Shown here piece after piece: positions 1-64,000 of a stretch of 64,000 nucleotides of DNA (position 1 is its first letter; each line of letters begins with the position of its first letter). The DNA lies in contig NZ_JABEDH010000003.1 of the NCBI RefSeq assembly GCF_029285175.1, forward strand, positions 248,001-312,000. Reading direction: 5' to 3'. This DNA is from Sulfitobacter sp. M05. GTDB lineage: Bacteria > Pseudomonadota > Alphaproteobacteria > Rhodobacterales > Rhodobacteraceae. The notes beneath the pieces were generated by a model that ran no database searches, was not told the DNA's origin, and saw only the letters and a program-made list of their open reading frames with translations. The translations under genes and the position numbers were made by a program.

Positions 1-564
1 CTTGACGCCAAGCTGCGGGTCAGCACGCGGGCGCAAATCAAGAACTTGAGCCATGAGCTGAAGGTGACAACGGTTTATGTGACCCACGACCAGATCGAGG
101 CAATGACCCTCGCTGACCGCGTTGTGGTGATGAAGCAGGGCAAAATTCAGCAAGTCGGCACACCGACGGAAATTTACGACAATCCCGCGAATACTTTTGT
201 AGCCTCTTTTATTGGATCGCCCGCGATGAACTTGATGGACGGGGTGATCAAAGATGGTGTCTTTGAAGGAGCCAATGTGCGGATCGAAGGGCTGACCGCG
301 GCGGACGGCGAGGTGACATTAGGGTTCCGCGCTGAAGATGCCGAGGTCACGTCAGGTGCCGCGCAGATCAACGCGCCGATCTACACGATCGAATTGCTGG
401 GGGATGCCGTTATGCTGGCGGTCAAGGCCGGCGGGCAGATGGTTTCAGTCAAGGCGCATAAAGAATACCGGGCGGAGATCGGGGATGCGGTTTCATTTTC
501 TGTGCCACCAAGCATTTGTCACGTTTTCGACAAGGCCACGGGCGCGCGGATCACTGCCGGATAG
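1..564 (+). CDS. Sugar-type ABC transporter ATP-binding protein, C-terminal part (5' end outside window)
   Basis: The reading frame is open from base 1, so the gene starts upstream of the window. The first visible residues (LDAKLR) are the D-loop that follows Walker B in UgpC/MalK-type ATPases. The switch histidine lies in [16 protein letters not shown], and the C-terminal half is the regulatory OB-fold typical of MalK/UgpC. It would energise import at the cytoplasmic face together with the two permeases encoded downstream. The binding-protein gene follows after 66 bases, so all four transporter genes probably share one transcript. Substrate cannot be read from this subunit; the family usually moves sugars, polyols or glycerol phosphates. 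Confidence 0.93.
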
Positions 565-630
565 TTTCGAGAGAAGAAGAGATGCGCCCACGCAAGGTGC
601 ATCCGGAAAACGCAATAGGGAGATTGCAAA

Positions 631-1851
631 ATGACATTGAAGAGACTGGCACTTGCGGGTGCAATCAGTGTGATGGGAAGTTCGGCATTTGCCGCGTGTT
701 CCTATGAGAATACCACAGAAATCAAAATGTTGTCCGCCGGCTTTGAAGCATGGAAAGCGGTTGCTGATGCGATGTCTGAATGCGGCAACTTCAAAGCCGA
801 ACTGGATCAGGAGTTCCGCACCAAACAGCCGGCGGCCTTTGAGGCGAACCCGTCGCTGTATCATCTGGGCGGCGTTTCAAACGGCACGGTAACCCCGTTG
901 TTGAATGCGAAAACCATCCGTCCGTTGGACGATCTGGTTGCGAAATACGGGGCAAACCTGTCGCCGAACCAGTTGATCCGCATCGACGGCAAGATCATGG
1001 CCGTGGCGATGATGGTGAACACCCAGCACTTGATGTACCGCGAGGACATTCTGGCTGATCTGGATATCGCCACGCCGACCTCTTGGGACGAGGTCTATGC
1101 CGCGGCGGCCAAGATCAAGGACGCCGGTGTCGTCGACTATCCGCTTGGTGCGACAATGAAATCCGGCTGGAACCTGGCACAGGAATTCGTGAACATGTAC
1201 CCGGGTTTCGGCGGCGCATTGTTCAAAAATGACAATACCACAGGAGTGAACTCTGACGCCGGGCTTAAAGCGCTTGAAACCATGAAGGCCGGCTTGGCAT
1301 TTATGGATCCCGAGGTTCTGGTGAGCGATTCAACCTATGTGCAGCAGCAGTTCCAGCAGGGCAAGATTGCCATGGCAAACCTCTGGGCGTCGCGCGCGGC
1401 AGCGATGAATGACGAGGCCGAAAGCCAAGTTGCGGGCAAGATAAAGATGGCCGCAGCCCCTACTGCAATGGCAGGCGGGGCCCCTGCAACGACCCTTTGG
1501 TGGGACGGCATTGTCGTGGCGGCAAATATCACTGATGCAGAAGCCGATGCAGCATTCAAGCTGGCGATGGAAGGCATGGACAGCGATATGGTTCAGGCCA
1601 ACAATGATGCCGCGATCTGGCTGGTTCAAGGGTTTCAGCCCGGCCCGCTGTCACAGGGTGCCATCGCCACGGCAACGGCCAATCCGGCCCCTCCGGCCTA
1701 TCCATCCACAACCCAGATGGGCCTGTTGCACACTGTGCTTGGCAATGAAATCCCTGCGTTCCTGACCGGTGAACGAGATGCCGCAGCGACCCTTGTTGCG
1801 ATCGAGGAAGCCTACACAACTGCGGCCAAAGAAGCTGGCGTGTTGAAGTAA
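631..1851 (+). CDS. Extracellular solute-binding protein (family 1), ABC importer
   Basis: A 406-residue periplasmic binding protein of the MalE/UgpB type. It begins with a Sec signal peptide: a charged start, a hydrophobic stretch, and a cleavage-like AFAA near residue 22. An AGGGAGA Shine-Dalgarno sequence lies just upstream of the ATG. The body has the expected family-1 features, including a Trp-rich hinge region near LWWDG at about residue 290. It delivers the ligand to the permeases encoded next. A perfect stem-loop follows the stop codon and separates it from the first permease gene, a layout that usually raises binding-protein mRNA over permease mRNA. The ligand is unknown; the neighbouring oxidoreductases suggest a sugar, polyol or related organic acid. 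Confidence 0.9.
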   Translation: MTLKRLALAGAISVMGSSAFAACSYENTTEIKMLSAGFEAWKAVADAMSECGNFKAELDQEFRTKQPAAFEANPSLYHLGGVSNGTVTPLLNAKTIRPLDDLVAKYGANLSPNQLIRIDGKIMAVAMMVNTQHLMYREDILADLDIATPTSWDEVYAAAAKIKDAGVVDYPLGATMKSGWNLAQEFVNMYPGFGGALFKNDNTTGVNSDAGLKALETMKAGLAFMDPEVLVSDSTYVQQQFQQGKIAMANLWASRAAAMNDEAESQVAGKIKMAAAPTAMAGGAPATTLWWDGIVVAANITDAEADAAFKLAMEGMDSDMVQANNDAAIWLVQGFQPGPLSQGAIATATANPAPPAYPSTTQMGLLHTVLGNEIPAFLTGERDAAATLVAIEEAYTTAAKEAGVLK

Positions 1852-1861
1852 CCAAAATGAA

Positions 1862-1886
1862 GCAGGCCGGTTTTGTTCCGGCCTGC
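1862..1886 (+). promoter_or_regulatory. Intercistronic stem-loop between binding-protein and permease genes
   Basis: A perfect 9-bp inverted repeat (GCAGGCCGG / CCGGCCTGC) encloses a 7-base TTTTGTT loop, starting 10 bases after the binding-protein stop. No T-run follows, so it is not a classic intrinsic terminator. In many importer operons such hairpins protect the upstream mRNA from 3' decay or attenuate the permease genes; that role is inferred here. Confidence 0.7.
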
Positions 1887-1972
1887 CGATCCTTGCCGCG
1901 CCTACCGGTTTCTGTGGGCGTCCGGCTGCCCGTCTGTGCGCCTGTTCAAACCATCAAAAGAGAGCGGAAGTC

Positions 1973-3001
1973 ATGAATTTCAAAACCTTCTTTGCCTTTG
2001 TGGCACCGTCCGTCTTTATGATGATCTTATTCATCGCTTTGCCGCTGGTGTCGGTGTTTATCCAGTCTTTCCAGATTACCCAGCCGGTGATGCAGCAGCT
2101 TGAAGTCGAGACCTGCACCCCCGGATTTATCACCCAGACCTGTGTGACTGAGCTGAAAACCCTGCCGGTGATCGGTGAGGACGGGAAAATCCAGACCACC
2201 ACCGAATGGGTCGGCCTGCAAAGTTATCGCAATGTTTTGCAGATGGACAAGGTGTGGCAAGCGCTGTCATCGGGCCGTTTGGCAGATATCCTGCAAATCG
2301 ATTTCTGGAAGGCGCTGCGGTTTACTTTGATGTTTACCTTGCTCACGCTGCCGCTGGTCATTGGGGTGGGGCTGTTGATTGCGCTGGCGGTGAACAATGC
2401 TGCCCGTGCCGTGCGCGGCCCGGTGATCTTTGTCTCGCTTCTGCCCTTCATCATCACACCGGTGATCGGATCGCTGTCGATCTATTGGCTGTTTGTGGGG
2501 GATGGCATCCTGACGGCGATGATGGAGCAATGGAGTGGCACTAATATTTCGATGTTTGCCCAGTCGTGGACAATCGAATTGCTGATGTATTTCTATCGCG
2601 TCTGGCATGTTGCGCCCTTTGCTTTTGTGATTTTCTATGCCGGTCTGCAAACCGTGAATATGGACACGCTGGAATCTGCGGTGATTGATGGTGCGTCCCG
2701 CTGGGAACGTCTGCGCCATGTGATCATCCCACATCTGATGCCGCTGATTGTCTTTATCGCGCTGATCCACCTGATGGATTGCTACCGTGTCTTCGACGAG
2801 ATCATTGGTTTCCGGTCGCAGGCGCATGTTATTTCTCTGCAATGGCTGACGGTCGATTTCCTGACGCCAGACGATGCGGGTAACCGGGCGATTGCGCGGG
2901 CCTCGGCCAGTGCCATGCTCACCATGATCGGGATCGTCTTTCTGTTGATCCTGCCACTACGCCGTACATGGCGGGACCACAAAGGGAGCGCACACTCATG
3001 A
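1973..3001 (+). CDS. ABC transporter permease, MalF/UgpA type
   Basis: A 342-residue inner-membrane protein with about six hydrophobic segments and the ABC-permease EAA loop in ESAVIDGASRWERLRHVIIP (about residue 238). A roughly 75-residue periplasmic insert rich in polar residues lies between the first two membrane segments, as in MalF-like subunits. It pairs with the downstream permease to form the membrane channel. The start ATG is preceded by GAGCGGAAG. The stop codon overlaps the next start (ATGA), so the two permeases are translationally coupled. Confidence 0.9.
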   Translation: MNFKTFFAFVAPSVFMMILFIALPLVSVFIQSFQITQPVMQQLEVETCTPGFITQTCVTELKTLPVIGEDGKIQTTTEWVGLQSYRNVLQMDKVWQALSSGRLADILQIDFWKALRFTLMFTLLTLPLVIGVGLLIALAVNNAARAVRGPVIFVSLLPFIITPVIGSLSIYWLFVGDGILTAMMEQWSGTNISMFAQSWTIELLMYFYRVWHVAPFAFVIFYAGLQTVNMDTLESAVIDGASRWERLRHVIIPHLMPLIVFIALIHLMDCYRVFDEIIGFRSQAHVISLQWLTVDFLTPDDAGNRAIARASASAMLTMIGIVFLLILPLRRTWRDHKGSAHS

Positions 3002-4158
3002 GCAATACATCCAAAGCCATGCGCCAGTCGCTCGCCCTGCGCTTATCGTCAAATGCCTTCCTTCTGTTCTGGTGCATCGTCGCCGCTTTCCCGATCCTGT
3101 GGATCGCAGTGATGAGCGTGAAGTCACCGGTTGACGCTTTTGCACAAAGTCCGATGGATGTGATCTTTGGCCCCAATACGCTTGCCCGGGGTGACGGGCT
3201 GTCGGTCATCGACATTGCTCTGGGGCTGATTGTGCTGTTCTTTGCCATCCGCTGGATGTTCACACGGCTGCCGACGTGGGTTGCACGCTACAGCACAGGC
3301 AGCGGGCGCGTCATCGGCTGGCTGCTGGGGGCGACGGCCTATGCTCTTGTGTTCCTGCTGGTGTTCTTCGGGCTGTTGCCGCTGGTACTTGCGCCGCTGA
3401 ATGCGCTTACTGGTGTTCTGGGCGAACCGGTTCTTGGTCTGACCACACAACATTACGTCGCCGTCTGGGGCGAGAACGAATTTTACCGCAACTTCATGAA
3501 CTCCATGCTGGTGACAGCGGGTGTCGTCACAATTTCGCTGACCGTTGGCACGCTGGCGGGCTATGGTCTGGCACGCTCGGAGTCCGATCTGGCGTTTTGG
3601 CTGCTGATCCTCGCGCTGATTTTCCGGGCCCTGCCGCATTCGGTGCTGGTGGCGGGTTATCTGCCGTGGTTCATCAACTCGGCGGAAATTCTGCGCCCAA
3701 TCTTTGGTGATCTGTCACCGACGCTATATGGGCAACCCTGGGCGGTGATTGCGGTACTGGTAGCGATTAACCAACCCTTCACCATCTGGATGCTGCGCAG
3801 CTTCTTTCAGAACATTCCGGCAGAGCTGGACGAGGCCGCACGGGTGGACGGGTGTTCCCATTTCCAAGCCTTCCGCCGCGTGATCATGCCGGTGATGTGG
3901 CCGGGCGTGATCACCACGGGCCTGTTCAGCTTTCTTCTGGGGTACAATGACTTTCTTGTCACCTCCCTGCTACTGGATGCCCAGAATCAGACAATGGTGC
4001 CTGCGATTGCGGGTTACTTTAACCGTGAAACCACAACCACAGATCAAGTCGAAGCCGTGGCCGCTGCCGTGTCGATCACCGCGCCCCTGTTTTTGCTGGT
4101 CATGGTCTTTCAACGTCAGATCGTCAGTGGCCTGACCGCAGGAGCGGTCAAAGGATGA
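2998..4158 (+). CDS. ABC transporter permease, MalG/UgpE type
   Basis: The second membrane subunit, 386 residues. I chose the ATG at 2998 because it overlaps the previous stop as ATGA and yields a conventional N-terminus. The EAA motif is ELDEAARVDGCSHFQAFRRV near residue 278. The protein is about 100 residues longer than a minimal MalG: two extra hydrophobic segments (about residues 68-85 and 103-130) sit between the first membrane helix and the conserved permease core. This extended form occurs in some alphaproteobacterial sugar permeases. It completes the importer with the genes upstream. Confidence 0.9.
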   Translation: MSNTSKAMRQSLALRLSSNAFLLFWCIVAAFPILWIAVMSVKSPVDAFAQSPMDVIFGPNTLARGDGLSVIDIALGLIVLFFAIRWMFTRLPTWVARYSTGSGRVIGWLLGATAYALVFLLVFFGLLPLVLAPLNALTGVLGEPVLGLTTQHYVAVWGENEFYRNFMNSMLVTAGVVTISLTVGTLAGYGLARSESDLAFWLLILALIFRALPHSVLVAGYLPWFINSAEILRPIFGDLSPTLYGQPWAVIAVLVAINQPFTIWMLRSFFQNIPAELDEAARVDGCSHFQAFRRVIMPVMWPGVITTGLFSFLLGYNDFLVTSLLLDAQNQTMVPAIAGYFNRETTTTDQVEAVAAAVSITAPLFLLVMVFQRQIVSGLTAGAVKG

Positions 4159-4168
4159 TCCAGAAACA

Positions 4169-4214
4169 ATTTTACCTTGCAGATAAACTCCGGGGTCCGG
4201 GGCTGGCCCCGGTC
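4169..4214 (-). repeat. Dispersed Rhodobacterales-type intergenic repeat, copy A
   Basis: On the minus strand this reads as a GC hairpin (CCGGGG/CCCCGG, 4197-4212, four-base loop) followed by CCGGAGTTTATCTGCAAGG. The same hairpin-plus-tail architecture recurs at 6131, 13605, 25471, 37166, 43360 and 49601. It lies in the gap between the permease and the first SnoaL-like gene. Confidence 0.6.
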
Positions 4215-4243
4215 CACCTCTTCCCACAATAGAAAGGCCTGAT

Positions 4244-4774
4244 ATGAAAGGTTCCCGCCCCGAACAAGCCATGCTGACACGCGATACGGATATGTCAAAA
4301 ACAGCCCAAACCCGCGCTGTGATCGAGGGCATGGTGGACGGCCTGAATGACCACACCATTGATGGCATCGGCGCGTTCTTCCACGAGAATTTTCGGTGGA
4401 TGGGCAATACCGGCTGCGGCACCAAAGCCGGGTTGCAGGCGTTTCAGGACAATTGGCAACGCCCGTTTCAGGCGGCGTTTTCTGATAAGGTCTGTGTCGA
4501 TGAGGCACGCATGTTCATGGGCGAATGGGCCGCGGCCTTTGGCCGGCAAGAGGCAACCCATTCGGGCACGTTTATGGGGGTCGCTCCCACCGGCAAACGG
4601 ATTGAAATCCGCTATATGGATTTTTGGAAGGTCAGCGACGGCAAGATCGAGGACAATTGGGTGATGGTTGATTTCCCCCATGTGCTGGCACAATTGGGGG
4701 TCGATGTTTTTGCCGGAGAAGGCTGGGAAGCCTTTGATCGCGGCGAGAAGTCTCCACCGCGTCCTGATAATTGA
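4244..4774 (+). CDS. SnoaL-like (NTF2 fold) protein, single domain
   Basis: A 176-residue soluble protein of the SnoaL/NTF2-like alpha+beta-cone fold, a group that includes polyketide cyclases, isomerases and dehydratases. The hallmark end of the domain is DFWKVSDGKIEDNWVMVDFP (about residues 125-144), where family members place a substrate-facing Asp/His. The ATG at 4244 follows GAAAGG; an internal ATG at 4274 is an alternative. Its C-terminal portion closely resembles the C-terminal domain of the 348-residue protein at 6182 (DFWxVxxGxIxxNWVxVD, then QxGVDVFA), so the two are paralogues in one operon. The reaction is unknown; a role in isomerisation or dehydration of the imported substrate is inference. 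Confidence 0.8.
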   Translation: MKGSRPEQAMLTRDTDMSKTAQTRAVIEGMVDGLNDHTIDGIGAFFHENFRWMGNTGCGTKAGLQAFQDNWQRPFQAAFSDKVCVDEARMFMGEWAAAFGRQEATHSGTFMGVAPTGKRIEIRYMDFWKVSDGKIEDNWVMVDFPHVLAQLGVDVFAGEGWEAFDRGEKSPPRPDN

Positions 4775-4786
4775 GAGTATAAAGAA

Positions 4787-6115
4787 ATGGCGATAACCTA
4801 TCTGAAACGCGGAAAATCTGACGCGGAACGCAGTGATGACGATGCCAAGACAAGGGGTGTTGTCGAAGCGACGTTGAAAGACATTGAGACCCGCGGAGAC
4901 ACGGCGGTGCGCGCCCTGTCAGAGAAGTTCGACAATTATTCACCTGCGTCCTTCAAATTGTCGCAGGATGAGATTGACGCTTTGATGGCGCGGGTGTCCC
5001 CGCAAGATATGAAAGATCTGAAGTTTGCGCAGGAAAATGTACGCCGTTTTGCACAGGCGCAGCGCGACTCTATGCTGGACATCGAAATTGAAATGCAGCC
5101 CGGTGTGATTTTGGGCCACAAGAACATTCCCGTGCAATCGGTGGGGTGTTACGTGCCCGGTGGCAAGTTTCCGATGGTGGCATCGGCCCATATGTCGGTG
5201 GCCACGGCAAGCGTTGCCGGTGTGCCGCGCATCATTGCCTGCACGCCCCCGTTCAATGGCGAACCCAACCCAGCAGTCATCGCCGCGATGCATCTGGGCG
5301 GCGCGCATGAAATCTATGTCATGGGCGGGATTCAGGCGGTCGGTGCCATGGCGATTGGAACGGAAACAATTGATCCTGTGCATTTGCTGGTAGGACCCGG
5401 TAACGCCTTTGTGGCAGAAGCCAAACGACAGCTGTTTGGCCGGGTTGGTATTGATCTGTTCGCAGGGCCCACCGAAACCATGGTGATCGCGGATGAAACC
5501 GTCGACGCAGAGATCTGCGCCACGGATTTGTTGGGGCAGGCGGAGCATGGGTATAACAGCCCCTGCGTGTTGCTGACCAATTCGCGCAAGCTGGCCGATG
5601 AAACCTTGCTGGAGATTGAACGTTTGCTGGAAATTTTGCCGACGGCAGGTACGGCGCGGGTGTCTTGGGAGGAATACGGCGAGGTGATCGTTTGTGACAC
5701 ATATGACGAGATGCTGATGATGGCCGATGACATCGCCTCCGAGCATGTGCAGGTGATGACAGATCGCGATGACTGGTTCCTTGAGAAAATGACCTGTTAT
5801 GGTGCGTTGTTTCTGGGGCCGCGGACCAATGTATCCAACGGCGATAAGGTGATTGGCACCAACCATACTTTGCCCACAAAAAAGGCGGGGCGTTATACCG
5901 GTGGGCTTTGGGTTGGGAAGTACCTGAAAACACATTCTTACCAGAAGATTACCACCGATGCAGCGGCTGCGGAAATCGGGGCTTATGGTTCGCGGTTGTG
6001 TATGTTGGAGGGGTTTGTCGGACATGCTGAGCAGTGCAACGTGCGGGTGCGGCGGTATGGCGGGGTGAACGTGCCTTACGGTGAAGGGGCCCCTGTTCAG
6101 GATGTGGTGGAGTAG
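4787..6115 (+). CDS. Histidinol-dehydrogenase-family zinc/NAD alcohol dehydrogenase (HpsN-like)
   Basis: A 442-residue member of the HisD family, which oxidises a primary alcohol through an aldehyde to a carboxylate with two NAD+. Zinc and catalytic residues of HisD can be matched: Gln251 and His254 in [10 protein letters not shown], the Glu319-His320 base pair in SEHVQVM, Asp353 in [14 protein letters not shown], and His413 in VGHAEQ. The [20 protein letters not shown] region and the absence of any other his gene point to a catabolic paralogue such as sulfopropanediol 3-dehydrogenase (HpsN), not histidine biosynthesis. HpsO, HpsP and sulfolactate-lyase genes are not present, so dihydroxypropanesulfonate is not demonstrated as substrate. 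It lies 12 bases after the first SnoaL-like gene and is clearly in that operon. Confidence 0.85.
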
Positions 6116-6130
6116 ATCGCGATGCGATCT

Positions 6131-6178
6131 GCGAGAGGCTCTGCCTCTCGCGCTCTCCGGAATTTAAAGGCAAGATGA
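6131..6178 (+). repeat. Dispersed Rhodobacterales-type intergenic repeat, copy B
   Basis: A perfect 9-bp hairpin GCGAGAGGC-TCT-GCCTCTCGC (6131-6151) followed by CCGGAATTTAAAGGCAAGA. The same order of hairpin, short spacer and tail is seen at 43360-43408. It fills the gap between the HisD-like gene and the next SnoaL-like gene. Confidence 0.65.
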
Positions 6179-6181
6179 AAA

Positions 6182-7228
6182 TTGGATAGACCCAGCGCTC
6201 ATAAGGAGCTGATCGCCCCGCTGCGGGGAGCGATGTATGATTTTGACGTGGCGGCAGTGCGGCGCGTGTTGCACGAAATCTGTGCGCCGGATGTTGTCTT
6301 TCGGTTGGCGTTTCCGTTTGAAACCACCGCTGGTGTGGATGCTTTTGTCGACAAGGTGTTTGTGCCTTTGTTTAAAGGGGTGCCCGATCTGGAGCGGCGC
6401 GACCACATTGTGATGGCGGGGCCTGACGGCGAGGGGGCCGACTGGGTTGGCTGCGGCGGTTTTTTTGCTGGAACTTTTGCAGGACCGTGGCTGGATATTC
6501 CGGCGACGGGGCATCTGGTGCATATGCGGTTTCACGAGTTTTATCGGGTGCTGGATGGCAGGATCGTCGAGATGCAGGCGCTTTGGGATATTCCCGAGGT
6601 GATGATGCAGGCGGGGGCTTGGCCGATGGTGCCATCGCTGGGGCGCGAGTGGCATGTGCCGGCCCCAGCGAGCAATGACGGGATTGTGCCCGGACCTTAT
6701 GATGTGGCTGCGGGCGCAGCGACCTGTGCGCATATTGTCGAGATGCTGGAGTACCTCAAGAAGCACCCTGCGCAGGGTGGCCCTGAGGTAATGGAGATGG
6801 ACCGGTTCTGGCATCCGCGCATGTCGTGGTATGGACCATCGGGGATCGGCACGGGGCGTGGGCAGGCGGGCTTTCGCAACTGGCACCAAATTCCATTTCT
6901 GAACGGGATGCCGGACCGCGGCAAATACGTGGACGAGATTACCTATCATTTCTTCGGTGATCGCAATTTTGCCGCTGTGACCGGGTGGCCGGATATGTAC
7001 CAGAGTATTACGCATGACGGCTGGCTCGGCATTCCGCCGCTAGACAAAAAGATCGAAATGCGGTCGCTTGATTTCTGGCGGGTGGAGAACGGATTGATCC
7101 GGGAGAACTGGGTGTTGGTTGATCTGCTGCATATGTATCACCAGATCGGCGTTGATGTCTTTGCCCGGATGCGTGAGTTTAACAAAGCCCGTGCAGGGTT
7201 TGATCCCCAGACAGGAGTTGCGTTGTGA
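6182..7228 (+). CDS. Tandem SnoaL-like (double NTF2 domain) protein
   Basis: A 348-residue protein with two SnoaL-like domains, about residues 8-150 and 185-335. The second ends in LDFWRVENGLIRENWVLVDL, nearly the same signature as the single-domain paralogue at 4244. The start is uncertain: TTG at 6182 gives a protein with the conserved-looking ELIAPLRGAMYDFD segment; the first downstream ATG is at 6233 and would remove it. The GGCAAGA of repeat copy B may double as ribosome-binding site. The stop overlaps the next start by one base (TGATG). Function is unknown; a lyase, isomerase or dehydratase role on the pathway intermediate is plausible. Confidence 0.75.
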   Translation: MDRPSAHKELIAPLRGAMYDFDVAAVRRVLHEICAPDVVFRLAFPFETTAGVDAFVDKVFVPLFKGVPDLERRDHIVMAGPDGEGADWVGCGGFFAGTFAGPWLDIPATGHLVHMRFHEFYRVLDGRIVEMQALWDIPEVMMQAGAWPMVPSLGREWHVPAPASNDGIVPGPYDVAAGAATCAHIVEMLEYLKKHPAQGGPEVMEMDRFWHPRMSWYGPSGIGTGRGQAGFRNWHQIPFLNGMPDRGKYVDEITYHFFGDRNFAAVTGWPDMYQSITHDGWLGIPPLDKKIEMRSLDFWRVENGLIRENWVLVDLLHMYHQIGVDVFARMREFNKARAGFDPQTGVAL

Positions 7229-7992
7229 TGAGCCTTCCTAAAACCCCGGCTTTTGATCTGACTGGCAAGCGGGCGCTGGTCACCGGGGCCTCCTCGGGCA
7301 TTGGTTTGGGATGTGCGGCGGCCCTCGCGCAGGCGGGGGCGCATGTGGTTTGCGCCGCGCGGCGTGCTGATATGCTGGAGGGGCTGACCGATGCCATGCG
7401 CGCGGAAGGGCTGTCCGGCGAGGCGCTGGTGCTGGACATTGCGGATCTGTCCGCCTTGCAGCTTGCGTTACAGGGAGAGGACGCCTTTGATGTGGTGTTA
7501 AATGCCGCCGGAATGGCCCGGCATGCGTCAGCGGTTGACACAACCCCTGAAGATTTTGACGCGGTGATGCATGTCAATGTGCGGGCGGCCTATTTTCTGT
7601 CGGCAGAAGCGGCAAAGGGCATGATCGCTGCGGGCAAACCGGGGTCAATCATCCACATTTCCAGCCAGATGGGCCATGTGGGCGGCATTGACCGGTCGGT
7701 TTATTGCACCTCGAAACATGCGGTGGAGGGGATGGTCAAGGCGATGGCGGTGGAATGGGGCAAGGCGGGCATCCGGATTAACACGATCTGTCCGACGTTT
7801 GTGCGCACGGCGTTGACGCAGTCGACGTTTGACAATCCCGAACGGTTTGCCTGGATTATGAACAAGATCAAGCTGCCCCGTGTTGCCGAAGTCGAAGACA
7901 TTATGGGGGCGGCGTTGTTTTTGGCGTCGGATGCCTCTGCGATGGTAACGGGGACGGCGATGATGGTCGACGCCGGCTGGACAGCGGATTGA
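7228..7992 (+). CDS. Short-chain dehydrogenase/reductase (classical SDR)
   Basis: A 254-residue NAD(P)-dependent oxidoreductase. The cofactor loop is TGASSGIGLG (about residues 19-28), the stabilising motif NAAG lies near residue 92, and the catalytic tetrad shows as the Ser of HISSQMG, Tyr-x3-Lys in YCTSKHA, and the upstream Asn. The C-terminus MMVDAGWTAD is typical of gluconate 5-dehydrogenase/3-oxoacyl-reductase-like SDRs. ATG 7228 overlaps the upstream stop and its own stop overlaps the next ATG, so it is translationally coupled on both sides. It probably interconverts a secondary alcohol and ketone in the pathway; substrate is not deducible. Confidence 0.88.
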   Translation: MSLPKTPAFDLTGKRALVTGASSGIGLGCAAALAQAGAHVVCAARRADMLEGLTDAMRAEGLSGEALVLDIADLSALQLALQGEDAFDVVLNAAGMARHASAVDTTPEDFDAVMHVNVRAAYFLSAEAAKGMIAAGKPGSIIHISSQMGHVGGIDRSVYCTSKHAVEGMVKAMAVEWGKAGIRINTICPTFVRTALTQSTFDNPERFAWIMNKIKLPRVAEVEDIMGAALFLASDASAMVTGTAMMVDAGWTAD

Positions 7993-9017
7993 TGGCTAAG
8001 GTGACTTCTCTTGATGTGGCGACATTGGCAGGCGTCAGCCGCTCGGCAGTTAGCCGCGTGTTTACCCCGGGCGCAAGCGTCAGCCCGGCCACCGCCTCAA
8101 AGGTGCGGACGGCGGCGCGGGCCTTGGGCTATCGTCCGAATGTGCTGGCGCGCAGCCTGATTACCGGGCGCAGCCGCATTATCGGGCTGGTCGTGGCCTA
8201 TCTGGAGAACCAGTTTTACCCCGAAGCGATTGAAAAACTGTCGAAATCCTTGCAGGAGCAGGGCTATCACGTGTTGGTTTTCATGGCTTCCAATGACAGC
8301 GCGGCGACCCAGACCGTAATTGACGAGTTGTTGGATTATCAGGTGGATGGGATCGTCATCGCCTCGGTCGGTGTCTCCAGTGACTTAACGCGGCGTTGCG
8401 AAGATGCCGGCATTCCCATTGTCCTGTTTAACCGGGATCAATTTGACGACAGGCTTTCTTCGGTGACCTCTGACAATATGGCGGGGGGCGCGCGTCTGGG
8501 GCGGTTTCTGGTGGCAGGCGGGCACAGTCGATTCGGGCATATTGCCGGTTGGGAAGGGGCCTCTACCCAGATCGACCGCGAGGCCGGGTTCAAGGGGGCG
8601 TTGATGGAGGCGGGGGCAAAGATCGTCGCGCGTACCGTGGGAAACTTCCACTTTGACAGCGCCAAAGAAGCCGCCCGCGAGATGTTTGACCGGGATGATC
8701 CGCCGGATGCGGTTTTTGTGGCCAATGATCACATGGCCTTTGCGGTGATGGATGTACTGCGGTTCGAACTGGGCATCCGCATTCCTGATGATGTGTCTGT
8801 GGTTGGCTATGACGATGTGCCGCTGGCCAGCTGGGCCAGCTATGACCTAACAACTGTGCGCCAGCGGGCGAATATCATGGTGGAGAATGCCATCGACCTG
8901 CTGATGACCCGCATTGACGATATCGACACGCCGCCACGGCGAATTTGCATTGACGGCCCTCTTATTATTCGCGGCTCTGCCCGCCTACCCGAAGGACAAG
9001 ACCATGCAGGGATTTGA
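7992..9017 (+). CDS. LacI/GalR-family transcriptional regulator
   Basis: A 341-residue repressor-type regulator embedded in the operon it presumably controls. The N-terminal helix-turn-helix is VTSLDVATLAGVSRSAVSRV (residues 4-23), followed by the hinge helix YRPNVLARSL and a periplasmic-binding-protein-like effector domain from about residue 60 (IIGLVVAYLENQFYPEAIE). Members of this family release DNA on binding a sugar or related metabolite. The start ATG overlaps the SDR stop (TGATG). Its last 14 bases overlap the start of the third SnoaL-like gene. No convincing operator palindrome is visible inside the window; the main promoter lies upstream of base 1. Confidence 0.92.
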   Translation: MAKVTSLDVATLAGVSRSAVSRVFTPGASVSPATASKVRTAARALGYRPNVLARSLITGRSRIIGLVVAYLENQFYPEAIEKLSKSLQEQGYHVLVFMASNDSAATQTVIDELLDYQVDGIVIASVGVSSDLTRRCEDAGIPIVLFNRDQFDDRLSSVTSDNMAGGARLGRFLVAGGHSRFGHIAGWEGASTQIDREAGFKGALMEAGAKIVARTVGNFHFDSAKEAAREMFDRDDPPDAVFVANDHMAFAVMDVLRFELGIRIPDDVSVVGYDDVPLASWASYDLTTVRQRANIMVENAIDLLMTRIDDIDTPPRRICIDGPLIIRGSARLPEGQDHAGI

Positions 9018-9972
9018 CCCGAAATTCGAAAACTTCCCCGACTATATCATCGGTATTACCAAAGAGATTTGGGAAGATCGGGGTATTGCAACCCTGCATC
9101 AATATTACAGCGACGATATTGTCGTGCGCAGCCCCGGATCGGTGGTGATCGGCAACCAGTCGGTGATCGGTGCCACGATGGCGACGCTTGCTGAATTCCC
9201 CGACAGGACTTTGTTGGGTGAGGATGTGATTTGGTCCGGTACGCCGGAGGAGGGAATGCTGTCCTCGCACCGCTTGTTGTCAACGGCGACGCATATGAAC
9301 GACGGGATGTATGGAGCGGCGACGGGCAAAAAGCTGGTTTATCGTATCATGGCCGATTGTCATGCCATCAATAACCAGATCAATGATGAATGGTTGATCC
9401 GCGATCAAGGCGCGATTGTACGGCGGATGGGCTGGGAGCCCAAGCAATACGCTGCTGATCTGATTGAGCGGGAAGGCGGGCCGGAGGCTTGCATCAGGCC
9501 ACTAACCCCCGCGATTGACCAGCCAGGACCCTATAAGGGGCGCGGCAACGAGAATGAATGGGGCGCGAAATACGCGGAAATCCTCAGCGGTATCATGGGG
9601 GCTGACATGGCGTTGATCCCGTCCGAATACGACCGCGCTGTGGTCACCGAATATCCCGGCGGGATGACGGGGCACAGCCACGATTCGGTTGACGCATTCT
9701 GGATGGGGCTGCGGGCGTCGTTCCCCAATGCCCGGTTCCAGATCGACCATGTGATTGGGCGTGACGACCCCCTGATGCCACCCCGTGCTGCTGTGCGCTG
9801 GTCACTTACCGGCAAACATGACGGCTGGGGCAGCTTTGGCACCCCAACGGGTAAGGATGTTTATGTGCTGGGCATCAGCCATGCAGAATTTGGGCCATGG
9901 GGCCTGCGGCGGGAATACACGATCTACGACGAGGCGATGGTCTGGAAACAGATCCTCTTGCAAACAGGGTAA
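9004..9972 (+). CDS. Tandem SnoaL-like (double NTF2 domain) protein, second copy
   Basis: A 322-residue protein with two SnoaL-like domains (about residues 5-150 and 178-315). The ATG at 9004 follows GAAGGACAAG and overlaps the lacI 3' end by 14 bases. The N-terminal domain shows the family pattern of an Asp/Glu-rich DIVVRSPGSVVIGNQSVIG region; the C-terminal part has HDSVDAFWMGLRASFPNARF and closes with WGLRREYTIYDEAMVWKQIL. It is more diverged from the other two SnoaL-like proteins than they are from each other. The tandem arrangement suggests an intramolecular dimer of the usual homodimeric fold. Reaction unknown. Confidence 0.75.
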   Translation: MQGFDPKFENFPDYIIGITKEIWEDRGIATLHQYYSDDIVVRSPGSVVIGNQSVIGATMATLAEFPDRTLLGEDVIWSGTPEEGMLSSHRLLSTATHMNDGMYGAATGKKLVYRIMADCHAINNQINDEWLIRDQGAIVRRMGWEPKQYAADLIEREGGPEACIRPLTPAIDQPGPYKGRGNENEWGAKYAEILSGIMGADMALIPSEYDRAVVTEYPGGMTGHSHDSVDAFWMGLRASFPNARFQIDHVIGRDDPLMPPRAAVRWSLTGKHDGWGSFGTPTGKDVYVLGISHAEFGPWGLRREYTIYDEAMVWKQILLQTG

Positions 9973-9987
9973 AGTGGGAGCAGGGCA

Positions 9988-10605
9988 ATGACATCCTACG
10001 CCGATCTGATGTTCACGGCTGCGGTACGCGCCGAGCAGGACCGCATCGGCAGTCTGGGGAAATATGACAGCCGCTATGCGGCCAAGCAGGATGAACCCTT
10101 GGGGGGGGATGAACAGGCGTTCCTGACCTCCCGCACCTCGGTCTATATCGCATCGGTGAACAGTGACGGCTGGCCTTACATGCAGCACCGTGGCGGGCCT
10201 GCGGGGTTCCTCAAGGTATTGGACCCGTTCACCATCGGGTTTGCGGATTATCTTGGCAACCGGCAGCTGATCACCAAAGGCAATCTGGCGGGTGAGGATC
10301 GCGTTTCGGTTTTTGCCATGGATTACGCCCGCAAAGCGCGTTTGAAACTGCAAGGCCATGCGATGATGCAGGAGGCCGAAGATGTGCCCGATCTGGTCGA
10401 ACACATGGCCACCGAAGGACAGGGCCGCGTTCAGCGGGTGATGACCATCCGTGTTGTGGCGTGGGATTGGAACTGTCCGCAGTTTATTACGCCGCGATTT
10501 GACACGCAGGAGATGACCGCGCTGGTGGGGCCCGAGCTGTCGCGGCTTGAGGATGAGAACGCCGCATTGCGCGCGCGGCTTACGGCGCTGGAGGGCCGCA
10601 GATGA
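9988..10605 (+). CDS. Pyridoxamine-5'-phosphate-oxidase-like FMN-binding split-barrel protein
   Basis: A 205-residue protein with the split-barrel flavin fold of PNPOx-like proteins. The segment FLTSRTSVYIASVNSDGWPYMQHRGGPAGFLKVL (about residues 46-79) is the typical flavin-phosphate region, followed by DYLGNRQLITKGNL. The C-terminus LEDENAALRARLTALEGRR is a short coiled coil. Such proteins occur widely as flavin-dependent reductases or oxygen-tolerance accessory proteins. It sits 15 bases after the tandem SnoaL-like gene and so belongs to the catabolic operon. Its substrate is not recognisable. Confidence 0.8.
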   Translation: MTSYADLMFTAAVRAEQDRIGSLGKYDSRYAAKQDEPLGGDEQAFLTSRTSVYIASVNSDGWPYMQHRGGPAGFLKVLDPFTIGFADYLGNRQLITKGNLAGEDRVSVFAMDYARKARLKLQGHAMMQEAEDVPDLVEHMATEGQGRVQRVMTIRVVAWDWNCPQFITPRFDTQEMTALVGPELSRLEDENAALRARLTALEGRR

Positions 10606-10706
10606 TTGCACGGGCCAGAACCCTTGCCCCGTTGCATGGCCATTTGGGCAGCCGTCGGGCGCGCCGGTTGAACCTGCGCCCGCCCTCAGAGAGTGTCTTG
10701 CGCTAG
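10602..10706 (+). CDS. Possible 34-residue arginine-rich small ORF
   Basis: An ATG overlapping the flavin-protein stop (ATGA) opens a 34-codon frame encoding a basic peptide (10 Arg, RRARRLNLR in the middle) that ends inside the following hairpin. The coupling-like overlap is the only positive evidence. It could equally be chance in GC-rich DNA. Confidence 0.2.
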   Translation: MIARARTLAPLHGHLGSRRARRLNLRPPSESVLR

Positions 10707-10718
10707 GACACCCTTTTT
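10693..10718 (+). terminator. Probable intrinsic terminator or attenuator before the bicupin gene
   Basis: GTGTCTT and AGGACAC form a 7-bp stem (one G-T pair) with a 5-base GCGCT loop, followed by CCTTTTT. It would end or weaken the transcript after the flavin-protein gene. The bicupin gene starts only 22 bases later with its own CAGGAA ribosome-binding site, so attenuation rather than full termination is possible. Confidence 0.55.
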
Positions 10719-10740
10719 AAATTTTTCAGGAATTAACCCA

Positions 10741-11712
10741 ATGACACCTCAAGACATGCAATCCCGGATCGTGCGTTACGGCGATCTGCGCCCCTGCAAG
10801 ACAGCCTTTATCGACGCCCACACACCGGGCAGCGACCAAAAGGAAAACTTTACCATCATCGGGGGTGGCGTTTCAGAAAGCCCCGATCAGCACGTTCACA
10901 TCACCATTCCGCACGGATTCAACATCGGGGCCGCCGGCCAACCGTCGAAATGCCGCAACTCACTGCACAACCACCGCACGGCGGAGGTGTTCTTTATCTT
11001 GTCGGGCCGCTGGCGCTTTTTCTGGGGTGAACATGGCGACGCTGGCGAGGTGATCCTTGAGGAAGGTGATATCTTTAACATCCCGACCAATATCTTTCGC
11101 GGGTTCGAAAACATTGGCACCGATTACGGGATGATCATGGCGGTTCTTGGCGGAGATGATGCCGGGGGCGGTGTGATCTGGGCTCCGCATGTGATCAAGG
11201 ATGCCGCCGCCCATGGTCTGGTGCTGGGCGAGAATGGCAAGCTTTATGACAGCAAAAAAGGCGAGAACTTGCCGGAAGGTGTGGCACCGATGCCCTTGCT
11301 GAGCCAAGCGGAACTGGATCAGGTCGATACCCCCAGCCCGATGCAGGTGGTGGGGGGCTACGTACGCCGCTATCTGGACATGCTGGCGCTGACGCAGTCG
11401 GGGGCTCCCTGCAAGGTGATCGGTGAAAACGGTATCATCCGGGACAAGCCCGGTTTCGAGATTGAATTGATCACCCGCGCTTGTGCCACCGATGAAAAAC
11501 ACAGCCACAAGCGCCCCTCGGTCCTCATGCCGGTTAAAGGACACTGGCGTGTCGATTGGGACGGCGGCAGCGCGACGCTTGCGCCCGGAGATACGATGTC
11601 GGTACCCGAAAACCTTGCTCATAGTGTTGTCCCTGCCATGACCGGTGAGGCCGCATTGTACCATGTGATTGCCACGGAAGACGCGGCCGGTGCTACGTGG
11701 ACAGGCGATTGA
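10741..11712 (+). CDS. Bicupin protein, gentisate-dioxygenase-like fold
   Basis: A 323-residue protein with two cupin barrels (about residues 60-145 and 225-310). Cupin 1 carries the metal-site pattern HNHRTAEVFFILSGRWRFFWG (two His plus Glu); cupin 2 has KHSHKRPSVLMPVKGHW and the closing GDTMSVPENLAHSV. The architecture resembles bicupin ring-cleaving dioxygenases (gentisate and 1-hydroxy-2-naphthoate types), but isomerases and lyases share it. It is followed after one base by the M19 dipeptidase gene. In this cluster it could be an iron-dependent dioxygenase or a sugar-acid isomerase; I cannot decide from sequence. Confidence 0.75.
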   Translation: MTPQDMQSRIVRYGDLRPCKTAFIDAHTPGSDQKENFTIIGGGVSESPDQHVHITIPHGFNIGAAGQPSKCRNSLHNHRTAEVFFILSGRWRFFWGEHGDAGEVILEEGDIFNIPTNIFRGFENIGTDYGMIMAVLGGDDAGGGVIWAPHVIKDAAAHGLVLGENGKLYDSKKGENLPEGVAPMPLLSQAELDQVDTPSPMQVVGGYVRRYLDMLALTQSGAPCKVIGENGIIRDKPGFEIELITRACATDEKHSHKRPSVLMPVKGHWRVDWDGGSATLAPGDTMSVPENLAHSVVPAMTGEAALYHVIATEDAAGATWTGD

Positions 11713-11713
11713 T

Positions 11714-12754
11714 GTGACACTGGTTTTTGACGGGCATAACGACGCGCTGGGCCGATTATGGTGCGGCAGCACCGATCCGGTGGTCGATTTTGCCCGTCCT
11801 GTCGGGCATATCAACGTGCCGCAGGCGCGGGCAGGAGGGCTGGGGGGCGGGTTCTTTGCCCTCTTCTCGCCGCAGCAGCGCAAACCGTTCACCTTTGATG
11901 CTTTTGCTGAGGATGAATTGGATGTGCCGCTGCCCGCAGCGCTGGAGCAAGGCACAGCCCTTGTAGCGGCCATTGGCCAAGCAGGCATCGCCCATCAGCT
12001 TCAGGCAGCGGGGCATCTGCGGATTTGTACGGATGCGGAGACCCTTGCGCGCAGTTTTCTCGACAAACCGCTGGCCTGTGTTCTGCATTTGGAGGGGGCG
12101 GATTGTATCGGGCCCGACCTGTTGGCGCTTGATACGCTCTATGCGTTGGGCCTGCGGTCACTTGGGTTGGTGTGGTCGCGGCCTACGGTTTTCGGACATG
12201 GGGTGCCGTTTCGCCATGGCAGTGACGGGGATACCGGACCGGGACTAACAGCAGATGGCAAACGTCTGGTTGCGCGTTGTCTGGAACTGGGGCTGACAGT
12301 GGACACCAGCCATCTGACGATGAAGGGGTTCTGGGACGTAGGCGAAGCGGGGGCACCGCTGGTGGCGACCCACTCCAACGCCTGTGCCATCGCCAATAAC
12401 GCGCGCAACCTCACCGACGCACAGCTGCGTGCGATTGGCGAAACCGGCGGCATGGTGGGGCTGAACTTTGCCAGCATGTTCCTGAACCATGACGGTTGGA
12501 CCACGGCGCAAGCCAACCTTGATGACTGTCTGCGCCATCTGGATCATATGATGAAGGTTGCAGGTGAGGATCATGTGGGGATCGGTTCGGATTTTGACGG
12601 CGCACCGCTGCCGCAGGGCATCGCCTCGGCTGCTGATTTGCCCAAGTTGATCGGCGCTATGGAACGTCACGGCTATGGCGCAGCGTTGATTGCGAAACTG
12701 GCCCATGAGAACTGGCTGGACTTTCTAAGCCGGCAATTGGGGTCGGGCGGTTGA
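11714..12754 (+). CDS. Membrane-dipeptidase-like (peptidase M19) amidohydrolase
   Basis: A 346-residue zinc hydrolase of the renal-dipeptidase family. I chose GTG at 11714, one base after the cupin stop, because it places the zinc ligands at the expected N-terminal position (DGHND, residues 6-10). Other ligand regions are HLEGAD (bridging Glu), the His of VATHSNA, and DFDG in GIGSDFDGAPLP. Family members cleave dipeptides, often with a D-amino acid, or related amides. There is no signal peptide, so it is cytoplasmic. Its presence suggests the imported compound, or an intermediate, contains an amide or peptide-like bond; that is inference. Confidence 0.87.
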   Translation: MTLVFDGHNDALGRLWCGSTDPVVDFARPVGHINVPQARAGGLGGGFFALFSPQQRKPFTFDAFAEDELDVPLPAALEQGTALVAAIGQAGIAHQLQAAGHLRICTDAETLARSFLDKPLACVLHLEGADCIGPDLLALDTLYALGLRSLGLVWSRPTVFGHGVPFRHGSDGDTGPGLTADGKRLVARCLELGLTVDTSHLTMKGFWDVGEAGAPLVATHSNACAIANNARNLTDAQLRAIGETGGMVGLNFASMFLNHDGWTTAQANLDDCLRHLDHMMKVAGEDHVGIGSDFDGAPLPQGIASAADLPKLIGAMERHGYGAALIAKLAHENWLDFLSRQLGSGG

Positions 12755-12846
12755 CTGCGCGATACGGGCGGCGACAGATCACCTGTGCCGGACCGGGGGC
12801 AAAGGCTCAAGGCACAAAGTACAAGAAAAAGTAGGAGCGCGTGCGC

Positions 12847-13539
12847 ATGAACGATAGTCTTTTTAAACTGCTGCAATCGGTGGACACACCTACCGTCTGC
12901 AATGCCATCGAAGTGGCGCAGGGCAAACGCGGGTTTGATGATTTCACCCGTGGCACGATGCAGTGTTCGGCACCCGGGACAGCCATGGTCGGCTATGCCC
13001 GCACCGCGCGCATTCAGGCGGTGAATCCGCCAACGGAGTCCCCTGAGGTGATCAAAGCGCGGCGCATGGCCTATTACAAATATATGGCCGAAGGGCCGCG
13101 CCCCGCAGTGGCAGTGGTACAGGACATGGATGTGCCAAATGCCATTGGGGCGTATTGGGGGGAAATAAATACCAATGTTCACAAGGCGTTCGGCATGACT
13201 GGCGCGCTGACGGACGGTGTGATGCGCGACCTTGGTGATCTGCCTGATGGCTTTGTTGTGCTGGCGGGATCAGTGGGGCCAAGCCACGGATTTGTACACG
13301 TCATCGATTTTGATGAACCGGTGCAGGTGATGGGGATGCGGGTTACGCCGGGTGATTTGATCCACGCCGACCGTCACGGTGGCGTGGTGATCCCGCAGGA
13401 TGCGATCCCTCACCTTGAGGGGGCAATCCGCCAGTTGTTCAAATCCGAAAAGGTGGTGCTTGACGCCACCAAGGGCAAACGCATCGGTTTTGCGGAGTTC
13501 GAAGCGGCCTGGGCTGCCTTTGAGACCTCACGCACCTGA
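12847..13539 (+). CDS. RraA-like / HMG-aldolase family protein
   Basis: A 230-residue member of the RraA/4-hydroxy-4-methyl-2-oxoglutarate aldolase family. The signature GALTDGVMRDLGDL (about residues 119-132) contains the Gly-x-x-x-Asp-Gly and Arg-Asp residues that bind divalent metal and pyruvate-type substrate in class II aldolases, and HADRHGGVVIP is the typical later motif. ATG 12847 follows GTAGGAGCG at good spacing; GTG 12841 is less suited. In a catabolic operon an aldolase releasing pyruvate is more likely than the RNase E regulator function. It is the last gene of the rightward catabolic operon. Confidence 0.83.
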   Translation: MNDSLFKLLQSVDTPTVCNAIEVAQGKRGFDDFTRGTMQCSAPGTAMVGYARTARIQAVNPPTESPEVIKARRMAYYKYMAEGPRPAVAVVQDMDVPNAIGAYWGEINTNVHKAFGMTGALTDGVMRDLGDLPDGFVVLAGSVGPSHGFVHVIDFDEPVQVMGMRVTPGDLIHADRHGGVVIPQDAIPHLEGAIRQLFKSEKVVLDATKGKRIGFAEFEAAWAAFETSRT

Positions 13540-13604
13540 CACCAGATACCTTGAAATGATCAATGATAAACGTTGATGTCGCGTTTGGCGCAGCCGCTGT
13601 TTTT

Positions 13605-13659
13605 GAGTTTAAAGGCAAGATGAAGGGCGGGGGTTGTGCTTCATCTTGCAGATAAACTC
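13605..13659. terminator. Inverted pair of repeat tails between two convergent operons (probable bidirectional terminator)
   Basis: The 21-base segments 13605-13625 and 13639-13659 are reverse complements at 18 of 21 positions and are separated by 13 bases. Each arm is one copy of the tail (GAGTTTA...GCAAGATGAAG) of the dispersed repeat. It lies midway between the stop of the RraA-like gene and the stop of the enolase-superfamily gene on the other strand, the right place to terminate both transcripts. Confidence 0.6.
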
Positions 13660-13697
13660 ATGCCGAACCGTGGTTTCAAGGACGGGTTTCGCGGGGC

Positions 13698-14930
13698 TTA
13701 ATCTTTGATCGAAGGTGCCCCGCCTTCAAAGGTATTGCCATTCACGTAATCACAGGGGTCTTCCTGCATTTGCAGGTGAAGCCCGTCCCCCCGGTAGGGA
13801 TGCGCGCGGGCCAGTTCCTCGTCCACATCTATGCCAAGCCCTGCCACGGTTGGTGCCCGGATGAACCCGTCCTCGACCTTTATGCTGCTCTTGATCAGAC
13901 GGTCATGGAACGGGGTTTCGATTGTCTCCGCCATCAACAGGTTGGGAATGCTGACACCCAGATGGATGTTCGCGGCCCATTCCACGGGACCCGCATAAAG
14001 ATGCGGGGCAAGCTGCGCGTTATAGACCTCGGCCATGGCGGCAACTTTCTTCATTTCCCAGATACCACCGGCACGGCCAAGGGCGGGTTGCAGGATCGTC
14101 GCAGCGCCAGAGCGCAGCACCGGGGCAAATTCTGCTTTGGTGGTCAGCCGCTCGCCGGTAGCGATGGGAATGGCCACAGCATTGGCGACCTTGGCCATTT
14201 CAGCGGTATTGTCCGGGGGTACGGGCTCTTCGAACCAGAGTGGCGCATAGGGTTCGATCGCTTTGCCCAATCGGATTGCACCGGCTGTTGTAAATTGGCC
14301 GTGGGTGCCAAACAAGAGGTCTGCTTTGTCACCCACTGCGGCGCGGATCGCTTTGCAAAAGGCTATGGATTGGCTGATGTCGGACATTGCGGGCATATGT
14401 CCGCCGCGCATAGTATAGGGGCCAGCGGGATCAAATTTAACCGCAGTATAGCCGCGCGCGACACAATCGGCAGCAGCTTCGGCGGCCATTTCCGGAGAGG
14501 TCCAGAATGCTGTCATATCATGGTGTGGCAGCGGGTAGAGGTAAGTATAGGCGCGGATGCGTTCGTTCATCACCCCGCCCAGCAGGGCGTAAACCGGGCG
14601 GTCGCGGTCCTTGCCCAAGATATCCCAACAGGCAATTTCGAGACCGGAAAACGCGCCCATCACCGTCAGGTCAGGACGTTGAGTGAAGCCCGACGAATAG
14701 GCACGGCGAAACATTCGTTCAATGTTTTCAGGATTTTCGCCCTGCATGTGGCGGGCAAAGACATCTTTGATCACATGGCGCATGGCCTCGGGGCCGATGG
14801 AGGCGGTATAACATTCACCCCAGCCGACCAGACCGGTGTCCGTGGTCAGTTTGACAAGGATCCAATAACGCCCGCCCCATCCTGGCGCAGGGGGGGCGGT
14901 AACAATAACGTCGAGGTCTTGCAGCTTCAT
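13698..14930 (-). CDS. Enolase-superfamily (mandelate racemase/muconate lactonising) protein, sugar-acid dehydratase-like
   Basis: A 410-residue protein with the capping domain (residues 1-130) and the modified TIM barrel. Catalytic landmarks include KFDPAGPY (Lys region, about 180), the second and third metal ligands in WFEEPV and ATGERL, and the base His of LAPHLYAGP. The position of the first metal ligand reads LLFGTHGQ: where galactonate-dehydratase relatives have Asp-x-His-Gly, this protein has Gly-Thr-His-Gly. It may therefore use another ligand or have altered chemistry. It follows the zinc alcohol dehydrogenase gene on the same strand by 64 bases. Dehydration of a sugar acid is the likely role. 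Confidence 0.82.
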   Translation of the reverse strand: MKLQDLDVIVTAPPAPGWGGRYWILVKLTTDTGLVGWGECYTASIGPEAMRHVIKDVFARHMQGENPENIERMFRRAYSSGFTQRPDLTVMGAFSGLEIACWDILGKDRDRPVYALLGGVMNERIRAYTYLYPLPHHDMTAFWTSPEMAAEAAADCVARGYTAVKFDPAGPYTMRGGHMPAMSDISQSIAFCKAIRAAVGDKADLLFGTHGQFTTAGAIRLGKAIEPYAPLWFEEPVPPDNTAEMAKVANAVAIPIATGERLTTKAEFAPVLRSGAATILQPALGRAGGIWEMKKVAAMAEVYNAQLAPHLYAGPVEWAANIHLGVSIPNLLMAETIETPFHDRLIKSSIKVEDGFIRAPTVAGLGIDVDEELARAHPYRGDGLHLQMQEDPCDYVNGNTFEGGAPSIKD

Positions 14931-14994
14931 CCGGTTGCCTTTCGCAAGAGAGGGATCGGGGGCCTGAGAACGATGACTATCCTGACCAACGGCT

Positions 14995-16083
14995 CTAACG
15001 GTTGAGCATGATCACATTGCGCCGCGCGGCACCGGTTTTGGTGTCCGCAATCGCCTCGTTGATCTGATCCAGTGACCAGCGGCCTGAAATCAGCTCGTCC
15101 AGCTTCAGCCGGCCTTGCAGGTAAAGGTCGACCATCCACGGTATATCGCGCTGGATCACCACATCGCCCATCTTTGAGCCGACCATGCCTTGCCCCATAA
15201 AGGCCATTGTCACCGGTTCGTAGCTGGACAGGTCGCCTGAATGGGGCATACCGACCATGATGACCTTGCCGCCACCCGCCAGATATCGGGGTGCGGCATC
15301 ATAGGCCGGAATGGCACCGACGGTCACAATGACCGCATCCGCGCCGCGCCCCATTGCCTTGATCGCGGCGCGCCATGGTTTCGGCTCGGATGCTAAAACG
15401 CCATCCGTGGCCCCGAACTCTTTTGCGACGGCCAGCTTTTCCTCGCTCATGTCGACAGCGATGATCCGGCGGGCACCGGCAATCCGCGCGCCTTGAATCG
15501 CGTTCAATCCGACACCGCCTGCACCAATCACCACCACATCCTGACCCGCGCGCAGGCCGGCGGCATTGACCACGGCACCAACGCCGGTGATCACGCCGCA
15601 GGCAATCAATGCGGCCGCATCTTTGGGAATGTCGTCGGAAACCTTAACCACCTGTGCCTGTTCCACCACGACCTTTTCGGCAAAAGCACCCGCGGCCATG
15701 CCCTGATGCAGCGTGCCACCATCGGCGGTTTTCAACGGGCCGTGATCACCGTCATAGGGGGTTTCACAAACGGTTGGTTTGCCGCCGGCACATGAGGGGC
15801 AGCTGCCGCAGGCGCGGATCAGTGTCACCACAACGCTGTCGCCTTTCGCCAGCCCTTGCACGCCCGCCCCAACGGCGCTGATGCGACCGGCCGCTTCATG
15901 TCCATAGACCGCAGGCAGGGAACCGCCCCAAGCCCCATCCGCAAAGGAGATATCGGAATGACAGATTGCCACAGCATCCAGCGTCACCTCGACTTCGCTC
16001 CCTTCAGGGGCGCGCAGGTCGATCTCTTCGATGACCAGCGGTTTGCCGAACGCATGGGCAACAGCGGCTTTGATCTTTGGCAT
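14995..16083 (-). CDS. Zinc-dependent alcohol dehydrogenase (MDR superfamily)
   Basis: A 362-residue medium-chain dehydrogenase. The catalytic zinc site is visible as Cys-His in AICHSD (about residue 38) and GHEAAG (about 62), the structural zinc loop as CGSCPSCAGGKPTVC (about 91-105), and the Rossmann fold as VIGAGGVGLNAIQG. It is closest in form to class III/S-(hydroxymethyl)glutathione-type and aryl-alcohol dehydrogenases. It is the first gene of a two-gene minus-strand unit with the enolase-superfamily dehydratase, transcribed toward the catabolic operon. It probably oxidises an alcohol of the same or a related pathway. Confidence 0.88.
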   Translation of the reverse strand: MPKIKAAVAHAFGKPLVIEEIDLRAPEGSEVEVTLDAVAICHSDISFADGAWGGSLPAVYGHEAAGRISAVGAGVQGLAKGDSVVVTLIRACGSCPSCAGGKPTVCETPYDGDHGPLKTADGGTLHQGMAAGAFAEKVVVEQAQVVKVSDDIPKDAAALIACGVITGVGAVVNAAGLRAGQDVVVIGAGGVGLNAIQGARIAGARRIIAVDMSEEKLAVAKEFGATDGVLASEPKPWRAAIKAMGRGADAVIVTVGAIPAYDAAPRYLAGGGKVIMVGMPHSGDLSSYEPVTMAFMGQGMVGSKMGDVVIQRDIPWMVDLYLQGRLKLDELISGRWSLDQINEAIADTKTGAARRNVIMLNR

Positions 16084-16157
16084 TCATCGTCTCCCTGTGA
16101 CATTTTCTTTACAGGCTGACGGCGAATGCCATATCGCGCAAGCATTTATACGACGCA

Positions 16158-17375
16158 TCATGGCGCGGATGACGTAGCGTCCAAAGATCGGATTCGAAAG
16201 ATAAACACGCCAAGCGCCAGTACCATCAAGCCGCTTGCCAACAGAAATGGTGCGCCGGGCAGGTAAAGCGGAGCGCCGTCGCGGGTGAATTGCGCAAAGG
16301 TGGCCGTCATTGCCAGGGGAGAGAGGATCATTGCCAACGCGCTGGCCGAGGTCAGCACCCCCTGTAGTTCGCCCTGTGCGTTATCCGGCACTTGTCTGGA
16401 CATGATGCCGGTCAGTGCCGGCGGTATAACCCCCGCAATGGCCGCCACCGGCGTCAGCGCCAATGTAAAGACGCCCGACGGTATCACCGCGATTGCGATA
16501 TAGGTGCCGATGGCGAACAGGTGCCCGGCAATCACTGTGCCCCGTTCCCCCATTTTGTGCAGGGCCAGTCGAATAAGCCCGCCTTGCACGATGACCATTG
16601 CGCCGCCGAACAGGGCCAATGACAGGCCAATGACCGAGGGTTGCCAGCCGAACCGCTCCTGACCGAAATAGGACCAGACCGAAGGATATACAGCGAAAGC
16701 AACGCTATAGAGGAAATAGACCACCAAAAGCGGGCGCGCGCCGGGCAGTTTGCCCAAATGTTTCAATGCTCCGAAGGGGTTTGCACGGCGCAAGCTGAAG
16801 GTCCGTGCGTTTTCGGGCCGCAGCGTTTCTTTCAGCACCAGCCAGCCCAGCATACAATTGGCCGCCGCCAAAGCTGCGGCTGCCCAGAACGGGGCCCGGG
16901 TGCCGTATTCGGCCAACAGGCCGCCCATGGTTGGCCCGATCAGAAATCCAATGCCAAAACCGGCACCGATCAGGCCAAAATTCTTGCTGCGTTCCTGCGG
17001 TGTCGAGATATCGGCCATGAAAGCAGAAGCTGTCGCATGGGTGGCAGCGGTGATGCCGCCTATGATCCGGCCCAGCAAAAGCAACCAGATGCTGCCTGCC
17101 AGCGCCATCACCACATAGTCGGCTGCCATTACCGCCAGCGACAGCAACAGAACGGGGCGGCGGCCAAAACGGTCCGACAGCCCGCCAAGCACCGGCCCGA
17201 ACAGGAATTGCATCACGGCAAAAGTTGTCGCCAGAACCCCACCCCAAAGTGCGGCCTGACTGAGGTCTCCGCCGTTCACCTCGCGAATGAGGTCAGGCAT
17301 CACCGGCAGCATCAGGCCAATGCCCATGGAATCGATCATCACTGTGATCATAACAAAGGCAACAGCAGGGCGCAT
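16158..17375 (-). CDS. Major facilitator superfamily efflux transporter, TetA-like (DHA1)
   Basis: A 405-residue membrane protein with about twelve hydrophobic segments. The loop 2-3 signature GGLSDRFGRRPVLLLSL (about residues 63-79) and the motif-C region GFGIGFLIGPTMGG (about 140) identify a 12-TM drug:H+ antiporter of the TetA(A/C) type. Its start lies 3 bases after the pcaB stop, so it is the last gene of that operon. It may export a toxic aromatic intermediate or an unrelated drug; a tetracycline phenotype should not be assumed. Confidence 0.88.
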   Translation of the reverse strand: MRPAVAFVMITVMIDSMGIGLMLPVMPDLIREVNGGDLSQAALWGGVLATTFAVMQFLFGPVLGGLSDRFGRRPVLLLSLAVMAADYVVMALAGSIWLLLLGRIIGGITAATHATASAFMADISTPQERSKNFGLIGAGFGIGFLIGPTMGGLLAEYGTRAPFWAAAALAAANCMLGWLVLKETLRPENARTFSLRRANPFGALKHLGKLPGARPLLVVYFLYSVAFAVYPSVWSYFGQERFGWQPSVIGLSLALFGGAMVIVQGGLIRLALHKMGERGTVIAGHLFAIGTYIAIAVIPSGVFTLALTPVAAIAGVIPPALTGIMSRQVPDNAQGELQGVLTSASALAMILSPLAMTATFAQFTRDGAPLYLPGAPFLLASGLMVLALGVFIFRIRSLDATSSAP

Positions 17376-17378
17376 AGA

Positions 17379-18704
17379 TCAGAGGGCGGACACGCGGGTG
17401 GCAAAGGCCTGTGCCTGTGAGGCTGCGTCGCCCATGCTGGTTGTTGGATCAAAGGTCGCGGCATCCAGCTGGGGATAATCCGCCAGCGCCAGTTTCGGCA
17501 GCGGAGTTTGGGATTTGCGCGCCTCCAGGCACAGGGCTTTGCAGGCCGCCTGAGCCTCGGGGCGGGGCATGATCTTGGCAAGGGCAAAGCTTAGGGCTTC
17601 GGCATGAATCAGCCCCAGATTGCCGTCCAGTGCGGAGCGCATCTGTACCGGGTGCGGGGCCAGACCGGCGGCAAGCACCTTGGCGTGTTGCAGGGCGGCG
17701 GCAAGGCTGAGCGACATTTGCGGCACCATCATCCATTCGGCAAACCACGCGGCACCGTCACGCTGGTGTTGATGCATGGCAGCGGTATGCAGGCCGGCCT
17801 TCAACCCGCTGACCTGATGATGCAAGGCAACCAAAGCAGAGGGGCGTACGGGATTTTGTTTTTGGGGCATTGTTGAAGAGGCCCCGGTGCCGCCAAGGCT
17901 GACCTCGCCCAGTTCGCTGGCGCTGAGGCCGATAAGCGTCTGGCCCATATGGGACAGGGCCGCGACCACCTGTGCCTGCCAGTCGGCGATGCGCAGGACC
18001 GGTCCGCGATCCGTGTGCCACGACCGTTGCGGATCACCCAACCCCAATGCCTCTGCGAGGCTGGCACGGATGTCATGGGGGGCCGGGCCAAGCGCAGAAC
18101 CAGTGCCGGCAGCCCCTGAAAGCGAGACCAGAAGTGACGATGCGCGCAGGGCGTCGAGGGCCGCCAGCGCGTCAAGCAGCGGCGCACCAAACTGTGCCAG
18201 TACAGCGCCCCAAGAGGTTGGCGTCGCTTGTTGGCCATAGGTGCGCGCAACCATCGGCAGCGCGGCATGTTCCTCGGCTTGCTGCCCCAGACCAGAAAGA
18301 ACTTCGCGCAGGTCCGCCTCGGCCAGAGCCAGCGCCTGACGTAACCGCAACATCAGGGCGGTGTCGACGATATCCTGTGATGTCGCCCCCCAATGCACGA
18401 ATTGCGCATGTTCGGGTGCGTTCATTTCCGCGCGAAATGCCGCTACCAGACCGGGCACGCAAACGCCGTTTTCACCTGTGGCTGTCGCGATGGCACCGGG
18501 ATCAATCTGGATTTCCATGCTGGCGCGATGGATGGCAGCCGCAGAGAGTTCGGGGATCACACCAAGGGTGCCCTGAACCTTGGCCAAGGCCCCCTCGACC
18601 AGCAACATCGCACGGATGGCGGCGCTGTCGGAAAACAGACGTCCGGCCTCTGAGGTGTCAAATAGCTTTGCGTAAAGCGGGCTGTCAAAAAGGGATGCGG
18701 CCAT
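17379..18704 (-). CDS. pcaB: 3-carboxy-cis,cis-muconate cycloisomerase
   Basis: A 441-residue member of the fumarase/aspartase superfamily that lactonises 3-carboxy-cis,cis-muconate in the protocatechuate branch of the beta-ketoadipate pathway. The superfamily signature is GGTGASSTMPQKQNPVRP (about residues 266-283); the upstream conserved segments HWGATSQDIVDTALMLRLR and TYGQQATPTSWG are also present. Length fits bacterial PcaB. It follows pcaD by 54 bases on the same strand. The other pathway genes (pcaGH, pcaC, pcaQ) are not in this window. Confidence 0.93.
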   Translation of the reverse strand: MAASLFDSPLYAKLFDTSEAGRLFSDSAAIRAMLLVEGALAKVQGTLGVIPELSAAAIHRASMEIQIDPGAIATATGENGVCVPGLVAAFRAEMNAPEHAQFVHWGATSQDIVDTALMLRLRQALALAEADLREVLSGLGQQAEEHAALPMVARTYGQQATPTSWGAVLAQFGAPLLDALAALDALRASSLLVSLSGAAGTGSALGPAPHDIRASLAEALGLGDPQRSWHTDRGPVLRIADWQAQVVAALSHMGQTLIGLSASELGEVSLGGTGASSTMPQKQNPVRPSALVALHHQVSGLKAGLHTAAMHQHQRDGAAWFAEWMMVPQMSLSLAAALQHAKVLAAGLAPHPVQMRSALDGNLGLIHAEALSFALAKIMPRPEAQAACKALCLEARKSQTPLPKLALADYPQLDAATFDPTTSMGDAASQAQAFATRVSAL

Positions 18705-18758
18705 GATTACCCTACCTGTTCTTGGGGGAAGTGCTGCGCTGCGCTGCGCGAAGACCGT

Positions 18759-19547
18759 TCAGACATGTCCAATCCCTTTGAGGAATTCAACCAGCAGCGA
18801 TGCAAATTCTTCAGGCTGTTCGACGCAGGGCAGATGCCCCGCCTTGCGGATCAGGTGGAATTTTGAACCGGGGATAAGGTCAACGGTTTCGCGCACCAGA
18901 TCGGGCGGGGTTGATCCGTCTTCGGTGCCGGCAATGCCCAGTGTCGGCAGGCGCAGGCTGGCCGTGGGGGTATAAAAATCGGTGCCGGAAATGGCGGCGG
19001 AACATCCGGCATAACCTACGTCCTCGCCGCGCACCAACATGTTGCGCCACAATTCCAACTCGGGTGTTTTGCGAAACGCCGCCGAGAACCAGCGCTCCAT
19101 TACCCCGTCGGCCAAAGCTTCGATGCCGTCAGATTGCACCGCGGCAATCCGGTCTTTCCAGATTTCGGGGGTGCCGATCTTGGCTGCGGTATTGGACAGG
19201 ACCATGGCGCGCATCAGGTCGAGGCGTTTCACGGCCAGCCCCTGTGCGATCATCCCGCCAATCGACAGGCCGACAAAAACGCAGTCTTTCACCTTCAGGT
19301 GATCCAGCAGCCGTTCCACGTCGGTCACCAATGCCCCCATTGAATAGAGGCCCTCTGGACAAGACGACAGACCGTGCCCGCGTTTGTCATAGCGGATCAC
19401 CCGCAGACCGGCAGGCAACATCGGCAGGATCGGGTCCCACAGGCGCATATCGGTCCCCAGCGAATTGGCAAAGACCACCGTGGGTCCATCCTCTGGCCCA
19501 TCGACACGGTAGTGCAGGCGGACATCGCCGGTGTCGAACATCTTCAT
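18759..19547 (-). CDS. pcaD: 3-oxoadipate enol-lactonase
   Basis: A 262-residue alpha/beta hydrolase that opens 3-oxoadipate enol-lactone to 3-oxoadipate. The nucleophile elbow is GLSIGGMIAQ (about residues 93-102), the oxyanion region FANSLGTDMRLWDP near residue 30, the acid Asp in GTEDGSTPP and the catalytic His in KAGHLPCVEQP. This set with the MRLWD segment is typical of PcaD. Its start overlaps the upstream stop by 4 bases. Assignment is supported by the adjacent pcaB. Confidence 0.92.
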   Translation of the reverse strand: MKMFDTGDVRLHYRVDGPEDGPTVVFANSLGTDMRLWDPILPMLPAGLRVIRYDKRGHGLSSCPEGLYSMGALVTDVERLLDHLKVKDCVFVGLSIGGMIAQGLAVKRLDLMRAMVLSNTAAKIGTPEIWKDRIAAVQSDGIEALADGVMERWFSAAFRKTPELELWRNMLVRGEDVGYAGCSAAISGTDFYTPTASLRLPTLGIAGTEDGSTPPDLVRETVDLIPGSKFHLIRKAGHLPCVEQPEEFASLLVEFLKGIGHV

Positions 19548-20743
19548 GGGGTGGCCTTTCGCAGTTGGATCGTCGCCATGATCTGACCGTGATCAGAGGC
19601 AAGTTTGTTATAGGGCGCTTCGGGGTGGCTGCCGTCAGTCAGGTGGTCATTGAGGACAGAGAAATACGACATTTCGCCGATGTGTCCTGACCAGTCTGGC
19701 ATGAAATGGCGCGACATTAAAATCTGGTCGATGCTTTCATAAACGCCGCCAAAGGCCGAGGTATAAACCATGTCACGCAGGGATTTCTTGACGAACAGCC
19801 GTTCGGCAGAGTGCAGGCGCACCGCTTCGATGTCCTCGGTGATCTGGGCGTTCTCGGCGTCGGAGTAGCGGTCGCCGCGATGCTCTGCGTCATGGCGCAA
19901 CATCCATGCATAGTTCTTGAACGGCACCTCACCGGTGATGATTTCAGAGCTGACCGCGTTTTCACTGTCGTTCAGATCGCCCAGCACGATCACGGGGTGC
20001 CCTTGGCGCAATTCGCCGATAATCGCGCCGCGCAGCACCCAAGCCTCTGCCATGCGGCGCATTGCAGCGCGTGCAGCCCCCAAGGCGCGGCCCACGGGGT
20101 CGTAGTTGGTCAGGTCGGCCTCGTTGGCAGTCTCTGCGCCCACGGGCCGGATGAATTCGCCCAGTTTCGATTTCAGATGGCAGTTGAACACAGTGACAAT
20201 TTCGCCGTTCACTGGCACCCGTACCTTGAGGATCGGGCGGCTGAGCTTGCGGATGGTGAAGAACCCGCCTTCGTCACCGCCGAAGGTCTGAAAGGGGATT
20301 TTGAACGGGGTGCCTAGATCCTGAATGATCTCGGGCTCTTCGGCAAAACCGAGCCGCGACAGGATGGCGACGCCGGGGCGGCGGTTGCCGGCGGGGCCAT
20401 CATGGAGATTGGGCGCAAAGGCAAGGGCGGCATCCTTGTAGGGGCCATAGCTGAGGTGTTGGAATATCGCCCGCTTGCGGTAGCGTTTGTCAGGGCCGGG
20501 GATGGCTTGGGCGTTGCTGGCGGCCCCATAGGTATCGGCGCGCGCAATGGTGTCACGCAGGGCGCTTTCCTCGAAGATCTCTTGAAAACCAATGATATCA
20601 GCATTCATGGTGACCAGTTGATCGGCCAGCCAGTCTTCTTTCCATGCGTATTCTTCGGGGGTGTAAGACTGGAATTTATAATATTCCTTTTCTGCCCCGA
20701 TTAGGTTTTTGACGTTGAAACTGGCAATGGTAAATTCGGTCAT
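19544..20743 (-). CDS. Endonuclease/exonuclease/phosphatase (EEP) family protein
   Basis: A 399-residue metal-dependent phosphodiesterase/nuclease of the DNase I-like fold. Recognisable active-site pieces are SFNVKNL (Asn), the metal-binding Glu of FQEIFEE, GDLND (Asp/Asn) and the terminal Asp-His of SDHGQI. There is no signal peptide, so it acts in the cytoplasm. It overlaps both neighbours by 4 bases (threonine-dehydratase-like gene upstream, pcaD downstream), yet has no obvious role in aromatic catabolism. Substrate could be DNA, RNA or a small phosphodiester. Confidence 0.82.
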   Translation of the reverse strand: MTEFTIASFNVKNLIGAEKEYYKFQSYTPEEYAWKEDWLADQLVTMNADIIGFQEIFEESALRDTIARADTYGAASNAQAIPGPDKRYRKRAIFQHLSYGPYKDAALAFAPNLHDGPAGNRRPGVAILSRLGFAEEPEIIQDLGTPFKIPFQTFGGDEGGFFTIRKLSRPILKVRVPVNGEIVTVFNCHLKSKLGEFIRPVGAETANEADLTNYDPVGRALGAARAAMRRMAEAWVLRGAIIGELRQGHPVIVLGDLNDSENAVSSEIITGEVPFKNYAWMLRHDAEHRGDRYSDAENAQITEDIEAVRLHSAERLFVKKSLRDMVYTSAFGGVYESIDQILMSRHFMPDWSGHIGEMSYFSVLNDHLTDGSHPEAPYNKLASDHGQIMATIQLRKATP

Positions 20744-21711
20744 GTCAGGGTCTCCAAAGCGCGGGCGAAGATGGGCATATCCACATTACCCCCAGACACA
20801 ACGACAATCACGTCATCACCGGCAATCTCGCCCCCGTGAAACAGTGCGGCGGCAAGAGCAACAGCGCCTCCCGGTTCGACAACGATTTTCAGGCGGTTCC
20901 ACGCATGTGCCATCGCCTGCAGCACTTCGTCTTCAGTTACAACCAGACCGGCACCACACAGCCGGTGCATGATCGGAAAGGTGATATCGCCGGGTTGTGG
21001 TGTCACGATGGCGTCACAGATATTTCCCGACAGCTGCGCGTTGCGTTCAATCCTGCCAGAGGCAAGCGAGCGGGCAACGTCGTCAAACCCTTCGGGTTCG
21101 GCTGTGCGGGCGCGCAGGCCGGGGGCATCGGCCTCAAGGGCCAGTGCGATCCCAGAGGTCAATCCGCCGCCACCACAGCAGGCGATGACGTCGGCGTTTT
21201 CAATGCCCCGTTCGCTGGCCTGCGCCGCAATTTCAAGGCCACAGGAACCTTGCCCTGCAATCACCTGCGGTTCGTCGAAAGGTTTAATCAGGGTCAGGCC
21301 GCGTTCTTGGCTCAGTTTTGCCCCGATGGCATCGCGGTCTTCGGTGGCGCGGTCATAGGTGATCACCTCGGCACCATAAGCCCGGGTGTTTGCCAGCTTA
21401 AGCGCGGGGCTGTCGGCGGGCATAATGATCACGGCAGAAACGCCATGCCGCTTGGCCGCCAGCGCCACGCCCTGCGCGTGGTTGCCGCTGGAAAAGGCGA
21501 TGACACCTTTGGCGCGGGTGGCCGGATCAAGGGCCGACAGCGCTGACCATGCGCCGCGAAACTTGAAACTGCCGGTGTGTTGCAGGCACTCCGGTTTCAC
21601 CCAGACGCGCCGGCCCGCAATGTCGTCCAGAAAGGAAGAGTTCAGCAACGGCGTACGCCGGGCATGGCCGTCAAGCCGCTTGGCTGCGGCGCGGATCATT
21701 TCGATATTCAT
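20740..21711 (-). CDS. Threonine/serine dehydratase-like PLP enzyme
   Basis: A 323-residue fold-type II PLP enzyme. The Schiff-base Lys is in SFKFRGA (about residue 51), the phosphate-binding Gly loop is CCGGGGLTSG (about 178), and the serine near the C-terminus is in VVSGGNVD. No ACT regulatory domain follows, so it is a short catabolic type: threonine dehydratase, serine racemase or hydroxyaspartate ammonia-lyase are all possible. I chose ATG 21711, which overlaps the upstream hydrolase stop by 4 bases; an in-frame ATG at 21729 would extend it by 6 residues. Confidence 0.85.
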   Translation of the reverse strand: MNIEMIRAAAKRLDGHARRTPLLNSSFLDDIAGRRVWVKPECLQHTGSFKFRGAWSALSALDPATRAKGVIAFSSGNHAQGVALAAKRHGVSAVIIMPADSPALKLANTRAYGAEVITYDRATEDRDAIGAKLSQERGLTLIKPFDEPQVIAGQGSCGLEIAAQASERGIENADVIACCGGGGLTSGIALALEADAPGLRARTAEPEGFDDVARSLASGRIERNAQLSGNICDAIVTPQPGDITFPIMHRLCGAGLVVTEDEVLQAMAHAWNRLKIVVEPGGAVALAAALFHGGEIAGDDVIVVVSGGNVDMPIFARALETLT

Positions 21712-22532
21712 TGCATTTCTCCGATCCATTTGTGCAGGGCTGCAAGGGATTGTGGTTCATCCAGAAACGGCACATGCCCGCGTCCGGGCACGGATCCAAG
21801 GATCATGTCGGGGCGGCGTATTTGCATGTCGCGCACGGTGGTTTCGCTCAGCAGGTTCGATCCTTCCCCCCAGATGCAGGCAAGTGGCAAACCTTGCAAC
21901 GCATCAAAGAAGGGCCAGAGGTCAATGGCAGGCCCCTCCATCGCCGCCAGTACCGCGTCGCGCAAATGCGGATCATAGGTGATGGCAAGGCCGGTATCGG
22001 TCTGCACATAGTGCTTTACCGCTTCTTCCATCCACCGGCTGTCAGGGACGTTGTGAAATTCCGGAAAGGCGCGGGCCATCGCAGAGGCGGCTTCGGCATG
22101 GGTTTTGGCGGCAGGTGGGCGTCCGATAAAGTGACGGATCATGTCCAGACCGGCCGCTTCAATCACCGGACCGACGTCATTCAGAGCCACCCCCAGCAGA
22201 TGATCCTTGGCCGCTCCCGCCAGTCCCATGGCGTTCAACCCGCCGCGCGAAGTGCCCAGTACGGCAACCTTGTCCAACCCCAGATGTGCCAGCAGTTCCA
22301 GCACATCGCGACATTCCACCGGCAGCGCATAGTTCTGCCAATCCGGATCGAAATCCGATTGCCCGCGCCCGCGATAATCCATCTTGATCAGCCGGTTACC
22401 GGCAAGGTGTGGTGTGACATAGTCGAAATCTGCCGTCGTGCGGGTAAGTCCCGCAAGGCACAGGATCGGCAGACCCGCACCGTCATCAGTATAGAAAAGT
22501 GACAGCCCGTCGGAGGTGGTGAACCGCGCCAT
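21708..22532 (-). CDS. Alpha/beta hydrolase
   Basis: A 274-residue hydrolase. The start at 22532 overlaps the upstream HAD stop by one base and gives the usual N-terminus with TTSDGLSLFYTDDG. The nucleophile elbow is LGTSRGGLNAMG (about residues 93-104), DYRGRGQSD is the typical loop after strand 4, and the catalytic His is in GRGHVPFLDEP. It resembles PcaD-like and epoxide-hydrolase-like esterases but has no diagnostic substrate motif. It sits in the same coupled operon as pcaD and may act on a related lactone or ester. Confidence 0.82.
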   Translation of the reverse strand: MARFTTSDGLSLFYTDDGAGLPILCLAGLTRTTADFDYVTPHLAGNRLIKMDYRGRGQSDFDPDWQNYALPVECRDVLELLAHLGLDKVAVLGTSRGGLNAMGLAGAAKDHLLGVALNDVGPVIEAAGLDMIRHFIGRPPAAKTHAEAASAMARAFPEFHNVPDSRWMEEAVKHYVQTDTGLAITYDPHLRDAVLAAMEGPAIDLWPFFDALQGLPLACIWGEGSNLLSETTVRDMQIRRPDMILGSVPGRGHVPFLDEPQSLAALHKWIGEMQ

Positions 22533-23218
22533 CAGCGGCCCGCCAGTGCCGGGATACCGGTCAGGTCTGTCAACACATGTGCGGGCGACCAGGGCAGGCG
22601 GTCCATTGGATCCCCCGGGCGGTTGACCCAAGCGGTGGTGAACCCGTAGCCGGTGGCCGCCGCCGCGTCCCACCCGTTCGAGGACACAAACAACACCTCT
22701 GACTTGGCGCAGCCAAAATGCCCGCCGACCAGATCATAAACCCGCGCATCTGGCTTGAAGACACCAACAGTTTGTACCGAGAGACAGGCATCAAGTACCC
22801 CTTCGATGCCGGCGGAGCGGACGGCCCCCTCCAGCATCTGAGGGGATCCATTTGACAGGATTGCGGTTTTCAAACCCGCCGCCTTGAGCCGGGTCAGCAT
22901 CTCAGGCACTTCGCGGTAGGCTTGCAATTCCCAATAAAGCGCCAACAGACGCTCGCGCAGTTCCAGATCACCTGCGTGCCCCGTTTTTTCCAACGCCCAG
23001 TCCAGCCCGTTTTCGGTGACTTCCCAGAAATCCGTATGCGCCCCTGTGACCGCGCGCAGCCATGAATAGGAAAGCTGTTTTTGACGCCAATGCTCGGCCA
23101 GCTGCATCCAGTCGTCGCGGATTGCTGCAAAATCAGGTTCCGACGCGGCCTGTCGGGCGGCGGCACCGACGTCAAACAGCGTACCATAGGCATCGAAAAC
23201 ACAAGTGGTGATGGGCAT
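22532..23218 (-). CDS. Haloacid dehalogenase, type II (L-2-haloacid dehalogenase-like)
   Basis: A 228-residue HAD-superfamily enzyme. Motif I is FDAYGTLFDVG (nucleophile Asp9), motif II LSNGSPQML (about residue 120), the Lys of motif III is in GVFKPDARVY (about 150), and motif IV is SSNGWDAAAATGYG. This pattern is that of type II L-2-haloacid dehalogenases, which hydrolyse 2-haloalkanoates to hydroxy acids. ATG 23218 is preceded by GAAAGG. It is the first gene of the seven-gene minus-strand operon ending with the MFS exporter, and the promoter should lie in the 193-base divergent gap to the FKBP gene. Confidence 0.9.
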   Translation of the reverse strand: MPITTCVFDAYGTLFDVGAAARQAASEPDFAAIRDDWMQLAEHWRQKQLSYSWLRAVTGAHTDFWEVTENGLDWALEKTGHAGDLELRERLLALYWELQAYREVPEMLTRLKAAGLKTAILSNGSPQMLEGAVRSAGIEGVLDACLSVQTVGVFKPDARVYDLVGGHFGCAKSEVLFVSSNGWDAAAATGYGFTTAWVNRPGDPMDRLPWSPAHVLTDLTGIPALAGR

Positions 23219-23411
23219 AGGAGGCCTTTCCTTGTTTGACCTCAGATTGTCACGCCAGGCCCATATGAAAAACCCCCGAAATTGTACCAAACAGACCTGT
23301 AACTTGGCGCGGGGTTTACATCATGCGGGGGCTTTGACAGGGTGCGCGCCAAACCGGAGCACCTGCGCAGATACGTGGCCTCCTTTCATCCCCCAAAATT
23401 CGGAGACACCA

Positions 23412-23843
23412 ATGACTGAAGTTAAATCAGGCGATACCGTTGCCATCCATTATACCGGCACCTTGCTGGACGGCACCACCTTTGACAGTTCCGAAGGGCG
23501 CGACCCGCTGGAATTTCAGGTTGGGTCGGGCCAGATTATTCCGGGTCTTGATGTGGCCCTGCCGGGAATGAACGTTGGCGACAAGAAGACCGTCCAGATC
23601 GCCTGTGCAGATGCCTATGGCCCGCTGAACCCTGAAATGCGCCAGGCAATTCCGCGTGAAGGTATTCCGGCGGATCTGGCAATCGAAGTTGGGACAACGC
23701 TTGAAATGCAGACGCCGGATGGACAGGCCATGCCGGTGATGGTTGTAGAACTGGACGAGGCGACAGTTACCTTGGATGCAAACCACCCTCTGGCGGGCAA
23801 GGACTTGCAGTTTGATATCGAGTTGATGTCGATCGCCGGCTAA
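23412..23843 (+). CDS. FKBP-type peptidyl-prolyl cis-trans isomerase, SlyD-like
   Basis: A 143-residue FKBP with the opening VKSGDTVAIHYTGTLLDGTT, the pocket segment VGSGQIIPGLDVALPGM, and an inserted IF-type chaperone loop (about residues 65-120). The C-terminal His-rich metal tail of E. coli SlyD is absent. It catalyses proline isomerisation and helps folding in the cytoplasm; no signal peptide is seen. The start at 23412 was chosen because FKBP homology begins there; CGGAGACACC precedes it. A strong intrinsic terminator follows. Confidence 0.92.
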   Translation: MTEVKSGDTVAIHYTGTLLDGTTFDSSEGRDPLEFQVGSGQIIPGLDVALPGMNVGDKKTVQIACADAYGPLNPEMRQAIPREGIPADLAIEVGTTLEMQTPDGQAMPVMVVELDEATVTLDANHPLAGKDLQFDIELMSIAG

Positions 23844-23877
23844 CCACGCCTTAGGCAGATATCGGTGCCTCATACTT

Positions 23878-23909
23878 GGGCCTGGCCTTCGAGGTCGGGC
23901 CCTTTTCTT
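23878..23909 (+). terminator. Intrinsic terminator after the FKBP gene
   Basis: A long GC hairpin: GGGCCTGGCC pairs with GGTCGGGCCC (two G-T pairs) around a TTCGA loop and is followed by TTTTCTT. It lies 35 bases downstream of the FKBP stop. Confidence 0.85.
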
Positions 23910-23913
23910 AAGC

Positions 23914-24207
23914 CTAAGGGCGCTGCACAGCCGGTCTTATATCAACTTGATCGGGCCGGTTGACCTTAACCCGGTCTCGTAACCCGGTACTGCCCACGGG
24001 GCCGGGCGTCGAGCGGCCCGTTACCTTCATGCCAGCCTCCATTGCAGCCGTCATTAACGCGTTTGCCAGCCTCGGCTCTGTGTGCAGGGTCAAGGCCACC
24101 GTCAACATCAACAGAAAACTGACGATCTTGCTCCAGAAACGTGCGCGCTGGGCGACGGTGCGGCGGTGTTCCAACGCCTCATTGGCATATATCTCGCGAA
24201 AACTCAT
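23914..24207 (-). CDS. Hypothetical small membrane-anchored protein
   Basis: A 97-residue protein with a charged cytoplasmic start (MSFREIYANEALEHRRTVAQ), one transmembrane stretch at about residues 27-42 (KIVSFLLMLTVALTL), and a polar tail. I do not recognise a family. Support for its being real is the well-formed N-terminus plus helix and the lack of any better gene on either strand here. It is transcribed toward the FKBP terminator, divergent from the methyltransferase gene at 24329. Confidence 0.5.
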   Translation of the reverse strand: MSFREIYANEALEHRRTVAQRARFWSKIVSFLLMLTVALTLHTEPRLANALMTAAMEAGMKVTGRSTPGPVGSTGLRDRVKVNRPDQVDIRPAVQRP

Positions 24208-24328
24208 GGGCAGGGTGTATCCGCGGATGCTGGCAAAATCGTGACCGTTTCACGAAATCTCTTCTCTGGCGGTGGCCTTGCATAAAACGGCGCTTCTGCC
24301 CGCCGCCCATTGCCTCTAAAGAGGGGGG

Positions 24329-25444
24329 ATGAACACCACTGATCCCTTTGAGATTTTTCTCGTTTGCGCCCCCGGTCTTGAGCCGGTCCTGTTGGAAGAA
24401 GTTGTCGAGCAGGGTTTCACCAGCCCCGTCGCCGGCCCCGGTGGTGTCACCATCATGGGCAATTGGCCGGATGTCTGGCGCGCCAATCTGAACCTGCGCG
24501 GGGCGGTGCGGGTGCTGGCCCGGATCGGCTCTTTTATGGCCTTTCATCTGGCCCAGCTGGACAAGCGCGCGCGTAAATTCGACTGGGGTGCGGTGCTGCG
24601 CGCCGATGTGCCGGTGCGGGTTCAGGTCACTTGTAAGGCGTCAAAAATCTACCACGCCAAGGCGGCATCGGAACGTATTGAACGCGCCTTGGTGGAAAGC
24701 CATGGCATCACCCTGTCGCCAGAGGCGGAAATGCTGGTGAAGGTGCGTATCAACGACAATCAGGTCTCGATCAGTCTGGATACCACCGGCGAGCCGTTGC
24801 ATGTGCGCGGCCATAAAGAGGCAGTCGGCAAAGCGCCCATGCGCGAGAACCTTGCGGCGCTGATGCTGCGCCAATGCGGATATCGGGGCACGGAACCGCT
24901 GGTCGATCCGATGTGCGGCTCGGGCACTTTTGTCATTGAAGCTGCGGAAATCGCCGCCGGTATGCAACCGGGCCGCAGCCGAAGCTTTGCTTTTCAAAGC
25001 CTCGCGTCCTTTGACGCAGAGCAGTTCGAGGGTCTGCGCGTCTCAACCTCCCAAACCCAACCGCCAGCGATGTTCTTTGGGTCTGACCGGGATGCCGGCG
25101 CGGTGCGGAATGCCACGGCGAACGCGGCCCGGGCAGGGGTGGCGGAATGGACTGCATTCACCTGCCATGGTGCCGCCGAAGTGCGCCCACCCGAAGGCCC
25201 TGCCGGTCTGGTCATGGTGAACCCACCCTATGGTGGACGGATCGGCAACAAGAAACTGCTTTATGCGCTTTATGGCTCTTTTGGCACGACGATGCTGACG
25301 CATTTCAAAGGCTGGCGTGTGGGACTGGTGACATCCGAACCGGCCCTGGCCAAAGCCACGGGCCTGCCATGGAAACCCCTCGGGCCGGCCATCGCCCATG
25401 GCGGTATGAAGATCTGGCTGTGGCAGACACCGCCGCTGCGCTGA
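24329..25444 (+). CDS. THUMP-domain class I SAM-dependent RNA methyltransferase (RlmL N-terminal-like)
   Basis: A 371-residue protein with an N-terminal THUMP RNA-binding region (about residues 45-155) and a C-terminal Rossmann methyltransferase. SAM-binding segments include DPMCGSGTFVIEAAE (about 193) and FFGSDRDAG; the catalytic N2-guanine motif is NPPYGGRIG (about 299). This is the signature of 23S rRNA m2G2445 methyltransferases (RlmL N-half/YpsC), but tRNA m2G relatives share it. It is a stand-alone version without the RlmK domain fused in gammaproteobacteria. Confidence 0.87.
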   Translation: MNTTDPFEIFLVCAPGLEPVLLEEVVEQGFTSPVAGPGGVTIMGNWPDVWRANLNLRGAVRVLARIGSFMAFHLAQLDKRARKFDWGAVLRADVPVRVQVTCKASKIYHAKAASERIERALVESHGITLSPEAEMLVKVRINDNQVSISLDTTGEPLHVRGHKEAVGKAPMRENLAALMLRQCGYRGTEPLVDPMCGSGTFVIEAAEIAAGMQPGRSRSFAFQSLASFDAEQFEGLRVSTSQTQPPAMFFGSDRDAGAVRNATANAARAGVAEWTAFTCHGAAEVRPPEGPAGLVMVNPPYGGRIGNKKLLYALYGSFGTTMLTHFKGWRVGLVTSEPALAKATGLPWKPLGPAIAHGGMKIWLWQTPPLR

Positions 25445-25470
25445 ACTCTGCTCCAAAGCCCGCCAGAAAA

Positions 25471-25515
25471 GGGGCACCGTCATGCCCCTCCTCTTTTTGG
25501 CTCTAAATACTGTCC
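25471..25515 (+). terminator. Terminator of the methyltransferase gene, fused to a repeat tail (copy D)
   Basis: GGGGCA-CCGTCA-TGCCCC (25471-25488) forms a 6-bp stem and is followed by a T-run at 25494-25498. On the minus strand the T-run belongs to GGACAGTATTTAGAGCCAAA, matching the dispersed repeat tail. It lies 26 bases after the methyltransferase stop. Confidence 0.75.
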
Positions 25516-25570
25516 GCACCCTCACCCCAGCGCAGGCACTGGCGTTCACCCTTTGCCAAGCTTCAATGCT

Positions 25571-26362
25571 TTAAAGAAACTCTTGTTGCGGCATACCCAA
25601 AACATGGAAACCGCCGTCCACGCGGATGATTTCTCCGGTGGTGCAAGCCCCAGCATCAGAGGCCAGATAGACCGCAGTGCCGCCCACGGCTTCCAGCGTC
25701 GCGTTTTCGCGCATCGGGGCATTTTGCCCTGCATGTTTGTATGTCTTGCGCGCGCCGCCGATGGCCGCACCGGCAAGGGTTTTCATCGGGCCGGGGCTGA
25801 TTGCATTGACGCGAATGCCTTCAGGACCAAGGTCATTGGCGAGATAGCGTGTCGCGCTTTCCAGCGCCGCCTTGGCAACGCCCATAACGTTATAGTTCGG
25901 CACCACGCGGTTTGATCCCTGATAGGTCAGGGTCATCAAAGTGCCGCCATTCTCGACCATCATCGGATGGGCACGTCGGGCAATTTCGATGAAACTATAG
26001 GCCGAGATGTCCAGCGAGTGTTTGAAGTTCGCGCGGCTGGTGTTCAGGAAGCGGCCTGTCAGCTCGGATTTGTCCGAAAATGCAATGGCATGTACGACAA
26101 AATCGATCGTCGACCAGCGGGCACCCAGCTGTTCAAACGCCGTATCAAGGGAAGCATCATCGGTCACGTCGACATCGACCATAAAGTCCGATCCGACGCT
26201 TTCGGCCAGCGGCTTCAACCGGCTGCCAAAGGCTTCGCCCTGATAGGTGAAGGCCAGTTCCGCCCCGGCATCCGCCATCGCTTTGGCGATGCCCCATGCT
26301 ATCGAACGTTCGTTTGCGACACCCATGATCAGGCCGCGCTTTCCCTTGAGCAGATCAGACAT
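25571..26362 (-). CDS. fabI: Enoyl-[acyl-carrier-protein] reductase (NADH)
   Basis: A 263-residue SDR-type enoyl-ACP reductase for the last step of type II fatty-acid elongation. The modified cofactor loop GVANERSIAWGIAKA (residues 14-28) and the Tyr-x6-Lys active site within NYNVMGVAKAALESA mark FabI. The C-terminus with VDGGFHVLGM is standard. It starts 9 bases after the fabB stop and is the distal gene of the fabA/fabB/fabI group. This is the triclosan/diazaborine-target family. Confidence 0.95.
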   Translation of the reverse strand: MSDLLKGKRGLIMGVANERSIAWGIAKAMADAGAELAFTYQGEAFGSRLKPLAESVGSDFMVDVDVTDDASLDTAFEQLGARWSTIDFVVHAIAFSDKSELTGRFLNTSRANFKHSLDISAYSFIEIARRAHPMMVENGGTLMTLTYQGSNRVVPNYNVMGVAKAALESATRYLANDLGPEGIRVNAISPGPMKTLAGAAIGGARKTYKHAGQNAPMRENATLEAVGGTAVYLASDAGACTTGEIIRVDGGFHVLGMPQQEFL

Positions 26363-26371
26363 TCTGAAATC

Positions 26372-27601
26372 CTATCCCTGGTATTTCGACAGGATCATTG
26401 ATCCGTTGGTGCCGCCAAAACCAAAAGAGTTGGTCATAACGGAATCGAGGCCTGCGTTATCCACACGGGTGGTTGCAATCTCGGAGGGGTCCAGTGCCGG
26501 GTCCAATGTTTCGACATTGATCGACGGGGTGATGAAATCATCCTTGAGCATCAGCAAACAGAAGATTGCCTCCATCGCGCCGGCTGCCCCCTGACCGTGG
26601 CCGGTCATTGACTTGGTCGAGCTGACCGGTGGTGTTGAGCCTTGGCCGAACACACGTCGTACGGCTTCGATCTCCCCAACATCGCCTACAGGCGTCGAGG
26701 TGCCATGTGCATTGATATAGCTGACCTTGCGCCCTTCGGGCAGGGTGGCCAGGGCCAGTTGCATGGCGCGGGTACCGCCCTCGCCAGAGGGGGCCACCAT
26801 GTCGTGCCCGTCAGAAGTTGCAGCAAAGCCAGTCACTTCGGCATAGATCGTCGCCCCACGCGCCAGCGCATGATCAAGGTCTTCCAGCACCACCATGCCG
26901 CCACCACCGGTGATCACAAAACCATCGCGGTTGGCGTCAAAGGCACGGGAGGCCTTTTCCGGCGTTTCGTTATATTTGCTGCTCATCGCGCCCATGGCGT
27001 CAAACAGGCAGGACAGTGTCCAGTCGAGTTCCTCGCCGCCACCGGCAAACATGACGTCCTGTTTGCCCAGCATGATCTGTTCCGCGGCAGAGCCGATGCA
27101 ATGCAGAGAGGTCGAACATGCCGAGGTAATGGAATAGTTGATGCCCTTGATCTTGAAGGCTGTCGACAGGTTGGCGCTGATCGTGGAGGACATGCATTTG
27201 GGCACGGCGAAAGGCCCGATACGCTTGGTTGCGCCGGTCTTGTCCACGATGTCATGAGCGGTTTTCATGGCGGATGTGGACGGACCGCCGGAACCGGCAA
27301 TCAGACCTGTGCGCGGGTTTGAAATGATGCTTTCGTCCAGACCCGCGTCGGCAATCGCTTGTTCCATGGCAAGGTATGCATAGGCTGCGCCGGGGCCCAT
27401 GAACCGCAATGTGCGTTTGTCGATGTGATCCGCGACATTGATTTTTAACGTGCCCGCGATCTGGCTGCGAAAGCCGTGTTCGGTCATCTCTGTGCTTGCT
27501 TCGATGCCCGATGTGCCCGCCTTCAATGCGGCGGTGACTTCTTCGGCGTTGTTCCCGATGGAGGAAACGATGCCCAGACCTGTAACGACGACTCGCTTCA
27601 T
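26372..27601 (-). CDS. fabB: 3-oxoacyl-[acyl-carrier-protein] synthase I
   Basis: A 409-residue condensing enzyme. The active-site Cys is in [15 protein letters not shown] (about residue 162), the two catalytic His in [11 protein letters not shown] and [11 protein letters not shown]. Placement next to fabA and fabI marks it as FabB, the enzyme that extends cis-3-enoyl-ACP in unsaturated fatty-acid synthesis. The start at 27601 gives the standard [10 protein letters not shown]; an ATG two codons earlier is possible. Confidence 0.95.
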
Positions 27602-27708
27602 GAACAAACCTCTGGATTGATGCGCCGCAAGGGCCGCATTCCTGTTAAACTTCCGGTCTATTTAGGACGGCAAGGCTTGGCGGTGCAAGGGGATAGCGGT
27701 TCGTGACC

Positions 27709-28584
27709 TTAGTCAGGTACCAGATCATTGGTGCTATAGCGGATGATCGAGCTGTCGACGGATTTGTCGCGGGTGCCCACTAATACCATGCCTTCACCAC
27801 TCAGCAACATGGAGCGGCGTTGCAGGGTATACTCCTGACCGCCGGCGGTGATGACGGTGCTGCCTGAGGAGCTGTGATCGGTATATTCCAACTGTGCCGC
27901 GCGCAGCTCGAAAACTCCGTGTTTGCGTGACACCCAAGGGTGTTCGATCACCGCCTGACAATCCGATGAGCGCCCGACCATCACGCTTTCCCCGTCCAGC
28001 AGGGGCCATTCCTTTGGGGCGCAGGACAGGACCGCAGATTCCGTGCGCGGGCCGATGGGGGAATCCTTCATGCCGAACAGGACAGTCTGGGTGGACAGAT
28101 CACTGACAGCAAAGGAATGCACCCGCGTCGCCTCGCGTTTGCCTTTCAACTTTACCCCGCCCATCGAGACAAACAGCGACTGCAAGGGCGGCGTAAGCTG
28201 TTCGAAAACCGTGTCCCCGATCAGCACCTCCCCCGGTTTGGCAAGTGCGGCCAGACGTGCGGCAGTGTTCACCGCATCCCCGTAAATGTCTGAATCCTGA
28301 CTGAGGACATCGCCGCAATGGGCACCGGCATGTACACCCAAACCCTCGCCCCAATCGGCCTGTATCATCTCTCGCGCCGCAGCAAAGGCGTTTTCGGCCT
28401 CGCCGAAAAAGCTTAGCGTGTCATCCCCCTGTGATTTGACGCAATGCCCGCCGTGATCTTCAATGATCCTGCGCATCTGTGCCAGAATCGCGCTGACCTG
28501 CGCCAAAGCGTCCTGATCGGACAATCTGTCATACAGGCTTGTGCTGCCGGTAATATCGGCAATCAAGACGTGGGCCGTGGCCAT
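27709..28584 (-). CDS. Class III adenylate/guanylate cyclase with C-terminal FHA domain
   Basis: A 291-residue soluble protein. The N-terminal cyclase domain has the first metal Asp in HVLIADITGSTSLYDRL, the substrate Lys and second metal Asp in VKSQGDDTLSFFG (about residues 49-61), and the transition-state Asn/Arg in YGDAVNTAARL (about 100-110). The C-terminal half is an FHA phosphothreonine-binding domain with VMVGRSSDCQ and VSRKHGVFE (about 207-232). It would make cAMP (or cGMP) under control of a phosphoprotein partner. Its position between fabA and fabB on the same strand interrupts a normally contiguous pair. Confidence 0.87.
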   Translation of the reverse strand: MATAHVLIADITGSTSLYDRLSDQDALAQVSAILAQMRRIIEDHGGHCVKSQGDDTLSFFGEAENAFAAAREMIQADWGEGLGVHAGAHCGDVLSQDSDIYGDAVNTAARLAALAKPGEVLIGDTVFEQLTPPLQSLFVSMGGVKLKGKREATRVHSFAVSDLSTQTVLFGMKDSPIGPRTESAVLSCAPKEWPLLDGESVMVGRSSDCQAVIEHPWVSRKHGVFELRAAQLEYTDHSSSGSTVITAGGQEYTLQRRSMLLSGEGMVLVGTRDKSVDSSIIRYSTNDLVPD

Positions 28585-28722
28585 CTATAGCGCTCCGCGG
28601 TTAAGGGCCGCATTTTTGAAAAGGTATCTTTTTGTAAATCTTAGGTCTGCCGGGGGGCTGTGGCAATAGGGCATGCCATCGGGGTCGGAACGGGCGGCGG
28701 GACTGCCCCGCCGCACCGGTAT

Positions 28723-29232
28723 TCAGCTTTCGCTCAGCGCGACTTTCATGCCGGTCACCTGATAAATCACTTCGCCGTCAGCCTCGACGATGCCATCGGC
28801 AACGCCCATGGTCAGACGGCGGGTCTGGATCGCCTTGGTGAAATCAATTTTGTAGGTCAGCATTTTGCGTTCTGGGCGCACCATGCCGGTCAGCTTCACT
28901 TCGCCCACGCCAAGGGCGTAACCGCGGCCCTGCCAGCCCCGCCAGCCAAGGTTGAAGCCGGTCAGCTGCCAAAGCCCGTCCAGGCCCAGACAGCCGGGCA
29001 TGATTGGGTTGCCGGGAAAGTGGCAGTCAAAGAACCACAGGTCCGGCGTGATGTCGAATTCGGCAGTGATATGGCCCTTGCCATGGGCCCCGCCATCAGC
29101 AGAGACATCGGTGATCCGGTCCATCATCAACATTGGTGGCGCAGGCAATTGCGCGTTGCCCGGGCCGAACAAGTCGCCAGCGGCGCATTTCAACAGTGCT
29201 TCCTTGTCAAAGCTGGTGGGGTAGTCGGCCAT
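28723..29232 (-). CDS. fabA: 3-hydroxydecanoyl-[acyl-carrier-protein] dehydratase/isomerase
   Basis: A 169-residue hot-dog-fold enzyme that dehydrates 3-hydroxydecanoyl-ACP and isomerises the trans-2 to cis-3 double bond. The catalytic His is in [13 protein letters not shown] (about residue 71) and the partner Asp in GLDGLWQL. The start at 29232 matches family length and gives [14 protein letters not shown]. It is the first fab gene; fabB and fabI follow after the cyclase-FHA gene. Confidence 0.95.
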
Positions 29233-29331
29233 GCGTAGGGTTCTCCTGACGGAATGAATGCTTCGGGGCGGTCTACATTGTGCGCCGTGGTATCGCAAGA
29301 GAGCGCTGAGGGCTTGGTCTGGGGCGATGGG

Positions 29332-29988
29332 TCAGGACAAGGTAACTTCGTTCAGGAAGCCCTCATAGAACTGCATAAGCACCGCATGGCGTTCGCGGGC
29401 CAGAATACGCCCGGTTTCGGTTTGAAACTGCCCCGCAAGCTGCAAAAGCTTGGTCGAAAAGTGATCAAGTGCAAAATTGGTATCATCCAGATCGCGGGCG
29501 TCGGCCTGCGGATCAAGCGGGTCGTAAAGCGGGCGACCCAGGGCCCCTGAAACTGCGAAACACCGGGCGATGCCGATGTGCCCCAAAGCATCAAGTCGAT
29601 CCGCGTCCTGCAATATCCGCGCTTCCAGTGTCTTGGGCGATAGATTGGCCGAAAAACTATGCGCCTCAATGGCATGTCGGACGGCGGCAATTTCCTGTTC
29701 GGGCCGGTTCAGCTTGGTCAGTGCGGCCTTGGCGGCAGTGGCGGCAAGGCGCGAGGCGTTTGCACGGTCCGGTGAGTCTTTGGGGACATGAACGCAATCA
29801 TGCAACAAGGTCGCGGCGGTCAGAACCGTCAGGTTCCCACCTTCGACAGCGGATATTTTTCGAACATTCTGCCAAACCCGCAATAGATGTGCCAAATCAT
29901 GTGCGGTATCGGTTGCCTGATTGTCCAGCAGTGCCAAAAGATGCCCTGCGAGGGTTTGGTTCGGGGCAAAGAGTTCAGCGATTGTCAT
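29332..29988 (-). CDS. HD-domain metal-dependent phosphohydrolase
   Basis: A 218-residue HD-superfamily protein of the YedJ type. Metal-binding residues appear as the His of TAHDLAHLLRVWQN (about residue 30), His-Asp in LLHDCVHVP (about 61) and Asp in LQDADRLDALG (about 127). Such enzymes hydrolyse nucleotides or other phosphate esters. It lies 99 bases upstream of fabA on the same strand and diverges from irr; whether it is cotranscribed with fabA cannot be told. Confidence 0.85.
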   Translation of the reverse strand: MTIAELFAPNQTLAGHLLALLDNQATDTAHDLAHLLRVWQNVRKISAVEGGNLTVLTAATLLHDCVHVPKDSPDRANASRLAATAAKAALTKLNRPEQEIAAVRHAIEAHSFSANLSPKTLEARILQDADRLDALGHIGIARCFAVSGALGRPLYDPLDPQADARDLDDTNFALDHFSTKLLQLAGQFQTETGRILARERHAVLMQFYEGFLNEVTLS

Positions 29989-30136
29989 GGGTTAAGCATA
30001 GGGTGGCTTTGTGTTCCGCACAATGTTGCCCACGGGCTACGGGTCCTGACCCTGGTTAATCAGGACCAGAAAGCTGGCGCAAAGCGTGTCCAAAACCAGT
30101 ACTAATGCACTCTAGTGCCAGTTTTTGGTTTTCGAA

Positions 30137-30166
30137 TTGAATACAACTCGCAAAAACCCCTATATT
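30137..30166 (+). promoter_or_regulatory. Possible sigma-70 promoter of irr
   Basis: TTGAAT (30137-30142) and TATATT (30161-30166) are separated by 18 bases, 28 bases before the irr start codon. A small dyad GCACT-CT-AGTGC (30107-30118) lies upstream and could be a regulator site, but it is short. Confidence 0.4.
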
Positions 30167-30193
30167 GCAAATCAACAGGCAACGGAGCGATCC

Positions 30194-30622
30194 ATGACGC
30201 AAACCCACCTAGAAAACGGCACCCGCTGGCTGGAACAGGCCGGTGTGCGCCCGACCCGGCAACGTGTGACCCTGGCCAGTCTTCTGGTGGGGGACGGCCA
30301 GCACCGGCATGTCACCGCCGAAAGTCTTTTTGATGCGGCAAAGGGGCAGGGCGATGCGGTCTCGCTTGCGACGGTTTACAACACGCTGCGTGCTTTTTGC
30401 GGGGCGGGGCTGTTGCAGGAAGTGACCGTCGACGGTTCCAAAAGCTATTTTGATACCAATACCCACGACCACCCGCATTTCTATTGGGAGGACGATGGGA
30501 AGCTGACAGACGCGCCGGCGGAGCAATTGGTGATTTCCGGGCTGCCGGACGCACCGGCAGGGGCCGAGATTGCAAGTGTCGATGTGGTAATCCGTCTGCG
30601 CCGCAAAGAGGTGGCGGGGTAA
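30194..30622 (+). CDS. irr: Fur-family iron response regulator Irr
   Basis: A 142-residue Fur-superfamily regulator. The winged helix includes RPTRQRVTLASLL (residues 18-30) and recognition helix VSLATVYNTLRAFCGAG; the metal/heme histidine cluster is THDHPHFYWED (about 96-106). The lack of C-terminal Cys pairs and the HDHPHF run point to Irr, the alphaproteobacterial regulator that senses heme and activates or represses iron genes when iron is low, rather than Fur or Zur. A phytanoyl-CoA dioxygenase-like gene starts 15 bases downstream, so the two are probably cotranscribed. Confidence 0.87.
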   Translation: MTQTHLENGTRWLEQAGVRPTRQRVTLASLLVGDGQHRHVTAESLFDAAKGQGDAVSLATVYNTLRAFCGAGLLQEVTVDGSKSYFDTNTHDHPHFYWEDDGKLTDAPAEQLVISGLPDAPAGAEIASVDVVIRLRRKEVAG

Positions 30623-30637
30623 TCCCCGCTCGATATT

Positions 30638-31435
30638 GTGCCGCACCCGCTGATCACCCAAGACCATGTTGATACCTATCAGCGCGACGGTGTTGTGCTG
30701 ATCAAAGGGCTGTTTGCCGAACATGTCGAGACGCTTCGCGCTGGTGTGTCGCGCAATATGGCGGAACCCGGACCTTTTGCCTCCAATAACGACAAGGCGG
30801 GTGAAACGGGACGGTTCTTTGATGATTATTGCAACTGGCAACGTATTCCCGAGTTCGAAGAGGTGATCCGCAGCAGTGCCGCCGCCGAGGTCGGGGCGCA
30901 GTTGATGCAAAGTGACAGCGTGCAGTTGTTTCATGACCATGTGCTGGTGAAAGAGCCGGGCACGTCGATGGCAACGCCCTGGCATCAGGATGGGCCGTAT
31001 TACTTCGTTGAAGGCCGCCAGACGGTCAGCTTCTGGTCGCCGCTTGACCCGGTGACCGAGGCGGCCTTGCGCTGTGTAGCCGGTTCGCATCTTTGGGAAA
31101 AACCGGTGTTGCCAACACGTTGGGTTAAGGGGGATGCCTTTTTCGATCCGGCCCCTTATATGCCGGTTCCCGATCCGGATGCAGAAGGAATGGATATCCG
31201 CGAGTGGGACATGGCGGCAGGGGATGCCGTCGCCTTTAACTACGGCATCCTGCATGGGGCACGTGGCAACAAGGCGGGATTGCGGCGACGGGCGTTCTCA
31301 TTGCGGTTGGTCGGGGACGACGCACGCTATGTTGAGCGGCCAGGAAAGACCTCTCCGCCGTTCCCCGGACATGACATGCAGCCGGGCCAGAAATTGCGCT
31401 CTGACTGGTTCCCGGTACTGTGGCCGCGGTCCTAA
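30638..31435 (+). CDS. Phytanoyl-CoA dioxygenase-like Fe(II)/2-oxoglutarate oxygenase
   Basis: A 265-residue PhyH-family protein with a double-stranded beta helix. The facial triad is visible as His-x-Asp in WHQDGPYYFVEG (about residues 114-116) and the distal His in ILHGARGN (about 208); the 2-oxoglutarate Arg is probably in RRRAFSLRLVGD. It hydroxylates an aliphatic substrate with O2 and 2-oxoglutarate. The start is GTG 30638, 15 bases after irr, without another good candidate. Substrate is unknown; the iron-regulator neighbour fits an iron-using enzyme but does not prove regulation. Confidence 0.85.
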   Translation: MPHPLITQDHVDTYQRDGVVLIKGLFAEHVETLRAGVSRNMAEPGPFASNNDKAGETGRFFDDYCNWQRIPEFEEVIRSSAAAEVGAQLMQSDSVQLFHDHVLVKEPGTSMATPWHQDGPYYFVEGRQTVSFWSPLDPVTEAALRCVAGSHLWEKPVLPTRWVKGDAFFDPAPYMPVPDPDAEGMDIREWDMAAGDAVAFNYGILHGARGNKAGLRRRAFSLRLVGDDARYVERPGKTSPPFPGHDMQPGQKLRSDWFPVLWPRS

Positions 31436-31564
31436 CGCACGTTTCGAACGTACCATAGACTGAGGTCCGTGTCGGTCCTTTCGACCTTGCTTTTTGACAG
31501 AGTTTCCTTCTAGGGTTGAGCTTTTAGAGTGGTTTATTTTGACCATATCCCAAGGAATTTTATT

Positions 31565-32473
31565 ATGTCCAAAGAAGTTGAGAAGCTAAAAGAACACGTT
31601 ACCAAGAAAATCAAAGACAAGCTTAAGAAGTTCTCACCCGTTGCTGGTGAGAAAATGAAGAAGGCACTGTTGGCCAATTTGGATGACACATGGGCCAAGG
31701 AAGACAAGCTGCAAGAGGCTATTCAAGAAATCAAGCTGGGCGGTATGCCGGGTAAGAAAACGGATGATTTTCTGAAACACAAGGACGCTGCCGGCCCGCG
31801 CAAGACATGGGAAGCCGCGTTGAAAAAGCACCGTAAGGGGCTGGACGACTTCAAAAAGTTTCAAGATCAGGCAACGGTGGTGCGCAAGGATCTGGAAAAG
31901 CAGGTCGCGCTGGCCGAGAAGAGCCTGAAGAAAGCTGGTGGCAAACCCGACAAAACGGTGGCGAAAGACATGGCCGAAGCCCGCAAGGCGCTTGCAGATA
32001 TCACAACAGCGGAAAAGCTTTATGGCGGGCTTGAGGGGTTCGTGGTGATGTACGGTATGATCCCCAAGCGGACCAATGACGCCATCGTCAAACAGGCGAT
32101 TGAGGCGGTCACACCGAAGGAATTTCCTGAGCCGCTCACTGCGAAAAACCGCGATGCCACTGAAAAGCGGCTGAAAAAGGACGCCAAATCGCTTGACGGG
32201 TTATGCGACTCCGCGCGTGATCTGATTGAGGCAGGTGACCTGAAAGCGGCGAAAGGCTATATCAAAAAGGCAGAAATGCTGGTGAAAAAGCTGAAGCCTT
32301 GGGCCAAAGATGCCAAGACTGCTTCGACCAAAATGAAGGCAGAGATCAAGGCGAACGAGGACGCCAAAGCGATTGATGCGCTGATCAAGAAAATGACCGA
32401 TACCTATAAAGACGGTGAAAGTCAGATTGAGGAGCTGACGAAAGAGTTGAAAATTCAGGAAAACGCCAAGTGA
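31565..32473 (+). CDS. Lysine-rich helical protein of unknown function
   Basis: A 302-residue protein with 62 lysines by my count (about 20%), one Cys and almost no aromatic residues outside the middle. Predicted by eye to be nearly all alpha-helical, with charged heptad-like stretches at about residues 4-60, 80-150 and 195-298. No signal peptide or membrane segment. The ATG at 31565 follows CAAGGAATTT at good spacing. I do not recognise a family. It stands alone between the dioxygenase gene and a convergent glycosyltransferase-like gene. DNA/RNA binding or a structural scaffold are possibilities from composition only. Confidence 0.75.
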   Translation: MSKEVEKLKEHVTKKIKDKLKKFSPVAGEKMKKALLANLDDTWAKEDKLQEAIQEIKLGGMPGKKTDDFLKHKDAAGPRKTWEAALKKHRKGLDDFKKFQDQATVVRKDLEKQVALAEKSLKKAGGKPDKTVAKDMAEARKALADITTAEKLYGGLEGFVVMYGMIPKRTNDAIVKQAIEAVTPKEFPEPLTAKNRDATEKRLKKDAKSLDGLCDSARDLIEAGDLKAAKGYIKKAEMLVKKLKPWAKDAKTASTKMKAEIKANEDAKAIDALIKKMTDTYKDGESQIEELTKELKIQENAK

Positions 32474-32570
32474 TCAAGTGAAAAGATGCAGCGCAGATGG
32501 GGCCTGAGACTATGGTGATGCCAAAGGGGAATGACCCGCGCTAGCATCTGACACGCGTTATTTCGCCGCT

Positions 32571-33440
32571 CTAAAACCATTGTCCCGGTTCCATCAGCCC
32601 AAGGTCGAGCAGCTGGCGTGAATGCCATTCAAAGGGCGCGGAATTGTGCCATTTGAAACTGTCGATTTCGTATCTGCTGCCGGGGTTGGTCTTGAGCGCT
32701 TTTGCGGTGCGGAACGAACAGACCGCGGCGGTGATGTTGTGATGCCATGGGCAGGCAAAGGTATTGTATTCCTCATCCGAAAACGTGTGATCCCATCGGA
32801 TTTCCAACCCCTTCTTGGCGCGAAATAGCGGGATGCGATCAATCTTGCGCCGCAGTTTCGGCACATGTTCCTCAAAGCGCCAGCGTAATCCGCCGAAAAA
32901 GTCGAGCTGGCGTTCTTTGGGGTGGCCGTGGTTGTCGGCATCGGGCCGTGCCAGCGCATAATAGCCAGAGCGATCCATATGGGCGTTGTCCAGAGACACC
33001 GCATTCGGATGCAGTTCCAGATCGTCCGAATAAAGATCAATCACATAGGCCAGCATCGCGTCACGCCGTTCCTCGGTATGAAAAGCCAGCATTTCGACAA
33101 CATTTCGGGTCTCGCAGAACGGGAAAAACAGAAACTCTGCATTATAGCAATAGTAGAGCCATTGACCTGCCGCAGGCTCCATCAACGCGTTGATTGCCTG
33201 CTCCATGGCGTGGTAGTCGGACATGTTGTAATCGACGCGGATTACGGTTTCTTCTAAATCGCGGGGCAGGTCGAAAACCGCCGGCATCAAGGCGACAACT
33301 GCTTTGAATCCCATCTGCTGGTGGTGGCGCAAAGAGGTGGCAACCTCGACATCGTCCTCGATCATGACGACGGCCAGCGGCCCTTTGGCAAGGGTTGCGG
33401 CCTCTGCTGTGATCATCTGTGATAGGTTGGCGTACTGCAT
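32571..33440 (-). CDS. Conserved-looking hypothetical protein, possibly glycosyltransferase family 2-like
   Basis: A 289-residue protein rich in Trp, His and Phe. The N-terminal part (LAVVMIEDDVEVATSLRHHQ) resembles the nucleotide-sugar half of some GT2-like proteins, and LYSDDLELHP (about residue 133) is acidic as in a donor-binding motif, but I see no clear DxD-based fold signature. ATG 33440 was chosen because AAGAGG precedes it; an upstream in-frame ATG at 33503 would add 21 residues of poor coding character. It diverges from miaB. Treat the transferase label as tentative. Confidence 0.5.
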   Translation of the reverse strand: MQYANLSQMITAEAATLAKGPLAVVMIEDDVEVATSLRHHQQMGFKAVVALMPAVFDLPRDLEETVIRVDYNMSDYHAMEQAINALMEPAAGQWLYYCYNAEFLFFPFCETRNVVEMLAFHTEERRDAMLAYVIDLYSDDLELHPNAVSLDNAHMDRSGYYALARPDADNHGHPKERQLDFFGGLRWRFEEHVPKLRRKIDRIPLFRAKKGLEIRWDHTFSDEEYNTFACPWHHNITAAVCSFRTAKALKTNPGSRYEIDSFKWHNSAPFEWHSRQLLDLGLMEPGQWF

Positions 33441-33556
33441 GGGGCCTCTTGTCGGCGCGATTTTCTGGCAGAATCGGTTAAATTGGCGTGCATTGCAAGC
33501 CATGGGTGGCCCTGCTATGCCGCCTTTGATTTTTCCGCACCGGTTGGACCGATATC

Positions 33557-34876
33557 ATGACTGCGCCCAAAAAGCTGTTTATCAAAACCTATGGCTGTCA
33601 GATGAATGTTTATGACAGTGAACGCATGGCCGAAGCGCTGGGCGGTCAGGGGTATGTCGAAACATCGCAGGCTGAAGATGCCGATATGATTTTGCTCAAC
33701 ACCTGCCACATCCGTGAAAAAGCTGCGGAAAAAGTATATTCCGAGCTGGGTCGGCTGAAGCCCTTGAAGGATGCCAAACCTGATTTGAAAATCGGGGTTG
33801 CGGGATGTGTGGCGCAGGCCGAAGGGGCCGAGATCATGCGCCGCCAACCGGCGGTCGATCTGGTGGTGGGGCCGCAAAGCTATCATCGCTTGCCCGAGAT
33901 GGAGACAAAGATTCGCGATGGCGGCACCGCGCTCGACACGGATTTCCCCGCAGAGGACAAGTTTGAACATCTGAAATCCCGCCCCAAGGCGCAACGTGCC
34001 CCAGCTGCGTTTTTGACCGTTCAGGAAGGCTGTGACAAATTCTGTGCCTTCTGCGTCGTGCCCTATACCCGCGGTGCTGAGGTCAGCCGCCCCGCCAGCC
34101 GCGTCTTGCAAGAGGCCCGCGATCTGGTGGAACGCGGCGTGCGCGAAGTGACGCTTTTGGGTCAGAACGTAAACGCCTATCACGGGGCAGGGGATACCGG
34201 TGATATGACGCTGGCCCAGCTCATTCGCGCCTTGGCCAAGGTCGACGGGTTGGAACGTATCCGTTACACGACCAGCCATCCAAACGACATGGACGATGAT
34301 CTGATTGCTGCCCACGGCGAAGTGCCCGAACTGATGCCCTATCTGCATCTGCCGGTGCAATCCGGGTCCGACCGGATTCTCAAACGGATGAACCGCAGCC
34401 ATACGGCAGAAAGCTATTTGCGGCTGCTGGAGCGGATCCGTGCCGCGCGGCCTGATATCATCCTCTCAGGTGATTTTATCGTCGGCTTCCCGGAAGAGAC
34501 CGACGCCGATTTCGAGGCCACAATGGATTTGGTGCGAGAAGTGAAATACGGCTATGCCTATTCCTTCAAGTATTCGACCAGACCGGGCACGCCGGCGGCG
34601 GAACGCCCCTTGGTCGATGCCGAGGTGGCGGACGCGCGTTTACAACGTCTGCAAGCGCTGATCACTGGCCATCAACGCGAAATTCAGGAAAGCATGGTCG
34701 GGCGAGATGTTTCGGTTCTGATCGAACGGACGGGGCGTGAAAGCGGGCAGATGCTGGGCAAATCCGAATATTTGCATTCGGTCCATATTGATGAGTGTAC
34801 TGCACAGATCGGCGACATCCTGAATGTCCGCGTTGTGGATGCAAAAACGAACTCTCTCACCGCGCGGTCGCTCTGA
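33557..34876 (+). CDS. miaB: tRNA-2-methylthio-N6-dimethylallyladenosine synthase
   Basis: A 439-residue radical-SAM methylthiotransferase that converts i6A37 to ms2i6A37 in tRNAs reading UNN codons. The N-terminal cluster cysteines lie in [23 protein letters not shown] and AGCVAQAEG; the radical-SAM triad is in CDKFCAFC (about residues 159-166); a TRAM RNA-binding domain closes the protein (about 375-438). Length and order are standard for MiaB. Confidence 0.96.
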
Positions 34877-35091
34877 CAAGGTGCCACAACCCTAGGGCAT
34901 TGTCGGGCATCTGGTGCGGGTTTGCCACATTTTCGCCATAATTCGATGTGTTCGCCCTGCAAATAACCACTAAATGTAGATAACAGTGCTTCACAGCCCG
35001 CCAAATATTACGTATCGTGAGAAGTTAATCGGGGCTGGGCGATCGTGCAGTCGGACAAGCCTTATCCGTGGGAACAAAAAAGGAAAATGCT

Positions 35092-35679
35092 GTGGTGAAC
35101 ACAATCTCTAAAGCAATCCGCGCGGTGGCGAGCCTGTCACTTGCAGCAGTGATTGCCGTGCCGATGGCCCTCGCGCCAGCAAATGTCGATGCGCAAACCC
35201 CGTCACAGGCCGGCCGCGACAAGGGGGTCTATACGCCGACGATCTGGGTTGATCCCGATGGCTGCGAGCATTGGGTGATGGATGATGGTGCCGAAGGATA
35301 TATGACACCGCATACAACCCGTCAGGGCATTCCGGTTTGCCGCCGTGGCAATGTTTGTGGGGTGATGAAATCGGATCAGTTCTTTGCCACTGACAGCTAC
35401 CGTATCCACAAAGCGGGCAAGGCGCGACTGAAAGAGTTTTTCGCAAAAACCGGCGCTGTTTCATACATCATTACCGGTCATACCGACAGCCGCGCCTCTG
35501 ATGCCTACAACATGAAACTCAGCTTCAACCGTGCGAATGCTGTTGCGGCAATTGGGGCGGCAAGCGGTGCACGCATTGCTGACGTACGTGGCTATGGCGA
35601 ACGGATGCCGGTTGCCGCAAATAACTCTTCGCATGGGATGGCCAAAAACCGTCGCGTCGAAATCATCTGCATTCGCTAA
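35092..35679 (+). CDS. OmpA-family periplasmic protein with an N-terminal Cys/Trp module
   Basis: A protein of about 195 residues with a Sec signal peptide (hydrophobic AVASLSLAAVIAVPMALAPA, residues 11-30). Residues 51-83 form a small module IWVDPDGCEHW...DDGAEGY...PVC, also found in the neighbouring lipoprotein. Residues 95-195 are an OmpA-C peptidoglycan-binding domain with ITGHTDSRASDAYNMKLSFN and the closing NRRVEIICIR. It should tether the envelope to murein. The start is one of two adjacent GTG codons (35092 or 35095) after AAAGGAAA; an upstream GTG at 35068 lacks such a site. It is cotranscribed with the lipoprotein gene 11 bases downstream. Confidence 0.85.
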   Translation: MVNTISKAIRAVASLSLAAVIAVPMALAPANVDAQTPSQAGRDKGVYTPTIWVDPDGCEHWVMDDGAEGYMTPHTTRQGIPVCRRGNVCGVMKSDQFFATDSYRIHKAGKARLKEFFAKTGAVSYIITGHTDSRASDAYNMKLSFNRANAVAAIGAASGARIADVRGYGERMPVAANNSSHGMAKNRRVEIICIR

Positions 35680-35690
35680 GGGGACGTGTC

Positions 35691-36017
35691 GTGATCAAAA
35701 CCAAAATCCTAACCGTGTTGGCCTGCGTTGCAGGGCTGTCCGCTTGCGGTGATATCGAAACTGGCGTGCCATTCCAGGGGTTGCCGTCTGACAAATCCGT
35801 TGACCGTGGCGTCAACGCCCACCACCTGAGCACACTTCAGGCCGGTATCTGGGTCGATCCGAATGGCTGTGACCACTGGATCATCGACGATGGTGTCGAG
35901 GGTTACCTGTCTGCCCGTCTGGACAAGTATGGCAAGCCCGTCTGCTCCGGTGTTGCGCCCCCCACCCACACGGTTGGCGACTTCAAAGGTGGTTCCAATA
36001 TCCCGGATCCAAACTGA
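35691..36017 (+). CDS. Small lipoprotein sharing the Cys/Trp module of its OmpA neighbour
   Basis: A 108-residue lipoprotein: the lipobox LSAC places the acylated Cys at residue 19. Residues 53-85 (IWVDPNGCDHW...DDGVEGY...PVC) match residues 51-83 of the upstream OmpA-family protein at about half of the positions, including both Cys. It starts at GTG 35691 after GGGGACG. The remaining sequence is low complexity. The pair probably arose by duplication of the module; its role in the envelope is unknown. Confidence 0.78.
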   Translation: MIKTKILTVLACVAGLSACGDIETGVPFQGLPSDKSVDRGVNAHHLSTLQAGIWVDPNGCDHWIIDDGVEGYLSARLDKYGKPVCSGVAPPTHTVGDFKGGSNIPDPN

Positions 36018-36042
36018 TTTTTGCTGAAATCACAGCAAGGTC

Positions 36043-36075
36043 GGGCCGGGGTGTTATACGCCCCGGCCCTTTCTG
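36043..36075 (+). terminator. Intrinsic terminator after the lipoprotein gene
   Basis: GGGCCGGGG (36043-36051) pairs perfectly with CCCCGGCCC (36061-36069), followed by TTTCTG. It lies 25 bases beyond the lipoprotein stop and separates it from phoH. Confidence 0.8.
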
Positions 36076-36147
36076 TATGTTAGAGGGTGTATTTTCCGGC
36101 GTTTGTCCCTACCTGACTTCTAACCGTCTTATTCCAAGGAGCTTCCC

Positions 36148-37158
36148 TTGCCCCCAAGCGACCAAATCACAGCACCGCCACCGGCTGATCCAATTGTGCT
36201 TGAATTTGCCGACAACAGGCTGCTGATTGACCTGTGCGGTGCCTATGACGCCCATCTGGCTGCAATCGAAAAGGCGCTGATGGTCCAAATCATTCGGCGC
36301 GGCAACCAGTTGAGCATTCTGGGCGACACGGACAGCAAACAGCAGGCCGAAGCTGTGCTGAACACGCTTTACGCGCGTCTGGAAAGTGGCCGATTGGTGA
36401 CCCCGGCCGAAGTCGAAAGCCTGTTGCGTATGGAGCGGCCAAAGCCCGGCACGCGGCCACAGGTTGGCGGCCAGCTTGAAATGCCGGTGGGCGATACGCT
36501 TGAAATCCAGACCCGCAAAAAACGTGTCGAGCCGCGCACCGATGCGCAAAAAGCCTATGTCAAAGCTCTGTTTGACGACGAGCTGACCTTTGGCATCGGG
36601 CCTGCCGGTACGGGCAAGACCTATCTGGCTGTCGCGGTCGGGATCAACATGTTCATCGGCGGCCATGTGGACAAGATCATCCTTAGCCGCCCTGCGGTGG
36701 AAGCGGGTGAAAAACTCGGCTACCTGCCCGGCGACATGAAAGACAAGGTCGATCCCTATATGCAGCCGCTCTATGATGCGCTGAACGACTTTCTGCCAGG
36801 CAAGCAACTGGCCAAGCTGATCGAGGAAAAACGCATTGAAATCGCCCCTTTGGCCTTTATGCGGGGCCGTACTCTGTCCAATGCATTTGTGGTGCTGGAC
36901 GAAGCCCAGAACGCCACCTCCATGCAGATGAAAATGTTCCTTACCCGGCTTGGCAAGGGCTCTCGTATGGTTATCACAGGGGACCGCACCCAAATCGACC
37001 TGCCGCGCGGCGTGCCGTCGGGCCTTGCTGACGCTGAACGTTTGCTGGCGCAGATCCCAAAAATAAGCTTCAATTATTTCACCTCCAAAGACGTGGTGCG
37101 CCACCCTCTGGTTGCGGCCATCATTGAAGCTTATGAAGCAGATACGGGTTCCGCATGA
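36148..37158 (+). CDS. PhoH-family ATPase
   Basis: A 336-residue PhoH-like protein: N-terminal KH-like region, then a RecA-like ATPase with Walker A GIGPAGTGKTYLA (about residues 149-161) and Walker B VVLDEAQNATSMQ (about 249). PhoH-like proteins accompany YbeY in many bacteria and are thought to act in RNA metabolism. The start appears to be TTG 36148, placed 6 bases after AAGGAGC; no ATG or GTG fits as well. ybeY, corC and lnt follow on the same strand. Confidence 0.9.
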   Translation: MPPSDQITAPPPADPIVLEFADNRLLIDLCGAYDAHLAAIEKALMVQIIRRGNQLSILGDTDSKQQAEAVLNTLYARLESGRLVTPAEVESLLRMERPKPGTRPQVGGQLEMPVGDTLEIQTRKKRVEPRTDAQKAYVKALFDDELTFGIGPAGTGKTYLAVAVGINMFIGGHVDKIILSRPAVEAGEKLGYLPGDMKDKVDPYMQPLYDALNDFLPGKQLAKLIEEKRIEIAPLAFMRGRTLSNAFVVLDEAQNATSMQMKMFLTRLGKGSRMVITGDRTQIDLPRGVPSGLADAERLLAQIPKISFNYFTSKDVVRHPLVAAIIEAYEADTGSA

Positions 37159-37165
37159 CGCAACT

Positions 37166-37233
37166 CTCTTCTGCTCTTTTTGGCCTTATATCCTGCGGGG
37201 AGTCAGCTCTGCTGACGGGGCAGAGCCCCAAAA
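37166..37233 (-). repeat. Dispersed Rhodobacterales-type intergenic repeat, copy E
   Basis: On the minus strand: hairpin GGGGC-TCT-GCCCC (37217-37229), a second hairpin GTCAGC/GCTGAC with a three-base loop (37202-37216), then CCCCGCAGGATATAAGGCC and AAAAAGAGCAG. It occupies nearly the whole phoH-ybeY gap. Confidence 0.65.
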
Positions 37234-37244
37234 GAAAACACTAA

Positions 37245-37748
37245 ATGCAGAACATGGACATCGACATAGAAGATCCCCGCTGGGCTGCACTCGATATTGA
37301 GGCGCTGTGCCAGCGGGCCGTGGCCACCACCTTGACATATCTGGGGCTGCCACTTGAGGCGGAAATCAGCATTCTTGCCTGTGACGATGCGCGCATCGCC
37401 GCGCTTAACGCAGAGTTTCGTGCCAAAGCGACGCCCACCAATGTGTTGAGCTGGCCCAGCGAAGAACGCGCGGCAGAGGTTCCGGGCGGCACCCCCATGT
37501 CGCCGGAGCCGGACCCCGGCGGCATGATCGAACTGGGCGACATCGCCATTAGCTATGACACCTGCGTCGCCGAAGCCGCCGCAGCAGGCAAGGAGACGGC
37601 CCATCACATTACCCATCTGATCATCCACGGAACCCTTCATTTGCTGGGTTATGATCACGAAACTGAGCAAGATGCTGCCTTGATGGAAGGTTTTGAGGTG
37701 GAAATACTTGGTAAATTGGGTCTGGATGACCCATATAGGGAATCGTAG
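37245..37748 (+). CDS. ybeY: Endoribonuclease YbeY
   Basis: A 167-residue metalloprotein for 16S rRNA 3'-end maturation and ribosome quality control. The zinc-binding motif is [15 protein letters not shown] (about residues 126-140), preceded by the conserved ITHLIIHG, and the start of the fold contains [22 protein letters not shown] 37245 and ATG 37254 are both possible. It lies between phoH and corC, the order found across alphaproteobacteria. Confidence 0.93.
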
Positions 37749-37783
37749 ACGGTTTTGGCCGTTATTTTGCATGACAGGACCCA

Positions 37784-38683
37784 ATGGGCGACAACGACGG
37801 ATCATCTGACGCGGCGCAGAGCGCGCAACCGGATGAAATAACTGCTTCACCAGACGACGCGGCCTTGAAAACGGGCGGCTTTCTCTCTCGTGTCATCGGC
37901 GCACTCAGCCCATCCGAGGGGGACCAATCTTCTGAAATGACGCCCTTGCCGGTGGATCGGGTGTCGGCACGGGGGATGATGAACCTGCGGCGTATGCGGG
38001 TCGATGACGTCGCTATTCCAAAAGCCGAGATCACGGCCGTGCCGGTAACCATTTCAATGGAAGAACTGGTTGCAGTGTTCAAAGATAGCGGGCTGACCCG
38101 TTTACCAGTGTTTGACGGTACGCTGGACACGCCGGTTGGCATGGCCCACCTCAAGGATCTGGCCCTGCAATACGGGTTCAACGGCACGCCCGGAGATTTC
38201 GATCTGCCGGCATTGTTGCGCCCTTTACTGTTTGTGCCGCCTTCAATGGGGATCGGTGTGCTGTTGACCAAAATGCAGGCCGAGCGGCGCCATATGGCGC
38301 TTGTGATCGACGAATATGGCGGGGTTGACGGGCTGGTCACCATTGAAGACCTGATCGAACAGGTGATCGGCGAAATCGAAGATGAACACGACATCGACGA
38401 GGCGACCTTCTGGAGCCTTGAGAAACCGGGCACCTATCTGGCATTGGCCAAAACCCCGCTGGAAGATTTCGAGGCAGAAATCGGCCATTCCCTGACTGAC
38501 CACGATGATGTCGATGAGGAAGAGATCGATACTCTTGGCGGGCTGGTCTTTATGTTATCCGGGCGGGTGCCGACACGGGGCGAGGTGGTGCTGCATCCCG
38601 ATGGCCCCGAATTCGAAGTCATTGACGCCGATCCGCGCCGCATCAAACGTCTGCGGGTGCGCACAAACGGGGCCGTGGGGTGA
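37784..38683 (+). CDS. CorC/HlyC-family CBS-domain transporter-associated protein
   Basis: A 299-residue cytoplasmic protein with an acidic N-terminus, a CBS pair (about residues 66-190; the segment VIDEYGGVDGLVTIEDLIEQ is the typical linker) and a CorC_HlyC C-terminal domain (about 200-290). The membrane DUF21 domain of full-length CorB-type transporters is missing, as in E. coli CorC/YbeX. It is linked to Mg/Co efflux and to ribosome maturation genes. Its stop overlaps the lnt start (GTGA). Confidence 0.9.
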   Translation: MGDNDGSSDAAQSAQPDEITASPDDAALKTGGFLSRVIGALSPSEGDQSSEMTPLPVDRVSARGMMNLRRMRVDDVAIPKAEITAVPVTISMEELVAVFKDSGLTRLPVFDGTLDTPVGMAHLKDLALQYGFNGTPGDFDLPALLRPLLFVPPSMGIGVLLTKMQAERRHMALVIDEYGGVDGLVTIEDLIEQVIGEIEDEHDIDEATFWSLEKPGTYLALAKTPLEDFEAEIGHSLTDHDDVDEEEIDTLGGLVFMLSGRVPTRGEVVLHPDGPEFEVIDADPRRIKRLRVRTNGAVG

Positions 38684-40185
38684 CATCCCCTCTGACGGGG
38701 GGGCGGGTGGTTGCTCTGGCGACTGGGCTGGGCGCAATTGCGGCCTTCGGGCAGGCCCCTTTTGATCAACCTCTGATCCTGATGGCGGCGCTGACCGGGG
38801 CGCTCTATCTATTTGCACAGGTAAGGACCCCGCGTCAGGCGGCGCTATATGGCTGGGCTTTTGGCACGGGCTATTTTGCCCATGCGCTGCACTGGATCGT
38901 CTCGCCCTTTATGGTCGATGTGGCCCGCCATGGCTGGATGGCCCCTTTCGCGCTGCTCTTTCTGGCGGCTGGGCTGGCACTGTTCTGGGGGCTGGCTTTT
39001 TGGTTCGCCCGCCGCTTGAGCCGGCAAACCGCTTGGGCCTTGGTGCTTACCCTGCCGGCGGTTGAATTGCTGCGCGCCTATCTGTTCACGGGTTTCCCAT
39101 GGGCAATGCTGTCCCAGTCCTTGGTGGACACAAGCGGCGGGCAGGCTTTGGCGTGGATTGGCCCCTATGCGCTGAACCTGCTGGTGGTTGCGGTTGCCGT
39201 TGCGATCAGCCAGCCGCCGCGCGATTGGGCCAGTCGCACAGCGCGTTTTGGTGCGGTTCTGCTGGGGTTGGGCGCGGTGATCTTGCCGGTGATGTCCCCT
39301 GAGGCCGTGCTGACAGAGCATCGTATCCGATTGATCCAGCCCAATGCCGCGCAGCGCGACAAATGGGACCCGGCGCAGATCCCGGTGTTTTTTGACCGCC
39401 AGCTTAGCCTTACCGCCGCCGCTGCCGTCGATGGCGGTGATGCGCCTGATTTGGTTTTGTGGTCGGAAACAGCAATTCCATGGGTGCTGGATCGGGCCGG
39501 TCCGGCGCTTGATCAAATCGCACAGGCCGGGGGTCGCGCGCCGGTGGCCTTGGGGGTGCAACGGCGGGATGCGCAAAACTATTTCAATGCGATGGTCGTC
39601 CTGGACGGGAATGGCCGCGTCGCGCAATCCTATGATAAACACCACCTTGTCCCCTTTGGCGAATACATGCCTTTTGCGGGCTTGTTTGCGCGTATCGGGG
39701 TCTTTGGTCTCGCGCAGCGCGCCCTTGGCGGCTATACGGCGGGTCCCGGTGCGCAGGTGCTTGATTTCGGCGAGATGGGCCGCGCCCTGCCGCTGATCTG
39801 TTACGAGGCGGTATTTCCCCACGATGTAAACGCAGCGCCTGAACGTCCCGATTTTCTGATCCAGATCACCAATGACGCATGGTTCGGTAAGGCCGCCGGC
39901 CCGCGTCAACACCTGGCCCAAGCGCGGATGCGCGCGATTGAACAAGGGTTGCCTCTGGCGCGTGCGGCCAACACCGGTATTTCCGCGATGATCGATCCTT
40001 ATGGGCGCGTGTTGGCCGGCTTGCCGCTCAACAGGGCGGGGTTTGTTGATGCGCCGCTGCCGCTGCCGCTGCCTGCGACGGTCTATAGCCGCACGGGAGA
40101 TCTGCCGTTTGCGATTGTGTTGCTTCTGGGACTCGTCGCGGCGTCAATCGGCGCACGAAGCCGTGAGGAGAGGCTTAAGAATTGA
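38680..40185 (+). CDS. lnt: Apolipoprotein N-acyltransferase
   Basis: A 501-residue inner-membrane enzyme that transfers the third acyl chain to the N-terminal Cys of lipoproteins. The first about 200 residues hold roughly six membrane helices; the periplasmic nitrilase domain follows, with the catalytic Glu in WSETAIPW, Lys in YDKHHLVPFGEYMPF and Cys in PLICYEAVFP. A final helix ends the protein. GTG 38680 overlaps the corC stop by 4 bases. Confidence 0.95.
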   Translation: MTSPLTGGRVVALATGLGAIAAFGQAPFDQPLILMAALTGALYLFAQVRTPRQAALYGWAFGTGYFAHALHWIVSPFMVDVARHGWMAPFALLFLAAGLALFWGLAFWFARRLSRQTAWALVLTLPAVELLRAYLFTGFPWAMLSQSLVDTSGGQALAWIGPYALNLLVVAVAVAISQPPRDWASRTARFGAVLLGLGAVILPVMSPEAVLTEHRIRLIQPNAAQRDKWDPAQIPVFFDRQLSLTAAAAVDGGDAPDLVLWSETAIPWVLDRAGPALDQIAQAGGRAPVALGVQRRDAQNYFNAMVVLDGNGRVAQSYDKHHLVPFGEYMPFAGLFARIGVFGLAQRALGGYTAGPGAQVLDFGEMGRALPLICYEAVFPHDVNAAPERPDFLIQITNDAWFGKAAGPRQHLAQARMRAIEQGLPLARAANTGISAMIDPYGRVLAGLPLNRAGFVDAPLPLPLPATVYSRTGDLPFAIVLLLGLVAASIGARSREERLKN

Positions 40186-40221
40186 CGCCTATAAGGATTG
40201 AGCGTTAAGCCAGCGCAACCG

Positions 40222-40268
40222 ATGCCACAACGGCTTCCTGACGTGGTATTTCATTTTACTGGAGCAGC
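40222..40268 (+). ncRNA. SAM/SAH riboswitch controlling metK
   Basis: The segment just before metK matches the SAM/SAH riboswitch class known upstream of metK in Rhodobacterales. ATGCCAC (40222-40228) and GTGGTAT (40243-40249) form the P1 stem with one G-T pair; the loop holds the conserved ACAACGGCTTCCTGACG. The downstream GGAGCA (40261-40266) can pair with GGCTTCC to close the pseudoknot. That GGAG is also the metK Shine-Dalgarno sequence, 5 bases before the ATG, so ligand binding should block translation when SAM is plentiful. Confidence 0.9.
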
Positions 40269-40269
40269 T

Positions 40270-41451
40270 ATGTCCCGACAGAATTATATTTTCACCTCCG
40301 AGTCCGTTTCGGAAGGTCATCCTGACAAGGTTTGCGACCGCATTTCCGATGCTGTGCTTGATGCGTTCCTGAGCGAGGAGCCCGAAGCCCGGGTCGCGGC
40401 AGAGACTTTTGCGACCACCAATCGTGTGGTCATTGGCGGTGAGGTTGGGCTGAGCGATCAGGCCAAACTGACGCAGTATATGGGCCAGATCGAAGACATC
40501 GCCCGCGCCTGCATCAAGGACATTGGATACGCGCAGGACAAGTTTCACCACGAGACGGTCGAGATCACCAACCTGTTGCACGAACAATCCGCCCATATTG
40601 CCCAAGGTGTTGATGCCAGTGGCAACAAGGATGAAGGTGCTGGCGATCAGGGTATCATGTTCGGTTTCGCCACGGATGAGACCGAACATCTGATGCCGGC
40701 CCCGATCCACTATGCCCATGCGATCCTGCGGCGACTGGCCGAGGTACGCAAGGACGGGACCGAACCTACCCTGCGCCCCGACGCCAAAAGCCAGCTTTCG
40801 GTGCGCTATGAGGATGGCAAACCCGTTGGCGTATCATCTATCGTTCTGTCGACACAACATGCGTCGGAGCACCAGACCAGCGCCGACATCCGCGATATTG
40901 TCGAACCCTACATCCGCGAAGTGCTGCCCGAGGGCTGGATTGACAAGGACACACAGTGGCATGTGAACCCTACGGGCGTCTTTGTGATCGGTGGACCGGA
41001 CGGCGACGCCGGGTTGACCGGGCGCAAGATCATTGTGGATACCTATGGCGGGGCGGCACCGCATGGGGGTGGGGCGTTCTCCGGTAAGGACCCGACCAAA
41101 GTTGACCGCTCTGCCGCCTATGCTGCGCGCTATCTGGCGAAAAACGTGGTTGCAGCGGGCATGGCGACCAAATGCACCATCCAGCTGAGCTATGCCATCG
41201 GGGTTTCTGAACCCTTGTCGATCTATTGCGACACCTTTGGCACCGGAGAGGTGGACGACGCAGATGTAGAACGTGCAATTCGCAAGGTGATGAGCCTGAC
41301 GCCGCGCGGCATTCGTGAACATCTGCAACTGAACAAACCGATCTACCAGCGCACGGCGGCTTACGGGCACTTCGGACGCGCGCCTGAAGAGGATGGCGGT
41401 TTTTCTTGGGAGAAGCTGGACTTGGCAGCCAAGCTGAAGGCGGAAGTTTAG
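40270..41451 (+). CDS. metK: S-adenosylmethionine synthetase
   Basis: A 393-residue enzyme making SAM from methionine and ATP. Conserved segments: [18 protein letters not shown] (residues 10-27), the flexible-loop region [12 protein letters not shown] (about 120) and [20 protein letters not shown] (about 240), followed by [19 protein letters not shown]. The start is fixed by the riboswitch-sequestered GGAG. It follows lnt with an 84-base gap that contains the riboswitch. Confidence 0.97.
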
Positions 41452-41498
41452 GCCCGTCGGGCCGGATTGGCCGGCAAAAGTACTTGCGTACAGAAAGT

Positions 41499-41518
41499 GG
41501 GGCCAGCGGCCCCGTTTT
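41499..41518 (+). terminator. Intrinsic terminator after metK
   Basis: GGGGCC-AGC-GGCCCC (41499-41513) is a perfect 6-bp stem with a 3-base loop, followed by GTTTTCG, 47 bases after the metK stop. Confidence 0.7.
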
Positions 41519-41543
41519 CGCCTTGGTTAGCCTCGCCTTAAAT

Positions 41544-41588
41544 ATTCATCCCCAATACCCTGCCACACATTCGGTATTGGGGATGAAT
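41544..41588. repeat. Perfect 16-bp inverted repeat between convergent genes
   Basis: ATTCATCCCCAATACC (41544-41559) and GGTATTGGGGATGAAT (41573-41588) are perfect reverse complements around a 13-base spacer. No T-run follows on the plus strand. It lies between metK and the convergent response-regulator gene, so a bidirectional termination role is possible, but the length and AT content are unlike the other terminators here. Confidence 0.85.
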
Positions 41589-41622
41589 GGACCCTGACCC
41601 AAAAATGAAAAAGCCAGGCGTG

Positions 41623-42399
41623 TTAATGGCGGGGGGCCCTGAAGGGGGAGGGTGGTTTGTTGCCCTTTGCCACATTTGATGTTGCCTGCGGTGTTATCGC
41701 CGTATCGGTGATATTGGCCAATAGGGTTGCCCCGTCCTGATCCGCCATCTCGATCAGAAACGACCACAAGCTTTGACAACTTTGCTCTGCCGCGCTTGTT
41801 GCGGCGGCACCGTCAGGGCCTTGCTGGCTGCGCAGATTGCGCATTTGCCGCATCAACCGGCTGACCATCGGTTTGATGTCTTGCGCACAGATCGCCGCAT
41901 TCCGGGCCAGCAACTGTTCGACCACGGCGGCGTCGAATTTGGATTTCTCAGCAGGTAACAGCGGAGCTGTGAGGGGCAGCGCCCCGGTGACCGCGCGGGT
42001 AAAAGCCTCTGCGCAGAGGTTGTCTTTTTCAAGGAAACCCGAGCAGCCTGCGGCCTCGGCCCCGTTCATAACCTCGTTTTGGGCCAGACCGGATACCATG
42101 AGGGACGGGGTATTCAGGTTGCGCGCGCTAAGCTGCATCATTTTCAGCGCTTCGATTCCGGTGCCATCGGGCAGGTGGTAATCAAGCAGGACGAGACCGA
42201 AAACGGTACGTTCCAGTTGGTCCTGAAATTCGGTCAGGCTGGTGGCGTTGCTGACGGTGCAGGGAAAATCCAACCCAGAACACAGGCGGGCCAGTCGGTG
42301 CCTGTCAAAACGTTCATCGTCAAGGATCAGAACCGCAAGCGGTGCGCGGGCAGGTAAGGGGTTGAACGGCGACGGACGGGCGGTCTGAGCGGCGGGCAT
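41623..42399 (-). CDS. Response regulator receiver-domain protein
   Basis: A 258-residue protein with a CheY-like receiver at about residues 18-140: acidic pair in LILDDERFD, phospho-acceptor Asp in LVLLDYHLPDG (about residue 73), and the conserved Lys in GFLEKDN (about 124). The C-terminal 110 residues form no DNA-binding or enzymatic domain I recognise; they look helical and end in a Pro-rich tail. No histidine kinase is encoded nearby. It is an orphan regulator sitting between metK and trmB, convergent with metK. Confidence 0.85.
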   Translation of the reverse strand: MPAAQTARPSPFNPLPARAPLAVLILDDERFDRHRLARLCSGLDFPCTVSNATSLTEFQDQLERTVFGLVLLDYHLPDGTGIEALKMMQLSARNLNTPSLMVSGLAQNEVMNGAEAAGCSGFLEKDNLCAEAFTRAVTGALPLTAPLLPAEKSKFDAAVVEQLLARNAAICAQDIKPMVSRLMRQMRNLRSQQGPDGAAATSAAEQSCQSLWSFLIEMADQDGATLLANITDTAITPQATSNVAKGNKPPSPFRAPRH

Positions 42400-42541
42400 G
42401 TGTATGTCCTTTATGGCAAAGCTGGCCCCAGGGTAGGACAGCAGGCTTAACCGCGTATTAAGGTTTGATGTCGCGGGCTGGGAATTTGCGGAAGATTGTC
42501 AGGGCTTTTGCCCTGCGCGATCAGCCGTAGGGAGGTTGCAA

Positions 42542-43303
42542 ATGCAGCAGAACCCAAGCGGGGCATTGCAGTGGGGCGCAGTGCAGGCTAAAGCCCCCGC
42601 CATGACGACACCAACACGCCCCCACCGAAATTTCTATGGTCGCCTTAAAGGCAAGACCCTGAAACCTGCGCAACGTGGCTATCTGGCTGAGGATCTGGAA
42701 GGGCTTTCGCCCGGTCCGGTGTCCTGGGAAGAGAACCCGCAGCGCACACCATTGGATTTGGACGCGTTGTTTGATGGGCGGCCTGTCTGGCTTGAGGTCG
42801 GCTTTGGCGGCGGCGAGCATATGGTGCATCAGGCGGCCTCCAATCCGGGTGTCGGCATCATCGGCTGTGAACCCTATATCAATGGGGTTGCGATGTTGCT
42901 GGGTAAGATCCGCAAGGCTGGTGTCGATAATGTTGCCGTGTACCCGAATGATGTACGGGATATGTTTGAGGTGCTGCCTGAAGCCTCGATTGATCGGGCG
43001 TTTCTGCTTTATCCTGATCCCTGGCCGAAGGCGCGCCACCACCGCCGCCGCTTTGTGACTGAAGAGCATCTTGTGCCATTGGCGCGGGCGTTGAAGCCGG
43101 GCAGTATTTTCCGTGTGGCGACCGACATTGAAGATTATGTGCGTCAGGCCTTGGAAGAGGTGCCGAAATTCGGCTTTGAATGGCTGGCCGAGCGGCCCGG
43201 TGACTGGCGCACCCCATGGGATGACTGGATTTCCACGCGGTACGAACAAAAGGCGCTGCGCGAAGGCCGTGTGCCGCATTACCTGACGTTTCGCAGGGGG
43301 TGA
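42542..43303 (+). CDS. trmB: tRNA (guanine-N7-)-methyltransferase
   Basis: A SAM-dependent enzyme forming m7G46 in tRNA. SAM-binding motif LEVGFGGGEHMVHQA (about residues 82-96), the catalytic region FLLYPDPWPKARHHRRRFV (about 156-174), and GDWRTPWDDWISTRYEQKA near the C-terminus are typical. Two starts compete: ATG 42542 has an excellent AGGGAGG site and adds 20 residues; ATG 42602 gives the usual MTTPTRPHRNFYGRLKG but no good ribosome-binding site. I favour 42542. Confidence 0.93.
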   Translation: MQQNPSGALQWGAVQAKAPAMTTPTRPHRNFYGRLKGKTLKPAQRGYLAEDLEGLSPGPVSWEENPQRTPLDLDALFDGRPVWLEVGFGGGEHMVHQAASNPGVGIIGCEPYINGVAMLLGKIRKAGVDNVAVYPNDVRDMFEVLPEASIDRAFLLYPDPWPKARHHRRRFVTEEHLVPLARALKPGSIFRVATDIEDYVRQALEEVPKFGFEWLAERPGDWRTPWDDWISTRYEQKALREGRVPHYLTFRRG

Positions 43304-43311
43304 GCGGCAGG

Positions 43312-43337
43312 TGCGGGCAAGCCCGCATTCGATTTTT
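43312..43337 (+). terminator. Intrinsic terminator after trmB
   Basis: TGCGGGC-AA-GCCCGCA (43312-43327) is followed by TTCGATTTTTTTATTTT, 9 bases after the trmB stop. The same hairpin plus ATTCGATTT recurs after trpF at 49570. Confidence 0.85.
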
Positions 43338-43359
43338 TTATTTTCTCAGGAAAATTGAT

Positions 43360-43408
43360 GCGAGGCTCTGCCTCGCGCTCCGCAGGATTTATGGCCAAAA
43401 AGAGAAGA
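43360..43408 (+). repeat. Dispersed Rhodobacterales-type intergenic repeat, copy F
   Basis: Hairpin GCGAGGC-TCT-GCCTCGC (43360-43376), then CGCAGGATTTATGGCC and AAAAAGAGAAGA. The hairpin and triloop match copy B; the tail matches copies E and G. It lies between the trmB terminator and aroA. Confidence 0.7.
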
Positions 43409-43483
43409 CATGTGGTGTGCCTTGCCATGGACGCATGTCTTTTGCTGGGCTAGAAGTTTTTTGAAATAGTGAAGGACGGGTTT

Positions 43484-44836
43484 ATGTCGGGCCATGGTGA
43501 TCCAATTCCAATGATATCGAGCGCTTGCGGGCCGCTTTCGGGAACCGCCGAGGTGCCCGGGGATAAGTCGATTTCGCACCGCTCGTTGATCCTTGGGGCG
43601 ATGTGTATTGGCAAGACCACCATTTCAGGACTGCTGGAGGGGCAAGATGTTCTGGATACAGCCAAGGCGATGCGGGCTTTCGGGGCAGAGGTGACGGATC
43701 ATGGTGGCGGATCATGGTCTGTCGAAGGGGTTGGCGTCGGCGGTTTTGCAGAGCCTGACGGGGTGATTGACTGTGGCAATTCCGGCACTGGTGTGCGTTT
43801 GATCATGGGGGCGATGGCGACCTCGCCGATTGTTGCAACCTTTACCGGGGATGCCAGCCTGAACGGACGGCCGATGGCGCGCGTGACGGACCCGTTGGCG
43901 TTGTTTGGCTGCACGGCGGTCGGGCGCAGCGGTGGCCGGTTGCCGATGACATTGGTGGGGGCAGGTGAGGCCGTGCCGGTGCGTTATGTGGTGCCGGTAC
44001 CTTCGGCACAGGTGAAGTCGGCGGTGTTGTTGGCCGGGCTGAACGCGCCGGGACAGACGGTGGTGATAGAGGCCGAGGCGACGCGCGATCACACAGAGCG
44101 GATGCTGGCAGGATTTGGCGCAGAGATTACAACCGAACAGACTGAAGAGGGGCGGGTGATTACCCTGAACGGCCAACCGGAATTGCAGGCCCAGCATATC
44201 GAAGTGCCGCGTGATCCGTCATCGGCGGCGTTTCCGGTTTGTGCGGCATTGCTTGTGCCCGGATCGGATGTTCTGGTGCCCGGTATCGGGTTGAACCCGA
44301 CGCGGGCGGGGCTGTTCACCACACTGCGCGAAATGGGCGCAGATTTGACTTACGAAAACGAGCGGATCGAGGGGGGCGAGCCGGTGGCGGATTTGCGGGC
44401 TAGATTTTCGCCTGATCTAAAAGGCATCGAGGTGCCGCCCGAGCGGGCTGCGTCGATGATCGACGAATATCCCGTGCTGTCGGTGGTCGCCTCTTACGCA
44501 GAGGGCAAGACCGTGATGCGCGGCGTTAAGGAGCTTCGGGTAAAGGAAAGCGACCGGATTGATGCCATGGCTGTCGGGTTGCGCGCCAACGGAATTGAGG
44601 TGGATGAGGGCCCCGATTGGTGGACTGTGACGGGGCTTGGCCACGGGAATGTGCCCGGCGGTGCAACCTGTGCCAGCCATCTGGATCACCGGATTGCCAT
44701 GTCCTTTTTGATCCTTGGTATGGCGGCGCAAAAGCCGGTCGGCGTGGATGACGGTGGGCCGATTGCCACGTCGTTCCCGATTTTCGAGCCACTGATGCAG
44801 CAGCTAGGGGCACAGGTGGCGAGAACCGCCACATGA
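43484..44836 (+). CDS. aroA: 3-phosphoshikimate 1-carboxyvinyltransferase (EPSP synthase)
   Basis: A 450-residue shikimate-pathway enzyme joining PEP and shikimate-3-phosphate. Substrate-binding segments: [17 protein letters not shown] (residues 24-40), [17 protein letters not shown] (about 95-111) and [12 protein letters not shown] (about 350). Residue 100-101 region GT rather than GNAGTAMR places it with the class II-like, glyphosate-tolerant alphaproteobacterial enzymes, by family knowledge only. ATG 43484 follows AAGGACGG. The next gene overlaps its stop by 4 bases. Confidence 0.95.
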
Positions 44837-45342
44837 AAGCGATCCTGAAGGCCAGCGGTGCTGCTTCGGCGGCACTGATGGTGGGGCTTGCGGTGATGGG
44901 CAGGGTCTGGCTGCAACCGGGAGATTTCGGTATTTTCGACGCACATTTCGGCGGCTATTCCGTTGATGCGGCTCGGTTGTATCTTGCTGCGTTGAAGCAG
45001 GCGGGGCGAACCGAGCTTTATCTCGGAGTGTTTCGCGTGTTGGATACGGTACTGCCCATCTTGTTGAGTTTCACACTTGCTGGTGTGATCTGGACGCAGG
45101 CGCGGGGTATGCCCAAAGTTGTGCGTGGGGTGGTGGCGCTGACCCCTTGCGTTTACCTTTGGCTGGATCTGTCGGAAAATGCAGCCGTCGCACATCTGTT
45201 GCGTTTTGGGCCACAGGTCTCGGCGGGGGCGATCTTGCAGGCCAGTGCCTATACCGTGGCTAAGTGGATTTGTCTGACGCTGGCAATGCTGTTGGCGGTC
45301 TGGGCGTGGCGTTTAGCCCCCAAAGAGGAAAGAAAAACGTGA
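44833..45342 (+). CDS. Hypothetical integral membrane protein between aroA and cmk
   Basis: A 169-residue membrane protein with about four hydrophobic segments (residues roughly 8-24, 70-88, 96-115 and 143-162). I do not recognise a family. It is translationally coupled to both neighbours (ATGA with aroA, GTGA with cmk), so it is a genuine gene expressed with shikimate and nucleotide biosynthesis. Nothing in its sequence suggests an enzymatic role. Confidence 0.75.
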
Positions 45343-45962
45343 GTACGACAAGCGGTTTTACAGTTGCGATCGACGGGCCTGCGGCCTCGGGCAAGGGCAC
45401 GATTTCCAAAGCTGTAGCGGCGCATTTCGGGTTCGCCCATCTAGATACGGGTCTGTTGTACCGCGCGGTGGGGGTTAAGGTGCTGTTGGGGATCGAAGCG
45501 CTAGCGGCGGCGCAAACGTTGGTGCCGGAGGATCTGGACGGAGAGGCGTTGCGTACCCCGGAAGTGGCGCAGGAAGCCAGCAAGGTTGCTGCATTGCCAG
45601 ACGTGCGGGCCGCTTTGGTTGATTTCCAACGCAGCTTTGCTGCGCGGGCTGGCGGTGCGGTTCTGGACGGACGTGACATCGGCACGGTGATTTGTCCGGA
45701 TGCACAGGTGAAACTGTTTGTGATTGCAGATGCGGTTGTGCGCGCTCGGCGCCGCTTTGAGGAGTTGTCGGGCAAGGGCATCGAAACCAGCTTTGAGGAG
45801 GTGCTGGCCGATGTGCAGACCCGCGATGCCCGCGATATGGGGCGCGCAGATGCGCCGCTGAAGCCGGCGCAGGATGCGGTCGAGATTGATACCTCGTCGC
45901 TGAGCATCAAGGACGCTGTGGCGCAAACCGTTGCCGTGATTGAAGCGGCGATGAAGACTTAA
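45339..45962 (+). CDS. cmk: Cytidylate kinase
   Basis: A 207-residue kinase phosphorylating CMP/dCMP. The P-loop is [13 protein letters not shown] (residues 11-23), followed by the conserved [12 protein letters not shown] (about 34-45) and [15 protein letters not shown] (about 108-122). GTG 45339 overlaps the upstream stop (GTGA) with GAGGAAAG in front. It precedes rpsA, the conserved bacterial order. Confidence 0.94.
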
Positions 45963-46097
45963 CTGATTTGCACAGGCGGCGTTGTATCCGCCTGACGAAC
46001 AGAGCCTTGCAAACCCAAGGCGCGGGTCACAGTAAGGGACGTTTCATTTCCGGCCCAGCCAGCTTCCGCCGCTTCGGCTTTGAGGTGCCAAACCGCC

Positions 46098-46126
46098 TTG
46101 CACACCACTGCTATTTCGCCTATACG
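46098..46126 (+). promoter_or_regulatory. Probable sigma-70 promoter upstream of rpsA
   Basis: TTGCAC (46098-46103) and TATACG (46121-46126) are separated by exactly 17 bases. It is the best promoter-like match in the region and fits a strongly expressed ribosomal gene. Confidence 0.55.
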
Positions 46127-46175
46127 CGCCCTTGTCTAAGCGGCGGATACAAGCCACGGGGCGCAATTATGGGCA

Positions 46176-46204
46176 GGGTCGGATTCTTCCGGCCCTCTTT
46201 CGTT
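46176..46204 (+). terminator. Terminator-like hairpin in the rpsA leader (attenuator or small-RNA end)
   Basis: GGGTCGGA (46176-46183) pairs with TCCGGCCC (46188-46195; one G-T pair) around a TTCT loop, followed by TCTTTCGTTT. It lies about 45-65 bases downstream of the predicted transcription start, so RNA ending here would be about 65-70 nt. Confidence 0.6.
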
Positions 46205-46328
46205 TGCGTTTCTCGGTCCACCACGATGACCAATTCACACCGTCTCACCTTGGGTGGGCAATCATCAAAGACCGGCGGAGACAACCGCACGGCCAGAAAA
46301 CAAGTCTAGATTAGGAAAAATACGCTAC

Positions 46329-48002
46329 ATGGCGAATATGATGGACGAGTTTGAAGCACTCTTGAACGAAAGCTTCGAAATGGACACCCCTGAAGAGGGT
46401 TCCGTTGTTAAAGGCAAGGTGATCGCAATCGAAGCGGGCCAGGCCATTATCGACGTAGGCTACAAGATGGAAGGCCGCGTCGAGCTTAAAGAATTTGCTG
46501 ATCCCGGCGAATCCCCGAAAATTGCTGTTGGCGACGAAGTCGAAGTATTCCTTCGTCAGGTCGAAAACTCCCGCGGTGAAGCGGTTATCTCGCGCGAGAT
46601 GGCCCGTCGCGAGGAAGCATGGGACCGTCTGGAAAAAGCCTATGCCGCAGAAGAGCGCGTCGAAGGTGCGATCTTTGGCCGCGTTAAAGGTGGTTTCACT
46701 GTGGATCTTGGCGGTGCTGTAGCGTTCCTGCCCGGCTCTCAGGTTGATGTGCGCCCCGTGCGCGATGCCGGCCCATTGATGGGTCTCAAGCAGCCGTTTC
46801 AGGTTCTCAAAATGGACCGTCGTCGTGGCAACATCGTTGTTTCGCGTCGTGCGATCCTTGAAGAATCACGTGCCGAACAGCGTGCCGAAGTTATCGGTAA
46901 CCTGACTGAAGGTCAGGAAGTTGACGGTGTGGTCAAGAACATCACCGAATACGGTGCGTTTGTTGATCTGGGCGGTGTTGACGGCCTGCTGCACGTTACA
47001 GACATGGCATGGCGCCGTGTGAACCACCCGTCCGAGATCCTCGCCATCGGCGAAACGATCAAGGTACAGGTCATCAAGATCAACAAAGAGACACACCGCA
47101 TCTCCTTGGGCATGAAGCAGTTGCAGGAAGACCCATGGGATCTGGTTGCGGCCAAGTACCCACTGGAATCCTCGCACACCGGTCGCGTCACCAACATCAC
47201 CGACTACGGTGCTTTTGTTGAGCTGGAGCCAGGTGTTGAAGGTCTGGTTCACGTTTCCGAAATGTCTTGGACCAAAAAGAACGTACACCCCGGCAAGATC
47301 GTGTCTACGTCGCAAGAAGTCGAAGTCATGGTTCTGGAAATCGATGGTGCCAAGCGCCGCGTTTCCCTTGGCCTCAAGCAGACCATGCGCAACCCATGGG
47401 AAGTGTTTGCAGAAACACACCCCGAGGGCACGGAAGTTGAAGGCGAAGTCAAGAACATCACCGAATTCGGTCTGTTTGTTGGCCTCGACGGCGACATCGA
47501 CGGCATGGTTCACCTGTCCGACCTGTCATGGGACCAGCGTGGCGAAGAAGCCATTCAGGACTATCGCAAGGGCGACACAGTTCAGGCCGTTGTTTCCGAA
47601 GTTGACGTTGAGAAAGAGCGTATCTCGCTCTCCATCAAGGGTGTCGGCGGCGACAAGTTTGCAGAAGCAGTGGGCGGCGTGAAGCGCGGTTCTGTTGTGA
47701 CTGTGGCTGTGACCTCCATCGAGGATGGTGGCATCGAAGTGGAATACGAAGGTATGAAAGCCTTCATCCGCCGCTCCGATCTGTCGCGTGACCGTGCCGA
47801 ACAGCGCCCAGAGCGTTTCTCGGTGGGTGACAAAGTCGACGTGCGCATCACAAACGTGGATGCAAAAGCACACCGTCTTGGCGTCTCGATCAAAGCGCGT
47901 GAAATCGCAGAAGAGAAAGAAGCAGTCGAGCAGTATGGCTCCTCTGACTCCGGCGCATCCTTGGGTGATATCCTTGGTGCCGCTCTGAAGGGCGACGAAT
48001 AA
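46329..48002 (+). CDS. rpsA: 30S ribosomal protein S1
   Basis: A 557-residue protein with six S1 RNA-binding repeats; the repeated pattern of G-V-V-KNITEYGAFVDLGGVDGLLHV-type segments is plain at about residues 200, 287 and 372. It binds mRNA on the small subunit and promotes initiation. The ATG at 46329 gives MANMMDEFEALLNESFEMD, the usual alphaproteobacterial start; longer upstream frames lack coding character. Codon usage is noticeably biased to highly expressed codons (many GAA, AAG, CGT). A terminator follows. Confidence 0.97.
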   Translation: MANMMDEFEALLNESFEMDTPEEGSVVKGKVIAIEAGQAIIDVGYKMEGRVELKEFADPGESPKIAVGDEVEVFLRQVENSRGEAVISREMARREEAWDRLEKAYAAEERVEGAIFGRVKGGFTVDLGGAVAFLPGSQVDVRPVRDAGPLMGLKQPFQVLKMDRRRGNIVVSRRAILEESRAEQRAEVIGNLTEGQEVDGVVKNITEYGAFVDLGGVDGLLHVTDMAWRRVNHPSEILAIGETIKVQVIKINKETHRISLGMKQLQEDPWDLVAAKYPLESSHTGRVTNITDYGAFVELEPGVEGLVHVSEMSWTKKNVHPGKIVSTSQEVEVMVLEIDGAKRRVSLGLKQTMRNPWEVFAETHPEGTEVEGEVKNITEFGLFVGLDGDIDGMVHLSDLSWDQRGEEAIQDYRKGDTVQAVVSEVDVEKERISLSIKGVGGDKFAEAVGGVKRGSVVTVAVTSIEDGGIEVEYEGMKAFIRRSDLSRDRAEQRPERFSVGDKVDVRITNVDAKAHRLGVSIKAREIAEEKEAVEQYGSSDSGASLGDILGAALKGDE

Positions 48003-48030
48003 GTTACCCTTCCTTCGGTATGAATTTGAA

Positions 48031-48060
48031 AGGCCCCTCGCTTATGCGGGGGGCCTTTTT
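48031..48060 (+). terminator. Intrinsic terminator after rpsA
   Basis: AGGCCCCTCGC (48031-48041) pairs with GCGGGGGGCCT (48046-48056; one G-T pair) with a 4-base TTAT loop, followed by five T. Strong, classic form. Confidence 0.92.
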
Positions 48061-48278
48061 CGTTGCGAATCGGCAGCGGGAAAACCAGCAGTTTTGTGCA
48101 AGCTTCGGCACCACTGTATCGCTCTCGTGGATTTAATGGGCAAAAAAACGTCCAATAACAGGACGTTCTCCTTGGAAAAACGCAATCTGTGGGTCTTCAC
48201 TGGCTTCCCGTAGGATATGTTTCTTCCTATAGTCATGCTCATTCGAACAATAAAAATGTCTCGCGGGGGGATGCCAGA

Positions 48279-48563
48279 ATGATCCGGTCAGAACTGATCC
48301 AGAAGATTGCGGACGAGAATCCGCATCTCTATCAACGCGACGTTGAGCGGATTGTGAATACCATCTTTGACGAGATTACGACGGCAATGGCCGGCGGCAA
48401 TCGCGTCGAGCTGCGCGGCTTTGGTGCTTTCTCCGTCAAAAAAAGAGACGCCCGTGTGGGGCGCAACCCGCGCACCGGTGAAACAGTTCATGTTGAAGAA
48501 AAACATGTACCGTTTTTCAAAACCGGTAAATTGCTTCGTGACCGTCTGAACGGGAACTCCTAA
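48279..48563 (+). CDS. ihfB: Integration host factor beta subunit
   Basis: A 94-residue HU/IHF-family DNA-bending protein. [18 protein letters not shown] at the start and the beta-arm [10 protein letters not shown] (about residues 63-72) with [13 protein letters not shown] identify IHF-beta. It follows rpsA after 276 bases of noncoding DNA that includes the rpsA terminator. The stop overlaps the next start (TAATG). Confidence 0.95.
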
Positions 48564-48913
48564 TGCGCTATATACGTTACCTGTGCATCGCGGTTTTTGC
48601 CGTGGCGCTGATCTCTGTGGCTTTGGCAAATCGCACGCTTGTGACGTTGCAAGTCTTGCCGCAGGAGGTTGCGGGCTGGTTTGCTGTCAATCCGTCGGTG
48701 GAGCTGCCGTTGTTTCTGGTGATCCTTGGCAGCATTGTTGCTGGGGTGCTGGTCGGGTTCATCTGGGAATGGATCCGTGAATTCGGTGATCGTGCGGAAA
48801 AAGCCCGACTGGCCCGCGAGGCCCGCAGGCTGGAGCGTGAGGTTGCGCGACTGAAAGGTGAGAAACATCAGGGCAGTGATGAGGTCCTTGCGCTGTTGGA
48901 CGGGACCAGCTGA
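48563..48913 (+). CDS. LapA-domain (DUF1049) small membrane protein
   Basis: A 116-residue protein with two membrane helices (about residues 5-22 and 48-68) joined by a short periplasmic loop, then a charged cytoplasmic coiled coil ([20 protein letters not shown], about 77-96). This is the LapA/YciS form, linked in E. coli to lipopolysaccharide assembly. It is coupled to ihfB by a TAATG overlap and followed by trpF after 8 bases. Confidence 0.85.
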
Positions 48914-48921
48914 GCCCGATC

Positions 48922-49569
48922 ATGCCTTCTCATATCAATGTAAAGATTTGTGGCGTCACCCGGGCGCAGGATATTGAGGCGTCGGTGAAGGCCGGGGCGC
49001 GGTATATTGGGCTCAACTTTTTTCCCAAATCGCCGCGCTTTGTGTCGCTGGAGCAGGCGCGGGAGCTGGCACTGGGGACCGCGGAGGGGGTTTGTAAGGT
49101 CGGGTTGGTCGTGAACCCCACGGAGGCGGCACTGGATGCGTTGGTGGCAGCTGTGCCTGTCGATATGATCCAGCTGCACGGCGGCGAAACACCCGCGCGT
49201 GTGGTGGAGATCAAACAGCGGTATGGTTTGCCTGTGATGAAAGCGGTGGGGGTTGCCGACGCCGACGACCTGCTGGTGCTTGATAGATATGCGCAGGTGG
49301 CGGATCAACTTTTGGTGGATACCAAACCACCCAAGAATGCGGATTTGCCGGGGGGCAATGGTCTGGCGTTTGACTGGACGCTTATCGCGGGCCGACGCTG
49401 GACTGTGCCCTGGATGCTGGCGGGGGGGTTGAACGCTGGCACCGTTGCCGAGGCGATCCGTGTAACCGGAGCAGGGCAGGTTGACCTGTCATCAGCGGTT
49501 GAATCGGCCCCCGGGGTCAAGGATGCCGGGTTGATACAGGCGTTTTGTGACGCTGCCCTTGCAGATTGA
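48922..49569 (+). CDS. trpF: Phosphoribosylanthranilate isomerase
   Basis: A 215-residue TIM-barrel enzyme of tryptophan synthesis. The catalytic Cys lies in [14 protein letters not shown] (about residue 9), phosphate binding in [12 protein letters not shown], and the Asp near the C-terminus in [14 protein letters not shown]. In many Rhodobacterales trpB follows trpF directly; here the next gene is on the opposite strand, so trpB is elsewhere or lost from this spot. Confidence 0.94.
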
Positions 49570-49593
49570 GCAGGCAAAGCCTGCATTCGATTT
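49570..49593 (+). terminator. Terminator-like hairpin after trpF
   Basis: GCAGGC-AAA-GCCTGC (49570-49584) follows the trpF stop directly and is followed by ATTCGATTT. Hairpin and tail closely match the trmB terminator at 43312. Confidence 0.6.
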
Positions 49594-49600
49594 GATTCAT

Positions 49601-49648
49601 TTGGGGCCCTGCCCCAAACCCCGCAGTATTTAAGGCCAAAAAGAGAAA
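49601..49648 (+). repeat. Dispersed Rhodobacterales-type intergenic repeat, copy G
   Basis: Hairpin TTGGGGC-CCT-GCCCCAA (49601-49617), then CCCGCAGTATTTAAGGCC and AAAAAGAGAAAA. Order and spacing match copies E and F. Confidence 0.7.
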
Positions 49649-49677
49649 AGGGCCTAATGATGGGGTTCGAGTTTATC

Positions 49678-49722
49678 AAGCATCGCTTTGACGTGTCTTA
49701 GCGCGACCGCAAAGCGATGCTT
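49678..49722 (-). terminator. Perfect 13-bp inverted repeat downstream of the phosphomannomutase gene
   Basis: AAGCATCGCTTTG (49678-49690) and CAAAGCGATGCTT (49710-49722) are perfect reverse complements with a 19-base spacer. It lies 25 bases beyond the minus-strand stop at 49748 and between convergent genes. No T-run follows, so termination is likely but not certain. Confidence 0.55.
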
Positions 49723-49747
49723 GGAAGTTCGACGTTTAATCAGGATG

Positions 49748-51244
49748 TTAGATTGTTTGATCGTAATCGCCAACGCCGGGTTCTGTACGGATAGCGGCAT
49801 CGATATCGGTAAAAATACTGCGCATTTCGGTTTCGGATTCAGGGCTTTCGCAGACGACAACCAAGTTTGGCGTGTTGGAGGAGGCCCGCACAAGTCCCCA
49901 TGCGCCATTTTCGAGAATGACGCGGGCACCATTGACGGTGACGACTTCTTTGATCTTGCGGCCTGCGATTTCCTCGCCAGCGCTCTGTTTTGCGACCAGT
50001 TTGGCGACGATGCGCTCTAGGATGTCATATTTGTCTTCGTCAGAAGCATAAGGCGACATTGTCGGCGTGGCCCAAGTCTGAGGCAGGGCACGGCGCAGGT
50101 CGGACATGGACATATCGGGGTTGCGGTCCATCAGCTTGCAGATTTCGACCGCCACCCGCATGCCGCAGTCATAGCCACGGCCAATTGGTTCGGCGAGGAA
50201 GTAATGGCCAGATTTCTCAAAGCCCGCCAATGCGCCGATTTCCTTGACGCGGCGTTTCATGTGGGAATGGCCGGTCTTCCAATAGTCCGCAGTGACCCCA
50301 TGTTTTTGTAATTCCGGATCAGAGGCAAAAAGCCCAGTGGATTTTACATCAGCGACAAAAGTTGCATTTGGGTGGATCTTGGCCAGATCGCGGGCCATGA
50401 TGACGCCAACCTTATCCGCGAAAATCTCTTCGCCCTCGTCATCGACCACGCCGCAGCGGTCGCCGTCGCCATCAAAACCAAGGGCCAGATCAGCGCCCGA
50501 GGCCTTCACAGAGGCGCTCATATCATGCAGCATTTCCATCGCTTCGGGGTTGGGGTTGTAGTTCGGGAAAGTGTAATCAAGTGTGTTGTGGCTATCGACC
50601 ACCTCGACACCGATGCGTTTGAACAGCTCGGGGCCAAAAGCAGAGGCGGTGCCGTTGCCTGTGGCGCAGACCACCTTGAGCTTGCGGGTCATTTTGAAAT
50701 CACCCACCAGATCGTCAAGATAGGCCTCGCGGACGCCGTCGATGAATTCGTATTTGCCGCCATCGCGGGGCTGACCCTGACCGTTCAGCACGATGTCGCG
50801 CAATTCAGCCATTTCATCGGGGCCATGGGTCAGGGGGCGTTCAAAACCCATTTTCACACCGGTCCAGCCGTTGGGATTGTGGCTTGCCGTGACCATCGCA
50901 ACAGCAGGGGCATCAAGGTGGAACTGTGCAAAATAGGCCATAGGGGACACGGCAGGGCCGATGTCCTTGACGTGAATGCCGGCCTGCATAAGCCCGAGCA
51001 TCAGCGCGTTTTTGATCGACAGGGAATAGTCGCGATAGTCATTGCCAACGGCGATTACCGGTTCGATGCCGCGGCGATGCATCTGTGTACCAAGACCAAG
51101 GCCAAGCGCGGTGATGCCCGGCAGGTTGATGTCGTCAGGAAATTTCCAACGGGCGTCGTATTCGCGGAAACCAGTGGGCGTGATCATGGCATCGCGCAGG
51201 AATTCCCATGTATTTTGGGAAACGGTAGGGGCGGGTTTGGTCAC
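49748..51244 (-). CDS. Phosphomannomutase/phosphoglucomutase
   Basis: A 498-residue alpha-D-phosphohexomutase. The catalytic phosphoserine is in VTASHNPNGW (about residues 119-128), the magnesium site in LGFDGDGDRCGVVDDEG (about 256-272), and the sugar-binding loop in FEKSGHYFL (about 346). It interconverts hexose 1- and 6-phosphates for polysaccharide precursors. It is the last gene of the minus-strand polysaccharide operon, 14 bases after kdsA. Confidence 0.93.
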   Translation of the reverse strand: MTKPAPTVSQNTWEFLRDAMITPTGFREYDARWKFPDDINLPGITALGLGLGTQMHRRGIEPVIAVGNDYRDYSLSIKNALMLGLMQAGIHVKDIGPAVSPMAYFAQFHLDAPAVAMVTASHNPNGWTGVKMGFERPLTHGPDEMAELRDIVLNGQGQPRDGGKYEFIDGVREAYLDDLVGDFKMTRKLKVVCATGNGTASAFGPELFKRIGVEVVDSHNTLDYTFPNYNPNPEAMEMLHDMSASVKASGADLALGFDGDGDRCGVVDDEGEEIFADKVGVIMARDLAKIHPNATFVADVKSTGLFASDPELQKHGVTADYWKTGHSHMKRRVKEIGALAGFEKSGHYFLAEPIGRGYDCGMRVAVEICKLMDRNPDMSMSDLRRALPQTWATPTMSPYASDEDKYDILERIVAKLVAKQSAGEEIAGRKIKEVVTVNGARVILENGAWGLVRASSNTPNLVVVCESPESETEMRSIFTDIDAAIRTEPGVGDYDQTI

Positions 51245-51258
51245 GCGGGGGCCTCGCT

Positions 51259-52092
51259 TTAGAATGTGAGTGGGTGCGACTTGGCCAGGGCGTCAAACTG
51301 CATCAATGTTTTGATAAGGCCTGGCATCTGATCAAGGTAAATTGAGTTCGGTCCGTCACTTGGCGCGGTGTCGGGATCCTCGTGGGTTTCAAGGAACACG
51401 GCCGCCACACCGATGGCCACAGCGGCGCGTGCCATCACGGGCGCAAATTCACGCTGACCACCGGATGATCCACCAAGACCGCCCGGCTGTGCGACAGAGT
51501 GGGTTGCATCCATCACAACAGGATATCCGGTCTGTGCCATCTGGGGCAAGCTGCGCATGTCCGCGACAAGGGTGTTATACCCAAAAGCGGTGCCACGTTC
51601 GGTCAGCAGGATGTTCTTGTTGCCTGTTGACTCAATCTTGTCGACGATATTGCCCATTTCCCAAGGGGCCAGCCACTGGCCCTTTTTCACATTCACCGCT
51701 TTGCCGGTGTTGCCGGCAGCGACCAGCATATCGGTTTGGCGGCACAGAAAGGCGGGAATTTGCAGCACATCGACCACTTCGGCGGCAATGGCGCATTGCG
51801 CTTCGGTGTGGACATCGGTCAGCACCGGCACGTCATTGGCGCGGGCGACAGATTGCAATACCTTCAAGCCCTCGTCGATCCCGAGGCCGCGAATGCCGGC
51901 CAGCGACGTGCGATTGGCCTTGTCATAGCTGGCCTTGAACACGAATTGCGCACCTACGGCGGCGCAGGCCTCTTTCAACTGGCCCGCAATCATTTGGGCG
52001 TGGGTTTCGCTTTCGAGTTGGCAAGGGCCGGCAATGATTGTCAGCGGACGGTCGTTGCCGACGGTGACATCACCAAATGTGACCTGTGTCAT
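51259..52092 (-). CDS. kdsA: 3-deoxy-8-phosphooctulonate (Kdo-8-phosphate) synthase
   Basis: A 277-residue aldol-type synthase condensing PEP with arabinose 5-phosphate. Signature segments: IAGPCQLES (residues 20-28), FKASYDKANRTS (about 52-63), LTDVHTEAQC (about 95) and PVVMDATHSVAQPGG (about 190-204). Located in a capsule-type gene group, it may serve Kdo for capsule anchoring as well as lipopolysaccharide. Its start overlaps the upstream stop by 4 bases. Confidence 0.95.
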   Translation of the reverse strand: MTQVTFGDVTVGNDRPLTIIAGPCQLESETHAQMIAGQLKEACAAVGAQFVFKASYDKANRTSLAGIRGLGIDEGLKVLQSVARANDVPVLTDVHTEAQCAIAAEVVDVLQIPAFLCRQTDMLVAAGNTGKAVNVKKGQWLAPWEMGNIVDKIESTGNKNILLTERGTAFGYNTLVADMRSLPQMAQTGYPVVMDATHSVAQPGGLGGSSGGQREFAPVMARAAVAIGVAAVFLETHEDPDTAPSDGPNSIYLDQMPGLIKTLMQFDALAKSHPLTF

Positions 52093-53786
52093 GAAGTTAC
52101 CTGTTCTCTGAGGATCGACGCTGTCAAAGACAACATCAGATAGATGCCTGCAAAGATCAGGAAAGCCAAGATCGTGTTTTCAAATTTGCGTGGATAGGTG
52201 GGTTCTTGCGGAGCCACAGGTTCAACCGCAACGGTCAGGTAACGTACTTGCCGACCGGCCTCTGTGCGGGCCTGATCCAGTGCGGTCTGGGCGGATTGCA
52301 GCACCATATCTGCGGCGGCCAGATCGGTTTGGGCCAGTTGCAAACGGACAGATTGTTCGGCCAGCGAGTTTTCACCGGTGGTCGATGAGTTCATCTTTTC
52401 CTTCAGCTTTTCTAGCTGCACCTGAAGACGGCGCACATCACCGCGGGCACCGTCAACCTTGGCACGGTTCGGGCGGGCGTTGTCCAGCAGGGCTGCCAGC
52501 TCAAGCTCTTTCTCGATCAACATCCCTTCATAGGTGGTGATCTGGGTGCGGATCGCGACGATCTCTGCCTGCGGATCAACCCCGTTTTCAACCTGCATCC
52601 GGATCAGCGCTTCCTGGGCGTCGCGGCGCTTTTTCTGGGCGATGTCAAAGCCGGCCAAAGCATCCCTCATGCCGTCTTCGCGCTTTTGTTTTGACAGGTT
52701 GTTCACCCGCTCTTCGGCATATTTGATCAGGCTTTCCGAGAAGGAGGCCGAGATATTCGGATCACCGGCGATGACCTCCAGACGGATGACCCCTTCGGTG
52801 GGATCATAGCCGATTTTGACGTTCTTTTTATAGGTCTTATAAGTTTCTTCGTTGGTGGCATCCGGTTCCAGGCGCTGGATCGGGTCGATTGTTTCGTCGG
52901 AAAAGTGATCCTTAAAACCAACATCGCGGTCCAGACGCAGCATGGCGTCTTTGGATTGCAGATAGGCCTGAGTGGCGATGCTGTCGGCAGAGTTGGCGAA
53001 CTGCGTTGGCAGGATACTGCCGAAGGGACTGGCGCCGCCGCCGCCTTCACTCTGGATGATCAAGAACTGACTGTTGGTGGCGTACATTGGGGTCGCCACG
53101 TTATAGAAATAATACCCGGCAGCGATGGTCGGGAGCATGACGAAAAAGGCAAGCCGGACCAGCAACAGACCCAGTTTGCGCCGCCTGCGGTTTGTTATTT
53201 CGCGCTGGATGTCGGAAATTTCGCGGGCGCGGCGTTCTGCGGGGCTGATTTCGGTCGAGGGCAGGGAGGTGCCATCTGCCGGTACTGTCTGTGGCAGCTG
53301 CGTTCTGGTGGTTTCGATACGGCCCAGTTGTTGCGCACCATCCGCGCCATTGCCTTGGGGCACCACCAGTTCCAGCATGTTGGAGCGTTCGAATGGGTCG
53401 ATCCCTTTAGCGCGTAGCAGGCGCACGGCATCAAAATCCGAAATCGGCGCGAGGTCGTGCTTTTGGGCGACCCGGCGTGCCATGCGCAACTGCCGTCCGG
53501 TCAGGCCTTCGCGACGGATCGCGTCAATATCGGTTTCGCCGGCCACTTCCGCGGCGGAAGAAACCGCGCCCGCACGTCCGGGGGGCGCATCTGCAGGGGA
53601 AGGTGTCGCGTCTTTTGCTGGGGTGGGCGTGGGGCCACCAGCGGGTGGGCGGGCCTGCGCAGCCCGAGCCGCGATGGGTTCCGGCATGGTGTCGGGGGCT
53701 GCCGGTGCGGCGGTATCCGTTGGGGTGTCGGATGTCGGCGTATTCCGCTTGATGCGGAACTTTCTAGCCTTGGGTTTCGTAGTCAT
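52089..53786 (-). CDS. Capsule polysaccharide export inner-membrane protein, KpsE-like (PCP family)
   Basis: A 565-residue protein longer than typical KpsE. Residues 1-205 are a Pro/Ala-rich, probably disordered cytoplasmic extension; a membrane helix follows at about 207-230, then a large periplasmic domain with coiled coils (about 340-480), and a second helix near the C-terminus (about 540-558). This two-helix layout with a periplasmic coiled coil is that of polysaccharide co-polymerase/KpsE proteins, which bridge ABC exporter and outer-membrane channel. Its start overlaps the kpsT-like gene by 23 bases. Confidence 0.87.
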   Translation of the reverse strand: MTTKPKARKFRIKRNTPTSDTPTDTAAPAAPDTMPEPIAARAAQARPPAGGPTPTPAKDATPSPADAPPGRAGAVSSAAEVAGETDIDAIRREGLTGRQLRMARRVAQKHDLAPISDFDAVRLLRAKGIDPFERSNMLELVVPQGNGADGAQQLGRIETTRTQLPQTVPADGTSLPSTEISPAERRAREISDIQREITNRRRRKLGLLLVRLAFFVMLPTIAAGYYFYNVATPMYATNSQFLIIQSEGGGGASPFGSILPTQFANSADSIATQAYLQSKDAMLRLDRDVGFKDHFSDETIDPIQRLEPDATNEETYKTYKKNVKIGYDPTEGVIRLEVIAGDPNISASFSESLIKYAEERVNNLSKQKREDGMRDALAGFDIAQKKRRDAQEALIRMQVENGVDPQAEIVAIRTQITTYEGMLIEKELELAALLDNARPNRAKVDGARGDVRRLQVQLEKLKEKMNSSTTGENSLAEQSVRLQLAQTDLAAADMVLQSAQTALDQARTEAGRQVRYLTVAVEPVAPQEPTYPRKFENTILAFLIFAGIYLMLSLTASILREQVTS

Positions 53787-54423
53787 ACAACTGTTTCGCT
53801 TCTTCCAAGGTGTCGAACATGCGCAGCTGACCGTCCAGCAGGACAGCAGCAGAGCGGGCGAATTTTTGCAGGGTCTCGGCCTGATGGGCGACGATGATGA
53901 TGGTGGTCGTCCGCAGCCGTTCTTGCAGGAGGTCTCCGGCCTTGCGGTTAAACTCCACGTCTGTGGAGGCGGGCATGCCCTCGTCGATCAGGTACATGTC
54001 GAAATCAAGCGCAAGTAGCAGCGCAAAGGAAAACCGCGCCCGCATACCGGTGGAATAGGTGCCCAGCGGCTGGTCGAAATATTCGCCAAGGTTGCACAAC
54101 CATCGGCAAAAGCTCTCGACATAGTCAGGGTCAAGGCCATAGAGCCGCGCAATATAGCGGGCATTCTCCATGGCGGATACTTTGCCCACGACGCCGCCCA
54201 TGAACCCAAGCGGAAAGGAAATGTTACAGCTGCGGCGGATTTCGCCCTCGTCAGGTTTTTCAAGGCCGGCCATCATGTTGATCAAAGTGGTTTTGCCGGT
54301 CCCGTTGGGGGCCAGAATGCCCAGCGACCGACCCAATTCGACCTTGAACGAAACATTGTCCAGGATCACCTTGTGCTGGCTGCCGGTCCAATAGGACTTT
54401 GAAACATTTTCGAATTCCAGCAT
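53764..54423 (-). CDS. Polysaccharide export ABC ATP-binding protein, KpsT-like
   Basis: A 219-residue ATPase. Walker A reads LAPNGTGKTTL (about residues 37-47; the first Gly of GxxGxGK is Ala), the signature helix region is YSTGMRARFSFALLLAL and Walker B ends LIDEGMP. The short form without extra domains and the STGMRARF signature mark exporters of group 2 capsules. It is the first gene of the operon kpsT-kpsE-kdsA-pgm. The partner permease KpsM is not encoded in the window. Confidence 0.9.
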   Translation of the reverse strand: MLEFENVSKSYWTGSQHKVILDNVSFKVELGRSLGILAPNGTGKTTLINMMAGLEKPDEGEIRRSCNISFPLGFMGGVVGKVSAMENARYIARLYGLDPDYVESFCRWLCNLGEYFDQPLGTYSTGMRARFSFALLLALDFDMYLIDEGMPASTDVEFNRKAGDLLQERLRTTTIIIVAHQAETLQKFARSAAVLLDGQLRMFDTLEEAKQLYDYETQG

Positions 54424-54621
54424 GCCTGCTCCGGTTGCTGCTTACGTGACTTGCCTCGCCCCCTTTTCCAGAGGGTCCTTCAACGGATTATACCGCGACT
54501 TTGGCGACATTATGTCCTAAGTGGAAACAAATGTCCAAGTCACGTTATGGTGGTATTCCCCGACAATCACGATCTTTGGTTAAGCCGTGGTTAAATGCGG
54601 CCTATTGCGGGGGCAGTCTGG

Positions 54622-55662
54622 TCAGGCGATTGCCTGCCAGACCAGACCCGCGGCAATTGCACCGGTCAGCGCGAACCCCAGATAGGCGGCAAAGACGCGC
54701 GGTTTCACCAGTGCCCAGACCGCGATGGCGGCGGGGATACAACTGACGCCGCCGGCGATGACAAATGACATGGCGGCCCCATTGCTCATCCCTTGGGCCA
54801 GCAGCGCATCAATCAGTGGGACAGCAGCATAACCGTTCAGATAGGCAGGTGCGCCCACCAATGCGCCCAGCAGGATCGGCACAACTCCGGTACCGCCAAG
54901 GAAGTTGGCGATTAGGTCTGCCGGCACATAGCGCAGCATCAAGGCTTCGATCAGATAGGCCAGCGTCAGCCATTTGATCAGGAACAAGGCGTTGCTGCGC
55001 GCAGTATCTGTGAAGGTCGCGCGCCGGTCTGGTTCGTTCCAGAACTGCCAGACAGGCGTGCCGGAAAACGGTTTTGACGTGGAACAACAGCCGTTTGCGG
55101 CGGGGGTTTCACGGAGAGGATTGGCAAAGATCGGCGTATTCGCCATCAGCATAACCCCGAACCCGCCGAACATGCCAAGGCTGACCGCGGCAACTGTCTT
55201 GGCCAAGGCAAAGTCAAATCCCAAGGTGCCCGAAGTGATTGCAAACATGGCCGGGTCCATCAGCGGCGAGGCCAGCCAAAACGCCATTACCGCACCCAAA
55301 GGAGCGCCGACAGCGAGGAGGGCGGCGATGAAGGGAATGACCTCGCAGGAGCAGAATGGCGACAGCCCGCCAAGTAACGCGGCCATAACGATCATCCGCG
55401 CGGGGTTGCCCTCGAAGGCTTTGGCCAACAGGGTTTCCGCCCCAGATGCCTTGAGATAGGCGACGGCGAGCACAGCAAAGGCGATAAACGGTGCGGTGCC
55501 ACCAAGCGCCTTGAGTGTGAAGGTGATTGTCTCGGCCAAAGTGTCGGGGGCGAAAATCGCAACCAAGGCGAGGATCAGGGCAATCACGCCCCATGCGCCG
55601 GGGTTCCAGCGTTTGGATGGGGGCCCTGATGGGGCGCTGTGGGAGTGGGTGGTATCAGCCAT
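54622..55662 (-). CDS. YraQ/ArsP-type (UPF0718) metal or metalloid permease
   Basis: A 346-residue membrane protein with about eight to ten helices. The hallmark Cys motif PFCSCEVIPF (about residues 84-93) and a later VSCIPAA match the DUF318/UPF0718 permease family, which includes ArsP (trivalent organoarsenical efflux) and copper/zinc efflux relatives. A CCS pair lies in a central cytoplasmic loop (NGCCSTS). ATG 55662 follows AAGGA with 8 bases; ATG 55668 is possible. The 3' end of arsR overlaps its start, so the two are coupled and it is probably metal-inducible. Confidence 0.85.
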   Translation of the reverse strand: MADTTHSHSAPSGPPSKRWNPGAWGVIALILALVAIFAPDTLAETITFTLKALGGTAPFIAFAVLAVAYLKASGAETLLAKAFEGNPARMIVMAALLGGLSPFCSCEVIPFIAALLAVGAPLGAVMAFWLASPLMDPAMFAITSGTLGFDFALAKTVAAVSLGMFGGFGVMLMANTPIFANPLRETPAANGCCSTSKPFSGTPVWQFWNEPDRRATFTDTARSNALFLIKWLTLAYLIEALMLRYVPADLIANFLGGTGVVPILLGALVGAPAYLNGYAAVPLIDALLAQGMSNGAAMSFVIAGGVSCIPAAIAVWALVKPRVFAAYLGFALTGAIAAGLVWQAIA

Positions 55663-55999
55663 GATCATGATCCTTACAGGGGGCGGCGGCATCCGCGCAG
55701 CATTCAGTCAACAGGAAATGCGCAAGGGCTTCGACCTCGGCATAGGCAACTGCGGCACAGATGGTGCTGCGGCCTTGGCGTTGTTGGCGCACCAGACCGG
55801 CGGCGGTCAGCATCTTGAGGTGATGGGTCAGCGTGGAGCCGGTGACACCGGTGCGTTCACCCAATGCGCCGATGCTAAGCCCTTCGGGGCCTGCACGCAC
55901 AAGGCTGCGCAACACGGACAGACGTTGCTCGGACCCCAGCGCGGCAAAGCTGGCGGCGGCAAGGGTGAGGGGCGGGAGGGTTTCTGGTTCTTGTTTCAT
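55655..55999 (-). CDS. ArsR-family metal-sensing repressor
   Basis: A 114-residue winged-helix repressor. The recognition helix is GVTGSTLTHHLKMLTAAGLV (about residues 50-69). The C-terminus has CCADAAAPCKDHDHG: three Cys and two His in 15 residues, a likely metal or metalloid sensor site. The helix-5 position lacks the classical ELCVCDL arsenic motif of ArsR, so the ligand may differ from arsenite. It is transcribed first, coupled to the YraQ/ArsP-type permease. Confidence 0.88.
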   Translation of the reverse strand: MKQEPETLPPLTLAAASFAALGSEQRLSVLRSLVRAGPEGLSIGALGERTGVTGSTLTHHLKMLTAAGLVRQQRQGRSTICAAVAYAEVEALAHFLLTECCADAAAPCKDHDHG

Positions 56000-56113
56000 A
56001 TTTCTAGAAATATAGAAATGATGGGCTTGTGCAAGCTTTATTTCGATATTTGTCGAAATGAATTGCCCCCCTCTGGGGGTTGGCAGCCGGTCTGCATCGG
56101 GTATCTATCGGGT

Positions 56114-56701
56114 ATGAAAGACATGCGTGATGATCTGAAAGCTTGCAAAATCTGTGCGGACAGGTTCGCGGCAACCGCGACGGCACATCAGCCCAACCCG
56201 ATTGTCTGGTTCGCACCGCAAGCGCGAATTTTGATTGCCGGGCAAGCACCGGGCATCAAGGTGCATAACAGTGGGCGGCCTTTCGATGATGCCTCAGGCG
56301 ATCGGCTGCGCGACTGGCTGGGAATGGATGGTGCCACCTTTTATGATACTGATAAGGTTGCGATCCTGCCGATGGGGTTCTGCTTTCCCGGTTACGATGC
56401 CAAGGGCAGCGACTTACCGCCACCGCCCGTCTGTGCGCGGACGTGGCGGCCTGACGCCTTGGCAATGCTGCCCGACCTCCGGCTGAAAGTCCTGATCGGC
56501 GGTTATGCAATGAAGTACCATATGGAGGGATTTACCAAGGTAGGTGATGCGGTGGCGGGGTGGCGCGATCACCCTGACGGCGTGTTTTGCTTGCCTCATC
56601 CCTCGTGGCGCAATACCGGATGGCTAAAGAAAAACCCGTGGTTTGCGGCAGATGTGCTGCCGCTTCTTCAGGGTGCTGTGAAAGAGGTGCTGAATGGCTG
56701 A
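56114..56701 (+). CDS. Uracil-DNA-glycosylase-superfamily protein
   Basis: A 195-residue protein. Motif A-like GQAPGIKVHNSGRPFDDASG (about residues 44-63) and motif B-like LPHPSWRN (about 160-167) are those of the UDG superfamily (YjbC-type); the N-terminal CKICADRF may bind a metal or cluster. Whether it excises uracil is unproven since the canonical catalytic Asp/Asn of family 1-5 enzymes is not obvious. ATG 56114 starts right at the homology. The next gene overlaps by 8 bases. Confidence 0.8.
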   Translation: MKDMRDDLKACKICADRFAATATAHQPNPIVWFAPQARILIAGQAPGIKVHNSGRPFDDASGDRLRDWLGMDGATFYDTDKVAILPMGFCFPGYDAKGSDLPPPPVCARTWRPDALAMLPDLRLKVLIGGYAMKYHMEGFTKVGDAVAGWRDHPDGVFCLPHPSWRNTGWLKKNPWFAADVLPLLQGAVKEVLNG

Positions 56702-57476
56702 GACAACCCCGTTGGATGTGGCCCATGCCGCGATGATGGCGGCAGAGCAGGACGATGCCGCGCGTTTGCGGTTTTACGAACGTATCGCAGACGTTGAGCT
56801 GTTTCTGCTGCTGGAAGCAGAACCTGTCGAGGATCAGATCAACCCGGTGTTGCTGGACGAGAGCTATGTCATTGTCTTTGACCGGGCCGAACGGCTGGCG
56901 GCCTATGTTGGCAACCCGGCCCCTTATGTGGCTCTGTCGGGCCGGGCTATTGCCGGCATGTTAGAGGGGCAGGATCTGGGGCTGGCGGTCAATATCGGTG
57001 TGGCCCTGTCGGAAATCCTGTTGCCGGCGGATTCGATGGCATGGCTGCGCGACACGCTGGCGCAACAGGCCGGTGAGGTTGAGGCGCGGATTGAAACATT
57101 GTTGCCGCCCAAAGGTCTGCCCGAAAACCTGATCACTGCCATAGATGGCAAGTTGGCCACGGCAACAGGTATGGCGGCGGGGGCGTTTCTGGTAGCGGTT
57201 GAGTATCAGGGCGGTGGGCGCGGGCATCTGTTGGCCTTTGTTGGGGCAATCCCACGGGCGCAGGACGCGCTGGTGCGGGCCGCCTCCGAAGCGCTGACGT
57301 TTTCCGGGATCGAAGCGGGGGCGATGGATGTTGGATTTTTTGCGCCAGATGATCCGACGGTGGCGAAACTGGCCAAAGTTGGCTTGCGTTTTGATCTGCC
57401 GCAGGGGGAGGGTTTGCAACATACACCGCGGATGCCACCGGGGGCAGACCCCTCAAAACCGCCGATTTTGAAATAA
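56694..57476 (+). CDS. SseB-domain protein
   Basis: A 260-residue acidic soluble protein with an SseB N-terminal domain (about residues 5-130; LFLLLEAEPVED...YVIVFDRAERLAAYVGNP...YVALSGRAIAGML). The E. coli family member is linked to serine sensitivity; function is unknown. It is coupled to the UDG-like gene by an 8-base overlap. The C-terminal half (about 135-250) has a second, weakly similar unit. Confidence 0.8.
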   Translation: MAETTPLDVAHAAMMAAEQDDAARLRFYERIADVELFLLLEAEPVEDQINPVLLDESYVIVFDRAERLAAYVGNPAPYVALSGRAIAGMLEGQDLGLAVNIGVALSEILLPADSMAWLRDTLAQQAGEVEARIETLLPPKGLPENLITAIDGKLATATGMAAGAFLVAVEYQGGGRGHLLAFVGAIPRAQDALVRAASEALTFSGIEAGAMDVGFFAPDDPTVAKLAKVGLRFDLPQGEGLQHTPRMPPGADPSKPPILK

Positions 57477-57606
57477 TCGGGGTGGATTGATCGCGTTTTC
57501 CCCCGGGCACCTCACGTCGGCGAGAGGTCACGGCCTCGTGGGGTGCAAACTGCTGGGGGGCTGCCTAGCTTGGTGTCACAGAGACCATCGGACAGGAGAA
57601 CCGACA

Positions 57607-58131
57607 ATGAACCGTTTCACACTTACCATCGCCGCCGCCGCAACTGCCCTTGCCATAGCAGGACAGGCCTTTGCCGGCGAGCAATACGTCGATGGTACCG
57701 GCTATGCAGCCTCCGGGCATGACGTCGTCGCCTATTTCAGCCTGCCGCAGAATGCTGTTGGCCAGTCACAGCCCGCCGCCGTGCCGGGCAAAGCAGATAT
57801 TACAGCCGAGTATAACGGAGCGACCTTTGCCTTCTCGACCGAAGCGAACCGAGAAACGTTTCTGGCGAATCCTGAAAAATACGCGCCGCAATATGACGGT
57901 CACTGCGCTTATGGCGTGTCCAAAGGCGGTAAGGTGCCGGGCAATCCCAACCTGTGGCGCATCGTGGACGACAAGCTGTTCTTGAACATCAATAAGAACG
58001 TGGTGGGTTTCTGGGAAGAAGATATTCCCGGCAACATCAATCTGGCCGAAACCAACTGGCCTTCCATCGAGGCGGCCCCCGGTTCGGACAGTGTGATCCC
58101 GCAGTATACATCCACCGCGCCGATCAAGTAA
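57607..58131 (+). CDS. Periplasmic YHS-domain protein
   Basis: A 174-residue secreted protein: signal peptide with AAATALAIAGQAFAG (residues 10-24), then a YHS domain (GYAASGHDVVAYFSLPQ, about 32-48; EYNGATFAFSTEANRETFLANPEKYAPQYDGHCAYGVSKG, about 70-115). YHS domains are metal-binding modules of copper/heavy-metal proteins. ATG 57607 follows CAGGAG. The stop overlaps the next start (TAATG), coupling it to the rhodanese gene. Confidence 0.87.
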   Translation: MNRFTLTIAAAATALAIAGQAFAGEQYVDGTGYAASGHDVVAYFSLPQNAVGQSQPAAVPGKADITAEYNGATFAFSTEANRETFLANPEKYAPQYDGHCAYGVSKGGKVPGNPNLWRIVDDKLFLNINKNVVGFWEEDIPGNINLAETNWPSIEAAPGSDSVIPQYTSTAPIK

Positions 58132-58625
58132 TGACAACAGCCGGCAAGCCCTTGCCGGACGGCTCCACCCCGTCGCGTTTTTCGCGGCGGGGGTTTTTGC
58201 TTGCCGGGGTTGGCGCAATTGGCCTTGCAGGTGTGGCTGGTGCGCGCTGGTTTAACCTTGGTGCGAGCGTGCAAAGGGGCGATCTGACCGCGCCGGCTGC
58301 ATTGGCGGCGGCGGCCACGGGCGAGGTTTTGTTGATCGACATCCGCCGGCCCGAAGAATGGGCGCGCAGCGGCATCGGTCAGGGGGCGGTGCCGATCGAC
58401 ATGCGCAGGAAAGATTTCATCAATGCTCTTCTCGGACATTCCGGCGGCCGCAAAGATATTCCCGTGGCGCTGATCTGCGCGCGCGGTGTCCGCTCTGCAC
58501 GGATGGCGGCACGGTTGGAGGCGGCGGGTTTCACGCGGGTTCTGGATGTGCCCGAAGGGATGTCGGGATCAGGGGCGGGGCCGGGGTGGTTAAAGCGCGG
58601 CTTGCCCGTGGTGCAGCCGCATTAG
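58131..58625 (+). CDS. Rhodanese-like protein with Tat signal
   Basis: A 164-residue protein with a twin-arginine signal (SRRGFLLAGVGAIGLAG, residues 18-34) followed by a single rhodanese domain. LIDIRRPEEWARSG starts the domain; the active Cys is in LICARGVRSARMAA (about residue 117). It would transfer sulfane sulfur in the periplasm. It is coupled to the YHS-domain gene upstream. Confidence 0.87.
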   Translation: MTTAGKPLPDGSTPSRFSRRGFLLAGVGAIGLAGVAGARWFNLGASVQRGDLTAPAALAAAATGEVLLIDIRRPEEWARSGIGQGAVPIDMRRKDFINALLGHSGGRKDIPVALICARGVRSARMAARLEAAGFTRVLDVPEGMSGSGAGPGWLKRGLPVVQPH

Positions 58626-58679
58626 AACGTCCCCCCTTAAACATGAATCGCTTGTTCGCGGCCTCTGCCTCCATGCAGG

Positions 58680-60554
58680 TCATTCTGCGGGTGGGGTGAC
58701 GCCCAATTGTGTTTTCATCTCTGCGCGGGCTGATTTGGCGCGGGTCACAATTGCCGGTTCCCGCAAGGTATAGGGGCTGTTCATCGCAAGGCTGCGCGGG
58801 GCGCATTTCGCGATGTTCAGCGCAGAGAGCGCCGACAGGGGCACCGCCAGCACCAAGCTTGCCGCGATGGGCACCAGCCAAAGCGACACCAAACCTGCAC
58901 ACAGCCCGACGGTCAGCACCCCCCCCAAGAGAGTTTCAACCCAATGGAACTTTGCCAATGTGGCAAGCGGATAGTGTTGCGCATCGCGCATCTGGGGGGC
59001 CCAAGGTTCGGACCCGCTGAAAATGGCCCGCAACACGGCCTTGGTCTGTTGGATCATCATCACCGGGGCATAGGCAACTGACAGCAAGACCTCGGTGACA
59101 AAGGCAGTCAGGAACGGGCCATGCCCACCAAACACACGGGTGGCCGCAGGGCTGGCAACGATCATTGCGGCGGCGGTGAATTTTGGGGTCAGCAACATAG
59201 CATACATGATGATCAGAAAGATCGCTGAATCGATATGGCTCATGGCGGGGGGCCAGTCGGGGAAAAACGGGTTGGCCTCGTTGAAATAGCGCACGACATT
59301 GGTGTCCGCGTCCTTGCCCAGCAGGGCCCAGATCACCAAAAGCAAAAACCACGCGGGCGATAACAGATAGCTGACCGCGCCGTGAAACAGATGAAACCGC
59401 GAGACCGGGTGCAAGCCGCGTGTCGTCAACAAACGCAAATGTTGCAGATTGCCGCGACACCACCGTCTGTCACGCAGGGTATAGTCAATCAATGTGCAGG
59501 GGGTTTCCTCAAAGCTGCCGGTGACCCGGGGCAAGAAGCGCACGCGCCAGCCTGCGCGGCGCAACAGCCCGGCCTCGACAAAATCATGGCTCAGGATCAG
59601 ATCGTCGCGCCCCCGCGCGGTGAGATGGGGCAAGCCAGCACTTTGGGCAAAGGCACGGGTCCGGATGATGGCGTTATGGCCCCAGTAGTTCCCCTCGGAG
59701 CGTGACCAGAGCGACAGCCCTTCGGCCAGCAGCCAACCATAAGCGATATTGGAGAACTGTTGCAGGCGGGCAAAAAGGGTTTCCGCCCCGATCAGCATCG
59801 GAAAGCTCTGGATCAGGCCGGTGTCGGGGGAGACTGACAATTCAGAGGCAAGGCGGTCAATGGCGCGCCCTGTCATCAGGCTGTCTGCGTCCAGCACCAA
59901 CATGCCTTCGTACGCGGCACCCCAGCCGGTGATCCAATCCAGCAAATTGCCTACCTTCTTGTCTGTATTGTCCCGGCGGCGCCGGTAATACACAGGAAAG
60001 GGGGCGGTGGTGCGCAGGCGGGCAAAGGCCTGTTCCTCTTGCGCGGCTATGGTGTCGTCACGGGTGTCTGACAGGATAAACAGGGCGTAGCGGTGCAATG
60101 TGTCGCGCCTGGCAAGATCCTCCAGCATGGCGGCGGCATTGCCAAAAACATCCCAGGGCACCTCGTTGTAGACCGGCACCAAAAGCGCCACGTCAATGGG
60201 GGTGACATCAGCCGGTGCGCGGGTGTCTGATGCAGCCCGAGCAAGAATGCCGGCGATGGCGACGCCCACGGTGCTGACCGACAGGGTAACCCAAACGAAG
60301 GTCGCGCCGATCATTGTCAGCAAGGCCCATTCCAGACCTGTCATTCCCATGCCTGCCAACCAGCTGTACATGCCAAAAATCAGGCAGGCCGTCGCGATCA
60401 GGGCCGGAACGAAGACGGCAATTCGCCAAGGTGTGGCGCGCGGCTGTGTGGTGCTTCCGACGCGGCAGACAGGCGCCTTGGAAAAATCCTGTGGCTGCAT
60501 CGGCAGGGGGGCCAGTGGGGGCATGGCGGTGGAACAGGAGGCATGATCTCTCAT
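58680..60554 (-). CDS. opgH: Glucans biosynthesis glucosyltransferase H
   Basis: A 624-residue membrane glycosyltransferase that polymerises UDP-glucose into the beta-glucan backbone of osmoregulated periplasmic glucans. Two N-terminal membrane helices precede a GT2 domain: VALLVPVYNEVPWDVF (about 123), LVLDADSLMTG (about 215, Asp-x-Asp), and the processivity motif RDRRWCRGN (about 360), then several C-terminal helices. It is shorter than E. coli OpgH (847 aa) as in other alphaproteobacteria. The ATG at 60554 overlaps the opgG stop by 4 bases. Confidence 0.93.
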   Translation of the reverse strand: MRDHASCSTAMPPLAPLPMQPQDFSKAPVCRVGSTTQPRATPWRIAVFVPALIATACLIFGMYSWLAGMGMTGLEWALLTMIGATFVWVTLSVSTVGVAIAGILARAASDTRAPADVTPIDVALLVPVYNEVPWDVFGNAAAMLEDLARRDTLHRYALFILSDTRDDTIAAQEEQAFARLRTTAPFPVYYRRRRDNTDKKVGNLLDWITGWGAAYEGMLVLDADSLMTGRAIDRLASELSVSPDTGLIQSFPMLIGAETLFARLQQFSNIAYGWLLAEGLSLWSRSEGNYWGHNAIIRTRAFAQSAGLPHLTARGRDDLILSHDFVEAGLLRRAGWRVRFLPRVTGSFEETPCTLIDYTLRDRRWCRGNLQHLRLLTTRGLHPVSRFHLFHGAVSYLLSPAWFLLLVIWALLGKDADTNVVRYFNEANPFFPDWPPAMSHIDSAIFLIIMYAMLLTPKFTAAAMIVASPAATRVFGGHGPFLTAFVTEVLLSVAYAPVMMIQQTKAVLRAIFSGSEPWAPQMRDAQHYPLATLAKFHWVETLLGGVLTVGLCAGLVSLWLVPIAASLVLAVPLSALSALNIAKCAPRSLAMNSPYTLREPAIVTRAKSARAEMKTQLGVTPPAE

Positions 60555-62080
60555 GTTGTCGTCCACCGGTACAGCCACACTTCGCTCAGCGGTTCGCCAG
60601 CCAGCCGCAGCTGGGCGCGAAACTCGACCAAGTTCGCCCCCTGCGGATCAAAGGTAAAGGCGAGCCGTGGGCCACCGGTCTCAGGATTTTTCTGCAAGAT
60701 ACCTGGCGTTATCGTGCCGGTGTTGCTGCGCAAGATGACCTCGATTTCGTTCAGATTCTGGGGCACGCGGCTGGAGGTGGCAAAGTCGATGGCAACAATC
60801 TGTCCGCCTTCGGGACGTCCGCCGATGGCTGTGTTCAACACTTTCACCGGGATGTCTGCGGTGGCGGGCACCGGATCAGCCCCCCAGTGCAAAGTATAAC
60901 TCATGGCGTGTTCACTGCCCGCCTTGATCGGCTGTGCAGGACGCCAGTAGCTGACGATATTGTCATAGATTTCAAGGTCGGCTGGGATTTCAACCAGTGT
61001 CACTGCGCCTTTACCCCAGTCCTCGCCGGGGGTGATCCAGACGGCGGGGCGGTTATGGTACAATGCTTCCAGATCGTTGAAGTCGCTGAATTTGCGTTTG
61101 CGCTGGCACAGGCCAAACCCGCGCGGATTATTGTCGCTGAAGGCGCTGATTTGCAAATTGATCGGATTGGCAAGCGGGCGCCACAAGACCTCGCCGCCAC
61201 CGTTATGGATCAGCAGGCCGTCGCTGTCATGGACCGCGGGGCGGAAGTCGGAGAAACGCTGGCGCATGGTGTCGTCGAACAAAAACATCGAGGTCAGCGG
61301 CGCAATCCCGATATGGGTCAGATCCGTGCGTGCAAAAACGGTTGCTGTGACCTTCATTTGCAAGACAGTGCCATGGGTGATCTCGAACCGGTAAGCACCT
61401 GTGCAGGACGGGCTGTCGAGCAGCGCATGAAGGATGATCATGTCACTGCCGGCGGCGGGGGGCTGCAACCAGAATGCGGTGAAGTCGGGGAACTCCTCGC
61501 CCATTGGATCGCCGGTCTTCAGAGCCAGCCCGCGCGCCGACAGACCATAGATATTGCCGGTGCCGATGCCGCGGAAATAGCTGGCCCCCTGAAACACTGC
61601 GTATTCCTGAAAAATGCCGGGTTTCTCCAGCTCGGCGCGCAAGCGCAACCCGGAATAACCCAGCGTGCTGTCGATTTCGACGTCAGGAAAAGTGTCCGCC
61701 GTGTCAAAGACATTCATATCGAAGCGGATCGGGCGACTGGTACCATTCTCGACGAGGTTCAGTGCCACCGCTTGCGGAAAATAAAGACCAGGGGGGAATA
61801 CATCTATGCGGTGCGGGACATCGGTATTTTCCCACAGCGCATTTCGCCCATCGAACCAGATTTTGCGGTAGTCGTCATAAGACAGGCTGCGCCAGCTTTC
61901 GGGGATTTGCGGGCGGGGTGTATAGGGTTTTGCCGCCATGGCACGGGCCAGCCCCGTCACGGTTTGCGCGTCAAACTGGGTGGCCTTTTCGGCAAGGCGC
62001 AGACCCGGTTCGCCGGCCCATCCGCTGGCGGGAACAAGGGCAAGCGCGGCAAGGGATTTCAGGACATCGCGGCGGATCAT
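60551..62080 (-). CDS. opgG: Periplasmic glucans biosynthesis protein G/D
   Basis: A 509-residue periplasmic protein needed for branching/maturation of osmoregulated periplasmic glucans. The start at 62080 overlaps opgC by 4 bases and gives MIRRDVLKSLAALALVPASG, which reads as a Tat-like signal. Typical features are ENTDVPHRIDVFPPGLYFP (about residues 81-99), IDSTLGYSGLRLR, GNIYGLSARGLALKTG and the C-terminal immunoglobulin-like region. OpgD uses Tat and OpgG Sec in E. coli, so OpgD-like is an alternative name. Confidence 0.92.
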   Translation of the reverse strand: MIRRDVLKSLAALALVPASGWAGEPGLRLAEKATQFDAQTVTGLARAMAAKPYTPRPQIPESWRSLSYDDYRKIWFDGRNALWENTDVPHRIDVFPPGLYFPQAVALNLVENGTSRPIRFDMNVFDTADTFPDVEIDSTLGYSGLRLRAELEKPGIFQEYAVFQGASYFRGIGTGNIYGLSARGLALKTGDPMGEEFPDFTAFWLQPPAAGSDMIILHALLDSPSCTGAYRFEITHGTVLQMKVTATVFARTDLTHIGIAPLTSMFLFDDTMRQRFSDFRPAVHDSDGLLIHNGGGEVLWRPLANPINLQISAFSDNNPRGFGLCQRKRKFSDFNDLEALYHNRPAVWITPGEDWGKGAVTLVEIPADLEIYDNIVSYWRPAQPIKAGSEHAMSYTLHWGADPVPATADIPVKVLNTAIGGRPEGGQIVAIDFATSSRVPQNLNEIEVILRSNTGTITPGILQKNPETGGPRLAFTFDPQGANLVEFRAQLRLAGEPLSEVWLYRWTTT

Positions 62081-63327
62081 GATGCAACCTTCACGCGCCA
62101 TGGCTGGGATTTGAACCAGCCCGCACCATAGGCCGCAGCGATCAGCACAGCAAAACCGAACAGATTGACCAACAGCGTCATGGCGATGCTGCGGCCGGTG
62201 ACATCCAGCATAAAGCCCATCAGGCGGGCGGTGAACATACTGGTTATAAAGACCGCAAGGCTTTGCTGTCCGACCTTCAGAATGATCTTGAGCGTGACCG
62301 CCCAAATCCGGGCAAAGGCCCCGCGCCCCGAGGCCAGAAGGTTATTGCCCTTGTCGCCTGCGAGAACCCAGAAAATATAGGCGAGGGACAGGAAATGCAC
62401 AAAGCGCAGGATGCCGAAATCGCTTTTGTTGAACAGTGGAGCAAATGCCGCGCGCCATTCGCGGGCCCATTGCAGACCCAATTCACGCACGCCAACATTG
62501 GACAGCGGGATGTTGCCCAATACAACGAGCAGAGCTAGGCCCAACAGGACCGCGATAACGGGTGGCTTGGGCAACCAGCCGCGCATGAAGGCGAAACCGG
62601 TAAAGAAGATCAGCTGCCAGCCAAAGGGATTGAAGAACCACGTGCGATCACTCCAGGGTTCGGCAGGAAATTCAAGGTGATACGCACCAAGGCTCAAGCC
62701 TTGCATCAGGGCGGTCTGTGCCATCAGCCAGACACCGATCACAAAGGCTGCGACCAGCCGCAAGTCGATACGCGACAGTGCCATCACCACCGGCATCATC
62801 AGCAAAACGATCATATACATCGGCAGGATGTCGAAATAATTCGGCACATAGCGCAGGGTCATAAAACTGAGCAGAATATCGGGGTTATCCCATTTCTCGC
62901 TTTCGACAAAGATCATCCAGAGGTTCAGCTGGCCCCAATAATTGCGCCCCGTTATATCCAGATCGGTCAGGTAAACGGTTAGGGCCAATGTGGCGAAAAA
63001 CAAACCCACGTGCGCCCAATAGACCTGCCAGACACGGAACAAAACGCGGGCAGTGCCCAGCAGCCAGCCGGCACGATCAAAGCCGCCACCAAACGCGATG
63101 GCCGAAGCCATCCCTGAGCAGAAGACAAAGATTTCGGTCGCATCGGAAAAACCCCAGCGGGCAGGAATCCACGATGTCAGGAAGTTGCCGGGCGTATGTG
63201 CGATCAGGATAATGAACATCGCAATACCCCGGAAAAAGTCGAGACGCAGGTCGCGCACACGTGGGGCGGCCTGCCCTGCGGGCAGGGCGGTGGGCGAAGC
63301 GATTGATGTGGCGTCGGCAAGTGTCAT
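62077..63327 (-). CDS. opgC: OpgC-family membrane acyltransferase
   Basis: A 416-residue membrane protein with about ten helices and the OpgC acyltransferase pattern at its start (RDLRLDFFRGIAMFIILIAHTPGNF, about residues 25-49; the Arg, Asp and His are conserved). OpgC adds succinyl groups to periplasmic glucans. It is followed by opgG and opgH with 4-base overlaps, so all three are one unit. It lies 19 bases after the TPR gene. Confidence 0.9.
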   Translation of the reverse strand: MTLADATSIASPTALPAGQAAPRVRDLRLDFFRGIAMFIILIAHTPGNFLTSWIPARWGFSDATEIFVFCSGMASAIAFGGGFDRAGWLLGTARVLFRVWQVYWAHVGLFFATLALTVYLTDLDITGRNYWGQLNLWMIFVESEKWDNPDILLSFMTLRYVPNYFDILPMYMIVLLMMPVVMALSRIDLRLVAAFVIGVWLMAQTALMQGLSLGAYHLEFPAEPWSDRTWFFNPFGWQLIFFTGFAFMRGWLPKPPVIAVLLGLALLVVLGNIPLSNVGVRELGLQWAREWRAAFAPLFNKSDFGILRFVHFLSLAYIFWVLAGDKGNNLLASGRGAFARIWAVTLKIILKVGQQSLAVFITSMFTARLMGFMLDVTGRSIAMTLLVNLFGFAVLIAAAYGAGWFKSQPWRVKVAS

Positions 63328-63346
63328 CTGGCGGCGGTTTCCGAAG

Positions 63347-64000
63347 CTATTGCGCGGGAATACGTCGCGCGCGTGACAGTTGATCGAAACGAGTGGCTGC
63401 GAACCGGTCTTCCTGGCCCGCGCGCAGGGTCAGACGTTCTTGCAAGATCTGTTCTGCCGCGTCGAAATGGCCTGCACGCAGGCCTGCGTCAATGGTCATT
63501 CGCTCGAACACATCGCGTTGTGCATGACTTCCGCCGATGGTCTGCATTTTTCGGCGGGCATTTGCCAATTGGCTAAAGGCATCGCTGTAACGCCCCTCGG
63601 CAAAGGCATTTAAACCGGCGAGTGCGGCCAGCCCGGGATCGGCCACCCGTTGCGCCATGTCGCCGTTGTGACGAGCATCGCGGGCAAAACGGGCCGTCAT
63701 GGCGGCAGCAGCCTCGCCTTTTTCGGCACCGGCGAGGGCAAGTTGGTAATGCAGATCGGCAAAGACCAGACATCCGTCATCTATGCGGTTTTCGGCAAAT
63801 GCGCCCAGTTCATCCCAGCGGTCGCCGATGTCGATGTTTTCAAGTTCCAGCCGCAGCAGCAAGGACGTCGCATTCGAAATGTCGCGATAGTCGTCGGTCT
63901 TGTCGGCGCGGATCTGATGGTCGTAGAGATCAAGCGCGACGTCGAATTCTCCCCGGTCCAGATGCAGCAAGGCCTTGTGCCACCACACGTGGTAGCGAAA
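63347..64000 (-). CDS. TTC38-like tetratricopeptide-repeat protein, C-terminal part (5' end outside window)
   Basis: The frame is open to the right edge, so the start lies outside. The visible 217 residues are all helical with TPR-like repeats; HVWWHKALLHLDRGEFDVALDLYD near the edge is typical of TTC38-family proteins, as is the RFARDARHNGDMAQRV segment. No enzyme motif is seen. It is upstream of opgC on the same strand, separated by 19 bases. Confidence 0.8.
   Translation of the reverse strand, partial: FRYHVWWHKALLHLDRGEFDVALDLYDHQIRADKTDDYRDISNATSLLLRLELENIDIGDRWDELGAFAENRIDDGCLVFADLHYQLALAGAEKGEAAAAMTARFARDARHNGDMAQRVADPGLAALAGLNAFAEGRYSDAFSQLANARRKMQTIGGSHAQRDVFERMTIDAGLRAGHFDAAEQILQERLTLRAGQEDRFAATRFDQLSRARRIPAQ

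Follow-up and report, generated by a model that had tools for sequence, protein, structure and literature searches.

DalA, an outer-membrane lipoprotein of Rhodobacter sphaeroides, had the transpeptidase RSP_1199 in its precipitate and was proposed to modulate the predicted L,D-transpeptidases encoded at neighbouring locus numbers (PMC10470522). According to the same study, R. sphaeroides and other Alphaproteobacteria have no known homologues of Lpp and LpoA/LpoB (PMC10470522). The locus described here may bear on how the outer membrane is attached to the wall in such bacteria. Copper was reported in another study to inhibit L,D-transpeptidases (PMC8263019). DUF6440 (PF20037), to which the module described below is most likely related, is named by Pfam as a family of unknown function.

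We analyzed a stretch of 64,000 nucleotides from Sulfitobacter sp. M05 (the window), in which an OmpA-family gene and a lipoprotein gene lie between miaB and phoH (Table 1). The initial annotation had noticed a segment shared by the two proteins with the same spacing, at residues 51-83 and 53-85 respectively, and this was borne out. The OmpA-family copy (IWVDPDGCEHWVMDDGAEGYMTPHTTRQGIPVC, residues 51-83 when counted from an alternative in-frame GTG at 35092 instead of the GTG at 35095) and the lipoprotein copy (IWVDPNGCDHWIIDDGVEGYLSARLDKYGKPVC, residues 53-85) were collinear over 33 residues without a gap, and BLASTP of the two proteins against each other gave an E value of 2e-15, with the alignment stopping at the final Cys. 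The segment is the same module in both proteins and not a chance likeness. The lipoprotein continues into a conserved C-terminal tail bearing G-x-[FY]-K-x-G. When the Sulfitobacter sp. M05 genome was searched with a 36-residue module query, only the two window copies were recovered at E up to 10; a third, more distant copy surfaced with broader queries. Across 20 aligned rows covering the two forms, the residues that did not vary were P, G, C, H, W, D, D, G, E, G, G, and C; across 32 more diverse rows they were G, C, W, D, G, E, G, and C, and across 19 rows including relatives only G-C plus a later G and C. The proposal of a discrete module with two conserved Cys on exported proteins stood, with one amendment to its description as a Cys/Trp module: Trp did not define the wider family.

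Table 1. Features of the miaB-phoH region, in window coordinates.
Feature	Coordinates	Strand	Description and basis
miaB	33557..34876	+	Upstream neighbour marking the site of the pair; tblastn to relatives, annotation in Ruegeria pomeroyi DSS-3
OmpA-family gene, 194 aa	35095..35679	+	Signal peptide (by eye), module, C-terminal OmpA peptidoglycan-binding domain; without lipobox
Module copy 1, I50-C82 of the OmpA-family protein	35242..35340	+	ORF translation, alignment, BLASTP
Lipoprotein gene, 108 aa	35691..36017	+	Lipobox LSAC ending at C19 (by eye), linker, module, tail
Module copy 2, I53-C85 of the lipoprotein	35847..35945	+	ORF translation, alignment, BLASTP
Intrinsic-terminator-like hairpin	36043..36069	+	Between the lipoprotein gene and phoH; 12-pair stem with 10 G-C pairs, then TTTCTGT
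phoH	36148..37158	+	Downstream neighbour; Ruegeria pomeroyi DSS-3 has an annotated PhoH in this position

The OmpA-family protein matched PF00691 over residues 96-186 with 47.2 bits (cut-off 27.2), and its solved relatives were OprF, PA0833, and YfiB. Aligned to OprF, it retained HTD and RAN, residues that take part in wall binding. By this score and these residues, it is classed as a member of the OmpA C-terminal family. Inspection by eye found no Cys in its signal region, and hence no Pal-type lipobox. The lipoprotein is predicted to be lipidated, based on LSAC at residues 16-19 and similar lipoboxes in relatives. AlphaFold models were built from alignments of 53 (OmpA-family) and 46 (lipoprotein) rows drawn from the window and related loci. 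The lipoprotein model was poor (mean pLDDT 57), and the module part of the OmpA-family model reached pLDDT 52-62. When the latter model was used in a PDB fold search, the best 50 matches listed were all OmpA-like domains. Since the two genes are spaced by 11 bp and a strong hairpin (-28.5 kcal/mol, z -4.5; 2 hairpin-type sites found in the region versus 1.4 expected) lies 3' to the lipoprotein gene, the pair looks like one two-gene transcript.

Downstream of phoH, the ORFs beginning at 37245, 37784, and 38680 have the sizes expected for ybeY, corC, and lnt, judged by size only. The annotated order in Ruegeria pomeroyi DSS-3 is miaB, OmpA family, hypothetical, PhoH, ybeY, hemolysin family, and lnt, with two extra hypothetical ORFs in between. 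In that strain, the segment running from miaB to lnt, pair included, sits on a megaplasmid (L219 1873-9340), and in a Thioclava strain miaB to phoH was found on a plasmid. A search of the open-licence literature found no paper on Roseobacter with OmpA, lipoprotein, and miaB together.

The module is not confined to this pair of genes, as the initial annotation had allowed it might be. When 149 genomes from the same family were searched with the lipoprotein as query, 93 gave matches. Exactly two matches were seen in 89 of these genomes, three in 3, and one in 1, gene type being confirmed for only part of the matches counted; in the single-match genome, the OmpA gene reaches the end of the available stretch. 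A broader profile recovered the same 93 genomes strongly, and 5 further ones only at E 0.004-0.07. The profile search in Alphaproteobacteria suggested at the outset yielded strong matches in 5 of 385 class genomes, all from the same family and none outside it. Matches of the window-module profile in other families of the class (E 0.003 to 1) were partial and were taken as noise. A scan of named genomes returned at least 583 relatives. Among the 80 loci kept, both genes were adjacent in all 80 (79 by pattern, and the last, L099, by tblastn), and the names were rhodobacteral or unspecific with one exception, L090. That record, titled Enemella evansiae TN21-6, presumably an actinobacterial name, bears a rhodobacteral locus and is perhaps a mislabelled or mixed assembly.

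We further looked at the 56 family genomes that lack the pair, 53 of which were matched in a search with phoH. Loci from 20 of the 56 were read, and miaB and phoH were both in view in 15: the gap between them was 85-237 bp in 11 and 0.5-2.8 kb in 4. The other 5 had no miaB in view, and neither ompA nor the lipoprotein was matched at E 1e-3 in any of the 20. Judged from these gene orders, the pair is a present-or-absent two-gene cassette.

The initial annotation knew no named domain for the module. Its score indeed never reached the DUF6440 cut-off of Pfam, but DUF6440 was matched below threshold repeatedly, and this match was backed by profile comparison and, weakly, by structure search. With an E limit of 10, Pfam returned DUF6440 alone for the window lipoprotein, at 14.8-15.5 bits versus a gathering cut-off of 26.5; the OmpA-family module copy alone gave no match to the DUF6440 Pfam model. 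The family was matched by 37 of 46 aligned rows (window included; close relatives of one another), all below the cut-off, with a best E of 0.0094. The lipoprotein's two best PHROGs, both weak, were phrog_11767 (E 0.046) and phrog_8801 (E 0.08), which hold DUF6440 phage proteins. For profile comparison, we used a DUF6440-like alignment of 14 rows, of which 10 scored above the Pfam cut-off and the other 4 (L179, L203, L206, and L207) fell short of it; L208 was omitted as a near copy of L207. Aligned to it with hhalign, the window-module profile scored 95.9% (P 6.5e-9, 32 columns). The true score exceeded all 450 column-shuffled controls and the reversed control, and shuffles preserving 7-column blocks climbed to 93.6%, so part of the score is due to short motifs. 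In a structural search of BFVD with the lipoprotein model (mean pLDDT 57), DUF6440 proteins ranked first (probability 0.99, E 0.043) and fourth. Moreover, the DUF6440 Pfam model matched 7 of 299 phylum genomes, 4 of them above the cut-off. In these four proteins and L179, G-C-x-Y and a later G and C stood at matching places, and the motif followed a signal or membrane segment; L177 and L178, also among the 7, were left out of the 14-row alignment as the motif was not seen in the frames inspected. Sequence comparison thus makes the window module most likely a divergent, distant relative of DUF6440, and not a member by the Pfam cut-off (about 15 versus 26.5 bits), so that the existing Pfam domain is found here as kin and not as an identity.

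Homology is likely on this evidence. The module could instead be unrelated, a Rhodobacteraceae-specific invention that came to resemble DUF6440 by converging on a small beta hairpin bearing GC and GxPxC motifs. Such convergence would fit a DUF6440 score that stays under the cut-off throughout, 7-column shuffles that come near the true profile score, and strong matches in just the 5 class genomes of one family. We consider it improbable, given that Pfam, PHROGs, and structural search each put DUF6440 proteins first for the lipoprotein, that proteobacterial DUF6440 proteins found by the Pfam model share the Cys pair at similar spacing, and that a third branch, described below, resembles both DUF6440 and the window module.

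A viral scan with the window-module profile found no relative; single-protein viral scans gave 0, 7, and 1 relatives, which were excluded from all counts. Sinorhizobium phage matches of the module were dismissed, as the alignment overran the annotated gene end at E of about 2. One proteobacterial DUF6440 query, run against plasmids, matched nothing. In PDB sequence searches, the DUF6440-like profile found no solved structure and the window-module profile fragments only. Among phages, SPO1 gp34.55 of Bacillus (L209 681-971), annotated merely under that name, and SP-15 SP15_117 (L202 1378-1635), annotated as hypothetical, each have a lipobox by eye, a DUF6440 score above the cut-off, and the Cys pair. 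No paper naming DUF6440 or gp34.55 was found in the open-licence literature. In a Pseudomonas phage (L207; 19.1 bits, below the cut-off), ninB and ninG flank a DUF6440-like gene lacking both Cys, and the same holds for a P. aeruginosa plasmid record (L208).

Both Cys were present in 11 of the 14 DUF6440-like rows, and inspection by eye showed a membrane segment, signal, or lipobox in each of these 11 proteins, which makes a disulfide the best reading of the pair. Neither Cys was found in Lactococcus bIL310 Orf6, which has no membrane segment, or in Pseudomonas phage Marin, whose protein has one and is exported, DUF6440-like, and below the cut-off; the remaining row, from Enterococcus, had a single unmatched Cys. 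Since 9 of the 14 rows came from Cys-bearing queries, the count is biased toward the Cys pair. Among rows recovered by the Pfam model, both Cys were present in 5 of 5. Counting Cys in 159 named proteins proved circular, as the search pattern demanded both Cys, and that result was discarded. From the alignments, we infer that the module Cys pair likely forms a disulfide. The OmpA-family protein has two more Cys, C88 and C192, whose invariance in 53 rows would allow a predicted second disulfide in the OmpA domain. We deemed it unlikely that D-x-[DN]-G-C forms a site for calcium or another metal, because the acidic residues and His differ among relatives.

A plasmid search with an OmpA-form query gave a weak match (E 0.5) that brought up a third branch of the module: a lipoprotein with one module on a Jannaschia plasmid, adjoining L,D-transpeptidase and Dsb genes. 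The Jannaschia protein had no Pfam match. Used as a query against plasmids, its module matched 178 records at E up to 0.1, of which 153 had at least 60% identity; the weak ones may include chromosomal-type modules, many records are near copies, and 63 come from one genus. Of the 178, 105 were typed conjugative. The third-branch profile matched 33 of 149 family genomes, including Sulfitobacter sp. M05 (contig C15), and its module was present in 8 of the 56 pair-less genomes. Compared by profile, the third branch scored 81.7% against the window module and 83.0% against DUF6440, both weaker than the link between those two. Both scores exceeded 200 shuffles each (blocks of 1 and 4 columns), with narrow margins over the 4-column shuffles (25.4 versus 23.7 and 26.5 versus 24.0).

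The neighbour of the third-branch gene was almost constant. In 12 plasmid records read in context (several of them alike and not independent), the next gene was a convergent L,D-transpeptidase in all 12, and metal-transport genes were in view in 9; of the other three, L222 had Dsb genes only, and L232 and L234 had neither. One context with neither showed superoxide dismutase, Dps-like, and siderophore-receptor genes. Similarly, when one locus was taken from each of 30 of the 33 positive genomes (including the Sulfitobacter sp. M05 locus that supplied the query), an L,D-transpeptidase was 15-207 bp from the third-branch gene in 28 of 30, convergent in 26 and on the same strand in 2; L239 and L265 had none in view. 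The neighbour in Sulfitobacter sp. M05 qualifies as an L,D-transpeptidase by its YkuD score (72 bits, cut-off 23.4), and it holds HGT...SSGCVRM, which we take to be the L,D-transpeptidase motif. On contig C15, three L,D-transpeptidases flank the third-branch lipoprotein in an island (L228 7635-13768), and four of the ten YkuD matches in this genome are on that contig. By eye, the island also contains a DsbA-like protein and a copper-type P-ATPase. The small lipoprotein carrying a related form of the module beside an L,D-transpeptidase is a new observation. Hitch-hiking within mobile islands could account for this association. The window contains no relative of any of the three C15 transpeptidases, so the two contexts may differ in function.

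The metal-transport genes in 9 of 12 plasmid contexts and, by eye, in Sulfitobacter sp. M05 would be explained if the Cys pair, with a nearby His in some branches, bound copper or another metal instead of forming a structural disulfide. The reported inhibition of L,D-transpeptidases by copper (PMC8263019) would suit such metal handling. We find it unlikely nonetheless: His varies between branches, phage lipoproteins and the chromosomal pair have the two Cys as well, and 3 of 12 plasmid contexts have no metal-transport genes in view (one Dsb only, two neither). That the module came from phage or plasmid lipoproteins blocking superinfection or entry, a role then kept by the chromosomal pair, would agree with lipobox-bearing DUF6440 proteins in Bacillus phages SPO1, SP-15, and Goe16 and with the conjugative typing of 105 third-branch plasmid records, but is very unlikely, as the pair is fixed at one place over much of the family and fused to a wall-binding domain, and the constant neighbour of the third branch is a cell-wall enzyme and no transfer gene.

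We are about evenly confident in a disulfide-held, DUF6440-related docking module at the interface of outer membrane and peptidoglycan as the full best explanation; its function is read from gene context. The fusion to a wall-binding domain, the lipoprotein made together with it, and the lipoprotein beside a wall cross-linking enzyme have a docking or regulatory part as their simplest common reading. A small exported beta module held by a disulfide would have diverged from DUF6440 and entered the Rhodobacteraceae cell envelope, serving as the docking part where the outer membrane meets peptidoglycan. In the window pair, one copy would belong to a soluble OmpA-family protein that binds peptidoglycan and the other to a lipoprotein with a lipid anchor, both expressed as one two-gene unit. 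Contact between the two modules, or of both with a shared partner, may then join the lipid anchor to the cell wall, so that the pair would resemble a Pal protein divided over two polypeptides. The short lipoprotein of the third branch probably positions, activates, or protects the adjacent L,D-transpeptidase, as proposed for DalA. A wider version is doubtful: that the family, recruited from a phage or plasmid domain, comprises outer-membrane lipoprotein parts controlling L,D-transpeptidases and wall attachment, with the metal-island version protecting or activating the enzyme and the chromosomal pair acting as a split Pal-like tether via like-to-like modules. Copper inhibition may explain the metal islands of the third branch. 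As copper is reported to inhibit L,D-transpeptidases (PMC8263019), the extra transpeptidase and Cys-pair lipoprotein in metal islands raise a direct experimental question. Together, the constant L,D-transpeptidase neighbour and the fusion to a wall-binding domain suggested a testable role for the Cys-bearing exported form of DUF6440.

Compared with DUF6440 (PF20037; phrog_8801, phrog_11767, and phrog_14094), the window module is of similar length and shares with Cys-bearing members the early G-C-x-[YHW] and the terminal G-x-P-x-C, but its D-[DG]-G-x-E-G stretch is longer by about 3 residues, it lacks the Thr before G-C, and one copy is fused to an OmpA domain. The third branch resembles DalA in being a Rhodobacterales lipoprotein near L,D-transpeptidases (PMC10470522). 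The DalA candidate of Sulfitobacter sp. M05 (L276 1541-2371), picked by position only, is a lipoprotein between two L,D-transpeptidases that, unlike the third branch, has a CAP domain; a transpeptidase adjoining it is 62% identical to one of the three on contig C15. LpoA/LpoB, which activate cell-wall synthases, offer the same idea of a lipoprotein acting on a wall enzyme (PMC10470522), whereas in the present case a YkuD enzyme would take the partner's role. Like Pal and other OmpA-like peptidoglycan-binding proteins (PF00691), the window protein has a full OmpA domain; it differs from Pal in its additional N-terminal module and in having no lipobox, the lipid anchor being on the neighbouring protein.
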